DNA of 37,855 nucleotides from a virus: the IMG/VR virus record IMGVR_UViG_3300033149_002200, positions 1 to 37,855 of that record; one strand, written 5' to 3'. This document shows positions 1-37,855 of the stretch, one piece after another (the first letter of the stretch is position 1; each line of letters begins with the position of its first letter). The notes under the pieces are model-generated. The model was not told where the DNA came from, did not search any database, and saw nothing but the letters and a program-made list of their open reading frames with translations. A program made the position numbers and the translations under genes.

Positions 1-2
1 CA

Positions 3-143
3 TTTAATGCTGGAATACAATTTCAAAAAAAAATAACGGGCAAAAAAGTAAATACAATGAGTCAAGAAAATGTCCGTTTATCTAATGTTATTGAAAATTT
101 AACAAGATATAAAATAGAACAAATAACAAATAAGGAGAATTAA
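3..143 (+). CDS. 3' end of an unidentified gene (partial)
   Basis: An open frame enters from the left edge and ends with TAA at 141-143, three bases before the next start codon. The 46 visible codons encode a polar C-terminal tail with no motif I recognise. The ribosome-binding site of the next gene (AAGGAG, 132-137) lies inside its last codons, which is typical of a tightly packed phage operon. Given its neighbours, it is probably another virion gene, but that is inference from position only. Confidence 0.5.
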   Translation, partial: FNAGIQFQKKITGKKVNTMSQENVRLSNVIENLTRYKIEQITNKEN

Positions 144-145
144 AA

Positions 146-1630
146 ATGGCAACAGCGGTATTAATAGACTTGTCAAATTACGATACATTACTTTCACAAT
201 CAACTTTATCACGTGGAGGTGGAACACCTAGCGGTAATGTATATTTTGACAAAATAAATGGTAAAATAGAATTTATTACTAAACAAGAAGTAGCTCAAGT
301 AGATTTAGGGAGTGGGTTAGAAGATAACCCTCTTGATGAAACTTTAGGAATAAAGTTTGAAGCGATTTATGCTTTTGAAAATCAAGAAAGAGCAGATGAT
401 GAAGATTTAAGAAAATATGATAGGTGGACTTCAGGTACATTTAAGTTTGGTGGTGCTTATAATTTTGAAAATTCAAGAAAACCTTCAACAGCTGCAGATA
501 GAGATATTATTCGTGGTTCTGGTTGGAATGAATATGCGACTGATGGTGGAACAGATAGAATATATTTTGGTAACAAGGGATTGGCAAATATTGAAAGTGG
601 TAGTCAACCTTACTACCAGCTAGAAGTTGGTGGTGCTCCATCTGACTTTGCGAAAGTTGGGCAGATTGATGAAGCAGTACAAGTATTTGGAGATGATGGT
701 AATGACCCAGTTGATGCAGGTGCTGGTGATTTTGATAGTACTACTTACGAAGCTGTATCAGTTAGAACTTACAGTTTTAACTATGATAGAAAAGAAACTA
801 CTACTGACTTAGGTATTACTGAGTTAGGTGGATACTCAACAGGTTTTGCCGTTGCTGAATCAGATCACTTGACTACTGAATTAGCTACTATGCCTTTAAC
901 AGCAGTATATGGTGGTCTTCAAGTATCACCTTGGACTGGTATGAGTTTAACACAATTAGATACTCCAATGACTTCAGGTGGTTTTGCTCAAGCAGACGGT
1001 GATTTTACATGGGTATTGTATAATACTGTTCCTGGAACATTATATGAATGTGTCGCATTTCTTGATGCTTTGGCTCAAACAGATGATGATATAAATGACC
1101 ATGTATCACTTGTCACAAAAGGCAAACGAGTAGGAACTTGGTATACATACAATGCTACTGGACAAATACTTACACGTACTTGGACACCAACAGCTGGTTT
1201 GTATATTCAAAATGTTCCTATTGCTGATCAACAGTTAGTAGCTATGACTGACGACTCTGGAGCAGTTAAAACTTATCCATTTACTGTTTCAGTTGAAGCA
1301 AATATTGGACAAACAGCAAATGATGATGGCAATGCTTGGTATCACTCATTCTTTGCTACTGCTTATAATACATCTGCCGCAATAACAATACAAGATTCTG
1401 AAGCAGCAGAAGTAAAGGGTGCTGCATCAGATGCAGATGGTGAATATAAAATTATATTTGGTTTTGACTATGATGGTGATACAGTTGGTGGTGACGCTGC
1501 AACACCTAAGAACTGTGTGTTCTTATGCGAAGGCGATGGAGGTGCTACACAAGCTAAAACATTGTATACAATAACTCGTATTACAACTGTTGCTTTTACT
1601 TGTTCACCATCAGTTGAGAATAATGTGTAA
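146..1630 (+). CDS. Putative virion structural protein (494 aa)
   Basis: The start follows AAGGAGAATTAAAA, a good ribosome-binding site. The 494-residue product is acidic and rich in Gly, Thr, Asp and Ala, with no signal peptide or membrane segment, as expected for a beta-rich virion protein. Codons are less A/T-biased in wobble positions than in the small genes around it, which suggests high expression. Residues about 81-92 contain a DDEDLRKYDRW stretch that resembles a TDENLRKYEPM stretch in the next gene, so the two may share a domain or partner. It begins a run of probable tail or appendage genes. I cannot name the protein; a major tail or head-decoration role is possible. Confidence 0.6.
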   Translation: MATAVLIDLSNYDTLLSQSTLSRGGGTPSGNVYFDKINGKIEFITKQEVAQVDLGSGLEDNPLDETLGIKFEAIYAFENQERADDEDLRKYDRWTSGTFKFGGAYNFENSRKPSTAADRDIIRGSGWNEYATDGGTDRIYFGNKGLANIESGSQPYYQLEVGGAPSDFAKVGQIDEAVQVFGDDGNDPVDAGAGDFDSTTYEAVSVRTYSFNYDRKETTTDLGITELGGYSTGFAVAESDHLTTELATMPLTAVYGGLQVSPWTGMSLTQLDTPMTSGGFAQADGDFTWVLYNTVPGTLYECVAFLDALAQTDDDINDHVSLVTKGKRVGTWYTYNATGQILTRTWTPTAGLYIQNVPIADQQLVAMTDDSGAVKTYPFTVSVEANIGQTANDDGNAWYHSFFATAYNTSAAITIQDSEAAEVKGAASDADGEYKIIFGFDYDGDTVGGDAATPKNCVFLCEGDGGATQAKTLYTITRITTVAFTCSPSVENNV

Positions 1631-1644
1631 ATAAAGGAGAATAA

Positions 1645-2172
1645 ATGAGTGTTTTAACACCAGTTGTTGACACATGGGATGGGACAAATCGTCTGATATA
1701 CCTGAAAGAAGGTGTAGAAGACTTTTTTCCTATTGAAGATATTTACCATGAATATAGATATGAAAGACGTACTGATGAAAACTTAAGAAAATATGAGCCA
1801 ATGCTGAGGGCTGAAGGTAATATACCTAAAGGTGCTGGTGCGTTCACTCCACGGTACGTAGTGCTTCTTGATGGTACAAAGATTGTGCCATACGACGAAG
1901 TACTTCGTATCAATCAACTAGGTGATATGATTACAGATGACCCTGACGTTGACCCTTCTCTTTATGACACATCAACTCTAACCGTTCCAAAAGTAATTTA
2001 TATTAAACCATCTGAAGCTGAAACAATATTAATAGAAGTAGGAATGTCATCATTAGAAATTGGACAAGCAGTTTGGAATAGTTTAACTTTATCATATAAT
2101 TTATCAGGTTCGTTTGGAGAATTATTAAGTAAAATTAAAAAGGAAACTGGTTTAATACCAGCACTAGTATAA
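1645..2172 (+). CDS. Putative virion structural protein (175 aa)
   Basis: The gene starts 14 bases after its upstream neighbour behind AAAGGAGAATAA. The N-terminal part contains TDENLRKYEPML (about residues 43-54) followed by a compact FTPRYVVLLDGTKIVPYDE segment that looks like a short beta-structured module. The C-terminal part includes an IGQAVWNSL stretch, related in style to the VWDE-type motifs of the fibre gene downstream. There is no signal peptide or membrane segment. Position and composition suggest an appendage, baseplate or fibre-attachment protein; the exact role is not recognisable. Confidence 0.55.
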   Translation: MSVLTPVVDTWDGTNRLIYLKEGVEDFFPIEDIYHEYRYERRTDENLRKYEPMLRAEGNIPKGAGAFTPRYVVLLDGTKIVPYDEVLRINQLGDMITDDPDVDPSLYDTSTLTVPKVIYIKPSEAETILIEVGMSSLEIGQAVWNSLTLSYNLSGSFGELLSKIKKETGLIPALV

Positions 2173-2173
2173 C

Positions 2174-2530
2174 ATGGGAATAATATTAACTAAATCACTA
2201 ACAAGTAGTACTGGTGCTAGTGGTGGTTCTGGTGCTTATACAGATGCTGAAAAATTAGCAATAGAACTTGAAATGAGTTTTAAAGCAGCTAACCTTTATA
2301 ATTATAAAGAATTAACTTATTCAAATTCTCTTTTATCAGAAATAAATATATATACAGATAGTGGAAAAGTAACAAAATTATTCAGAAAAGAATTAGAATA
2401 CGATGTTAGTGATAAGTTAAACTTAATAACATTAACACGTATAAGTCCAAGCGCATCACTAACAAAAACATTAAGTTATGATGGTAGTGATAATTTAATA
2501 ACTATAACAATAAGTGGAAGTGAATATTAA
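2174..2530 (+). CDS. Small putative tail or fibre-associated protein (118 aa)
   Basis: The gene starts one base after the previous stop, and its own stop (TAA 2528-2530) overlaps the next ATG as TAATG, so the three genes are probably translationally coupled. The product opens with a Ser/Gly/Thr-rich linker (about residues 8-22). A Tyr/Asp/Ser-rich repetitive beta-type segment follows, with SYDGSDNLITITIS near the end. No catalytic motif is visible. It sits between probable appendage genes and is most likely a minor virion component. Confidence 0.5.
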   Translation: MGIILTKSLTSSTGASGGSGAYTDAEKLAIELEMSFKAANLYNYKELTYSNSLLSEINIYTDSGKVTKLFRKELEYDVSDKLNLITLTRISPSASLTKTLSYDGSDNLITITISGSEY

Positions 2531-4203
2531 TGTATATTGTATCTTTTTTTACAGATGATGGAACACCAAAAACAGGATTAACACCTACAATTAAAATAAG
2601 AGATGTTTCTGATAATTCTCTTTTAATTAATGGTGATTCAATGATAGAAACAGGTGATGGTTTTTATAAGTATAATTATGTTGCATATGATTCAGAAAAA
2701 GACTATGCTATTTTAAGTGATGGTGGTATTTCTTTAAGTGATATTGATAGATATAAAATTGCTGGTAATGAAAGTTATGTTGATGATATTGCTGATGGTG
2801 TATGGGATGAAAATTTACAAAACCACCCTTTACCATATTCAGCATCAACATCAGTAAGAGGATTAACATATGAAGGCGTTCTTACTTTGGATACCGTTGG
2901 TGGTGTTTCTGGAACTGGATGGCCTATTGGAACAGTATATACACCATCAAATAATCTTACTGACGCATTAACTATTATGTTATATGGAAAAGTTGATGAA
3001 TTAGTATTACTTTCAGACCTTACTATTGAAGCAACACATAATGTAAATGATAAAGTTATTAGAACTATTGGTAAAATGGGTACAGATATTACTTTTACTT
3101 CAGGTTGTTCTGCTAATAATTCAACATTTAGAAATGCTAATTTAACTGGAGAAATAACTTCTGGTGACCAAATGTTAGTATATGATTGTCAAATAATAGG
3201 TAATTTAGAAAATTTTAAAGGTATTATGAATAATGTTGCTTTTGGTCAAAGTTCTGAAGTTTCATTTGATACATATGCTACAATTATTCTAGGTACTGCT
3301 GGTGGTGAAGTTACAAATGAACCTGAATTTAGTATTGGAACAGCATCAATTAATATATCTCAATGGACAGGAAATCTTAAATTAAAAGATAAAATAGGTA
3401 CTAATAGAACTGTTGTAAATTGTAATTCTGGGAATATTATAATTGACTCAACATGCGTATCAGGTAGTATACAATTATTAGGAATTGGTTCAATAGAAGC
3501 GGATAATTCAGGGCCAAATTGTAATATTGATACTGAAGCATTTATTAGTAGAGAATCAATATCTGAATCAGTATGGGATGAACCTTTAGTAAATCATGTT
3601 AATGATGAATCAACAGGTCACGCTTTAATGCACAAAGCATATGATGGAAAAATATTTGTTGACCCTATAAATGGTACAAATGGTTCTGTTTATCCTTTTG
3701 GAATAAAACAACATCCTGTAAAAGATATATCAGATATTTTAGCTTTAAATACTAATTATGATTTATCAACTGTACATGTAATTGGTTCATTGGCTATTAG
3801 TGGTGTTGATATAAGTGGTCTTACTTTTATATCAGATAGAAGTTTGGGAAATACTGTTACTGTAACTGATACTATAACAGATGAAACTTATTTTGAAAAT
3901 TTGACTGTAAGTGGAACAATGAGTGGAGCAGTTAGATATACAACAAGTGTGCTTGGAGCTATTAATAATTTTGATGGTGGAGCTAAAAATTGTTTATTAA
4001 CTAATAATATTAATATAATAGGAAATGGAAATAATTATTTTACAGATTGTGATACTTATGTTACAGATTTTACTTATAAACAAATAGATGTTGGTGATAA
4101 TTTACTTAATATTATTCGTTGCCGTGGAAATTTTGAAATAATTAACTATACTGGTGTTGATCTGGTGCAGCACAAATTGCAGCTTCTTGTATTTCTGGAA
4201 TAA
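2530..4203 (+). CDS. Tail fibre-like protein, N-terminal part (frameshifted)
   Basis: The first about 95 residues form the attachment-type domain common in phage fibre genes: MYIVSFFTDDGTPKTGLTP, then IKIRDVSDNS, a GDGFYKYNY segment and DIADGVWDE. A long Gly/Thr/Asn/Ser-rich beta-type region follows, with a second module at about residues 345-355 (SISESVWDE). The frame stops at 4201-4203 after about 12 residues that look unlike the rest (LVQHKLQLLVFLE). The fibre-like sequence continues without a break in another frame from 4161. The likely cause is one missing T at about 4161: GAT-CTG-GTG would become GAT-TCT-GGT. No slippery heptamer is visible at the junction. Confidence 0.6.
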   Translation: MYIVSFFTDDGTPKTGLTPTIKIRDVSDNSLLINGDSMIETGDGFYKYNYVAYDSEKDYAILSDGGISLSDIDRYKIAGNESYVDDIADGVWDENLQNHPLPYSASTSVRGLTYEGVLTLDTVGGVSGTGWPIGTVYTPSNNLTDALTIMLYGKVDELVLLSDLTIEATHNVNDKVIRTIGKMGTDITFTSGCSANNSTFRNANLTGEITSGDQMLVYDCQIIGNLENFKGIMNNVAFGQSSEVSFDTYATIILGTAGGEVTNEPEFSIGTASINISQWTGNLKLKDKIGTNRTVVNCNSGNIIIDSTCVSGSIQLLGIGSIEADNSGPNCNIDTEAFISRESISESVWDEPLVNHVNDESTGHALMHKAYDGKIFVDPINGTNGSVYPFGIKQHPVKDISDILALNTNYDLSTVHVIGSLAISGVDISGLTFISDRSLGNTVTVTDTITDETYFENLTVSGTMSGAVRYTTSVLGAINNFDGGAKNCLLTNNINIIGNGNNYFTDCDTYVTDFTYKQIDVGDNLLNIIRCRGNFEIINYTGVDLVQHKLQLLVFLE

Positions 4204-5093
4204 TTGTTGTAAGTGGTATAGCAGAATTATATGATGAAAGTGGTGCAGGGTGTACTGTTGTTGATGGAACAATAACTAGATCAGGAATAACTGATGATGT
4301 TTGGGATGAAGAATTAGCAGACCATACAACAGATGGATCTTATGGTGGTGAGTTAGCGACTAAAGCAGATATTGCTGCTGCTGCATCAACATCACAAACT
4401 ATACCAATTACAGGTTCAATAATTTATGGTAATGTTGATATAGGTGATTGGACAAATACATTTTCAAGAGATAATAATCATTGGATAATTGATGAAGATA
4501 CAACAAATGGACTTATTATGGAATTTATTTTTTATATTCCAGATGAAGATAAAGCAGGTGTTTTTGATTTTTTTGGTCATTATGATGGGCAACCAACTGC
4601 TACACATCATATTGACTTATGGGCATATAATTATGAAACTTCTTCATTTGAATTATTACAAGAAGAATTTTTGCCTGGAGGAAATAATGATGATGCTGAT
4701 TATAATCACGAATATTTTGAACGTCATATTGATAGAGATAACAATAATGAAGTAAAAATTAGATTAATACATCATATTACAACTTATAATGCATCACATC
4801 ATATGGAAATTGATTATGTTTCATTAACAAGTATAGAAATAATAACAGCAGCAGATATAGCAGACGCTGTATGGGCAGAAGAAGAAGCACGAAGAGTATT
4901 AGGACTTCTTGATGAAAATTCATATCTTGATAATCAAGTATATGATGGTGATGGTTTATTAACTTCTGCAAGAAAAAGACTTTATAGTGTAGCTGGAAGC
5001 GTTGGTACTACTAATAATGTAATTGCAACATATAATATTACAGCTACATATACAGATACACAATTAACAAGTTATAAAATGGTGGTAGTATAA
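4161..5093 (+). CDS. Tail fibre-like protein, C-terminal part (frame-shifted continuation)
   Basis: The frame is open from just after TGA at 4158-4160 and reads SGAAQIAASCISGIIVVSG, then a module GITDDVWDEELADHTTDGS. An internal domain and a last module, DIADAVWAEEEARRVLGLLD, follow before the stop at 5091-5093. The VWDE-type modules match those in the upstream frame, so both pieces belong to one protein of roughly 855 residues. The first in-frame ATG is at 4518, so an independent product would lose most of the module-bearing start. The segment 4550-4760 encodes a His/Asp-rich stretch that may be a distinct folded domain. The true state is either one intact gene with a sequence error or a recent frameshift mutation. 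Confidence 0.55.
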   Translation, partial: SGAAQIAASCISGIIVVSGIAELYDESGAGCTVVDGTITRSGITDDVWDEELADHTTDGSYGGELATKADIAAAASTSQTIPITGSIIYGNVDIGDWTNTFSRDNNHWIIDEDTTNGLIMEFIFYIPDEDKAGVFDFFGHYDGQPTATHHIDLWAYNYETSSFELLQEEFLPGGNNDDADYNHEYFERHIDRDNNNEVKIRLIHHITTYNASHHMEIDYVSLTSIEIITAADIADAVWAEEEARRVLGLLDENSYLDNQVYDGDGLLTSARKRLYSVAGSVGTTNNVIATYNITATYTDTQLTSYKMVVV

Positions 5094-5308
5094 TGAATGC
5101 TGTATCTCTTGCTACTAGAGGAGTTATATGTACTGGTTCTGGCACAGGCGGCGGCGGTGATACTATAATTAAAAATTATGGTGGAGGCGGTGGAGGTGGC
5201 GCAGGATTAGAAAGACCAAAACCTGTAGTTCGTGTTTCTGGTGTAAAATATGATAAATACAAAAAAGAAAATATAAATATAACAATAAAGGATATAAATT
5301 ATGAATAA
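5093..5308 (+). CDS. Small glycine-rich protein (71 aa)
   Basis: The ATG overlaps the fibre stop as TAATG, which implies translational coupling. The product has two Gly tracts (GTGGGGD and a run of seven Gly at about residues 30-36), then a basic segment (KYDKYKKEN). Glycine-rich short proteins next to fibres are often tip or adaptor proteins, but nothing here proves that. Its 3' end overlaps the next gene by eight bases. Confidence 0.45.
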   Translation: MNAVSLATRGVICTGSGTGGGGDTIIKNYGGGGGGGAGLERPKPVVRVSGVKYDKYKKENINITIKDINYE

Positions 5309-5558
5309 CATTGAAAAATTTTTAAATGAAGCAAATAAAGCTAACACAAAAAGTCTTTCAAAAAGCCTTGATGTAACATTAAATAATGCTATATCAGACA
5401 CACTTACAAAATGGATACAAAAAAACGTTGACCCAATAAATGGGTGGGATTACCCAACACAACGAGATGAAGTATTACTTTATGCAGCTGAAGGCGCAAT
5501 ACAATTTTTTAATGGTATGGTAAGAGCAAGTAAACAAGCAATAAAAAGGGGTAAATAA
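5301..5558 (+). CDS. Small protein with capsid-targeting-like N-terminus (85 aa)
   Basis: The product begins MNNIEKFLNE, and L-N-E at residues 8-10 fits the [LI]-x-E cleavage rule of T4-type prohead proteases. The rest is mostly helical, with TKWIQKNVDPINGWDYPTQ around residues 37-55 and a helix ending in a basic tail (KQAIKRGK). Its stop overlaps the next start (TAATG at 5556-5560). It is the first of a series of genes with this type of N-terminus. No function is recognised; a head-internal protein is my inference from the tag. Confidence 0.5.
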   Translation: MNNIEKFLNEANKANTKSLSKSLDVTLNNAISDTLTKWIQKNVDPINGWDYPTQRDEVLLYAAEGAIQFFNGMVRASKQAIKRGK

Positions 5559-6034
5559 TGATTGATTTAAAAGTAAATGAAAGAAAGAAATTTAATTTTC
5601 AATTAGAAATAAGCGGAGTACAAGCAAGAGATTTAACAGGAGCAATGAAAATAATTATTGATGGTGTTAATTATGGTTTTCCTATTGAAATGATTGATGG
5701 TTCTGTTGTTGCTGAAGTACCAGCGCTTGAAAAAATTACTAAAGCTACATTAACAGAAGGACAATCTTTACCAGTAAGCCTTGAAATTATTGCTAATGAT
5801 ACACTTATTGTACCTTGGAAAGACTCGTTTACTGTTAGAAAACCAGTTAAAGTGGAAGCAAAAATTGTTGATATGAAAGATATTCTTGATGAAATAAATA
5901 TACCAAAAATAAAAATAACAAATATTAAAGAAGAGTCTGTTAAGAAAGAAGAAAAGAAAGTAGAAGAAAAAGTTGATATTAAACCAGTTAAAAAACATAA
6001 GTCTAAAATGACTAGAACAATATTTGGAGATTAA
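5558..6034 (+). CDS. Putative virion protein with charged C-terminal tail (158 aa)
   Basis: Residues about 1-100 look like a beta-sandwich domain (NFQLEISGVQARDLTGAMKI, then PIEMIDGSVVAEVPALE). The last 50 residues are a lysine/glutamate-rich helical tail (EESVKKEEKKVEEKVD), probably a coiled coil. It lacks the MRL-type tag of its neighbours. It sits between two genes that carry the tag. Scaffold, head-core or appendage roles are all possible and I cannot choose between them. Confidence 0.45.
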   Translation: MIDLKVNERKKFNFQLEISGVQARDLTGAMKIIIDGVNYGFPIEMIDGSVVAEVPALEKITKATLTEGQSLPVSLEIIANDTLIVPWKDSFTVRKPVKVEAKIVDMKDILDEINIPKIKITNIKEESVKKEEKKVEEKVDIKPVKKHKSKMTRTIFGD

Positions 6035-6037
6035 CAA

Positions 6038-7405
6038 ATGAGATTAAGAAGTTATATTTTAAATGAAGCATCGTTTGGAAATAAAAATTTAGAAAAGGTC
6101 GTAAAATTAATTCTTAAAACATTAGGAAGTAAAGTTGGTTCAAAATTTTATCCATTTGGAGGTCAAGGAAACAACTTTGAAAGATTTAGTAAGAGTAATG
6201 GTAATAATGGAATAGGAATGATGTATATTCTTGATTATGGTACTTTAGTTAGATTTAATTGGGAAAGTAATAAAAAATCAACAACTCTTACTTCAATAGA
6301 TGTTTGGAAAGATATGAAAAATATTGAGCAACCTGATTTTAATCTTGATATTCCAGCAGATTATAATATAGTTCAATCAATCAATTTAATTGCAAATTTT
6401 ATTAAATCACCAACAGCATCTGTATCAGAAATGGCAGCAAGAGGACAATATGGACCTAAAAGAGTTGCTGATGCTGAAAAATATGGTATTGATATTAATG
6501 ACCCAAAGTTTGTTGCAAAAGTTAGAAAAGCTGAAAGAAAAGCAGGTATTGGTATAAAATCAAAAAAAGGAGTTAAAGAAAAATCTACTTCAAGTAAAGA
6601 TGTAAATAATGCTAGAAAATTATTAGCTGGAAAAAAGGTAGCTGACCCTGAAATTATATTCCAAGACTTAGAAGATTTAATTAAAATGGTTGGTAGTGGT
6701 ATTCAAAAATCTTTGATGATAACTGGAATGGCTGGTATTGGAAAAACATATACAGTAACAACAGAAATTGAAAAATTATTAGGACCGCAAGGTGATAAAT
6801 GGACATTGGTAAAAGGAAAAACAAGCCCACTTGGTCTTTATTCTGCTCTATTCTTAAATAGAGATAAGTTAATAGTATTTGATGATGTTGATTCAGTCTT
6901 TAAAAATAAAGATACTGTTAATATGTTAAAGGCTGCTCTTGATTCATATGATAAACGAGTTATTTCTTGGATTTCACCAATAACTGTTGATGTATCAAGA
7001 CTAGACCCAGAATCAGTACAAAAATTATATGATGATATAGAAGAAAAATTAGAAACAGATCCATTAAATGCTAAAATTAAATATCCAAATACATTTGAGT
7101 TTACAGGAAGAGTAATTTTTATTTCAAACATACATGAAAGCAAAATGGATAAAGCAATAAAATCAAGGTCATTTGTTATTGACATTACATTAAAAGCAAA
7201 AGATGTATTTAATAGAATGGCATCTATAATAAATGAAATTTTACCTAATGTTGCTTTAAGTGAAAAAGAAAGAGTATTAAAATTTTTAAAAGAAAAAAGT
7301 CAGACAGGTGAAAAAGATGTTGATATAAGAACATTAATAAATGGTATTAAATGTAAACAATCTGGTAGTACAAGATGGGAACACCTTGCTGAATTTTACG
7401 CATAA
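6038..7405 (+). CDS. AAA+ ATPase with capsid-targeting-like N-terminus (455 aa)
   Basis: Residues 1-11 read MRLRSYILNEA, a tag-like peptide with a predicted cut after L-N-E. Residues about 12-130 form an alpha/beta domain I do not recognise, followed by a basic linker (about 160-200). The ATPase core is clear: Walker A GMAGIGKT at about 230-237 and Walker B LIVFDDVD at about 278-285, then a possible sensor segment VIFISN near 360. A helical C-terminal part follows. The AAA+ core resembles motor or remodelling ATPases rather than clamp loaders. If the tag acts as in T4 internal proteins, the ATPase is packaged in the head. Its substrate is unknown. Confidence 0.65.
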   Translation: MRLRSYILNEASFGNKNLEKVVKLILKTLGSKVGSKFYPFGGQGNNFERFSKSNGNNGIGMMYILDYGTLVRFNWESNKKSTTLTSIDVWKDMKNIEQPDFNLDIPADYNIVQSINLIANFIKSPTASVSEMAARGQYGPKRVADAEKYGIDINDPKFVAKVRKAERKAGIGIKSKKGVKEKSTSSKDVNNARKLLAGKKVADPEIIFQDLEDLIKMVGSGIQKSLMITGMAGIGKTYTVTTEIEKLLGPQGDKWTLVKGKTSPLGLYSALFLNRDKLIVFDDVDSVFKNKDTVNMLKAALDSYDKRVISWISPITVDVSRLDPESVQKLYDDIEEKLETDPLNAKIKYPNTFEFTGRVIFISNIHESKMDKAIKSRSFVIDITLKAKDVFNRMASIINEILPNVALSEKERVLKFLKEKSQTGEKDVDIRTLINGIKCKQSGSTRWEHLAEFYA

Positions 7406-7417
7406 TAGGAGAAGTAA

Positions 7418-7654
7418 ATGAAAACATACGAAAAGTATTTAAATGAAAACACTTTATTAGACCAACAAAAAAAATTTAAAAAACAAATACCTAAAGTAGA
7501 ATATGTTCTTAAAAAACATATGAAAGTTTTAACTGGTAAAGAAAAAAAGATTTTAAAAACTTATTATAATTATATAACTGGTAAAGAATCAGTAATTGAT
7601 AGATTTATAAAAGAAGAAGCAGAAACTATTATATTATATTTAAGTAGAGTTTAA
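7418..7654 (+). CDS. Small basic protein with T4-type capsid-targeting sequence (78 aa)
   Basis: The N-terminus MKTYEKYLNEN is strikingly close to the targeting peptide of T4 internal protein III (MKTYQEFIAE), with a cut predicted after L-N-E. The remaining 68 residues are lysine-rich and helical (KKHMKVLTGKEKKILK), as in the small basic internal head proteins of T4. The start follows AGGAGAAGTAA. No enzymatic motif is visible. It is my clearest internal-protein candidate in this window. Confidence 0.6.
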   Translation: MKTYEKYLNENTLLDQQKKFKKQIPKVEYVLKKHMKVLTGKEKKILKTYYNYITGKESVIDRFIKEEAETIILYLSRV

Positions 7655-7669
7655 ACAAAGGAGAAGTAA

Positions 7670-9085
7670 ATGAATTTATTAGAAACATTAAGCTTATATG
7701 AAGAAGAAATTATACTTAATGAAAGTGGTATCCGTAATATTACTAGCTTAGGTAAAGAATATAAAGAGGCCGAAATCTATTTTCATAAAGATTTAGATGG
7801 TGTAACAAGTGCTTTAGGTATGATAGCTTATCTAAAGAAATATGGAATTAAAACAACTGCTGCTCATCCTATTCAATATGGTGGTGAAGAGTATGCTGTT
7901 CCAAAGCCTAAAAATAAAAAGCTTGCAGTTCTTGTTGACTTTGCACATGGAAAACCAGTAATGCGTATTCATACTGACCATCACGAAGGTCAAGTTGGTG
8001 TAGAAAAAGGAACATCAACAGCTTTTGTACATGAACCTTCAAACTCTGCATTCATTTCACAACGAATGTCACCTAATGATTTATTCCCACCAAAGGATTT
8101 AAATATTATATCAACTGTTGATTCAGCAGATTTTGCAAGACAAGGATTAACACCAGATGATATTATGAGAGCAGTATATAAAACTGATCCAAATATTGAT
8201 GTATCAAAAAATCATAGAGCAATGGGGTTTGCTGTAAATACTTTATTATTAGCTTATAAAAATAAACCAGATTTTTTAACTAAATTAGTATTAACATCTA
8301 AACCTTCACTTATTTCTATGTATAATATTATAAAGAAATTAGCTAAAGAAAATGGATATAAAACACCAGAAGAAGTATATACTGGTAAAATGGATTACGT
8401 AGCACAACAAAAAATGAAAAACATTCAAGGTAGTTTATCTGATGTAACAAAACTAAAATCAGGACAACATATTATGATAGGTTCAACTATTGTTCAATAT
8501 GGTGGTGGTGGAATGTTTAAAGGATATGATAGATATACTCCATTTAAAAATAATCCAGAAGCAGATTTTATGACAATTGTATGGCCAATGGGTCTTATAC
8601 AATTAAGTAAAAATCCATTTAAACCTGGTGCAAACCCATATCATCTTGGAGATATTGCACAAAAAGTATTAAAGAAATTTAAAGGAGAACTAAGTAAAAA
8701 AATAGTTTCTCTTGATACTATGAAGTATATTTTTGAACGTGACATTGATGTAAAAGATGTTTACACAGCAATGGGATTTACATTTAAAGATTTAATGGCA
8801 TTATTTGGTAAAAAATTAAAAGGACTAAAAGGTTCTGATAAATGGGAAGGAATGGTACAAGATATTACTAATAAACCATATAAAAGAATGTCTAAAAAAC
8901 AAAAAGATATACTAAAGAAAGTTACAATAACTCTTTGGGATATTATTCAATCACAATCAGGTGGTCATAAAGACATAACAAACTTAAGTGGTTGGAATTT
9001 TTGGGGAAAAGGATTTACTGATTATATGAAGAAAGTTCAAATGGCTATTGCTAAAGAAATGCAAAATAAACATTTAAAGGATTAA
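7670..9085 (+). CDS. DHH-type phosphoesterase, possibly head-packaged (471 aa)
   Basis: The DHH family signature is present: HKDLDG at residues 39-44, an aspartate at 90 (VLVDFAHG), THT-type D-H-H at 103-105 (RIHTDHHEG) and STVDSADF at about 148-155. Members of this superfamily hydrolyse phosphodiester bonds in short RNAs, single-stranded DNA, cyclic dinucleotides or pAp. The residues after about 200 are helical and unassigned, so the substrate cannot be predicted. The N-terminus is longer than in other tagged genes, but EEIILNESG at 12-20 offers a cut after L-N-E. The start follows AAAGGAGAAGTAA. Confidence 0.6.
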   Translation: MNLLETLSLYEEEIILNESGIRNITSLGKEYKEAEIYFHKDLDGVTSALGMIAYLKKYGIKTTAAHPIQYGGEEYAVPKPKNKKLAVLVDFAHGKPVMRIHTDHHEGQVGVEKGTSTAFVHEPSNSAFISQRMSPNDLFPPKDLNIISTVDSADFARQGLTPDDIMRAVYKTDPNIDVSKNHRAMGFAVNTLLLAYKNKPDFLTKLVLTSKPSLISMYNIIKKLAKENGYKTPEEVYTGKMDYVAQQKMKNIQGSLSDVTKLKSGQHIMIGSTIVQYGGGGMFKGYDRYTPFKNNPEADFMTIVWPMGLIQLSKNPFKPGANPYHLGDIAQKVLKKFKGELSKKIVSLDTMKYIFERDIDVKDVYTAMGFTFKDLMALFGKKLKGLKGSDKWEGMVQDITNKPYKRMSKKQKDILKKVTITLWDIIQSQSGGHKDITNLSGWNFWGKGFTDYMKKVQMAIAKEMQNKHLKD

Positions 9086-9088
9086 ATT

Positions 9089-9295
9089 ATGAATAATAAA
9101 CTTATTAAAAAATATATAACAGAAAGTGGAAGTAGAAGTGATTTTAAAGACCATATGTTTAATGTTATTAAATATTTAAATAAAGCTTTAGAAGAAGCTT
9201 CAAAAGAAGGCGCTCAAGGTTTTCCAGAATTAAAACAACTTCAAAAAACAATGATTTTTTTACAAAAAATTGGAAAAAAATATACATTTAAATAA
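9089..9295 (+). CDS. Small helical protein with capsid-targeting-like N-terminus (68 aa)
   Basis: The product begins MNNKLIKKYITES, with a predicted cut after I-T-E. The same opening (MNNKLI-x-KY) recurs in the 10354 gene, so these two form a subtype of the tag. After the tag comes a charged helix (VIKYLNKALEEASKEG) and a basic end. It follows the DHH gene by three bases and its end overlaps the leader of the next gene. No function is recognised. Confidence 0.5.
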   Translation: MNNKLIKKYITESGSRSDFKDHMFNVIKYLNKALEEASKEGAQGFPELKQLQKTMIFLQKIGKKYTFK

Positions 9296-9305
9296 AGGAA
9301 TAATT

Positions 9306-9491
9306 ATGAAATTTAAAGATTATTTGAATGAAATAATAAAATCATCAACTACTTATGGATTAGCTGGGCCAGATAATATTCTTATTACAAAAGGTAATAA
9401 AAAAGATATGCACAAATTACGTAAACAAAAAGGTAAAGGATATAGAGTTTGGAACACACCAGCTGGAAAAGTTGGAGATAAAATGAAATAA
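9306..9491 (+). CDS. Small basic protein with capsid-targeting-like N-terminus (61 aa)
   Basis: I chose the ATG at 9306 because it follows AAAGGAATAATT and opens directly with the tag MKFKDYLNEI. The longer frame from 9270 would add 12 residues overlapping the previous gene. After the predicted cut at L-N-E the mature part is very basic (KGNKKDMHKLRKQKGKGYR), suggesting nucleic-acid contact inside the head. A short WNTPAGKVGDK tail follows. No family is recognised. Confidence 0.5.
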   Translation: MKFKDYLNEIIKSSTTYGLAGPDNILITKGNKKDMHKLRKQKGKGYRVWNTPAGKVGDKMK

Positions 9492-9504
9492 AAGGTGAAT
9501 AATT

Positions 9505-9867
9505 ATGAACTGGGGAAAAACTCAAAAAATAATAGCAAGTATAGTTGGAGCAATTGTAATTTTTGGAGCAGCTTGGTCAGCATATCATCATTTTGCAAAA
9601 CAATCAGCACATGCGGCACTTGCTGCCAATGTTGAAACAAATTATGTTCAACAAAAAGAATTGGTTGCTATGAATCAAGTTGTACAACAAAGTAACCTTG
9701 ATTTTTGGATTTATAGAATTAAACAAGAAATTAGCGAACTTTATAAAGAGTTACGTAAAACTACTGATAGAATTAAACAAAAACAAATTTCAGACCAAAT
9801 AGAAATGAAAAAAGAAGACTTAAAAAATTATAAAAAAGATTTAAATAATTTAAGAAAAGGAAAATAG
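9505..9867 (+). CDS. Membrane protein with coiled coil (120 aa)
   Basis: A hydrophobic segment at about residues 9-28 (IIASIVGAIVIFGAAWSAYH) is followed by a long charged helix with heptad character (about 50-118). There is no lipobox. This shape, with an N-terminal anchor and periplasmic coiled coil, is seen in inner-membrane spanins, but no partner lipoprotein overlaps it, so I do not claim that role. The start follows AAAGGTGAATAATT, 13 bases after the previous gene. It lacks the capsid-targeting-like peptide of its neighbours. Confidence 0.5.
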   Translation: MNWGKTQKIIASIVGAIVIFGAAWSAYHHFAKQSAHAALAANVETNYVQQKELVAMNQVVQQSNLDFWIYRIKQEISELYKELRKTTDRIKQKQISDQIEMKKEDLKNYKKDLNNLRKGK

Positions 9868-9869
9868 AA

Positions 9870-10097
9870 ATGGGTATAACTAAAAAAATTGATAAGTATA
9901 TGGGTAAAGGAAAAAAAGATGCTAATAAAGCATATGAGGATAGATATGATTCAATAATGGATAATATAATTAAACTAAAAAAAAGAGTTGAAAAACATTC
10001 AGTAAAACAATCTAAAAATCCTAGTGATTGGGGTTTTGCTGGTGATTTATCTTATATAGATGAAGAATTAACAGATTTAATTAAAAATTTTAAATAA
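9870..10097 (+). CDS. Small basic helical protein (75 aa)
   Basis: The gene starts behind AGAAAAGGAAAATAGAA. The product is lysine-rich in its first half (KKIDKYMGKGKKDANK) and acidic in its last 20 residues, and it is probably wholly helical. It has no clear [LI]-x-E cut near the N-terminus. It lies in the block of small virion-type genes and may be a minor head protein. Nothing specific can be assigned. Confidence 0.4.
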   Translation: MGITKKIDKYMGKGKKDANKAYEDRYDSIMDNIIKLKKRVEKHSVKQSKNPSDWGFAGDLSYIDEELTDLIKNFK

Positions 10098-10112
10098 TAT
10101 GGAGAAATAAAT

Positions 10113-10352
10113 ATGAGCAAAGATATAGTTGAAAAAATAGAAATGATAACAGAATATGCAATGTATGCAAAACAAAAAAGTAAAGTATACATGGATTTTA
10201 CTAAAAGAATAAATGGCGCAAAAGACAAAAGAGCGTTAACTATTTTAATGTCTGAATTTGAAAAGGCCATGAAAAAGAATAAGATTGGAAATGATGAATT
10301 TATGGACCTTATTGATTTAACTGATAAAAAATCTATGAAAATGAAAAAATAA
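10113..10352 (+). CDS. Small helical protein (79 aa)
   Basis: The start follows TATGGAGAAATAAAT. The product is helical and lysine/methionine-rich with a basic C-terminus (KKSMKMKK). Residues 9-14 (IEMITE) could give a prohead-protease cut after I-T-E, so it may be a weak member of the tagged set, but the first residues do not match the MRL pattern. Its stop and the next ATG are one base apart. No function is recognised. Confidence 0.4.
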   Translation: MSKDIVEKIEMITEYAMYAKQKSKVYMDFTKRINGAKDKRALTILMSEFEKAMKKNKIGNDEFMDLIDLTDKKSMKMKK

Positions 10353-10353
10353 T

Positions 10354-10809
10354 ATGAATAATAAACTTATTACAAAATATCTTATTGAAGCAACTGTAAC
10401 TAATAGTTATCCAGATATTGGTGGTATTGCTGGAGATGATGATTTTCCACCTGGAAATATTGTATATGGTCAAAAATTTATTAAAAAACCATACTATAAT
10501 AAACTAACGGGATATAATAAAACATGGAGAGTTGATCATAGTAATTGGACATGGGATGAATTTGAAGCGAGTAAAGGAATGGAAGACCCAGAAAATTACT
10601 CTGATACTTTAAAGACTTTAGATGATATTATTCCAAAGTTTGATTTCTTTCATAGATTAAAAAGAAAAGTTCCTGATAAAGATGTTGAATCTGGATATGA
10701 CAGAACTCCTCAAACACGTGATAAAGAAATACGATTAGGAAAAGATGATGTTGAAACAGCAGAAGTACCAGATGATATAAAAGAAAAACTTGATTTATAT
10801 TTAAAATGA
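10354..10809 (+). CDS. Protein with capsid-targeting-like N-terminus (151 aa)
   Basis: It opens MNNKLITKYLIEA, nearly the same peptide as the 9089 gene, with a predicted cut after L-I-E. The mature part is acidic and polar with an unusual aromatic segment (KTWRVDHSNWTWDEFEASKG, about residues 51-70) and no recognisable catalytic motif. The stop overlaps the start of a small zinc-ribbon gene (ATGATG at 10806-10811). Probably a head-internal protein of unknown role. Confidence 0.5.
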   Translation: MNNKLITKYLIEATVTNSYPDIGGIAGDDDFPPGNIVYGQKFIKKPYYNKLTGYNKTWRVDHSNWTWDEFEASKGMEDPENYSDTLKTLDDIIPKFDFFHRLKRKVPDKDVESGYDRTPQTRDKEIRLGKDDVETAEVPDDIKEKLDLYLK

Positions 10810-10979
10810 TGATATGTGAACGATGTGGTGAAGATACACATGTAATTTTTATTAAAAGAAATCACGAAAAGATATGTGATTATTGTGAAGAAAAGGAAAG
10901 AAATAAAATAACTTATAATAAAATTAATGGTAAAAAAGTTAAAGAAGCTATTGATAAAATGATGGAAAGGAGATTGTGA
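10806..10979 (+). CDS. Small zinc-ribbon protein (57 aa)
   Basis: This short frame opens with two ATGs overlapping the previous stop and ends with TGA one base before the next ATG, so it fits the operon exactly. It encodes two CxxC pairs, CERC (residues 4-7) and CDYC (24-27), about 16 residues apart, then a basic helix (KKVKEAIDKMMERR). Two CxxC knuckles imply one bound zinc. Such proteins often bind nucleic acid or a polymerase, but no specific role can be stated. Confidence 0.55.
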   Translation: MMICERCGEDTHVIFIKRNHEKICDYCEEKERNKITYNKINGKKVKEAIDKMMERRL

Positions 10980-10980
10980 A

Positions 10981-11472
10981 ATGCCAAAGTTTAAAGAATT
11001 TGTTGATAATAAATATGAAATTCCTATGATTAATAAAGAAGTAAATAGGAAGTTAAATCCTAAAACAAATAGGATGAAAAATTTTAAACAAGTAAGATAC
11101 CACGGAACAAATGTAGAACCCTCAGATAGATCATTCAAAAATATTCCCAAATATGCAACAGGTAAAAACAAAGTAAGATTTCAAGATTGGCTATTAATAA
11201 AAGGTGAGAAATCATCACCAAATCATTCTGTAAATAGTATTGGTAAGTCTGAAGCTGATGGTAAATGGTATGGTTGGTCACACCGTGCAGTGTATGGATT
11301 TAAATCTGGTGATAAAGTTGCTGGTGATAGCGGTGGAAAAAAAGTTGAATATCCAAAACTTAAAGACGGTACACAAGACTTTGACAATGGAAAATACGAA
11401 GCTGATTTTACAATAAAAAATGATGACCATGCTAAAGAAGTTGCTATTACCTTTGCAGATAGTGTTAGTTAA
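10981..11472 (+). CDS. Conserved phage-type protein with KWYGWSHRA motif (163 aa)
   Basis: The start follows GGAAAGGAGATTGTGAA. Residues about 85-107 contain GKSEADGKWYGWSHRAVYGF, a compact motif I associate with uncharacterised phage and algal-virus proteins; the family function is unknown to me. The N-terminus MPKFKEFVDN resembles the tag in style but lacks the [LI]-x-E cut. The basic first half and acidic end suggest a soluble protein. The gene ends by overlapping the opposite-strand lipoprotein gene by four bases, with no terminator between them. Confidence 0.45.
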   Translation: MPKFKEFVDNKYEIPMINKEVNRKLNPKTNRMKNFKQVRYHGTNVEPSDRSFKNIPKYATGKNKVRFQDWLLIKGEKSSPNHSVNSIGKSEADGKWYGWSHRAVYGFKSGDKVAGDSGGKKVEYPKLKDGTQDFDNGKYEADFTIKNDDHAKEVAITFADSVS

Positions 11473-12032
11473 AAAGGAAATACAAGACCAACTCTAACCT
11501 CGTCTAAATTTTCACCCCTATCGTCTTTCCATATAGCAGAAAAATGACGAAACATATATTCTAATCTAATACTAAAGTGTTTAAATGTTTTAATTAACCC
11601 AGCCCTAAATCCAAGGTCACTTGTGATATTACTATCATAAAGATACTTATTGTTTTTTGTTGGATTTGTATAACCCATTCCAACACCTGCTCCAATAAAT
11701 ATATCAATATACTCAAGTGAAAAATTTCTCATTGCCCATATTTTAACTGAAAAAGAATTAGAATGTTTTAATCTATTTTTATCTTCATAACTATAAGTGT
11801 GGTCAACAACACTTAGCTCAAGTGATTTTGACCATACTTTATAATCTTTTATAATTTCCACAGAAAAAGTTGATATATTATAATTATCATCTTTATTTAT
11901 ATTACTCACATCACCTAAATTGGTATCTCTACCATACCCAATATTAAATGCTATGTTATTTGGTTTAATCTGATTCTGGCAACACCCCGTCATTAGAAAT
12001 ATTAGAATCAGTATTAATAACAATTTTTTCAT
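11469..12032 (-). CDS. PagL-like lipid A deacylase lipoprotein (putative)
   Basis: Residues 1-16 form a signal peptide ending in the lipobox LMTGC, so Cys17 should be lipidated. The rest looks like an eight-stranded outer-membrane barrel ending in Phe. The C-terminal half resembles PagL (lipid A 3-O-deacylase): FIGAGVGMGY matches the FIEAGIGVA region, and YMFRHFS supplies the H-x-S pair (H163, S165). Acidic residues D177/E178 sit at the spacing of the third triad member. PagL itself is not a lipoprotein, so the lipobox is unusual. If active, it would trim lipid A during infection and could block further adsorption or weaken the envelope. Its start lies inside the transglycosylase gene in another frame. 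Confidence 0.55.
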   Translation of the reverse strand: MKKLLLILILIFLMTGCCQNQIKPNNIAFNIGYGRDTNLGDVSNINKDDNYNISTFSVEIIKDYKVWSKSLELSVVDHTYSYEDKNRLKHSNSFSVKIWAMRNFSLEYIDIFIGAGVGMGYTNPTKNNKYLYDSNITSDLGFRAGLIKTFKHFSIRLEYMFRHFSAIWKDDRGENLDEVRVGLVFPF

Positions 12033-12723
12033 CTTTTATTTCCTTTTCTTTTTCTTTTTCCTTTTGTACAATATATTCATACATTTCTAATTCTGCAAAT
12101 GTATAAAGTATATCATTTTTATATTTGTCAATTCTTTGTTTTGATGCCCCTTTACCTAAGTAAGCATGAAATGTTTTATGAAGGTCACCTTTAGTTGAAT
12201 CAAAATATTGTCTAAATATTTTACATCCAATATCAACATTAATACCAATATGATATAAATGTGTTTTTGGTATGTTGGCAACTTTTTCTTTATGTGCTTT
12301 TGGATTTACTTGCATAAGACCAACACAGTCTTTATGACTTTTAGAAAGTGGATTAAAAAAACTTTCTTTGTTAATTATTGAAAGTACAAGTTTTCGTGGT
12401 AATGAATATTTTTTACTTGATTCATCAACTGCTTTTGAAATTGTTTTTGCAGTAACTGGGTCTATTCTACTATTAAGATATACAATAAATTTATCTGTTG
12501 TTGTTCCACCTTGTTTTTCAACATATTTAATAACTTCTTTTTCAATAGTAACTTCTTTTTCAACAACTTCTGGTGTTTTAGTAAGATAATTTACATTTAT
12601 TGCAACAGAAAATAGTAACATAATTCCTATTGCTACAGAAAAAATCTTATTAAAATTTATACCACTAATCTTTTCCTTTGCTAACTCTACAATTTTTAAA
12701 TTTTCTTTTTTAATCTTTTTCAT
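11965..12723 (-). CDS. Membrane-anchored lytic transglycosylase, SLT family (252 aa)
   Basis: A single membrane segment at about residues 26-47 follows a basic N-terminus, so the enzyme should face the periplasm. A short Val/Glu-rich stalk (EVVEKEVTIEKEVIKYVEK) precedes the SLT domain. The catalytic glutamate is E120 in IINKESFFNP, and the fold signature GLMQVNP (135-141) follows, then a tandem-helix segment with HAYLGKG. The last 40 residues are charged and overlap the lipoprotein gene. SLT enzymes cut glycan strands between MurNAc and GlcNAc. Cell-wall opening during lysis or entry is likely. The start follows AAAGGAATTAAA. Confidence 0.75.
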   Translation of the reverse strand: MKKIKKENLKIVELAKEKISGINFNKIFSVAIGIMLLFSVAINVNYLTKTPEVVEKEVTIEKEVIKYVEKQGGTTTDKFIVYLNSRIDPVTAKTISKAVDESSKKYSLPRKLVLSIINKESFFNPLSKSHKDCVGLMQVNPKAHKEKVANIPKTHLYHIGINVDIGCKIFRQYFDSTKGDLHKTFHAYLGKGASKQRIDKYKNDILYTFAELEMYEYIVQKEKEKEKEIKDEKIVINTDSNISNDGVLPESD

Positions 12724-12746
12724 TTTAATTCCTTTCTTTTATAATT

Positions 12747-13256
12747 TTATTGACTTGCTTCTTCAAATCCTGCTTCATAACCTTCTTCTACACCTTCTTC
12801 GTGTCCTTCTCTTTTACCATCTTCAAATCCATTATCATAACTTTCTTGTCTTCCATCTTCAAATCCTTCATCATAACTTTGTCGATTTCCTTCTTCAAAT
12901 CCTGTATCATATCCAGTGTTAATACCTTCTTCACGTCCATCTTCAAATCCTGCATCATATCTAGAACTACTGTTTTCTTCACGACCTTGACGAAGACCAT
13001 TTTGAAATCCATCTTCGCGTCCTTCATCGCGTCCTTCTTCAAAACCTTCATCATAACTATCTCGCATATCATTATCATCACCATTAGTATCATCAGAATG
13101 TTTTCTATAACCAATGACTTCACCTTCAGTGTAACCAAGATTATACGAATTATCAATTAAATCTAACAACTCTTCTTTTTTAATATATCTCCAATTTTCT
13201 GCTATATATTCCATAATATAATCAAGTTCATCAAAATCTTCAAAATTGTTTTCCAT
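12747..13256 (-). CDS. Acidic tandem-repeat protein, YDxGFEDG repeats (169 aa)
   Basis: After an acidic N-terminal helix (about residues 1-45), the protein is built of irregular repeats of the type YDxGFE[ED]GRxEG. At least five copies carry YDxGFE[ED]G and a sixth ends YEAGFEEA. Gly recurs every four residues or multiples of that. No catalytic residues are visible. I start at the second of two adjacent ATGs because the site AAAGGAG then has normal spacing. The gene lies between the transglycosylase and DNA polymerase and is read in the same direction. An acidic, DNA-mimic-like or self-assembling role can be imagined but is not shown. Confidence 0.5.
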   Translation of the reverse strand: MENNFEDFDELDYIMEYIAENWRYIKKEELLDLIDNSYNLGYTEGEVIGYRKHSDDTNGDDNDMRDSYDEGFEEGRDEGREDGFQNGLRQGREENSSSRYDAGFEDGREEGINTGYDTGFEEGNRQSYDEGFEDGRQESYDNGFEDGKREGHEEGVEEGYEAGFEEASQ

Positions 13257-13268
13257 CATTTCTCCTTT

Positions 13269-15851
13269 CTAAAAAAATAAATCTATTGTTTTTTTAATAT
13301 CTCCACTTATTAAATATTCTTTTTTCATTGGTTCTAAAAGTGTTTTAATTTTATTGATAAAAAACTTTTTGACCATCATTTCTTTATCAAGTTGTAATAC
13401 ATCATCAAATTCTTTTGGCCATATATGAAATGTTATTGTTTGATAATTGAATTGATTCTTTTTTATATATACTACTTTTGCTTTTAATCCCTCATGTATA
13501 TCTTCATAATCATTTTCAATATTTAAAATTTTAAGAAGATTTCTATAATTTGATACACCTTTTACATGCCAAGGTGTTCCTTTTGTTGGTTTGTCATTAA
13601 CAATATATTTTCTTAAATTATTAATACCAATATTTGCAGCAAGTTCTTCTGGTGTAAGTTGTATCAATTCTTTTTTATATTTAATAATTGTTTCTGTTAT
13701 TTCATCTTCTGGTTTTCTTTTTAAAATCAGTTCCATTATATGTTTTAATCTTGGTCTAACTGCTTCAGAACTATCAGACCTTACAATTTCAAGACCTGTG
13801 ACAGACATTTTATCAACAGGTGTTCCTTCTTCATCGACACACCAATAAGCATATTTTTTCTTCTTTAAAAATAATGCTGACTTAGCAATAATTTCTTGTT
13901 TAAATTCAATTTTAAAATCTTTAACTTGTGAATTATAATCAAGTAATTGTGTTTCATTAAATATTCTTTTATTAACATAGTCTTCAATTTTTTTAGATTC
14001 TTCTTTTATAATTTCTATTTTTTTATTTTGGCTTTTGTCTTTCCATTTTGGGTCAAACAGTTCAAAATAATCACCAAGTCTAACAAAAAGACTATCAGTA
14101 TCTATGTAACAAATTAAATCGTTTGGTAATCCATCAATATTTTTATTACTATAATATTCATTAACAAATTTTTCACCTTGTTTAATTGTATGTCTACCAC
14201 AAGAAGTGATTGCTTCTGCAATATTTGTATTAAAATATCTACTATATGGAACAGCAAGAATACCAAATACGGCGTTTAACCAAATTTTTAAAGCCCATTG
14301 ATTTGAGAACAATTCTTGTGCTTTTGATAACATTTTATCTTTTTGTTTACCAGATTTCATTTTAGAAGCTGTATTTTTTAAATCTCTCATTTTTTGCTTT
14401 ACTGATTTTCTTTTGAAAAAAACATTTTTTTCAACTTGTGGTATCACACCAATTTTTGATGTTGAAAAAACAGAACCACAAGGAGCAATTGCAATTAGTC
14501 CCTTTTTTAAAACTTTATTAAAATTTGTTAATTTAATTCCTTTTATTTCTGATACACCAGTTGTTTCTTTAAACATGGTAAATGGTCTAAACTCTCGTTC
14601 TTTAACATAATATATTATTTGACTTTCTTTTAGTCCAGTTATTCTACCAATATATGTTTCATTTGACATATTTAAAGCTATTAAATGAAATGGATAGGAT
14701 GAAGTAATATCAATATCAATAATCCATGAGTGCATACCAACTATTGGTTCTTTTACATAAGCAGCTTCAAATGTTTCTTGACTACCACCCGCAAAATATG
14801 GAGCACACATATCATTTCTTCTATAATGTGTTAATAGAGCACCTTCAATAAGTTGAGTCATGGCATTATAATATTTTGCAGGTGCTTTAGATAAAAGTGA
14901 AAGTGATTGAACTAGTTTTATATATCCAAGTTTGTCTTCTAAATCACTAACTCTTTTACAGTCAGTAATATTATAATTAACATATTCTATCCAATCATTA
15001 ACATATAAATCATTTAGAGAACCTATATATTTCACTTTTCCAATACTAAGTTCGTGTTGACAAACATATTCAAGAGTATATTTTTCAAGTTTATTAGGAC
15101 TATACCATTTATAAATATTAAAATAATCAATTATTGAAACACCAGCTATATCAATATTAATTTCTTCACTATTTCTTTGTTTCCATGTTCTAACAACATT
15201 GATAGGTGATAAAAGATTATATATTTTTTTCTTTTCACCAAATAATTTAATAGTTCTATTAATAATATATGGTAAGTCAAAATTCCATATAAACCAACCT
15301 GAAAGAACATCACATGGATACTTATTCATATATTTTAAAAACTTAATAAGTAATTCTTCTTCGTTTTTACACCAAACAAATATATTATCTTTTAATTTTT
15401 TGGTTAATGGTTTTATACCAAATGATATAGATTTTTTTAATTTATTATCATAAATTGATATAATTGTTATTGGATCATTTGCTTCTTTAGGGTCTGGAAA
15501 TCCTTTATCTGCTTTAACTTCTATATCTAAATAATATACTTTTAAATTTGGAACAGATAACTCATCATCTGGAATGTCATAATATCTTTCAGCTAAAAAT
15601 TGTACTTCAGGTCTTACTTTATTTTCATACATTTTTGCACTACTATTTTTTTGCCATTCATAATAATTATAATAGGTACTAAATTCTTTTTTTCTAACAG
15701 ATATACCATCTATTGTTTTAATTTCTGAATTTTGAAATGGAATATAAACATATGGTACCCAATCAATTTGAGTGTGTGTATCTTTACCATTTATTTGCTC
15801 CCATAAATGAATTATTGATTGTTTGTTATTATAAAAAATATTTTTAAAAAT
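13269..15851 (-). CDS. 43: DNA polymerase, family B (gp43-like), apparent AUU start
   Basis: The exonuclease domain carries DIE (about residues 109-111), and NFDLPYI is the second exonuclease motif. The polymerase domain has motif A (DITSSYP), motif B region WLNAVFGILAVPYSRYFN and motif C YIDTDSLF with D584 and D586. The first ATG, at 15632, gives 787 residues and leaves only about 35 residues before the exonuclease motif. The frame is open for 73 more codons upstream and encodes a typical polymerase N-terminus, including IIHLWEQING and DWVPYVYIP. No ATG, GTG or TTG lies in that extension. The ATT at 15849-15851, behind GGGGGTATATAACA, gives the most natural start (MFKNIFYNNK). The full product would be 860 residues. 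Confidence 0.9.
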   Translation of the reverse strand: MFKNIFYNNKQSIIHLWEQINGKDTHTQIDWVPYVYIPFQNSEIKTIDGISVRKKEFSTYYNYYEWQKNSSAKMYENKVRPEVQFLAERYYDIPDDELSVPNLKVYYLDIEVKADKGFPDPKEANDPITIISIYDNKLKKSISFGIKPLTKKLKDNIFVWCKNEEELLIKFLKYMNKYPCDVLSGWFIWNFDLPYIINRTIKLFGEKKKIYNLLSPINVVRTWKQRNSEEINIDIAGVSIIDYFNIYKWYSPNKLEKYTLEYVCQHELSIGKVKYIGSLNDLYVNDWIEYVNYNITDCKRVSDLEDKLGYIKLVQSLSLLSKAPAKYYNAMTQLIEGALLTHYRRNDMCAPYFAGGSQETFEAAYVKEPIVGMHSWIIDIDITSSYPFHLIALNMSNETYIGRITGLKESQIIYYVKEREFRPFTMFKETTGVSEIKGIKLTNFNKVLKKGLIAIAPCGSVFSTSKIGVIPQVEKNVFFKRKSVKQKMRDLKNTASKMKSGKQKDKMLSKAQELFSNQWALKIWLNAVFGILAVPYSRYFNTNIAEAITSCGRHTIKQGEKFVNEYYSNKNIDGLPNDLICYIDTDSLFVRLGDYFELFDPKWKDKSQNKKIEIIKEESKKIEDYVNKRIFNETQLLDYNSQVKDFKIEFKQEIIAKSALFLKKKKYAYWCVDEEGTPVDKMSVTGLEIVRSDSSEAVRPRLKHIMELILKRKPEDEITETIIKYKKELIQLTPEELAANIGINNLRKYIVNDKPTKGTPWHVKGVSNYRNLLKILNIENDYEDIHEGLKAKVVYIKKNQFNYQTITFHIWPKEFDDVLQLDKEMMVKKFFINKIKTLLEPMKKEYLISGDIKKTIDLFF

Positions 15852-15853
15852 TG

Positions 15854-16111
15854 TTATATACCCCCATATGTTTCAAAAAAGCAAGTAATACATAATTGAC
15901 CAGCGCCTTCAACATAATAATCTCTTATACTAATATCATCACTTTTTTTGTAAGGTGTTATTGAATTACAATATACACATTTTTCTTTTTCTTCTTCTAA
16001 ATGTTCTCTAAAAAATTCTACTAAACTTTTAAGTTCTTCTTTAGTAAATCTTTTTCCACCTTCTTTGTGTGGGAACACAGGAAGATGTTTTAATAATTCT
16101 TTATCATCCAT
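15854..16111 (-). CDS. Small zinc-ribbon protein beside DNA polymerase (85 aa)
   Basis: The start overlaps the helicase stop and follows CAGGAGAAGATA. The N-terminal half is a charged helix pair (RFTKEELKSLVEFFREHLEE). The C-terminal half has CVYC and CITC about 27 residues apart, a probable zinc ribbon. Its stop is two bases from the proposed AUU start of the polymerase, so its translation may feed ribosomes into that gene. A role linked to replication follows only from position. Confidence 0.6.
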   Translation of the reverse strand: MDDKELLKHLPVFPHKEGGKRFTKEELKSLVEFFREHLEEEKEKCVYCNSITPYKKSDDISIRDYYVEGAGQLCITCFFETYGGI

Positions 16112-17493
16112 TATCTTCTCCTGTTACTGTTTGCTTGTTCTCGTCTTACTTTTGTATATATTTTTCTTTCATCACCTGATATTTCTTTTTCACTCATCCA
16201 TAAATCTAATTCTGTTGAGTCATATATTTTTAAACTTCTTGTATCGTGATAGAACATATTAATTTCACCAACACGACCACCTAATCTATTCTTTACAATT
16301 TTATACCATATTTCGTTTTGATATACCATGGCGTCTTCATCAACACCTAAAATTGACATAAAATCTGCTGTTGCTGGAACACCATGACTTTCTGCAATAT
16401 AATTAAAATCAATTTGTTCAAACCCAACAAAAGAACCTTCTCTATTTAATTGACTTACTGAAATAACTGGTATTTCAAATTGAAATGATAATGCTCTTAA
16501 TTCTTCAGCTATTGTTTTTACTGAACTATACATATCACCGTATTGTTTATATGCTGCTCTCATTAAATTAATATAATCAACATATATAACTGATATTTTT
16601 ATATTTCTTATAATTAACTCACGAAGATATGTTTTAAAATCCATAACTGATGCGGCACCAGTTGGGAATTGTTTTATATATAAATTTCCTCTACCTTCTT
16701 GATCTCTTATTTCTTTAAGAGATTTTACTAATTTACCTTTATGTTTGTCTGATATATAAATTCTATTTATATCAAGTTTTGAGTATATAGAGTCAAATCT
16801 TTGGGCAAATTCATTTTCAGACATTTCTAATGTTAATAATACAATATTATGTCCATGTAAAACTTGCCTTGCTGCCATGTTTGCCATTAACTGTGACTTT
16901 CCACCATGAATTTTTGCCACTAAAACAGAAAGAGTAAATGGAGGAAAACCACCATTTATAAATTCATCAAATTGAGGAAAATAAGTTGGCACTCTATAAT
17001 CTGTTGCTGTAAATATCTTTTTAAGTCTTGACCCTAAATTCTTAAAATAGTCTAATCCTAAATCAATTTTTATATCTTTACATAAAGCCTTTTCAATTTT
17101 TTCTCTTAATAAATTTACATCTCCACCACTATCAATTATATCAACACCTTCTACCATTGCTCTTTTTATGGCTTTATCTTTAAGGAAGAAATTAATTTCT
17201 GTTAATAAATGATCTTGATTTTTAGCAATATTATAATCAATAGAATTTACTTCGCTAAATAATTCCTTGATATTGATTTTATCATCACTTGAATTTATAA
17301 CTGCTTCTGTTGGTGCAATTTGGTGAAATTCATCTAAATGTTTTTGATAATATTCAAAAGCATATTTTACTGATGGGTCATCAAAATATTCTGATTCAAA
17401 TACACTACAAACAAGAGTTAAAATTTTCTTATCAACCATCATTGATTTAACAATGAGTTTTTCTAAAAAATCACTATCTATTCTATTTTCCAT
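16111..17493 (-). CDS. 41: Replicative DNA helicase, DnaB/gp41 family (460 aa)
   Basis: The RecA-like core is clear: Walker A AKIHGGKS at about residues 193-200 and Walker B VIYVDYINLM near 300, then SVSQLNREG. The N-terminal 150 residues are the helical domain used for ring assembly and primase contact. The length matches T4 gp41 (475). It unwinds DNA ahead of the replication fork, 5' to 3' on the lagging-strand template, together with a primase that is not in this window. It starts behind AAGGAGATAG, and its start overlaps the end of the upstream small gene. Confidence 0.9.
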   Translation of the reverse strand: MENRIDSDFLEKLIVKSMMVDKKILTLVCSVFESEYFDDPSVKYAFEYYQKHLDEFHQIAPTEAVINSSDDKINIKELFSEVNSIDYNIAKNQDHLLTEINFFLKDKAIKRAMVEGVDIIDSGGDVNLLREKIEKALCKDIKIDLGLDYFKNLGSRLKKIFTATDYRVPTYFPQFDEFINGGFPPFTLSVLVAKIHGGKSQLMANMAARQVLHGHNIVLLTLEMSENEFAQRFDSIYSKLDINRIYISDKHKGKLVKSLKEIRDQEGRGNLYIKQFPTGAASVMDFKTYLRELIIRNIKISVIYVDYINLMRAAYKQYGDMYSSVKTIAEELRALSFQFEIPVISVSQLNREGSFVGFEQIDFNYIAESHGVPATADFMSILGVDEDAMVYQNEIWYKIVKNRLGGRVGEINMFYHDTRSLKIYDSTELDLWMSEKEISGDERKIYTKVRREQANSNRRR

Positions 17494-17869
17494 CTATCTC
17501 CTTGAAAGAAGCACATTTATATAATTTTACTCTTGAACCTTGTTTACACATCCACGAGCATTTTTTACATATTTCATTTATATCAGACCACCAATAATTT
17601 TCAAATTCATCTTCTGAAGGATTTATTGGTTTATCAAGTATATAAATAGAATTACAACCAATTTTATTTAATATTAGTGCTGTAGTTTGTTTGACGTCAT
17701 AATTTTTATTCTTATTTTTTATATATTTTGCAAGAGTTATATAATTTGCAACATCCTTTACATCGGAAAGTTTTTTAATTTCAGAATTTTTATGAAATTT
17801 ATACCCTTCAATATACCCAATATACCATTTTTTGTTTTGTTTAACAACAACTGATTCTTTTAATTCCAT
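17483..17869 (-). CDS. Small Cys-rich protein, first gene of the helicase operon (128 aa)
   Basis: The ATG at 17869 is preferred over one at 17902 because GGAGAAAAAAAT precedes it at good spacing and a promoter lies just upstream (-10 at 17894-17899). The N-terminal part has an IGYIEGYKFHKNSEI segment. The C-terminal 30 residues hold Cys residues in the pattern CxxCxxxC then C, probably a metal site. No family is recognised. Being first in an operon with helicase and polymerase, it probably acts in replication or is an early regulator. Confidence 0.5.
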   Translation of the reverse strand: MELKESVVVKQNKKWYIGYIEGYKFHKNSEIKKLSDVKDVANYITLAKYIKNKNKNYDVKQTTALILNKIGCNSIYILDKPINPSEDEFENYWWSDINEICKKCSWMCKQGSRVKLYKCASFKEIDGK

Positions 17870-17893
17870 ATTTTTTTCTCCTATTATTTTTTT

Positions 17894-17922
17894 ATTATAC
17901 ACTAAAATAGGATAAAAGTAAA
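17894..17922 (-). promoter_or_regulatory. Sigma70-like promoter of the leftward helicase-polymerase operon
   Basis: Read on the minus strand: TTTACT (17922-17917), a 17-base spacer, then TATAAT (17899-17894), a consensus -10. The predicted RNA starts about 17887, giving a leader of roughly 18 bases containing the GGAG site of the first gene. The -35 shares the GTTTAC core with the other promoters in this window. Confidence 0.7.
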
Positions 17923-17936
17923 CATATTTTGTTTAC
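17918..17936. repeat. GTAAAC-N7-GTTTAC inverted repeat joining two divergent -35 elements
   Basis: A perfect six-base inverted repeat with a seven-base centre covers most of both divergent -35 hexamers. It may be no more than two back-to-back promoters, but a single dimeric regulator bound here could control both operons. Confidence 0.5.
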
Positions 17937-17960
17937 ATATAGTATTCAATATGTTATTAT
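17932..17960 (+). promoter_or_regulatory. Sigma70-like promoter of the uvsY-uvsW operon
   Basis: TTTACA (17932-17937), a 17-base spacer, then TATTAT (17955-17960). The expected transcription start, about 17967, is next to the ATG at 17968, and no Shine-Dalgarno sequence is present. The messenger may therefore be leaderless for the first gene. Confidence 0.65.
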
Positions 17961-17967
17961 AAACATT

Positions 17968-18381
17968 ATGAATGATAAAGAAAAAATATTAGAACAGTTG
18001 TTAATTGACAATCCAATAGATGAAATGGTGAAGTTTTCAGAAATAGATATTCAAGAAAAATTAAAAGAAAATTCGTATATGATAATAAAGTATACTGAAC
18101 TTCACCATAAAGAACTATTTATAATGGATGAACTTCAAATTAAGTATGATAAGTTAGTTGGTATTAGATATAAATGGTATAGATTTGATGATGATAAAGA
18201 ATGGACAAAAGTAGAAATAGAGAAATATTGTTTGCCTGCTGATACAAAAATTATACAAATGAAAAAAATAATGGATAGACAAAATGTTAGAATAAGATTT
18301 TTTGAAATGGCATATAAGGCATTTGAAAAACTTCAGTGGAGCATGAAAATCTTTAGTGAAAATTTACGTGGTGGGTATTAA
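17968..18381 (+). CDS. uvsY: UvsY-like recombination mediator protein (137 aa)
   Basis: From the ATG at 17968 the product is 137 residues, the same length as T4 UvsY. It is helical, with a WTKVEIEKYCLPADTKI segment in the centre and a C-terminal part of the form FFEMAYKAFEKLQWSMKIF, the pattern of UvsY. UvsY loads the UvsX recombinase on single-stranded DNA coated with gp32. It lies two small genes upstream of uvsW, as in T4, which strongly supports the call. An ATG at 17929 would overlap the promoter and is less likely. The start may be leaderless. Confidence 0.7.
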   Translation: MNDKEKILEQLLIDNPIDEMVKFSEIDIQEKLKENSYMIIKYTELHHKELFIMDELQIKYDKLVGIRYKWYRFDDDKEWTKVEIEKYCLPADTKIIQMKKIMDRQNVRIRFFEMAYKAFEKLQWSMKIFSENLRGGY

Positions 18382-18382
18382 A

Positions 18383-18625
18383 ATGGAAAATTATACAGAA
18401 TGTATACAAAAACTTAATGTTAAAGAAGATGATGTAATATTATTTTTTATACCAAAATATTATCTTGATGTACCAGATAAAGTAGTACAAGTTAAAAATT
18501 GGTTAAAAAATTTTAAAACAAAATTACCATATAATAATAATGTAGTTGTGATACCAAAAGATATTGACATGAAAGTTATTAAAAAAGATGACCAAAAATT
18601 ATTAGGTGAAGAGTGGGGGTTATAA
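18383..18625 (+). CDS. Small protein in the uvsY-uvsW operon (80 aa)
   Basis: The ATG at 18383 lies one base after the uvsY stop; a longer frame from 18356 would overlap uvsY. The product has a hydrophobic stretch VILFFIPKYYLDV and a repeated Val-Lys pattern, probably a small alpha/beta domain. Its stop overlaps the next ATG as TAATG. T4 also has small uncharacterised genes at this position, but I see no sequence likeness to cite. Confidence 0.5.
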   Translation: MENYTECIQKLNVKEDDVILFFIPKYYLDVPDKVVQVKNWLKNFKTKLPYNNNVVVIPKDIDMKVIKKDDQKLLGEEWGL

Positions 18626-18864
18626 TGAGTTATAGATTAAAATATTTAATTAATAAATTAATAATGAAAGCGTTTCTTTTTCCAGAAAACGATCCAAGAT
18701 ACAAAAATCCAGGTAAGATAATTAAAAAATTAACAAAAGCGTTTCTTTTTCCAGAAAACGATCCAAGATACAAAAATCCAGGTAAGATAATTAAAAAATT
18801 AACAAAAGAAGAAAGGGAATTATTAAAAGGAGCAAAATCTAAAGATTTTTACCATAGAATATGA
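18625..18864 (+). CDS. Small basic protein with an exact internal duplication (79 aa)
   Basis: The start at 18625 overlaps the previous stop as TAATG. Residues about 15-60 are two identical 23-residue copies of a module beginning KAFLFPENDPRYKNPGK, coded by an exact 69-base tandem repeat. The original gene probably had one copy and encoded about 56 residues, the usual size of the small genes next to uvsW. The C-terminus (EERELLKGAKSKDFYHRI) overlaps the uvsW start by four bases. Function unknown. Confidence 0.5.
   Translation: MSYRLKYLINKLIMKAFLFPENDPRYKNPGKIIKKLTKAFLFPENDPRYKNPGKIIKKLTKEERELLKGAKSKDFYHRI
18667..18804 (+). repeat. Perfect tandem duplication, 2 x 69 bases, in frame
   Basis: Copy one spans 18667-18735 and copy two 18736-18804, identical at every base; the match runs four bases further (to 18808). 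A length of 69 keeps the frame. The lack of any silent difference shows that the duplication is recent, or is an assembly artefact. Confidence 0.85.
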
Positions 18865-20312
18865 ATGAAGTTAGATTAGAATTAGCAAATAATTTACATA
18901 TAAGAATAGTATCAGATAATAGAAAATATATGATTGGTATACGTGAATACTTTACTCAACATGTGGAAGGATTTCAATTTATGCCTGCGTGGCGTTCAGG
19001 AAGTTGGGATGGTAAAATTTGTATGATAAATAAGGTAACAAATACAATTCCATATGGTTTATTATTTGATTATATAAGATTACATAAAAAATATTTTAAG
19101 AGTCATAAATTAGTTATTAGTGATGAAGTAAAGCAATTATTTAAAGGTCAAAATTTTATACCTCGTTACAATCTTAGTCTTAAACCATATCCATATCAAA
19201 AAGAATGTATACGGGCTTGTTTAAATTATACAAAGGGTATAATAAGGTCAGCAACTGCTTCTGGTAAATCACTTATTATTTCATATCTTATTAAAACACT
19301 TCTTGATAGAAAAAAATCAGGTGTAACTAATGTTATAATAGTAGTTCCTAATAAACAATTAGTTGAGCAATTTTATAGTGATATGATTGAATATAAAATT
19401 AATAAGAATATTATTGGTCGTGTGTATCAAAAATATAAAGAGTGGGATAAACCAATAACTATATCTACATGGCAAACATTAATGAATAACCATGATAAAC
19501 TTTTACTTTATGATTGTATAATAGTTGATGAGTGTCATGGTATGAAGGCACATCAACTAAAGAAAATTTTAAAGAAATCTGTTGCTCAGTATCGTTTTGG
19601 GTTTACTGGAACACTTCATTCGTCTATACTTGATAACTGGAATACAAAATCATATATTGGACCAATTATAAAAGAATTTCCATCTGGATTTCTTGCTGAT
19701 AAAGGGTTTATTAGTAAATGTAATGTTAATATTTTAAACTTAGAATATCAACAAAGTAAAATAAAAGGAACATATGATGAAGTAAAAGATATTGTTTTTA
19801 ATAGTTCTTTTAGAATGGGTTTAGTTAAAAAATTATGTAAAAAATTAGACCATAATGTTTTGTTACTTGTTGGAAAGGTTGAAAAAGAGGGTGAAGTATT
19901 AGAAGAATATTTAAAATCAAATACTGATAAAGAGGTTGTGTTTTTATCTGGCAGGGATGATGTTAATTTAAGAGAAGATTGGCGAAAGAAAATGGGTGAG
20001 TCTAAAAATATATTAATGATTGCTACTTATGGAATTTTTCAAATGGGATTAAATATACCTAATTTAAAATATATTGTATTAGTTGCTCCATTTAAATCTA
20101 AGATAAGAATACTTCAATCAGTAGGTAGGTCTTTAAGAAAACATGAAGATAAGGAAGATGGGGCTTATATTTTTGATATACATGACCATACAACATATTT
20201 TGATAAGCATGGTAAAATAAGATATAGATACTATGACTCAGAAAAGTTTGAAATAAATGAGTATGTTTATTTTGAAGGTGATGATATTGACTTAAAAGAA
20301 CTCTCTTTCTAA
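18861..20312 (+). CDS. uvsW: UvsW-like DNA/RNA helicase (483 aa)
   Basis: An N-terminal DNA-binding domain (FMPAWRSGSWDGKICM near residue 40) precedes a superfamily 2 core: Walker A ATASGKS (131-137), VVPNKQLVEQF, DECH (223-226), FGFTGT and the arginine-finger motif QSVGRSLRKHEDK. T4 UvsW (587 residues) unwinds R-loops and remodels branched recombination intermediates, moving the phage from origin-driven to recombination-driven replication. This version is about 100 residues shorter, yet the core is complete. Its start overlaps the previous gene as ATGA, and its last 21 bases overlap the opposite-strand gene. Confidence 0.85.
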   Translation: MNEVRLELANNLHIRIVSDNRKYMIGIREYFTQHVEGFQFMPAWRSGSWDGKICMINKVTNTIPYGLLFDYIRLHKKYFKSHKLVISDEVKQLFKGQNFIPRYNLSLKPYPYQKECIRACLNYTKGIIRSATASGKSLIISYLIKTLLDRKKSGVTNVIIVVPNKQLVEQFYSDMIEYKINKNIIGRVYQKYKEWDKPITISTWQTLMNNHDKLLLYDCIIVDECHGMKAHQLKKILKKSVAQYRFGFTGTLHSSILDNWNTKSYIGPIIKEFPSGFLADKGFISKCNVNILNLEYQQSKIKGTYDEVKDIVFNSSFRMGLVKKLCKKLDHNVLLLVGKVEKEGEVLEEYLKSNTDKEVVFLSGRDDVNLREDWRKKMGESKNILMIATYGIFQMGLNIPNLKYIVLVAPFKSKIRILQSVGRSLRKHEDKEDGAYIFDIHDHTTYFDKHGKIRYRYYDSEKFEINEYVYFEGDDIDLKELSF

Positions 20313-21110
20313 AACATCTTCTAATCCAGGTTTATTAGGGTCAACTAAATAATATTCTTTACAATTAAATGTTATTTCGTTTTCCATTTGTATTGCTTGT
20401 TTTAAATTTTTATTAGTATATGTTGATACTAAATTTTTTAAATCATATTCTATTTCTTCTATTTTTTTATCTGTAAAATCTTCTAATGTTAAATCTGGTA
20501 TAAATTCTAATAAACTGTCACTAAAATCACCATAATTTTCCATCCCCCACATATCTTTGTTTTCTAACACTTCTTGTATTGCATCTTGTCTATCACCATC
20601 TATTTGTAAATCTATACCATCATAATCCCAACTACCATCAAGATCACCATCATGTAATAAAGTATAATATTCTTCACTAAATCTTTCTTCTACATCTTCT
20701 AAACTAAGTTTATAATTATCAATTTTTGTATACAAATCACCAATTTTTGGTGACCATATATATTTGTATTTACCTATTGGAAAGAATAAAAATGCTTTAC
20801 CATATTCTTCAGCATCATCCATTTTAGAAGTAGCAAAAATACCTGATGACCGCGCATACCAACCAAATTTCTTCTTAAACAAGTTATCTAAATATTGTGA
20901 TGTTGTTTCATCCATATCTTTTGGTTCTCTATCATTTCTGGTTTTCTTTTTAGTTATTGTACCAGAAGCATACATATGTCCTCTTAGAAGAAATTCTTTT
21001 CTTCCTGTTTGTTTTAATTCTTTAAGAAATGGAGCACAATCTTTTTTAAGAGCATTAACAACATCATCATACTTAGACTGTTCCTCATTTATATATTGTT
21101 GTAATCTCAT
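20292..21110 (-). CDS. ADP-ribosyltransferase-like protein 1, capsid-targeting-like N-terminus (272 aa)
   Basis: The tag is MRLQQYINE, with a cut predicted after I-N-E. The mature protein has the marks of an R-S-E ADP-ribosyltransferase: R43 in FLLRGH, an ATS segment at about 93-95 (GIFATSK) and glutamates at 243/245 before ITFNCKEYYLVD. It shares KKDC (about 22-25), a KKTR-DR-P segment and FGW-x-x-R with two neighbouring genes, so the three are paralogues. T4 Alt is a packaged ADP-ribosyltransferase that modifies host RNA polymerase on injection; this may be a functional counterpart. An acidic insertion (about 130-225) makes it longest of the three. It is the last gene of the late leftward operon. 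Confidence 0.55.
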   Translation of the reverse strand: MRLQQYINEEQSKYDDVVNALKKDCAPFLKELKQTGRKEFLLRGHMYASGTITKKKTRNDREPKDMDETTSQYLDNLFKKKFGWYARSSGIFATSKMDDAEEYGKAFLFFPIGKYKYIWSPKIGDLYTKIDNYKLSLEDVEERFSEEYYTLLHDGDLDGSWDYDGIDLQIDGDRQDAIQEVLENKDMWGMENYGDFSDSLLEFIPDLTLEDFTDKKIEEIEYDLKNLVSTYTNKNLKQAIQMENEITFNCKEYYLVDPNKPGLEDVLEREFF

Positions 21111-22528
21111 ATTAACTCCATTATGTGTTTATTAATTTCTTCTTTATCAGAAATATTATTATCTAATATCCATTCAGTTGTTTTTCTTATAATTTCACCA
21201 ACTTTTTTACCCTGACTAAGGCCTGTTATATCCATAACATGGTTTCCATCTACAAGCTTAAGTTGTTTATTAACTAATGGCATACCAAATTTATCTTTAA
21301 TTTTAATACACTTATCAATTATTTTTTCAAATTCACCAGCATACATAAATGTTTCACCACGTGAAAATTCATCTGCTCTTGAAACAGCAACTAAAACATC
21401 CCAGTTTTCATCATTAACAAGTTTAGAAATTTTACTTGGTTTCATTTTAAGTATATTATGAAACTTCATATGGTTACCAACAGCAAATATTAAAGATTGT
21501 CTTTCTTTGTTAGACATTTTTAATCTATCAGCTATACTATCAACTAAATCCATACTAGCTTTTGCGTGACCGAGATATTTTGGTAAGCCTTCTTTTTGTG
21601 AAAATGTAACACCCTTACCAACATCATGTAATAATATTGATAAATTAGATATAGGATCAGCAGTATTACTTTTTCTTAATGCTTCCATTGTATGTGTCCA
21701 TACGGTTCCACCACCACCTCTAGTTTCTGGATGATGTTGAAGATTTTCTCTCCAAAATTTTAAGTTTAATACTTCAGGTAGTATATGTTTTAATATTTTA
21801 AGTTTATCAAGTTCAATAATATAATCAGCAAATTTATCACCGCTTTGTGCAGCAGCTTTTAAAATTTCATCTTTTATTCTTTCAGGTGATAGTTCTAAAA
21901 TTTTATTTGATAATTTTTGTGCTGCTTTCTTTGTATCCTTTTCTATTTCAAATCCTAGCTTAGATGAAAATCTTGCGGCACGCATTATACGAAGATGGTC
22001 TTCTCCAAATCTCTTATATGGATCCCCAACAGTTCTAAGTAATTTATTTTTTATATCTTTTCTACCATCAAAGTAATCTATAATATTACCATCTTTATCA
22101 ATAGCCATTGCATTTATTGTAAAATCACGTCTGCCGGCGTCATCTTCAAATGAACCAGTTATTTTTATAGATTCTGGTTTTCTACCATCTAAGTATTTAC
22201 CATCATTACGAAACTGAGCTACTTCAAATTGAAAACCACCTTCCTTTACAACAACTATACCAAAATCTTTTGATTTGCCAATATCATATGTTTTCCATAA
22301 CTTAGAAATTTCATCCATAGGCATATTTGTTGCAACATCAACATCGTGAGGTTCTTGACCTAAAATAATATCACGTACAACTCCACCAACTATATAAGCT
22401 TTATAGCCTTTTTTGTCTATTTTTTGAAGTATTTTAACAGCTGAATTTAACATTTTATTACCTTTCACGTATTTATTCCAGTCCTTTAATGCTTCTTTTG
22501 CTTCTATTAAGTATTGTGTTAATCTCAT
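21107..22528 (-). CDS. cca: CCA-adding tRNA nucleotidyltransferase, capsid-targeting-like N-terminus (473 aa)
   Basis: The tag MRLTQYLIE (cut after L-I-E) precedes a complete polymerase-beta-type nucleotidyltransferase: IVGGVVRD (about 46-53), the two carboxylates in HDVDVATN (D62, D64), DAGRRDFTINAMA and GDPYKRFGEDHLRIMRAARF. A C-terminal HD domain has LLHDVGKG. The enzyme adds or repairs the 3' CCA of tRNA. Phage-encoded versions occur, but a version that appears addressed to the capsid would act as soon as the DNA enters, before new tRNA genes are read. That fits protection of tRNA from host nucleases. The start overlaps the upstream stop as ATGA. Confidence 0.85.
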   Translation of the reverse strand: MRLTQYLIEAKEALKDWNKYVKGNKMLNSAVKILQKIDKKGYKAYIVGGVVRDIILGQEPHDVDVATNMPMDEISKLWKTYDIGKSKDFGIVVVKEGGFQFEVAQFRNDGKYLDGRKPESIKITGSFEDDAGRRDFTINAMAIDKDGNIIDYFDGRKDIKNKLLRTVGDPYKRFGEDHLRIMRAARFSSKLGFEIEKDTKKAAQKLSNKILELSPERIKDEILKAAAQSGDKFADYIIELDKLKILKHILPEVLNLKFWRENLQHHPETRGGGGTVWTHTMEALRKSNTADPISNLSILLHDVGKGVTFSQKEGLPKYLGHAKASMDLVDSIADRLKMSNKERQSLIFAVGNHMKFHNILKMKPSKISKLVNDENWDVLVAVSRADEFSRGETFMYAGEFEKIIDKCIKIKDKFGMPLVNKQLKLVDGNHVMDITGLSQGKKVGEIIRKTTEWILDNNISDKEEINKHIMELI

Positions 22529-23142
22529 TTATTTTTACCAAATATTTTGTTTTTTCTATTAACTAGGTAGTATTCTTTACAATCAAACCATATTTCATAC
22601 TTATTTTTGTGTGCTATTTCTATACCTTTGTTTGTGGTGAAATATTTTGGAAATTTCTTTCTTCTTATAATTTCATCTTCTTCTTCATAATCATCATAAT
22701 CAAAAAACATTTGTACTTCATTAGCATCCCAACCAGTTCTAGTATCGTGAGTATTTATATCATCAGCTCTAACCCATGTATAATTGAATTTACCAATAGG
22801 AAAAAAATAATATACAGTACCAAATGATGAAAGTATTGGACCTGCACTTGATGCTGATGCTGATTTATCTCGTCTAACATGGCCATTTTTACCTAACCAA
22901 TTATTAAATTCTTTAAAAGGTTCTTGGTCCATACCTAATGATTGTCTATCTGTTCTTGTTTTCTTTTTAATAAGTTCATTTGGTTGGCTGTGTTCACTAA
23001 CAGCTCTATTAAATGGACCAGTATTTTTTGTAAGATTTAAATAATACTTACAATCTTTTTTAATAAGTTTACTTTGGTCTCTTGGTGATAATGGTATAAA
23101 TTTACCCAATCCTTCATTTATGTATTTTATTAGTCTACTCAT
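22525..23142 (-). CDS. ADP-ribosyltransferase-like protein 2, capsid-targeting-like N-terminus (205 aa)
   Basis: I place the start at 23142, where the ATG overlaps the upstream stop (TAATG) and opens with MSRLIKYINE; three more residues upstream are possible. It shares with its paralogues KKDC (28-31), a KKTRTDR segment (60-66), a Ser-rich SASASS (about 94-99) in place of the STS motif, and E183 in YEIWFDCKEYYLVN. The candidate arginine is R46 in PFNRAV, a poorer match than the L-[LY]-RG of the other two, so activity is less certain. It may have diverged to a new target. Confidence 0.5.
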   Translation of the reverse strand: MSRLIKYINEGLGKFIPLSPRDQSKLIKKDCKYYLNLTKNTGPFNRAVSEHSQPNELIKKKTRTDRQSLGMDQEPFKEFNNWLGKNGHVRRDKSASASSAGPILSSFGTVYYFFPIGKFNYTWVRADDINTHDTRTGWDANEVQMFFDYDDYEEEDEIIRRKKFPKYFTTNKGIEIAHKNKYEIWFDCKEYYLVNRKNKIFGKNK

Positions 23143-23753
23143 TATATCCACATATCTAATAAGTATTTTAAATACTTATTATCTAATAAATAATATTTTT
23201 TTACTTTAAACATTACTTCACCTTGTTTTTTATTAAATACAGATTCTAAATTTTTATCAGTATATTTATTAACAAGTCTTTTTATGCTTCTCATTTCTTT
23301 AATTTCCCATTCTTTATCATCTGATCCAATTGGTTGTTTTTTTAAATCTGTAAATAAATCATGTATTTTTGAAGAATAACAAAATTTATATCTATTTGTT
23401 GGAAAAAATATAAATGGATGACCATATAAATTTGTTTGAAATCTATTAGGAGATGTTGATATTCCATCTCGTACTTTCCATCCAAATTTTTCTTTAAAAA
23501 CTTTATTTAATCGTATATGGGTTTTTTTATCTGTGTTTCTAGGTCTTCTTACCGTTGTTCTCATTGTTTTTTCAATAAAATCACCATAAGACCCTTTACC
23601 ATGTATACCTCTATATAAAAATCCCTTAGTTTTTTTATATACATTAATGATTTTTGAACAATCTTTTTCTAGTATTTGTACGTATTCTAATATATCTTTT
23701 GTTTCTTCTAATTCTTTTTTAGTTTCATTTATATATTCATATAGTCTACTCAT
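23142..23753 (-). CDS. ADP-ribosyltransferase-like protein 3, capsid-targeting-like N-terminus (203 aa)
   Basis: The tag is MSRLYEYINE. This copy has the cleanest R-S-E pattern of the three: R48 in FLYRGIHG, S-T-S at 99-101 (GISTSP) and E179 in GEVMFKVKKYYLLD. The KxDC and KFGWKVR segments shared by the paralogues are present. By analogy with T4 Alt and ModA/ModB, it would transfer ADP-ribose from NAD to a host protein early in infection; the target is unknown. Its start overlaps the upstream stop as ATGA. Confidence 0.6.
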   Translation of the reverse strand: MSRLYEYINETKKELEETKDILEYVQILEKDCSKIINVYKKTKGFLYRGIHGKGSYGDFIEKTMRTTVRRPRNTDKKTHIRLNKVFKEKFGWKVRDGISTSPNRFQTNLYGHPFIFFPTNRYKFCYSSKIHDLFTDLKKQPIGSDDKEWEIKEMRSIKRLVNKYTDKNLESVFNKKQGEVMFKVKKYYLLDNKYLKYLLDMWI

Positions 23754-24535
23754 TTTTTAAATGTAGTCCTCATTCTATCAGTGAATAAACCTTCTCTATT
23801 CATTCTTTTCATAAATTTTTTAAGAAAACCTGGTTGGTTATCTAAGTTATATTGTATATCAGGTGTGAATTTCATAAAATGTTTCCATGTTAAATTAGTA
23901 TAACGTTCACTGCCTAAATTTTTCTTTAATTGATCTACTTGAGTTATTATAGCTTCTATTTCATAATATTCAACAACGTCTTCATCGCGACCTTTTATTT
24001 GACCTTTTTTAGCCTTTTTAGTTAAGTGAAGGTTACGTAAACTATCATCCATCCAATGTGTTAACTCATGTCTAATAAGTTGTTTTACTTGTATTTCAGT
24101 TGAGAAATTTTCAAAGAAATGATATAGCTCAGCATCTTCTACCTGTTTTATTACTTTAGGGTCTGTTAGTGGATCAAGATTAGCTAGTGGCAAACCAACA
24201 ACAATTGTTTTTAATTCTGGTGAGTAAAAAGGTTCATCAGTTGGAAAACCAACATGTATATCAATAGGATTTATTTTATGCGCATCTCTTGCTGCTTTAG
24301 ATTTTAAATTACTGGATTTAAAGCTTTTCATAATCCACATTTCTATTTTACCAGCTTTAGCGTGAAACCCATTTTTTCTAATACTTATAAGGTTCTTTTT
24401 TAAAGCAGATGAATTTTTTGTTTTAACGTTTTGCTGTATACCTCTCATGTATTTTACAAGAGGTTTATACAGCAATTTAATATCACGTTGGTCTATACTG
24501 ATAATACTTTCTGTTAAGTATTGTTGTAATCTCAT
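23750..24535 (-). CDS. Zincin metalloprotease, capsid-targeting-like N-terminus (261 aa)
   Basis: After the tag MRLQQYLTE (cut after L-T-E) lies a basic region, then the zinc-binding motif HELTH (156-160) with E157 as catalytic base. The segment EYYEIEAI (about 189-196) supplies a candidate third ligand. No signal peptide is present, so the enzyme should act in the capsid or the host cytoplasm. A packaged protease could destroy a host target on entry or take part in head maturation. I cannot assign it to a named family beyond the zincin fold. Confidence 0.6.
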   Translation of the reverse strand: MRLQQYLTESIISIDQRDIKLLYKPLVKYMRGIQQNVKTKNSSALKKNLISIRKNGFHAKAGKIEMWIMKSFKSSNLKSKAARDAHKINPIDIHVGFPTDEPFYSPELKTIVVGLPLANLDPLTDPKVIKQVEDAELYHFFENFSTEIQVKQLIRHELTHWMDDSLRNLHLTKKAKKGQIKGRDEDVVEYYEIEAIITQVDQLKKNLGSERYTNLTWKHFMKFTPDIQYNLDNQPGFLKKFMKRMNREGLFTDRMRTTFKK

Positions 24536-24538
24536 AAT

Positions 24539-24871
24539 TTATTCTTCTTCGTCTTTTTTTGGTTTTTCTGTATCTGCAGCTGCTGCGTCCTCACCTTCTA
24601 AACCAACTAATATTTCTGCTGGAACACTAGGACCAGCTGGTTTTGTTTCTTTATCAACATTTTTCCACTTATCAAGTTTATCTTCTAAGTCAGCAACAAT
24701 AGCACTATTTGCTTCACTATCTTCTTGTTTTTTAGCCATTGATAAAGCTTTTTCAACTATTTTGATATTTATTTTTACAACGTCATCAGAATATTTACCA
24801 CCTGATTCTGGTTCATCAACTGATAATCCTTTTTGTATATCATCTTCATTTAAATATTGTGTTAATCTCAT
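24539..24871 (-). CDS. Small acidic protein with capsid-targeting-like N-terminus (110 aa)
   Basis: It opens MRLTQYLNED and has no recognisable domain. The centre is a helix (VVKINIKIVEKALSMAKKQE), and the last 25 residues are Ala/Asp/Glu/Lys-rich and probably disordered. It starts behind AAAAGGAAATTAAA, two bases after the upstream stop. It might be a scaffold-like or core protein removed by the prohead protease, or a small injected effector. Confidence 0.5.
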   Translation of the reverse strand: MRLTQYLNEDDIQKGLSVDEPESGGKYSDDVVKINIKIVEKALSMAKKQEDSEANSAIVADLEDKLDKWKNVDKETKPAGPSVPAEILVGLEGEDAAAADTEKPKKDEEE

Positions 24872-24872
24872 T

Positions 24873-25202
24873 TTAATTTCCTTTTAATTTCCTTTTAATT
24901 GATTTTATACTTTGCTCCATTCGTCTTCTTCCAACTGGATTTGCACTATGTACTTTAATATCAGGAACTTTTGTATATTTTCCTGTATAAACCATTTCTT
25001 CTAACCATAATAAAAATTCATACCCAGTAGGAATATTATCACCTAAGTCATGGTCTAAACTCATTTCTTTTATATTTTTATGATTTTTTATATAATAAGA
25101 TTTAAGACTTTTTATTTCTTCAAAATGGATCCAACCAGACGGTGCTTTTCTAACATCATCTAACCATACTTTTGATTCGTTTAAGTAATTATTTAATCTC
25201 AT
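24873..25202 (-). CDS. Cyclic-phosphate-processing receiver-like protein, capsid-targeting-like N-terminus (109 aa)
   Basis: The start at 25202 overlaps the upstream stop as ATGA and gives the tag MRLNNYLNE. The rest matches the receiver-like family linked to RNA 2',3'-cyclic phosphate processing: WLDDVR (13-18), PSGW (21-24), SLDHDLG (48-54), TGYEFLLWLE (59-68) and a basic VHSANPVGRRRME (84-96). Members occur near RNA-repair enzymes and are proposed to act on cyclic phosphate ends of cleaved RNA; I know of no direct proof. Its neighbours (kinase, CCA-adding enzyme) fit an RNA-repair set. Confidence 0.65.
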   Translation of the reverse strand: MRLNNYLNESKVWLDDVRKAPSGWIHFEEIKSLKSYYIKNHKNIKEMSLDHDLGDNIPTGYEFLLWLEEMVYTGKYTKVPDIKVHSANPVGRRRMEQSIKSIKRKLKGN

Positions 25203-25900
25203 ATATACCAACCACTAATTCCTTTTTTTATTTGTTCTATTGACATTATTTCAGGTGATAAATACTTCCATCCGTTTCTTATCATTGTTTCTTTATATTC
25301 TTGACCAATAGGATTATTAATAGATGAGTTATAAAAACTATTCATAAATTTAAAAGCATGTGTTACAACATCATTAGTTAATTCTCCATCATTATTATCA
25401 ACTTCAATCCATGTTTGAAATTTACCACGATAAAATGTTTTAGCTTTATTAACTTGTTTGTATACTTTTTCAATAAAATCTTTATCAACTTGTCTTTCTC
25501 TTTTTGATGCTCGTTCAATGGCTGTTTCAAGAGAAGTATTAACAAATACCATACCAACATCATATCCAAATGATTCAAGAATACCAACTCTTTTTAATAC
25601 AGCACTTGGATTATTAGCAGTTCCATCAACAGCAAGTGGTAACATTGAATTTATATAACCAGCAAGTTGATTACTATTTATTATTTTTACTTTTGTTGCT
25701 ATTTTACCCCACTGGTCATTCCAATATTCTTTAAATAAAGGAAACGCTTTATCTGTATTAACTATTCTTGGTTCAACGCTACCTGATTTTATTTTTGATA
25801 AGGTATATGATTTTCCAGCACCAGGATGGCCACACATAAAACAAGCTTTAAAAATTCCTTTATCGTTAATACCTTCATTTAAATAATTTTCTAATCTCAT
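25199..25900 (-). CDS. P-loop kinase (zeta-toxin/polynucleotide-kinase-like), capsid-targeting-like N-terminus (233 aa)
   Basis: The tag MRLENYLNE is followed by Walker A CGHPGAGKS (23-31). A VDGTANNPSAVLKR segment (about 92-105) and VNTSLETAIERASKRER (about 124-140), the lid-like Arg-rich stretch, follow; together they fit zeta-type or polynucleotide-kinase-type phosphotransferases. The substrate is uncertain: RNA 5' ends would fit the neighbours, while a zeta-like sugar-nucleotide target would make it toxic. The 40 C-terminal residues are unassigned. It is coupled by ATGA overlaps on both sides. Confidence 0.6.
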   Translation of the reverse strand: MRLENYLNEGINDKGIFKACFMCGHPGAGKSYTLSKIKSGSVEPRIVNTDKAFPLFKEYWNDQWGKIATKVKIINSNQLAGYINSMLPLAVDGTANNPSAVLKRVGILESFGYDVGMVFVNTSLETAIERASKRERQVDKDFIEKVYKQVNKAKTFYRGKFQTWIEVDNNDGELTNDVVTHAFKFMNSFYNSSINNPIGQEYKETMIRNGWKYLSPEIMSIEQIKKGISGWYI

Positions 25901-27336
25901 TTTATCTTCTCCGGTTTTGTTGTTACAACAAATGATTTAGCAGCGTTAACCATAATGTTTGCTTTTCTCATAAATCTTCTATTGATAAGTATATGAGTTC
26001 GTTTTGATCTATCATCAAGTGTAAAATCAACTTCTTTAAATATAACACCATCAAATGTTACATCAAGTTCTACAATTGGTCGTTTTTCTGTGTAGTTTCT
26101 CATTCCACCTACATGAACATCTTTTATTTTTTTATATGGATGTTTAAATTTTTTCTTATTATATGTCCATGTAACTGTTTTAGTTTTTTCATTTATATCA
26201 TAGCTATCTGCGTGCATCACACACAAGCTTCCATTACCAGTATCAAATTTAGCTACTATTTCTTCTCCATCAAATTCAACAATTTCTTTAAATCCAATTT
26301 CATTAGCAACTTTTACCCAGTTATCTTTATTTAATACCCATTCTATTACTTCACCAGTAATATCTTGACCTGTTGCTTCTTCAATTCCAGCTGTTCCAGG
26401 TGAACTATTTACTTCAAGAATAAAAGGTTCTCCTTTTTTATTTGATATAAAATCAACACCAGCCCATGTAGCACCAACAGCTTTAGCTGCTTTTATACAT
26501 ATATCTTTTTCTTCATCTGTAAGTTTTACTGATTTTATTTTTCCACCTTGTGAGTAGTTACTACGGAAATCATCTTTTATTACAAATCTTTTCATAGCAG
26601 CAATTACTTCGTCACCTAATATATGTGCTCTTACATCAAATGGAGCTGGTATATATTCTTGTATTAATAATTCTTCATCTTCATTTATTTTCCATATAAC
26701 TTGTAAAATAGATTTTAATGATTTTATTGATTCGGTAAAAAACACACCAACACCTTTAGAACCTGAAATAGTTTTTACAACATAAGGAAAATCACTATCA
26801 AGTTGTTCTAAAGCATAATCAAGTGTATCTATACTTTGAATTAATGCTGTTTTTGGAGATGTTATTGCAGCAGCACCCATTTTTAATATAGTTCTATATT
26901 TATCTGAGCATGTTTCAATTGCTTGTCTATCGTTTATACAAAATATATTAGCTTTTTCTAATTGAGATATAATATTTAAAGAAGATTTTTTTTGCATAAC
27001 AGACCCTCTATTTATAACAACTGTTTTGTCTGAATCAATTGGAAATCCTTTTTTATCATTCCAATTATGTATTGTATAATCACCATTATCATCTTTTATT
27101 ATATGAGCATTTTCAATAAATAAAACATAATAAGGTATATGTTTTTTACTACAAGTATCAGCTAATCTTTGAGCAGTCACATAAAGTTTATCTTTTTTAC
27201 TTTCGTTTCTACTAGTAATAATAACAACATTAATTTCTGTATTTTCTTTTGATTCAACTATTTTTCCAGTTTTTATTTTTTTATATTGACTAGCTGGGCC
27301 TAATGTTTCTGTTAAATGATTATTGAATCTACTCAT
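25897..27336 (-). CDS. RimK-type ATP-grasp ligase fused to a retropepsin-like protease domain, capsid-targeting-like N-terminus (479 aa)
   Basis: The tag variant MSRFNNHLTE offers a cut after L-T-E. Residues about 35-335 are a RimK-like ATP-grasp ligase: KTISGSKGVGVFF, then LLIQEYIPAPFDVRAHILG, WAGVDFI and FILEVNSSPG. Residues about 345-475 resemble the ATP-dependent zinc protease domain found beside RimK: KFDTGNGSLCVMHADSY, VELDVTFDGV and ILINRRFMRKANIMVN. RimK adds glutamates to ribosomal protein S6. A ligase and a protease in one chain, apparently addressed to the capsid, suggests early modification of the ribosome or another host protein. The start overlaps the upstream stop by one base. 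Confidence 0.7.
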   Translation of the reverse strand: MSRFNNHLTETLGPASQYKKIKTGKIVESKENTEINVVIITSRNESKKDKLYVTAQRLADTCSKKHIPYYVLFIENAHIIKDDNGDYTIHNWNDKKGFPIDSDKTVVINRGSVMQKKSSLNIISQLEKANIFCINDRQAIETCSDKYRTILKMGAAAITSPKTALIQSIDTLDYALEQLDSDFPYVVKTISGSKGVGVFFTESIKSLKSILQVIWKINEDEELLIQEYIPAPFDVRAHILGDEVIAAMKRFVIKDDFRSNYSQGGKIKSVKLTDEEKDICIKAAKAVGATWAGVDFISNKKGEPFILEVNSSPGTAGIEEATGQDITGEVIEWVLNKDNWVKVANEIGFKEIVEFDGEEIVAKFDTGNGSLCVMHADSYDINEKTKTVTWTYNKKKFKHPYKKIKDVHVGGMRNYTEKRPIVELDVTFDGVIFKEVDFTLDDRSKRTHILINRRFMRKANIMVNAAKSFVVTTKPEKIK

Positions 27337-27536
27337 TATATTTTTCCATAATATTTTATTCTGTCAACCCATTTTGTTTTAGATTTTTTAGGTTTATGTG
27401 GTTTCATTTTTTCACCAGCACAAATAGGACATTGTTTTAAATAATCATAATATTTAAGCTTATGTTTTTTACAATATTTTGTTTTCTTTGTGTCTATATC
27501 TTTTTTCTTTTCACTTAGATATTGTTTAAATTTCAT
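27336..27536 (-). CDS. Small basic zinc-finger protein, capsid-targeting-like N-terminus (66 aa)
   Basis: MKFKQYLSEK gives a predicted cut after L-S-E. The mature part is extremely lysine-rich and holds CKKH (22-25) and CPIC (36-39), a likely CxxH/CxxC zinc site, then KPHKPKKSKTKW. Small, basic and zinc-binding, it probably contacts nucleic acid in the head or after entry. Overlapping its neighbours by 1 and 11 bases, it is coupled within the operon. Confidence 0.55.
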   Translation of the reverse strand: MKFKQYLSEKKKDIDTKKTKYCKKHKLKYYDYLKQCPICAGEKMKPHKPKKSKTKWVDRIKYYGKI

Positions 27537-28068
27537 AATTTTTTAATTCCTTTATAGTTATTGCTGTGTTTTTATGATGTATTGTAATACCACCAGCAGA
27601 TTTCCATGCTTTTATGTTTCTTATATCATCGTCAATGAGTATTTTGTATAAACCAGCATATTTTACTTTATCTGGTTGTTGTGTTATTATAGCACGTTTG
27701 GCCGTAATTGTATCAGTATTTTTTACAAGCCAATTTCTTTTACCTTGAATAACTTCTAATCTTTTTTCCCAGTGGTCACCGCCTTTTCGTTTTGAGTGAG
27801 CACTTAAAATTATAGGTTTATGTTCTTTTATATAATCCCATAATTTTTTACCACCATTTATCCATTTTAAATTAGACCAAAAAGTAGCACCTAATTCATC
27901 TATTGCTCCCCATAAAATTTTTTGATTTTTCTTTATTCGTGGGTTTTTAGCTACTTCACTTGGCAAACCAATATCTTGTGTTCCTCTATACCAATCAACA
28001 AGAACACCATCCATATCAACATATAATTTATATTGATTCTGTTCATTTATATATTGTTGCAATCTCAT
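27526..28068 (-). CDS. HAD-family phosphatase (5'-nucleotidase-like), capsid-targeting-like N-terminus (180 aa)
   Basis: The tag MRLQQYINE is followed almost at once by the HAD motif I, YVDMDGVLVDW, with nucleophile D18 and acid D20. Motif II is ILSAHSK, a lysine segment (KAAI-like, TAKRAII) follows, and motif IV is ILIDDDIRN. This arrangement resembles 5'(3')-deoxyribonucleotidases and related phosphatases. A role in trimming nucleotides or RNA 3'-phosphates is possible. It is the first tagged gene after the lysis-type genes. Confidence 0.65.
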   Translation of the reverse strand: MRLQQYINEQNQYKLYVDMDGVLVDWYRGTQDIGLPSEVAKNPRIKKNQKILWGAIDELGATFWSNLKWINGGKKLWDYIKEHKPIILSAHSKRKGGDHWEKRLEVIQGKRNWLVKNTDTITAKRAIITQQPDKVKYAGLYKILIDDDIRNIKAWKSAGGITIHHKNTAITIKELKNYEI

Positions 28069-28674
28069 TTATTTTTTATTACCGTCATTTAATCTCATTA
28101 AGAATTTAGCTGTTCTTCTGTCACCAAACCACCATGTTACTGAAGAAACTGTTAAATATATAATTATACTTGTAACTTGGTCAAATAGATCAACAGCTTG
28201 TATACTTGTTATCTCTGTTCCATACTTTTGCATAATTTCCCATGCCATATATGTTATCCATGTTGTACAACCTGTTAAATACATTGTTAAACCAGGTCTC
28301 ATAAGTGCTTTTAAAAAATCTACCATTCCAAATAGAAATGCTATTAAAACAGCAACAGGAATTGAAATATATTTTATCCAACCTTCAACACTAAACAATT
28401 TATCAATCCATTTTTCACTGAATGTTTGTTTGTTGCCTTGTTTAATTCCTTCTAAAAATGTACCTGCTTCTGTTAATTCTACTTCACCTTCAATTCTAGC
28501 CTTTTCAATTTGAATATTGGCTTTTGCTTCTTCTATCATTGCTTCTGTTTCTAACTTAACCATAACCACATCGTGGTTATTTTTAATTTTTTGCATTTTA
28601 TAGTTTGTCCAGGCTGTTATTCCATTGCCTAATAAACCAGTTATTGCTCCAAAAACTATGTCTAACCCTAACAT
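28069..28674 (-). CDS. Holin-like membrane protein, 3TM/GTA-type (201 aa)
   Basis: The ATG at 28674 follows GGAGGTGGATAAG; an upstream ATG at 28689 would place that site inside the gene. The product has a Gly-rich N-terminal hydrophobic segment, a charged coiled coil (about 30-80), then three probable membrane segments (about 100-120, 127-147, 168-185). It ends with SVTWWFGDRRTAKFL, matching the WWFG-x-R end of the GTA-type 3TM holin family. A holin would open the inner membrane at lysis. It is followed directly by the tagged genes. Confidence 0.6.
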   Translation of the reverse strand: MLGLDIVFGAITGLLGNGITAWTNYKMQKIKNNHDVVMVKLETEAMIEEAKANIQIEKARIEGEVELTEAGTFLEGIKQGNKQTFSEKWIDKLFSVEGWIKYISIPVAVLIAFLFGMVDFLKALMRPGLTMYLTGCTTWITYMAWEIMQKYGTEITSIQAVDLFDQVTSIIIYLTVSSVTWWFGDRRTAKFLMRLNDGNKK

Positions 28675-28675
28675 C

Positions 28676-29095
28676 TTATCCACCTCCAATTACATTTAAT
28701 TTAAATTTTTCATCACTCATTAATCTATAAAATCTATTTATTGTAAGTCTTGAGTTTAGTACTGCTCGTTGACCACCTAATAATCCTTTTTTCTTACCTA
28801 ATAAAATACATCCCATAGTATGTGTTTTATATCCTTTTCTACTATCACCACCATAATTGCCAGAATGTATAAGTATCCAACTTCTTCCATTTACTTTTGT
28901 AACCCAATATATTTTCCCATATTTAGGTGATATTCTTATTTTTACATCATATGAACCTTTTGGTATACAAGAATATTGCCTGATATTATTATACCAATTC
29001 GGCTCAAGTGTATAACACCAAAAGTCATTTGTTGATAATATTCCTAAAGTTCCTTGAACACTTTGTTCAATTCTAAACAAATTAACATTTATCAT
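28676..29095 (-). CDS. DUF5675-like lysis-region protein (139 aa)
   Basis: The sequence follows the pattern of the DUF5675 phage proteins: SVQGTLGILS, FWCYTLEPNW, CIPKGSYDVKI, WILIHSGNYGGDSRKG and HTMGCILLG. The H-S-G-N and later T-M-G-C elements recall the His/Cys layout of L,D-transpeptidase-type enzymes, but catalysis has not, to my knowledge, been shown. Such genes often lie next to holins, as here. The start overlaps the upstream stop (TAATG) and follows ATAGGAAAATA. Confidence 0.55.
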   Translation of the reverse strand: MINVNLFRIEQSVQGTLGILSTNDFWCYTLEPNWYNNIRQYSCIPKGSYDVKIRISPKYGKIYWVTKVNGRSWILIHSGNYGGDSRKGYKTHTMGCILLGKKKGLLGGQRAVLNSRLTINRFYRLMSDEKFKLNVIGGG

Positions 29096-29328
29096 TATTT
29101 TCCTATTTCCTTTTTACCATTTTTTATTGCACTTAAAGTAGTAAAGCCCATGTAAGCACCAATTATTGAAGTCATTGCAAAATAAAACCAAACAATAACA
29201 TCAGCTAATATTTCTAGTCGCGATTCAGGCACAAAAAAAAGAATCAATATAGTAAATACTATCATTGAATGCAAAGAAAACCACGCCATTTGTCTTCTAT
29301 TTTTCCATTTCAATTTTTCTTGTTCCAT
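29095..29328 (-). CDS. Small two-helix membrane protein, first gene of the late operon (77 aa)
   Basis: Two membrane segments (about residues 16-33 and 40-62) flank a short charged turn (PESRLE), with basic residues at both ends: a holin or anti-holin layout. I start at 29328, just downstream of the late promoter. Upstream ATGs at 29379 and 29355 would use codons inside the terminator or promoter. No Shine-Dalgarno sequence precedes 29328, so translation may be leaderless or nearly so. With the two following genes it forms a probable lysis block. Confidence 0.5.
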   Translation of the reverse strand: MEQEKLKWKNRRQMAWFSLHSMIVFTILILFFVPESRLEILADVIVWFYFAMTSIIGAYMGFTTLSAIKNGKKEIGK

Positions 29329-29336
29329 GTTATTTG

Positions 29337-29344
29337 TATTTATA
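29337..29344 (-). promoter_or_regulatory. T4-type late promoter, TATAAATA
   Basis: TATAAATA on the minus strand is the exact T4 late -10 element, read by the gp55-type late sigma factor. It lies between a terminator and a long leftward operon of lysis and head-type genes, a context that makes chance unlikely. Transcription should start about 29330, very close to the ATG at 29328. Confidence 0.7.
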
Positions 29345-29354
29345 TTTTTAAACA

Positions 29355-29394
29355 TAAAAAAACCCAAGCAACTTTTCAATTACTTGGGTTTTTT
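29355..29394. terminator. Bidirectional rho-independent terminator
   Basis: An eight-base stem (AACCCAAG 29361-29368 with CTTGGGTT 29383-29390) is flanked by an A tract on the left (29356-29362) and a T tract on the right (29389-29394), so it can act on both strands. It ends the leftward ubiquitin-like cassette at 29415 and separates it from the late operon. Confidence 0.8.
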
Positions 29395-29414
29395 AATTTA
29401 TTATGTGTTATTTA

Positions 29415-30137
29415 TTAATTTGTTTCTTTATCGTCAAGATTGTTTTCTTCAAGTATTTCTAATTCTTCTTTTAATGTTTTATCTTCATCAAAATTAAGTT
29501 CTTCAGTCTTTTTCTCAAAGAACTCTTCATCATCTTTTGTAAGAAATTCACTATAACCATATGGATTAGAAATATTATCTCTCCATGTTGTGTATGTTTT
29601 TTCTTTAATTTTTCCTTTTATATTATCAATGAATAGTTTATCATCAAAATTTATATCAACTTTTGGTTTTATATTTGCTGGAATTATTTTTAAAGAACCA
29701 CATGGTGTTTTCCATCTTACTTGTCCACTTATACTATTATCTGATATACAAATTGAAATGTTATGATTTTGATTTATCCAATCTTTATCAGTGGGAGAAA
29801 AATTTGTACCCATATCATTATGGGAATGAATAACTCCCATAACTTGTAAACTATTATATTCTGGACAAATAACATTATCAATTGTTACTGATGTTATTGT
29901 TTGTGTTGGAATAAAAATATCATCAATATTTAAATCTTTTCCAATTAAATAAGCAAGCCATTCTTTACCAGTAAACTCTTTCATTAAAGCATCAATTTTA
30001 CATTTTGCTAATTGACTAATAAATATATCTATTTTTTCAGGTGATTTACTGCAGTCTTTTACAGTATCAATTTTAACTTCCCAACTATCAGCATCAGCAT
30101 TAAAATTATACACACTTTTGTTTCCACAATTATACAT
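29415..30137 (-). CDS. JAMM (JAB1/MPN-type) metalloprotease, deubiquitinase-like (240 aa)
   Basis: The full JAMM zinc motif is present: E59 in TGKEWLAYLIG, H104-S-H106 in GVIHSHNDMG, S114 and D117 in SPTDKDW, with the standard seven residues between H106 and S114. JAMM enzymes remove or process ubiquitin-like proteins. The C-terminal 60 residues are acidic (EELEILEENN) and probably disordered. It is the last gene of a cassette with an E1-like, an E2-like and a ubiquitin-like gene. It might mature the Ubl tail or release it from targets. Confidence 0.75.
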   Translation of the reverse strand: MYNCGNKSVYNFNADADSWEVKIDTVKDCSKSPEKIDIFISQLAKCKIDALMKEFTGKEWLAYLIGKDLNIDDIFIPTQTITSVTIDNVICPEYNSLQVMGVIHSHNDMGTNFSPTDKDWINQNHNISICISDNSISGQVRWKTPCGSLKIIPANIKPKVDINFDDKLFIDNIKGKIKEKTYTTWRDNISNPYGYSEFLTKDDEEFFEKKTEELNFDEDKTLKEELEILEENNLDDKETN

Positions 30138-30732
30138 TTTTATAATTTCCTTTATATTTAAATAATTCTTCTATACTTCCAGATGTTTCATAATTATAAT
30201 ACTTCATAATCTTAGCAACACTTATTGCGGCAATAACAACTGCTGGTACAACCCAAGACGGTGTTATTTGATAACCATCTTCTGATTCTCCCCATTCAGC
30301 AACAACATTGTTTATACTAAATTTATCACCATCATATCCAGCTTTAAAATATTTAGAACCAATTGATTTTGCAATTTCTTGATTCTTTAATTGTGATTTA
30401 TATTTATCAGTACAATCAACCACCCAATCAGTATTTGTTGATAATGATTGAGAATACTTAAATGGAAAAGAAAATATTGAATGTTCTGGTCTCAAATCAT
30501 TAACAATACTTCTAATAACATCTGCTTTATTTTTTCCTAAGAATTTATATGGTATATCAATTCTGTTTAAATTATGTTCTTCAAATACATCTGGATCAAA
30601 AACATATATCTTGTTTATACCAGCCATTGCTGCAAATTTTACTACCCAAAATCCAACTCCCCCAGCACCAATAACAGTAAGAGATTGGTCATTATTTATA
30701 TTCAAATCTTTTTGACGTTCTAAAATAGACAT
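30130..30732 (-). CDS. E1-like (ThiF/MoeB family) adenylyltransferase (200 aa)
   Basis: The nucleotide-binding loop VIGAGGVGFWVVK (GxGGxG at about 22-27), the acidic pair in VFDPDVFEEHNLNR (44-57) and VVDCTDKYKSQ (104-114) are the family hallmarks. E1-like enzymes adenylate the C-terminus of a ubiquitin-like protein. The only Cys seen is C107, next to the metal-binding aspartates, so a separate catalytic cysteine domain is missing. The enzyme may only adenylate and pass the Ubl directly to the E2-like partner. It overlaps the JAMM gene by eight bases. Confidence 0.8.
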   Translation of the reverse strand: MSILERQKDLNINNDQSLTVIGAGGVGFWVVKFAAMAGINKIYVFDPDVFEEHNLNRIDIPYKFLGKNKADVIRSIVNDLRPEHSIFSFPFKYSQSLSTNTDWVVDCTDKYKSQLKNQEIAKSIGSKYFKAGYDGDKFSINNVVAEWGESEDGYQITPSWVVPAVVIAAISVAKIMKYYNYETSGSIEELFKYKGNYKNV

Positions 30733-30747
30733 TTTAAATTTCCTTTC

Positions 30748-31602
30748 TTATAACGACCAGACTTCTGTATCATCTTGTCTAATATCACCAGTAATACCTT
30801 GTCTTAATGACTCACGACTTATAGCTTCAACACTATGTCTTTCTGTAACAACATTCTTTTTAACAGTATTTATTCTTGGTAAACCTCTTGGATTATTTGT
30901 TGCAAGAGAACCAGTATTAATATTTTCAAGCATTGATTCAGCTTGTCTACCAATTGCAAGAATATCAGTAGGTGTTTCCCATGTATTTTTATATGTCCAT
31001 TTTCCCCAACAATCAGGTTTACTTTGGTGATAATGGTTAAAAAAATCAAGTCCTATTGGTTTTCTTGTTGATACTTCTGTGATATATTTTCCTTTAGTTA
31101 TTATCATATACACAACAGAAGAAACCATTCGTTTTGTAAACTTTATATCAAGTGGTTTAAAATCTAATGTTTTTGGCCAATATATACCACTAATTAACCA
31201 ACATAAAGTATCTTGTAGTTGTCCTTTAGTTAAAGATAAACCTTTCATTGCATCTTCATAAGTAATATTAGGCATAGGTTGTGTTTCTTTTAACTTCTTT
31301 TCTAATATCTTTTCTTTTCGTTCTGACTCTGCTTTTAAAGAATTATGATAACCATTAATCTTTTCAATCTCAGCATTAATCTTTTCCTTAATTCTTTTTT
31401 GTTGTTCATTCAGTTTATTACGAAAATCTGCTTTAATAATATCAATATCTGGTATTGGATTATCAGTATCAATAGAAAATTTTAAAAGCCTATCACCGAT
31501 TCTCATTGATATACCTTCAGCTTTTAATCCTTCTATATCAATATTATCTAATGAAGTAAACATACTATCTTTACTTTCTTTTATTTGTTCTTCTAAAGTC
31601 AT
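30748..31602 (-). CDS. Putative E2-like protein of the Ubl cassette (284 aa)
   Basis: The N-terminal 110 residues include a coiled coil (about 62-108). The C-terminal part has features of an E2/UBC-like fold: a hydrophobic strand SSVVYMII, then HYHQSKPDCWGKW with candidate catalytic Cys198 behind H190 and H192. It continues TWETPTDILAIGRQAESMLEN, which resembles the W-x-P-T-x-x-I helix following the E2 active site. The call rests on these motifs and on the neighbouring genes. The last 45 residues are polar, perhaps a flexible tail. Its start follows GAAAGGTATAAAAA. Confidence 0.5.
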   Translation of the reverse strand: MTLEEQIKESKDSMFTSLDNIDIEGLKAEGISMRIGDRLLKFSIDTDNPIPDIDIIKADFRNKLNEQQKRIKEKINAEIEKINGYHNSLKAESERKEKILEKKLKETQPMPNITYEDAMKGLSLTKGQLQDTLCWLISGIYWPKTLDFKPLDIKFTKRMVSSVVYMIITKGKYITEVSTRKPIGLDFFNHYHQSKPDCWGKWTYKNTWETPTDILAIGRQAESMLENINTGSLATNNPRGLPRINTVKKNVVTERHSVEAISRESLRQGITGDIRQDDTEVWSL

Positions 31603-31622
31603 TTTTTATACCTTTCATAAGT

Positions 31623-31652
31623 AATAGCAAGTAAAAATTTTTACTTGCTATT
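31623..31652. repeat. Perfect 15-base inverted repeat between the Ubl and E2-like genes
   Basis: AATAGCAAGTAAAAA and its exact complement abut with no spacer in the DNA. In RNA it would form a long hairpin with a small loop. No T tract follows it on the minus strand, so it is not a standard terminator. It may protect the Ubl message or partly stop transcription, so that Ubl is made in excess over the enzymes. Confidence 0.75.
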
Positions 31653-31686
31653 GAAATATTTTACACATTTTTAGAAATAAAAAACC

Positions 31687-31965
31687 TTATGCAGCTTTAT
31701 CATAAGGTCTAATTTCTGCTTTCATTCCTGATTCGAATACATCTGGTGCTGTTGAAGGTTTTACTTCTTCATTATTCAAAAACACACGGAATTTACCAAA
31801 TTCAGCATTAAGAGCAACGTCTTTAATTGCTTCAGCAAAATTCATACCTGGTTCAACTCTAACATCACTTCCGTTAACTCTAACAAAAGTATTGTGTACT
31901 GAATCATCAAGAATAACTTCTTCTAGCACCTCATTACTATCTTGGTCCCAATATTCATCTGACAT
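31687..31965 (-). CDS. Ubiquitin-like (beta-grasp) protein (92 aa)
   Basis: The ATG at 31965 follows GGAGG at eight bases, so it is preferred over one at 31980. After an acidic N-terminal stretch (EVLEEVILDD), the rest has the beta-grasp order: VRVNGSDVRVEPGMNFAEAI, a helix, FRVFLNNEEV and GMKAEIRPYDKAA. Presence beside E1-like, E2-like and JAMM genes supports a conjugated modifier. The C-terminus is Ala-Ala rather than Gly-Gly, which is unusual for a conjugated ubiquitin-like protein. It is the first gene after a strong promoter and should be the most expressed member. Confidence 0.65.
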   Translation of the reverse strand: MSDEYWDQDSNEVLEEVILDDSVHNTFVRVNGSDVRVEPGMNFAEAIKDVALNAEFGKFRVFLNNEEVKPSTAPDVFESGMKAEIRPYDKAA

Positions 31966-31995
31966 TTTAATTACCTCCATTTTTATTTTTTCTTT

Positions 31996-32024
31996 ATTCT
32001 AACATAACTTACTGGAAACGTAAA
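31996..32024 (-). promoter_or_regulatory. Sigma70-like promoter of the Ubl cassette
   Basis: Minus strand: TTTACG (32024-32019), 17-base spacer, TAGAAT (32001-31996), with GTTTAC overlapping the -35. The RNA should start about 31989 and include the GGAGG site of the Ubl gene. This makes the cassette independent of the clamp operon upstream. Confidence 0.65.
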
Positions 32025-32031
32025 CATTTTT

Positions 32032-32772
32032 TTATTCTCTTATAGAAAATAAACAATATTTTTCAGAGCCATCAAGTGAGTATATATAAAGCAATCCTAA
32101 TTCTTGTTCTTCGTTATATGTAAATTTAATTTTAAATTTTTCAAATTCGTCATTTATTACATTCATTACACTTGCTATATCATTGTAAGTGAAACAAAGA
32201 CAAATATTATCAATTTTTTTAGCATCCGCTAAAGTAAATTTCAAACCATTTGAAAATTCATTTGTTTTATCAGTTGTTTCAATTATAAACTTACCATTAT
32301 CTATTTCAAAATAAACTCTACCAAATTTTGGTCCAATCTTTTTTATTTTGTTAAATGCTTTTATAAAATCTTCATTAATTTTAGTTTCAAAAAACCAATT
32401 AGCATCTTGTTTTACATCTTGTTTTCCAAATAAAGTTATAATCATAGGAGAACAAAAATTAATATTGGTTTGTTGGTTTATATCTCTTAGCAATATTTTA
32501 TTTTTGTATAATTTGATTTCAACTTCATCATTATCAAATATATCTAAATATGGTTTTACTTCTTGTGCTGGTTCTGAAAAATTAAAATCCACTTCATCAT
32601 TTGTGTTTAAAACATTATTATCAATATTTAAAATTGATATTGAACCATTATCATTTGAAATCATACTGCTAGTAATTTTTCCATCACTAAATTTCAATTG
32701 AACTGTTTTTATGATGTTGTTTATTGTTGCTTTTTTTAATACTGTTATAAATTCTTTTATATTTATTTTCAT
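32032..32772 (-). CDS. 45: Sliding clamp, gp45-like (246 aa)
   Basis: The sequence has the alternating strands and helices of a processivity clamp: KFSDGKITSSMISNDNGSIS near the start, a connecting segment, and GRVYFEIDNGKFIIETTD in the second half. Its length is close to T4 gp45 (228). It lies directly after the two clamp-loader genes, the same order as T4 genes 44-62-45 by position, though in T4 gene 45 comes first. The clamp encircles DNA, tethers polymerase and in T4 also activates late transcription. The stop is immediately followed by the Ubl promoter. Confidence 0.75.
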   Translation of the reverse strand: MKINIKEFITVLKKATINNIIKTVQLKFSDGKITSSMISNDNGSISILNIDNNVLNTNDEVDFNFSEPAQEVKPYLDIFDNDEVEIKLYKNKILLRDINQQTNINFCSPMIITLFGKQDVKQDANWFFETKINEDFIKAFNKIKKIGPKFGRVYFEIDNGKFIIETTDKTNEFSNGLKFTLADAKKIDNICLCFTYNDIASVMNVINDEFEKFKIKFTYNEEQELGLLYIYSLDGSEKYCLFSIRE

Positions 32773-33122
32773 TTAATTCTCTCCATAAATTTTAGTGTCA
32801 TTTTTGCTTCTCTTTTTGAAATATTATACTGTTCCTGTAACAATTTTATATCTTTTAACTTTTGTTTTTCTTCTGGTGTCTTTTTAGTCCACTTAATATA
32901 TCTTCTACCTTTGGGAACTCTATCAAAGTAGTAATCATATATTACTTTATCTGGTAAACTAAATTGTAAAAAACAAATTTTATGAACTATATTAATTAAA
33001 TATTTATCATGTGATAACCACAAAGATAACATATATGCTGCTGCAGTCTTTTTATCATATTTGTACTTTGATGTTTTCATATATATTTGATTGAGGTAAT
33101 CAAACAGTGTTATTTTTTTCAT
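32769..33122 (-). CDS. 62: Clamp loader small subunit, gp62-like (117 aa)
   Basis: The N-terminus ITLFDYLNQIYMKTSKY and the segment AAAYMLSLWLSHDKYLINIV fit the gp62 pattern of T4-like phages, and the RVPKGRRYIKWTKK segment is a further typical element. At 117 residues it is shorter than T4 gp62 (187). It would bind a gp44-type ATPase tetramer to open the sliding clamp. Its start overlaps the tiny membrane-protein gene (ATGA), and its end overlaps the clamp start by four bases. Confidence 0.65.
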   Translation of the reverse strand: MKKITLFDYLNQIYMKTSKYKYDKKTAAAYMLSLWLSHDKYLINIVHKICFLQFSLPDKVIYDYYFDRVPKGRRYIKWTKKTPEEKQKLKDIKLLQEQYNISKREAKMTLKFMERIK

Positions 33123-33247
33123 TTTACCACCACATTATATACAATAATACTCAACACAGATAATACTATAAGAATATAAGTAATCATAAAATATTCAACA
33201 AAAACATAATACATTATATTATATATAATATCATTTAATTTTTTCAT
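33119..33247 (-). CDS. Small membrane protein between clamp-loader genes (42 aa)
   Basis: This short frame is linked by ATGA overlaps both to the end of the gp44-like gene and to the start of the gp62-like gene, so it fits the operon at both ends. It encodes a basic start (MKKLNDII) and one long hydrophobic segment (about residues 20-40: FMITYILIVLSVLSIIVY). A single-pass membrane peptide in the clamp-loader operon is unexpected. It may simply exploit early expression to act at the membrane. Confidence 0.5.
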   Translation of the reverse strand: MKKLNDIIYNIMYYVFVEYFMITYILIVLSVLSIIVYNVVVK

Positions 33248-34146
33248 ATTATCTTTTCAAATATCATATTTATTATCATGTGCATAAAGTTTACTTCTTT
33301 AATTGGATATGTTCTATCCCATCTTAAGTGGTCACCAATTGTAAGTATTGCGCCACCTGGTTCTTTAAAATCACTAACATTTTCATAAAAGTAATGATAT
33401 AGTGAAGTATAATCAATATAATTACTTTTTAATTCTTTTCTAACTCCTTCTATATCTTGATTAAGTGCCATTCTAAGAATTTGTTTCCATAGTCCTTCAG
33501 AAGAAGATATTTTATCTCCTAACAGTTTACCATTTATAGTATTTTCTTGTAGTGCCCATATTGTTTTACGTATATCTGGATAACATTTTTTAACAATACT
33601 AACAACTGTTTTCATTTGATACTTAACTTTTTCTTCTTTAAGAATTTTTATACAGAATTTAGCTATGTCTTTTGCTGGTGGATTATCAACTTTTAATACA
33701 ATACATCTTGATTGTAATTCTTCCATCATAATAGTAATATCATTAGTTAAAAATATAAATCTTGTAATTTTATTAACATCTTCCATTAATTGTTTTAACA
33801 TTTTTTGAGCACCTTGTGGTCCTCTTGTTAGACTATCGGCTTCATTCATTACTACTATTTTCATATCAGTTAATGAGGCAGCATTAGCAAACGGTTTTAC
33901 TGTATCTCTTATAAAATCAATACCTGTATGGTCTGAAGCATTAATCCATAACTTACTGTAACCAGTGTGCTTTAAAATAATATTTGTAAATGTTCCTTTT
34001 CCAACTCCAGCTGTTCCATACAACATTAAATTAGGTAATTCATCAAGTGCTTTTTTTAATTTTGGTTTAATATTATCATTTAAAATTAAGTCTTCAAATT
34101 TATCAGGTTCGTGTGTAAATGTCCATATAGCTCTATTATTATTCAT
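33244..34146 (-). CDS. 44: Clamp loader ATPase subunit, gp44-like (300 aa)
   Basis: The ATG at 34146 follows GGAGTAATG; an upstream frame to 34191 overlaps the preceding gene. Walker A is YGTAGVGKG (43-51), the Walker B acidic motif appears as VVMNEADSL (near 98-106), and QSRC is the SRC arginine-finger motif of clamp loaders. The length is close to T4 gp44 (319). With the gp62-like subunit it loads the sliding clamp using ATP. Confidence 0.85.
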   Translation of the reverse strand: MNNNRAIWTFTHEPDKFEDLILNDNIKPKLKKALDELPNLMLYGTAGVGKGTFTNIILKHTGYSKLWINASDHTGIDFIRDTVKPFANAASLTDMKIVVMNEADSLTRGPQGAQKMLKQLMEDVNKITRFIFLTNDITIMMEELQSRCIVLKVDNPPAKDIAKFCIKILKEEKVKYQMKTVVSIVKKCYPDIRKTIWALQENTINGKLLGDKISSSEGLWKQILRMALNQDIEGVRKELKSNYIDYTSLYHYFYENVSDFKEPGGAILTIGDHLRWDRTYPIKEVNFMHMIINMIFEKII

Positions 34147-34402
34147 CATTACTCCATACTTCTGTATCAATATTTTCGTCATCTTTTGCATCTTCTATAT
34201 CGCTTAGCATTGTTTCCCATAACCACTCTATTTCATCTTTAATATGTAATAACAATTCATCTACTTTAGAATTAACAGTGTCTTCAAATTCTTGTTGTAA
34301 TTCTTTTCGCCTTCCAGTACTAAGCTCTTTTATTTCATCACGTACTGAATCTATTTTCCAATTAAACCATTTTAATAACAATTTTGATATAATGTCATTC
34401 AT
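34139..34402 (-). CDS. Small acidic helical protein (87 aa)
   Basis: This is the first gene after the promoter at 34436-34464. It is almost wholly helical, with a basic first part (LLLKWFNWKIDSVRDEIKEL), a coiled-coil-like centre and a very acidic end (DIEDAKDDENIDTEVWSNDE). It overlaps the gp44-like gene by eight bases. No family is recognised. As leader gene of the clamp operon it may be an early regulator or a replication accessory protein. Confidence 0.5.
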   Translation of the reverse strand: MNDIISKLLLKWFNWKIDSVRDEIKELSTGRRKELQQEFEDTVNSKVDELLLHIKDEIEWLWETMLSDIEDAKDDENIDTEVWSNDE

Positions 34403-34435
34403 ATTTAATAATCCTTTTTAACTTTTTATAAAATA

Positions 34436-34464
34436 ATTATACAACAAATTTAACTAAATGTAAA
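34436..34464 (-). promoter_or_regulatory. Sigma70-like promoter of the clamp and clamp-loader operon
   Basis: Minus strand: TTTACA (34464-34459), 17-base spacer, TATAAT (34441-34436). It starts exactly where the RpiB-like gene stops (34465). The leader of about 27 bases carries AAAGGAT upstream of the ATG at 34402. Confidence 0.7.
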
Positions 34465-34929
34465 TCAAAATTCTTTTATCTTTTCTAGTAAGTAAAGTTT
34501 TCTAAGTCTTACATGATTAGGGATAAATTTATAATCTAACCATGTACGTACAATTTCCTCTATTGTATTAATTGTAGGTAGTTTACCTGGTAATATTAAT
34601 ATGTTAGAGTTATAGTCTTCTCTTGCTATTTTTGCTTCTTCTTTACTAAAGCAAACAGTTGCTCTTATGTTTTTATTTTTATTAGCAGCCATTGACATTT
34701 CCATACCAGTTTTACAAATAAGAATACCCAGATGTCTGTCGTCTTCTAAATGTTCAAGTACTAAACTTGATACCATTGACGCATACACTGGGTAGTCAAC
34801 TTGTTCTTCTTTTAAACGTGTTCCTATATTATTTATAGTATACTTATGTTCCGTTTCTTTTAAATATTTTAATATTTTTTCTTTAACTTCAAAACCATCT
34901 TGGTCACTTGCAACATACAAATTATACAT
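34465..34929 (-). CDS. RpiB-like (LacA/RpiB family) sugar-phosphate isomerase, altered active site (154 aa)
   Basis: Two family motifs are clear: VASDQDGFEVKEKILKYL (canonical ASDHAGxxLK) and GILICKTGMEMSMAANKNK (canonical GILICGTGxGMSIAANK), with the catalytic Cys at 72. RpiB interconverts ribose-5-phosphate and ribulose-5-phosphate, which could feed nucleotide synthesis. However the His after the first Asp is replaced by Gln, the second His region reads EDYNSNIL instead of EHNDANVL, and CGTG is CKTG. It may have lost isomerase activity or changed substrate. Length matches the family. Confidence 0.65.
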   Translation of the reverse strand: MYNLYVASDQDGFEVKEKILKYLKETEHKYTINNIGTRLKEEQVDYPVYASMVSSLVLEHLEDDRHLGILICKTGMEMSMAANKNKNIRATVCFSKEEAKIAREDYNSNILILPGKLPTINTIEEIVRTWLDYKFIPNHVRLRKLYLLEKIKEF

Positions 34930-34951
34930 ATTTACTCCTTTACAATTTAAA

Positions 34952-35039
34952 TGGAGGAAGGTATGGGAGTCGAACCCATAAGGCTGTTTACACCTGACAG
35001 TTTAGCAAACTGCTCCTTTAACCATTCGGGCAACCTTCC
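34952..35039 (-). tRNA. tRNA-Ser (anticodon GCU)
   Basis: The minus strand begins GGAAGGT and ends ACCTTCC-T-CCA, a seven-pair acceptor stem with encoded CCA. The anticodon stem-loop GCAGT-TTGCTAA-ACTGT presents GCU, which reads AGC and AGU. A long variable arm and the TTCGACTC T-loop support serine identity; total length 88. The discriminator base is T where bacterial serine tRNAs usually have G. AGT is a common serine codon in these genes, which explains its retention. Confidence 0.9.
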
Positions 35040-35040
35040 A

Positions 35041-35211
35041 TTATACACTTTTTATACATATTAATGTTCCTATTATTCCTAATATTATACCTACTACAAA
35101 ACTTGATACAACTAAGTCAAATATATCATCAAATGACATATATTTTTCTTTATTTTCTTTTTTATATTCTATTATACCCAAATTTTTCATGGGCCGTCTG
35201 TAAGTAATCAT
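35041..35211 (-). CDS. Small single-pass membrane protein (56 aa)
   Basis: The ATG at 35211 overlaps the SLOG gene stop as ATGA; a second in-frame ATG at 35190 would give 49 residues. A charged N-terminal half (IEYKKENKEKYMSF) is followed by one membrane segment (about residues 33-52, SSFVVGIILGIIGTLICI). The stop abuts the 5' end of the tRNA. No function is recognised. Confidence 0.5.
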   Translation of the reverse strand: MITYRRPMKNLGIIEYKKENKEKYMSFDDIFDLVVSSFVVGIILGIIGTLICIKSV

Positions 35212-35597
35212 ATTATTCTTATTAAGTTACCATCAAATCCTTTCTTTTGAATTTTTTTAATAGTATCTTCTGTTCCACCTTTTCTATCAGGTGATACACA
35301 AGCAATGGTTACTGTGTCTTCTTCCGATTCATTAGCAACAATAGTATTCCTTTCATAATTAGCTTTTGCATATAACCATCTTGGAGAACCATTAGGTGGT
35401 AATTTAGGATAGTGTATAATAGGTTTAATATTAAGTTTTTCTGCAATTATTTCTGCAAATCTGTCTCCGCCTTTTCTACATCCACCTGAAACAATTATAT
35501 CACCATTATTATACCATTTTTTAAACTCATTGTAAACAGTTTTATAATCTTCTTGTGTATCTCTTTTTCTGGTTCCTATGATTATTATTTTTTTCAT
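35208..35597 (-). CDS. SLOG-fold protein (DUF2493/YspA-like), nucleotide-binding (129 aa)
   Basis: The ATG at 35597 opens MKKIIIIGTRKRD, then VSGGCRKGGDRFAEIIAEKL (the ligand loop of the SLOG superfamily), PKLPPNG, VIACVSPD-type strand and GGTEDTIKK. SLOG proteins bind or process nucleotide-derived ligands; several families act in anti-phage signalling, where they sense or cleave nucleotide second messengers. In a phage it could bind such a signal, but that is inference. Its start overlaps the stop of a 34-residue ORF. Confidence 0.65.
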   Translation of the reverse strand: MKKIIIIGTRKRDTQEDYKTVYNEFKKWYNNGDIIVSGGCRKGGDRFAEIIAEKLNIKPIIHYPKLPPNGSPRWLYAKANYERNTIVANESEEDTVTIACVSPDRKGGTEDTIKKIQKKGFDGNLIRII

Positions 35598-35698
35598 CCA
35601 AATTCCATATACATACAGATTGATAATATAATAACAGCCAGCCACCATTCCCAACTATGAAGTGCTTCAATCCATCTTTGTTTTAATGATTTTATCAC
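35594..35698 (-). CDS. Small membrane peptide, GTG start (34 aa)
   Basis: A strong site, AAGGAG, lies seven bases before a GTG at 35698, inside the 3' end of the previous gene in another frame. The 34 codons encode a Trp-rich amphipathic start (QRWIEALHSWEWW) and one hydrophobic segment (LAVIILSICMYM). The TGA overlaps the SLOG ATG. The site and coupling argue for translation; size and lack of homology argue for caution. Confidence 0.4.
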   Translation of the reverse strand: MIKSLKQRWIEALHSWEWWLAVIILSICMYMEFG

Positions 35699-35852
35699 AT
35701 GCGTACTCCTTATGAATTATTTTTGTATCAATAGGACATTGACAATATGGACATTGTTTTTGTTCTATTCTTGCAAAACCAAAATCTATTCTAATATCTT
35801 TAGTTTCATTGTATACTTCATTACAATTGTGACATTCTTTCAATTTTTTCAT
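35667..35852 (-). CDS. Small zinc-ribbon protein (61 aa)
   Basis: The start at 35852 is favoured by the GGAGAAAGGCGT leader and gives MKKLKECHNCNEVY; a longer frame to 35870 lies inside the preceding gene. CHNC (7-10) and CPYCQC (34-39) form a probable zinc ribbon, and the C-terminus is basic. It overlaps the upstream membrane-protein gene by 32 bases. Function unknown. Confidence 0.55.
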   Translation of the reverse strand: MKKLKECHNCNEVYNETKDIRIDFGFARIEQKQCPYCQCPIDTKIIHKEYACDKIIKTKMD

Positions 35853-36597
35853 ACGCCTTTCTCCAAGCATCTATTGATGATTTACTTTCAATTATTAGCT
35901 TACCATTTATATACACTTGAAATGTTTCATTTGGTCCAGTTATACATTTTGAATTTGGATATTTTTTTAACACCATTGATTTATAACTTCTAGAATCTTT
36001 TTTGATAACTTTCTTTTCTCTATAATAATTTCCAAGTAATGTTGCACAAAATATATTAGCTAACTGCACAAGAAACCTTATAGAAAATAGAAGTATGATA
36101 TTTATTAAGGCAACAATGCCAGTATTTGTTGTAATATCTTGTTTTAATATTTTTGTTAAATCATCTATTATTTTTCTTCTTTCAATAGCAGCAATAGCAG
36201 TATTTCTTTTTTGTTTTTGACCAACAAATGTTTCTCTATCTTTCTTTAGGTCTTGAACTTCATCTTTTAATATTTCAACCAATTCAGTTTCTCTATTTAT
36301 TTGAGTAAGACTATCAAGAGTTGGCTCTACTGCCTGCATACCAGCAGCGAAAATAATAGCACTAAATATACCAACCATAATTATTTTTTGAATTGATACA
36401 AAATACCACTTGGCTTTTATCTTTATTGTTGCTAGCACAAGAACAAATAATTCAAGTAATCCAGCAAGATATATTGGTTGCCATGCACCACTATCATAAA
36501 AAAACTTATAATACCTAGCTGATTCCGTTATCATAAAAAATGATGCCGAACAAATAATTGTCATTAATACTGTTATAAAAAATATCTTCTTATTCAT
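35821..36597 (-). CDS. Multi-pass membrane protein with cytoplasmic coiled coil (258 aa)
   Basis: Hydrophobic segments at about residues 5-22, 43-60, 72-90 and 160-188 suggest four membrane passes. Between the third and fourth lies a charged coiled coil (about 98-150, LKDEVQDLKKDRETF). The C-terminal 65 residues form a soluble basic domain with CITGPNETFQVYINGKLI. No family is recognised. Early-region membrane proteins of phages often affect host exclusion or lysis timing, but nothing specific is shown here. Confidence 0.5.
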   Translation of the reverse strand: MNKKIFFITVLMTIICSASFFMITESARYYKFFYDSGAWQPIYLAGLLELFVLVLATIKIKAKWYFVSIQKIIMVGIFSAIIFAAGMQAVEPTLDSLTQINRETELVEILKDEVQDLKKDRETFVGQKQKRNTAIAAIERRKIIDDLTKILKQDITTNTGIVALINIILLFSIRFLVQLANIFCATLLGNYYREKKVIKKDSRSYKSMVLKKYPNSKCITGPNETFQVYINGKLIIESKSSIDAWRKAYEKIERMSQL

Positions 36598-36796
36598 AGT
36601 CTTCTAATGGACAAAAATCTGGTGGTATTTCTGGTAAACTATATGCTGCACCATAACCTAAATGTCCTTTATATGCTCCTATAAAACCAATTGCATTCTT
36701 ATCAAAATAACATGAAAATGAGTGACCAAATTCTATACCATTATAAGTACTTTTTTTACCTGGACAATTTTTACAATTTACTTTAATTACTTTCAT
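36590..36796 (-). CDS. Small Cys-containing protein (68 aa)
   Basis: The start overlaps the HAD gene stop as ATGA. Cysteines occur as CKNC (8-11), one at 29 and one at 62, so a metal site is possible but not of a standard spacing. The middle is Gly/Tyr-rich (GAYKGHLGYGAAYS). No family is recognised. Confidence 0.45.
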   Translation of the reverse strand: MKVIKVNCKNCPGKKSTYNGIEFGHSFSCYFDKNAIGFIGAYKGHLGYGAAYSLPEIPPDFCPLEDYE

Positions 36797-37230
36797 AATA
36801 ATTCACTAATATGTATAAAATTACAATTAGTAAGGTCAAATGCTGATCGATATTTTTCACTATCATCTATCATATATTTAATCCCCCATCGTTGACAAAT
36901 TTTTGCTTTTGAATCCCACCAATTTTGGTCATCTGTCCATACATCACCTTTATCATCTTTCCATGTTTTAACACCATTATTTTTAAGAAAATCAACAACA
37001 GAATGAATTTCAATATGTCTATTAAAACCAAAAACTTCTTTAGAAAAATTTAATATTTTTAAATCTTCTTTTATTAAAAATTTACTTGGACCAGATACAA
37101 TACAAACATCATTACCAATTTTTGTTAACATTCTTATCATTGGATAAATGACTTCTGGATATGTATCTATAACACCATGAACATCAAATGCTATTTTTAT
37201 TTTTTCACTTTCATATCCAGTTCTTTTCAT
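36793..37230 (-). CDS. HAD-like hydrolase (145 aa)
   Basis: Motif I is IAFDVHGVIDTYP, with the nucleophile D15 but the order D-x-H-G instead of the usual D-x-D-G, so the acid/base position is His17. Motif II is CIVSGPSKF, and YMIDDSEKYRSAF carries the C-terminal acidic pair. The His substitution may change or weaken phosphatase activity. A WTDDQNWWDSKAK segment precedes the last motif. It overlaps the phosphoesterase gene by four bases and probably acts with it on nucleotides. Confidence 0.6.
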   Translation of the reverse strand: MKRTGYESEKIKIAFDVHGVIDTYPEVIYPMIRMLTKIGNDVCIVSGPSKFLIKEDLKILNFSKEVFGFNRHIEIHSVVDFLKNNGVKTWKDDKGDVWTDDQNWWDSKAKICQRWGIKYMIDDSEKYRSAFDLTNCNFIHISELL

Positions 37231-37760
37231 TTCAGTAACTCCTTTATTCTTATTGGTGTATAATCTAAATTTTCAACTGAAACATTGTACCATTTATTTC
37301 TCCATTTATTTTCAGTCAAAAGTGGTATTTTATTATGCGAATGTCCACATATATTTATCATATTTGGACCAATATCATGTTTTGGAGCGTGACTAAAAAG
37401 AAAATTACCTATAAAAAATGGTTTTTTAAACATTGTTATACCAACATTCTTATACCAAGCAATACCATGTTTATCATGGTTTCCTTTTACCATATAAATT
37501 TTACCATTTAAATGTTTTCTAACTCTGCTTACTATTCTTTTATTACCAAAAGAAAGATCACCAAGATGTAGAACTGTATCGTTTTCACTAACAACACTGT
37601 TCCAATTTTCTATCATAATATAGTGCATTTCTCTTAAATTTTTAAATTGTCTATTACAGTATCTAATTATATTTTCATGGTAAAAATGATGGTCTGATAT
37701 AACAAACACATTCATTAGTTCTTTTATAGTAAATAGTTCTGATTGAGTATATGTATTCAT
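37227..37760 (-). CDS. Calcineurin-like metallophosphoesterase (177 aa)
   Basis: All five motifs of the family are visible: ISDHHFYHENI, VLHLGDLSFG, MVKGNHDKHG, FLFSHAP and NICGHSHNKIP. These bind two metals and hydrolyse phosphomono- or diesters. The ATG at 37760 lies at the predicted transcript start and would be leaderless. An ATG at 37715 begins just before the first motif, as is usual in the family, but has no good ribosome-binding site either. It is the first gene of the leftward early-type operon. Confidence 0.75.
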   Translation of the reverse strand: MNTYTQSELFTIKELMNVFVISDHHFYHENIIRYCNRQFKNLREMHYIMIENWNSVVSENDTVLHLGDLSFGNKRIVSRVRKHLNGKIYMVKGNHDKHGIAWYKNVGITMFKKPFFIGNFLFSHAPKHDIGPNMINICGHSHNKIPLLTENKWRNKWYNVSVENLDYTPIRIKELLK

Positions 37761-37767
37761 ATTTTAT

Positions 37768-37796
37768 ATACTAACATAATACAACAAAAAAGTAAA
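37768..37796 (-). promoter_or_regulatory. Sigma70-like promoter of the leftward early-type operon
   Basis: Minus strand: TTTACT (37796-37791), 17-base spacer, TAGTAT (37773-37768). The start of transcription is expected at about 37761, one base from the ATG of the first gene, with no room for a ribosome-binding site. Confidence 0.6.
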
Positions 37797-37818
37797 TAAA
37801 AAATAAAAAAAATAATTA

Positions 37819-37847
37819 GTTTACTTTTTTCAAAAATGTGTTATAAT
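37819..37847 (+). promoter_or_regulatory. Sigma70-like promoter at the right edge, pointing right
   Basis: GTTTACT (37819-37825), a 16-base gap from TTTACT, then TATAAT (37842-37847) followed by AAACGAGT. It is divergent from the leftward promoter 23 bases away. The gene it serves lies beyond the window. Confidence 0.65.
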
Positions 37848-37855
37848 AAACGAGT

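What the first reader, a model, noticed from the sequence alone, without database searches (positions are those of the whole stretch)
29415..31965. Phage-encoded ubiquitin-like conjugation cassette: Ubl, E2-like, E1-like, JAMM
Seen in sequence: four adjacent leftward genes encode a beta-grasp protein, a protein with an E2-like H-x-H-(5)-C-W-G segment, an E1-like protein with GxGGxG and VDCTDK motifs, and a protease with the complete E, HxH, S, D JAMM set. They have their own promoter (31996-32024) and a terminator (29355-29394). Established: such four-part sets occur in bacteria, and the Bil system conjugates a Ubl to phage proteins as a defence. Inference: here the set belongs to the phage and is expressed from an early-type promoter, so it may tag host proteins, mark its own virions, or interfere with host Ubl defence. 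The Ubl ends in Ala-Ala, and the E1-like protein lacks a separate catalytic Cys domain, so the chemistry may differ.
Basis: partly seen in the sequence, partly recalled or inferred. Interest (0 to 1): 0.88.

Follow-up and report, generated by a model that had tools for sequence, protein, structure and literature searches.

The report
Phage ubiquitin-like cassette beside clamp genes
A group of large, uncultured T4-like viruses of microbes carries its own four-gene ubiquitin-like protein-tagging kit, kept next to the genes for its DNA-copying clamp, so these viruses may regulate their own DNA copying by protein tagging, as our cells do; the chemistry and the target are still untested.

Summary
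Window 29415-31965 (minus strand) encodes a beta-grasp Ubl, an E2-like protein, a minimal ThiF-type E1 and a JAMM peptidase with a complete catalytic set. The catalytic residues are essentially invariant: E2 Cys198 32/32, JAMM E/H/H/S/D 30/30, E1 GxGGxG/D/R/K/D 30/30. The terminator after JAMM is real; the proposed promoter is not above chance.

The cassette is not an isolated acquisition. Thirty distinct contigs, some over 100 kb with T4-type portal and capsid genes, carry the same order: clamp loader gp44, gp62, sliding clamp, Ubl, E2, E1, JAMM. It is present at 31 of 38 gp44 loci, its divergence tracks gp44's, and it is lost in a few lineages. The E2-like and JAMM proteins have no match in 50,697 catalogued phage records. 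The Ubl usually ends in Ala-Gly, sometimes with extra residues. The E1 has no catalytic Cys domain. An RNA hairpin recurs between Ubl and E2 (26/29 loci), suggesting unequal expression.

It fails defining tests of Bil, PRTRC/type 6d and CBASS systems. Best explanation: a phage-owned Ubl conjugation/deconjugation system acting on the phage's own replisome. Conjugation is likely; the target is inferred from synteny. New variant of a known kind.

The parts
31687..31965 (-). Ubl: 92-aa beta-grasp modifier with a disordered N-terminus, ending ...RPYDKAA; homologues end ...RPYDVAG, some with a few extra residues
30748..31602 (-). E2-like protein, 284 aa: N-terminal coiled coil, then a UBC-like domain (about 106-252) with invariant HYHQxxPDCWG; candidate catalytic Cys198
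30130..30732 (-). Minimal E1-like adenylyltransferase, 200 aa (ThiF fold), no Cys domain; the only conserved Cys is in VDCTD
29415..30137 (-). JAMM/JAB metallopeptidase, 240 aa, complete E59/H104/H106/S114/D117 set
31616..31658 (-). RNA hairpin between Ubl and E2; a stable stem is found in 26 of 29 related gaps; proposed attenuator or processing site
29355..29394 (-). intrinsic terminator after the JAMM gene
32032..32772 (-). sliding clamp (gp45-like; phrog_223 DNA polymerase processivity factor, 1.2e-6), the gene before Ubl in the block
32769..33122 (-). clamp-loader small subunit, gp62-like (Pfam Phage_clamp_A, 6.4e-12)
33244..34191 (-). clamp-loader AAA+ subunit, gp44-like (phrog_168, 4.4e-56)

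Best explanation
The four genes are a complete, phage-owned ubiquitin-like conjugation and deconjugation system, inherited with the phage's T4-type clamp and clamp-loader genes. Proposed working: (1) JAMM trims the Ubl to its Ala-Gly end where a tail is present (inferred; some homologues carry extra residues). (2) The ThiF-type E1 adenylates the Ubl C-terminus (inferred from intact adenylation residues). (3) Because the E1 has no Cys domain or conserved crossover Cys, the activated Ubl is handed directly from the adenylate to Cys198 of the E2-like protein (inferred). (4) The E2 transfers it to lysines of phage replication proteins, the sliding clamp or its partners being the first candidates (inferred from synteny only). 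(5) JAMM removes it. Ubl is probably made in excess of the enzymes through the hairpin between Ubl and E2 (inferred). Shown here: the gene set, catalytic-site conservation, beta-grasp fold, a UBC-like model, synteny, co-inheritance, and T4-type hallmark genes on long contigs. My probability that it conjugates its Ubl to proteins at all is about 0.75; the confidence given is for the whole statement including the replisome target.
For: E1 is a ThiF-family protein whose profile finds MccB, Uba1, UBA5, ThiF, Cap2 and BubCD in the PDB. GxGGxG, D48, R57, K69 and D106/D109 are invariant in 30 sequences. JAMM catalytic set 30/30. E2 C198 32/32, with H190 31/32 and H192 32/32 at the place of the HPN loop and an N-x-x-S...P tail. 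E2 model residues 106-252: nearly all non-coiled-coil rows in the structural list are E2 enzymes, Z 4.6-5.3, 102-125 residues aligned. The Ubl model matches ThiS, MoaD, parkin Ubl and SUMO (Foldseek probability up to 1.0; Z 6-7.7 over 63-73 residues). Synteny gp44-gp62-clamp-Ubl-E2-E1-JAMM on one strand; 31/38 gp44 loci carry the cassette; gp44-E1 distance correlation 0.63 against gp44-clamp 0.66. T4-type portal and capsid on cassette contigs of 120-204 kb. Hairpin in 26/29 Ubl-E2 gaps, 4/24 in the control gap.
Against: No biochemistry. The E2 assignment has no sequence-level support from Pfam or the PDB and only middling structural scores, which can occur for unrelated folds. Synteny shows co-inheritance and probably co-expression, not the substrate. 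Some related phages lack the cassette next to the clamp (7 of 38; one 171-kb record has no E1 or Ubl at all), so it is not needed by every clamp of this kind. The window Ubl ends in Ala-Ala, which is unusual for E1 substrates.
Confidence: 0.42

Rival explanations
1. The cassette does conjugate its Ubl, but to host proteins, to shut down or redirect host functions or to counter host Ubl-based or CBASS defences; its place beside the clamp only gives early/middle expression timing.
For: The cassette is absent from some relatives, as expected for a host-interaction module. Bacteria use Ubl conjugation against phages (Bil, described in PMC11354881; cited in PMC12660748). Borg elements are proposed to remove host modifiers (PMC12660748).
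Against: All four genes are kept in fixed order beside the same genes at down to 23-39% identity and follow the replication genes' divergence; host-interaction genes usually move and turn over. The phage has its own Ubl, which a pure anti-defence JAMM would not need.
Confidence: 0.25
2. It is a sulfur-carrier pathway: E1 adenylates the Ubl for thiocarboxylation, and the Cys protein and JAMM serve to make a thiolated tRNA, nucleotide or DNA base.
For: The E1 is ThiF/MoeB-like and lacks the Cys domain, like MoeB. ThiS/MoaD-like Ubl plus E1 plus JAB clusters of sulfur metabolism are known (PMC1779556). The phage carries tRNA and tRNA-processing genes.
Against: No rhodanese, cysteine desulfurase or sulfur gene was recognised in the block. 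The UBC-like protein with an invariant Cys and upstream His has no role there. The tail is Ala-Gly rather than Gly-Gly.
Confidence: 0.13
3. The Ubl marks virion proteins during assembly, and JAMM matures or removes the mark.
For: Lambda-type tail assembly clusters pair a Ubl (TAPI) with a JAB peptidase (PMC1779556).
Against: The cassette is with replication genes, and on contigs of 120-204 kb the portal and capsid genes lie tens of kb away. TAPI clusters have no E1 or E2.
Confidence: 0.1
4. The 30748 product is not an E2 but an adaptor or scaffold with an unrelated fold, and the set works as a two-enzyme activation/peptidase pair.
For: No Pfam or PDB sequence hit; Foldseek finds no significant fold.
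Against: Invariant Cys with upstream His, strand order and C-terminal helix as in UBC; rows of the structural list beyond the coiled coil are nearly all E2s; a second phage family has a related E2-like protein with His...Cys-x-Gly...IN-x-x-S (hhalign 3.4e-5, probability 72).
Confidence: 0.1

Closest known systems
Type 6d operons of Iyer, Burroughs and Aravind 2006 (PRTRC-type by my own knowledge; Ubl, E2, E1, JAB as separate genes)
   Same: The same four kinds of separate genes; small Ubl with a C-terminal Gly in most members; stand-alone E1 without rhodanese.
   Different: E2 has the His upstream of the Cys and none conserved downstream (6d is the reverse); no fifth alpha-helical protein; PRTRC_ThiF score 19.6 bits against a cut-off of 144.75; found in phages beside clamp genes.
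BilABCD anti-phage system
   Same: Four genes: Ubl, E2, JAB/JAMM, E1.
   Different: Single Ubl domain instead of two; E1 is 200 aa without inactive half or Cys domain; E2 lacks the downstream CEHH set; carried by phages, not a defence locus.
CBASS type II Cap2/Cap3
   Same: E1/E2 chemistry with a JAB-type peptidase; the phage E1 profile matches Cap2 (2.6e-9).
   Different: Cap2 is an E1-E2 fusion that acts on a CD-NTase, not on a beta-grasp Ubl; here all parts are separate and no CD-NTase was seen nearby.
Lambdoid tail assembly TAPI/TAPK (Ubl plus JAB)
   Same: Phage-encoded Ubl and JAB.
   Different: No E1 or E2; tail genes, not replication genes.
Eukaryotic PCNA ubiquitination/SUMOylation
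   Same: Analogy only: Ubl machinery tied to a sliding clamp.
   Different: No target shown here; phage clamp is gp45-type; no E3 found.

Membership tests
E1/ThiF superfamily | Rossmann-like adenylation domain with GxGGxG and conserved D, R, K, D | tested here: met
   Pfam ThiF 75 bits, cut-off 28.1; residues invariant in 30 sequences
Canonical conjugating E1s | Catalytic Cys in a Cys domain or crossover loop | tested here: not met
   Only conserved Cys is C107 in DCTD; noncanonical minimal E1
JAMM/JAB peptidases | E...HxH-x7-S-x2-D metal and catalytic set | tested here: met
   30/30; Prok-JAB 7e-4, below its cut-off
Beta-grasp Ubl | Beta-grasp fold | tested here: met
   Model pLDDT 75; Foldseek probability 0.9-1.0 for ubiquitin-fold proteins; Z 6-7.7
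Conjugable Ubl | C-terminal Gly exposed for activation | tested here: not met
   Window protein ends Ala-Ala; 28/31 sequences of the family have Gly at that place
E2/UBC fold | UBC fold with catalytic Cys after the fourth strand | tested here: inconclusive
   Model residues 106-252 align with many E2s at Z 4.6-5.3, rmsd about 4-5 A; no sequence hit; Cys198 and upstream His invariant or nearly so
Bil (BilABCD) | BilA with two tandem Ubl domains | tested here: not met
   92 aa, one domain; definition from PMC11354881
Bil (BilABCD) | BilD with inactive and active adenylation halves plus a Cys domain | tested here: not met
   200 aa single domain, no Cys domain
Bil (BilABCD) | BilB CEHH motif (Glu and two His downstream of the Cys) | tested here: not met
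   No His conserved downstream of C198
Type 6d / PRTRC | Separate Ubl, E2, E1 and JAB genes in one operon | tested here: met
Type 6d / PRTRC | E2 without upstream His but with an absolutely conserved downstream His | tested here: not met
   H190 31/32 and H192 32/32 upstream, none downstream; definition from PMC1779556
Type 6d / PRTRC | Fifth, alpha-helical protein in the operon | tested here: not met
   Ubl, E2, E1 and JAMM are adjacent, gaps too short for another gene in most loci; genes outside the four were not tested for this
Type 6d / PRTRC | PRTRC_ThiF model (TIGR03736) above cut-off | tested here: not met
   19.6 bits against 144.75
Type 6d / PRTRC | JAB-N domain with conserved Arg and Trp | tested here: inconclusive
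   W19 is invariant, no Arg conserved at 90% in the N-terminal part; no 6d profile at hand
CBASS type II Cap2 | E1-E2 fusion with CD-NTase substrate | tested here: not met
   Separate genes; no CD-NTase recognised among the neighbours read; definition from PMC12355090
ThiS/MoaD sulfur carrier | Gly-Gly tail and sulfur-pathway neighbours | tested here: not met
   Ala-Gly or Ala-Ala tails; no sulfur genes recognised in the block
Active Ubl conjugation system | Ubl adenylation, E2 thioester, isopeptide conjugates | not testable with these tools
   needs biochemistry

The most novel reading that the evidence does not exclude
A virus-encoded, vertically inherited ubiquitin-like pathway that modifies the phage's own sliding clamp or replisome: a prokaryotic-virus counterpart of PCNA ubiquitination/SUMOylation, working with a minimal E1 that hands the Ubl directly to an E2.
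Probability: 0.3. Interest if true: 0.93.

Novelty: new variant of a known kind. Interest (0 to 1): 0.83.

Why it matters
Ubiquitin-like conjugation in prokaryotes is known mainly as bacterial defence against phages and from plasmid or mobile operons. Here a clade of T4-like phages owns the whole set and keeps it with its clamp and clamp-loader genes. None of the 50,697 phage records searched matched the E2-like or JAMM protein, and a 2021 comparative review of jumbo phages by authors who described the bacterial systems contains no mention of JAB, ThiF or Ub-like terms (PMC7824862). If active, it would be a virus-owned modifier system, a candidate case of clamp-linked modification outside eukaryotes, and a very small E1-E2-Ubl-JAMM set (about 816 residues in all) for reconstitution.

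Tried and rejected
Chance or mis-called ORFs: rejected; all four are conserved across 30 distinct contigs (median identity 33-52%) with catalytic residues kept. Recent acquisition or assembly artefact: rejected by synteny and co-divergence. Bil, PRTRC/6d and CBASS membership: defining features tested and not met. Own early promoter: not above chance. Pfam, PHROGs and PDB sequence searches gave nothing for Ubl and E2; Foldseek alone gave no significant E2 match. tblastn in phage and plasmid collections: E2 and JAMM none, E1 only generic ThiF/MoeB. A conserved clamp lysine as modification site was considered: only K14 is invariant, which is no evidence of a target. Some of the 7 cassette-less gp44 loci are short, so absence is certain only within the DNA held (5-7 kb downstream where it was measured), except the L119 record, searched whole with E1 and Ubl.

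Full report
1. What is there. The window is the first 37,855 bases of a 62,936-base virus contig. On the minus strand at 29415-31965 lie four adjacent genes. Ubl 31687-31965 has its start supported by GGAGG shortly before the ATG at 31965. Then come an E2-like protein (284 aa), an E1-like protein (200 aa) and a JAMM protein (240 aa). E1 is a ThiF-family protein (6.6e-21); its family profile matches MccB, Uba1, UBA5, ThiF, Cap2 and BubCD among solved structures. JAMM matches Prok-JAB only weakly, below the curated cut-off, but has the whole catalytic set. Ubl and E2 match nothing by sequence.

2. More than chance. Scans with the E2 and E1 proteins and alignments and ORF/HMM analysis gave 30 distinct contigs with all seven genes gp44, gp62, clamp, Ubl, E2, E1 and JAMM, in that order and on one strand (one search lists them). 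Catalytic residues are kept: E2 C198 32/32, H192 32/32, H190 31/32, W199, G200, N229, S232 and P238 32/32; JAMM E59, H104, H106, S114 and D117 30/30; E1 G22, G24, G25, G27, D46, D48, R57, K69, D106 and D109 30/30. The only Cys kept in E1 is C107 of VDCTD (29/30).

3. Folds. The Ubl model (17 sequences, pLDDT 75) has the strand and helix order of a beta-grasp and matches ubiquitin-fold proteins. The E2 model (18 sequences, pLDDT 77) has a long N-terminal helix (53-106) and a domain at 106-252. There a second-look aligner lists almost only E2 enzymes beside coiled-coil hits (Z 4.6-5.3, 102-125 residues). These scores are modest and Foldseek alone was not significant, so the E2 fold is likely but not proved. 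The position of HYHQ before and of a W-x-x-P helix after the Cys agrees with UBC enzymes (sequence and general knowledge; inference).

4. Whose genes they are. gp62 is Pfam Phage_clamp_A (6.4e-12), gp44 is phrog_168 (4.4e-56), and the clamp is phrog_223 (1.2e-6). Three cassette contigs of 120-164 kb and one of 204 kb carry the T4-type portal (PF07230) and major capsid (PF07068) over cut-off, so these are T4-like tailed phages. The window's own contig, and some others, show neither in the DNA held. One E1 and one Ubl were found per cassette record. tblastn of E2, JAMM and clamp in 50,697 phage records gave no match; E1 found only generic ThiF/MoeB-like stretches.

5. Inheritance. Starting from gp44 rather than from the cassette, 31 of 38 distinct loci carry it. 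The gp44 tree needs at least five changes of presence. Pairwise distances of gp44 and E1 correlate at 0.63, of gp44 and clamp at 0.66. So the cassette is mostly inherited with the replication genes and lost now and then. In L115 the clamp is followed, after two other ORFs, by a gene that resembles the one directly after JAMM in L003 (by eye), and a 171-kb record has no E1 or Ubl anywhere.

6. Ubl tail. Most homologues end in Asp-Val-Ala-Gly or close to it; about a dozen have a few more residues (A, T, I, R, LV, AE, VE, NVVLV and others); 28/31 have Gly at that place, the window has Ala. A JAMM able to trim such tails would explain its presence in every complete set (inference).

7. A hairpin between Ubl and E2. 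In 26 of 29 gaps the RNA folds better than at least 95 of 100 dinucleotide shuffles (median z -3.7), against 4 of 24 gaps between clamp and Ubl (median z -0.1). Sequences differ while the stem recurs; several are followed by U-rich stretches. In the window it lies at about 31621-31654. The likeliest role is partial termination or processing, so that Ubl is made in excess of the enzymes (inference). The terminator after JAMM is strong (z -6.3). The proposed promoter is not above chance.

8. Mechanism. Trimming, adenylation, direct transfer to E2 Cys198, ligation and removal follow from the parts. None of these steps was tested. The target is inferred from synteny: the sliding clamp, the loader or partners, with the PCNA analogy as a lead only. 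Alternatives are host targets or counter-defence, sulfur transfer, virion marking, or a non-E2 third protein (see rivals).

9. Known systems. Bil needs a two-domain Ubl, a large E1 with a Cys domain and the CEHH E2 motif (PMC11354881): not met. Type 6d shares the four genes, but its E2 has its His downstream and there is a fifth helical protein (PMC1779556): not met. CBASS Cap2 is an E1-E2 fusion (PMC12355090): not met. A review of jumbo phages does not mention JAB, ThiF or Ub-like terms (PMC7824862). Paper searches found no report of this cassette, within an open-access library without most subscription journals, so an earlier description cannot be excluded.

10. Other phage cassettes. More distant contigs carry two further kinds. 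L075, L076, L077 and L080 have a small Ubl and an E2-like protein with NVCTG or similar; hhalign links them to this family (E2 3.4e-5, Ubl 1.6e-6). L078 and L079 have an E2-like candidate with many Cys pairs, not clearly related by profile. Ubl conjugation sets in phages are therefore probably not limited to this clade.

Noticed in passing
L075, L076, L077, L080 (around 6.5-9.4 kb; L080 1.4-3.9 kb): A second, distantly related phage Ubl-E2-E1-JAMM cassette without clamp genes found nearby; its E1 has no match in the catalogued phages.
   Followed up: partly
L078 7028-9561, L079 7074-9426: A third phage set: E1, JAMM and an E2-like candidate rich in Cys pairs, with a possible 103-107-aa Ubl ending ...QAGx upstream.
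   Followed up: partly
L005/L006 5959-7701: Tandem duplicated E2 genes, both with the HYHQxxPDCWG motif, and a 643-aa JAMM with extra Cys-rich repeats.
   Followed up: partly
L021, L022: Two different copies of the seven-gene block in one Thermoplasmata archaeon MAG (contigs of 6 and 16 kb): binned virus contigs or a hint of an archaeal host.
   Followed up: partly
window 25897-27336 (-): RimK-type ATP-grasp ligase joined to an ATP-dependent zinc-protease-like domain.
   Followed up: no
window 34465-34929 (-) and 34952-35039 (-): Ribose/galactose isomerase (LacAB_rpiB, 8.5e-35) and tRNA-Ser(GCT) next to the clamp-loader genes.
   Followed up: no
window 21107-22528 (-): tRNA nucleotidyltransferase homologue (phrog_2244, 1.1e-77).
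   Followed up: no
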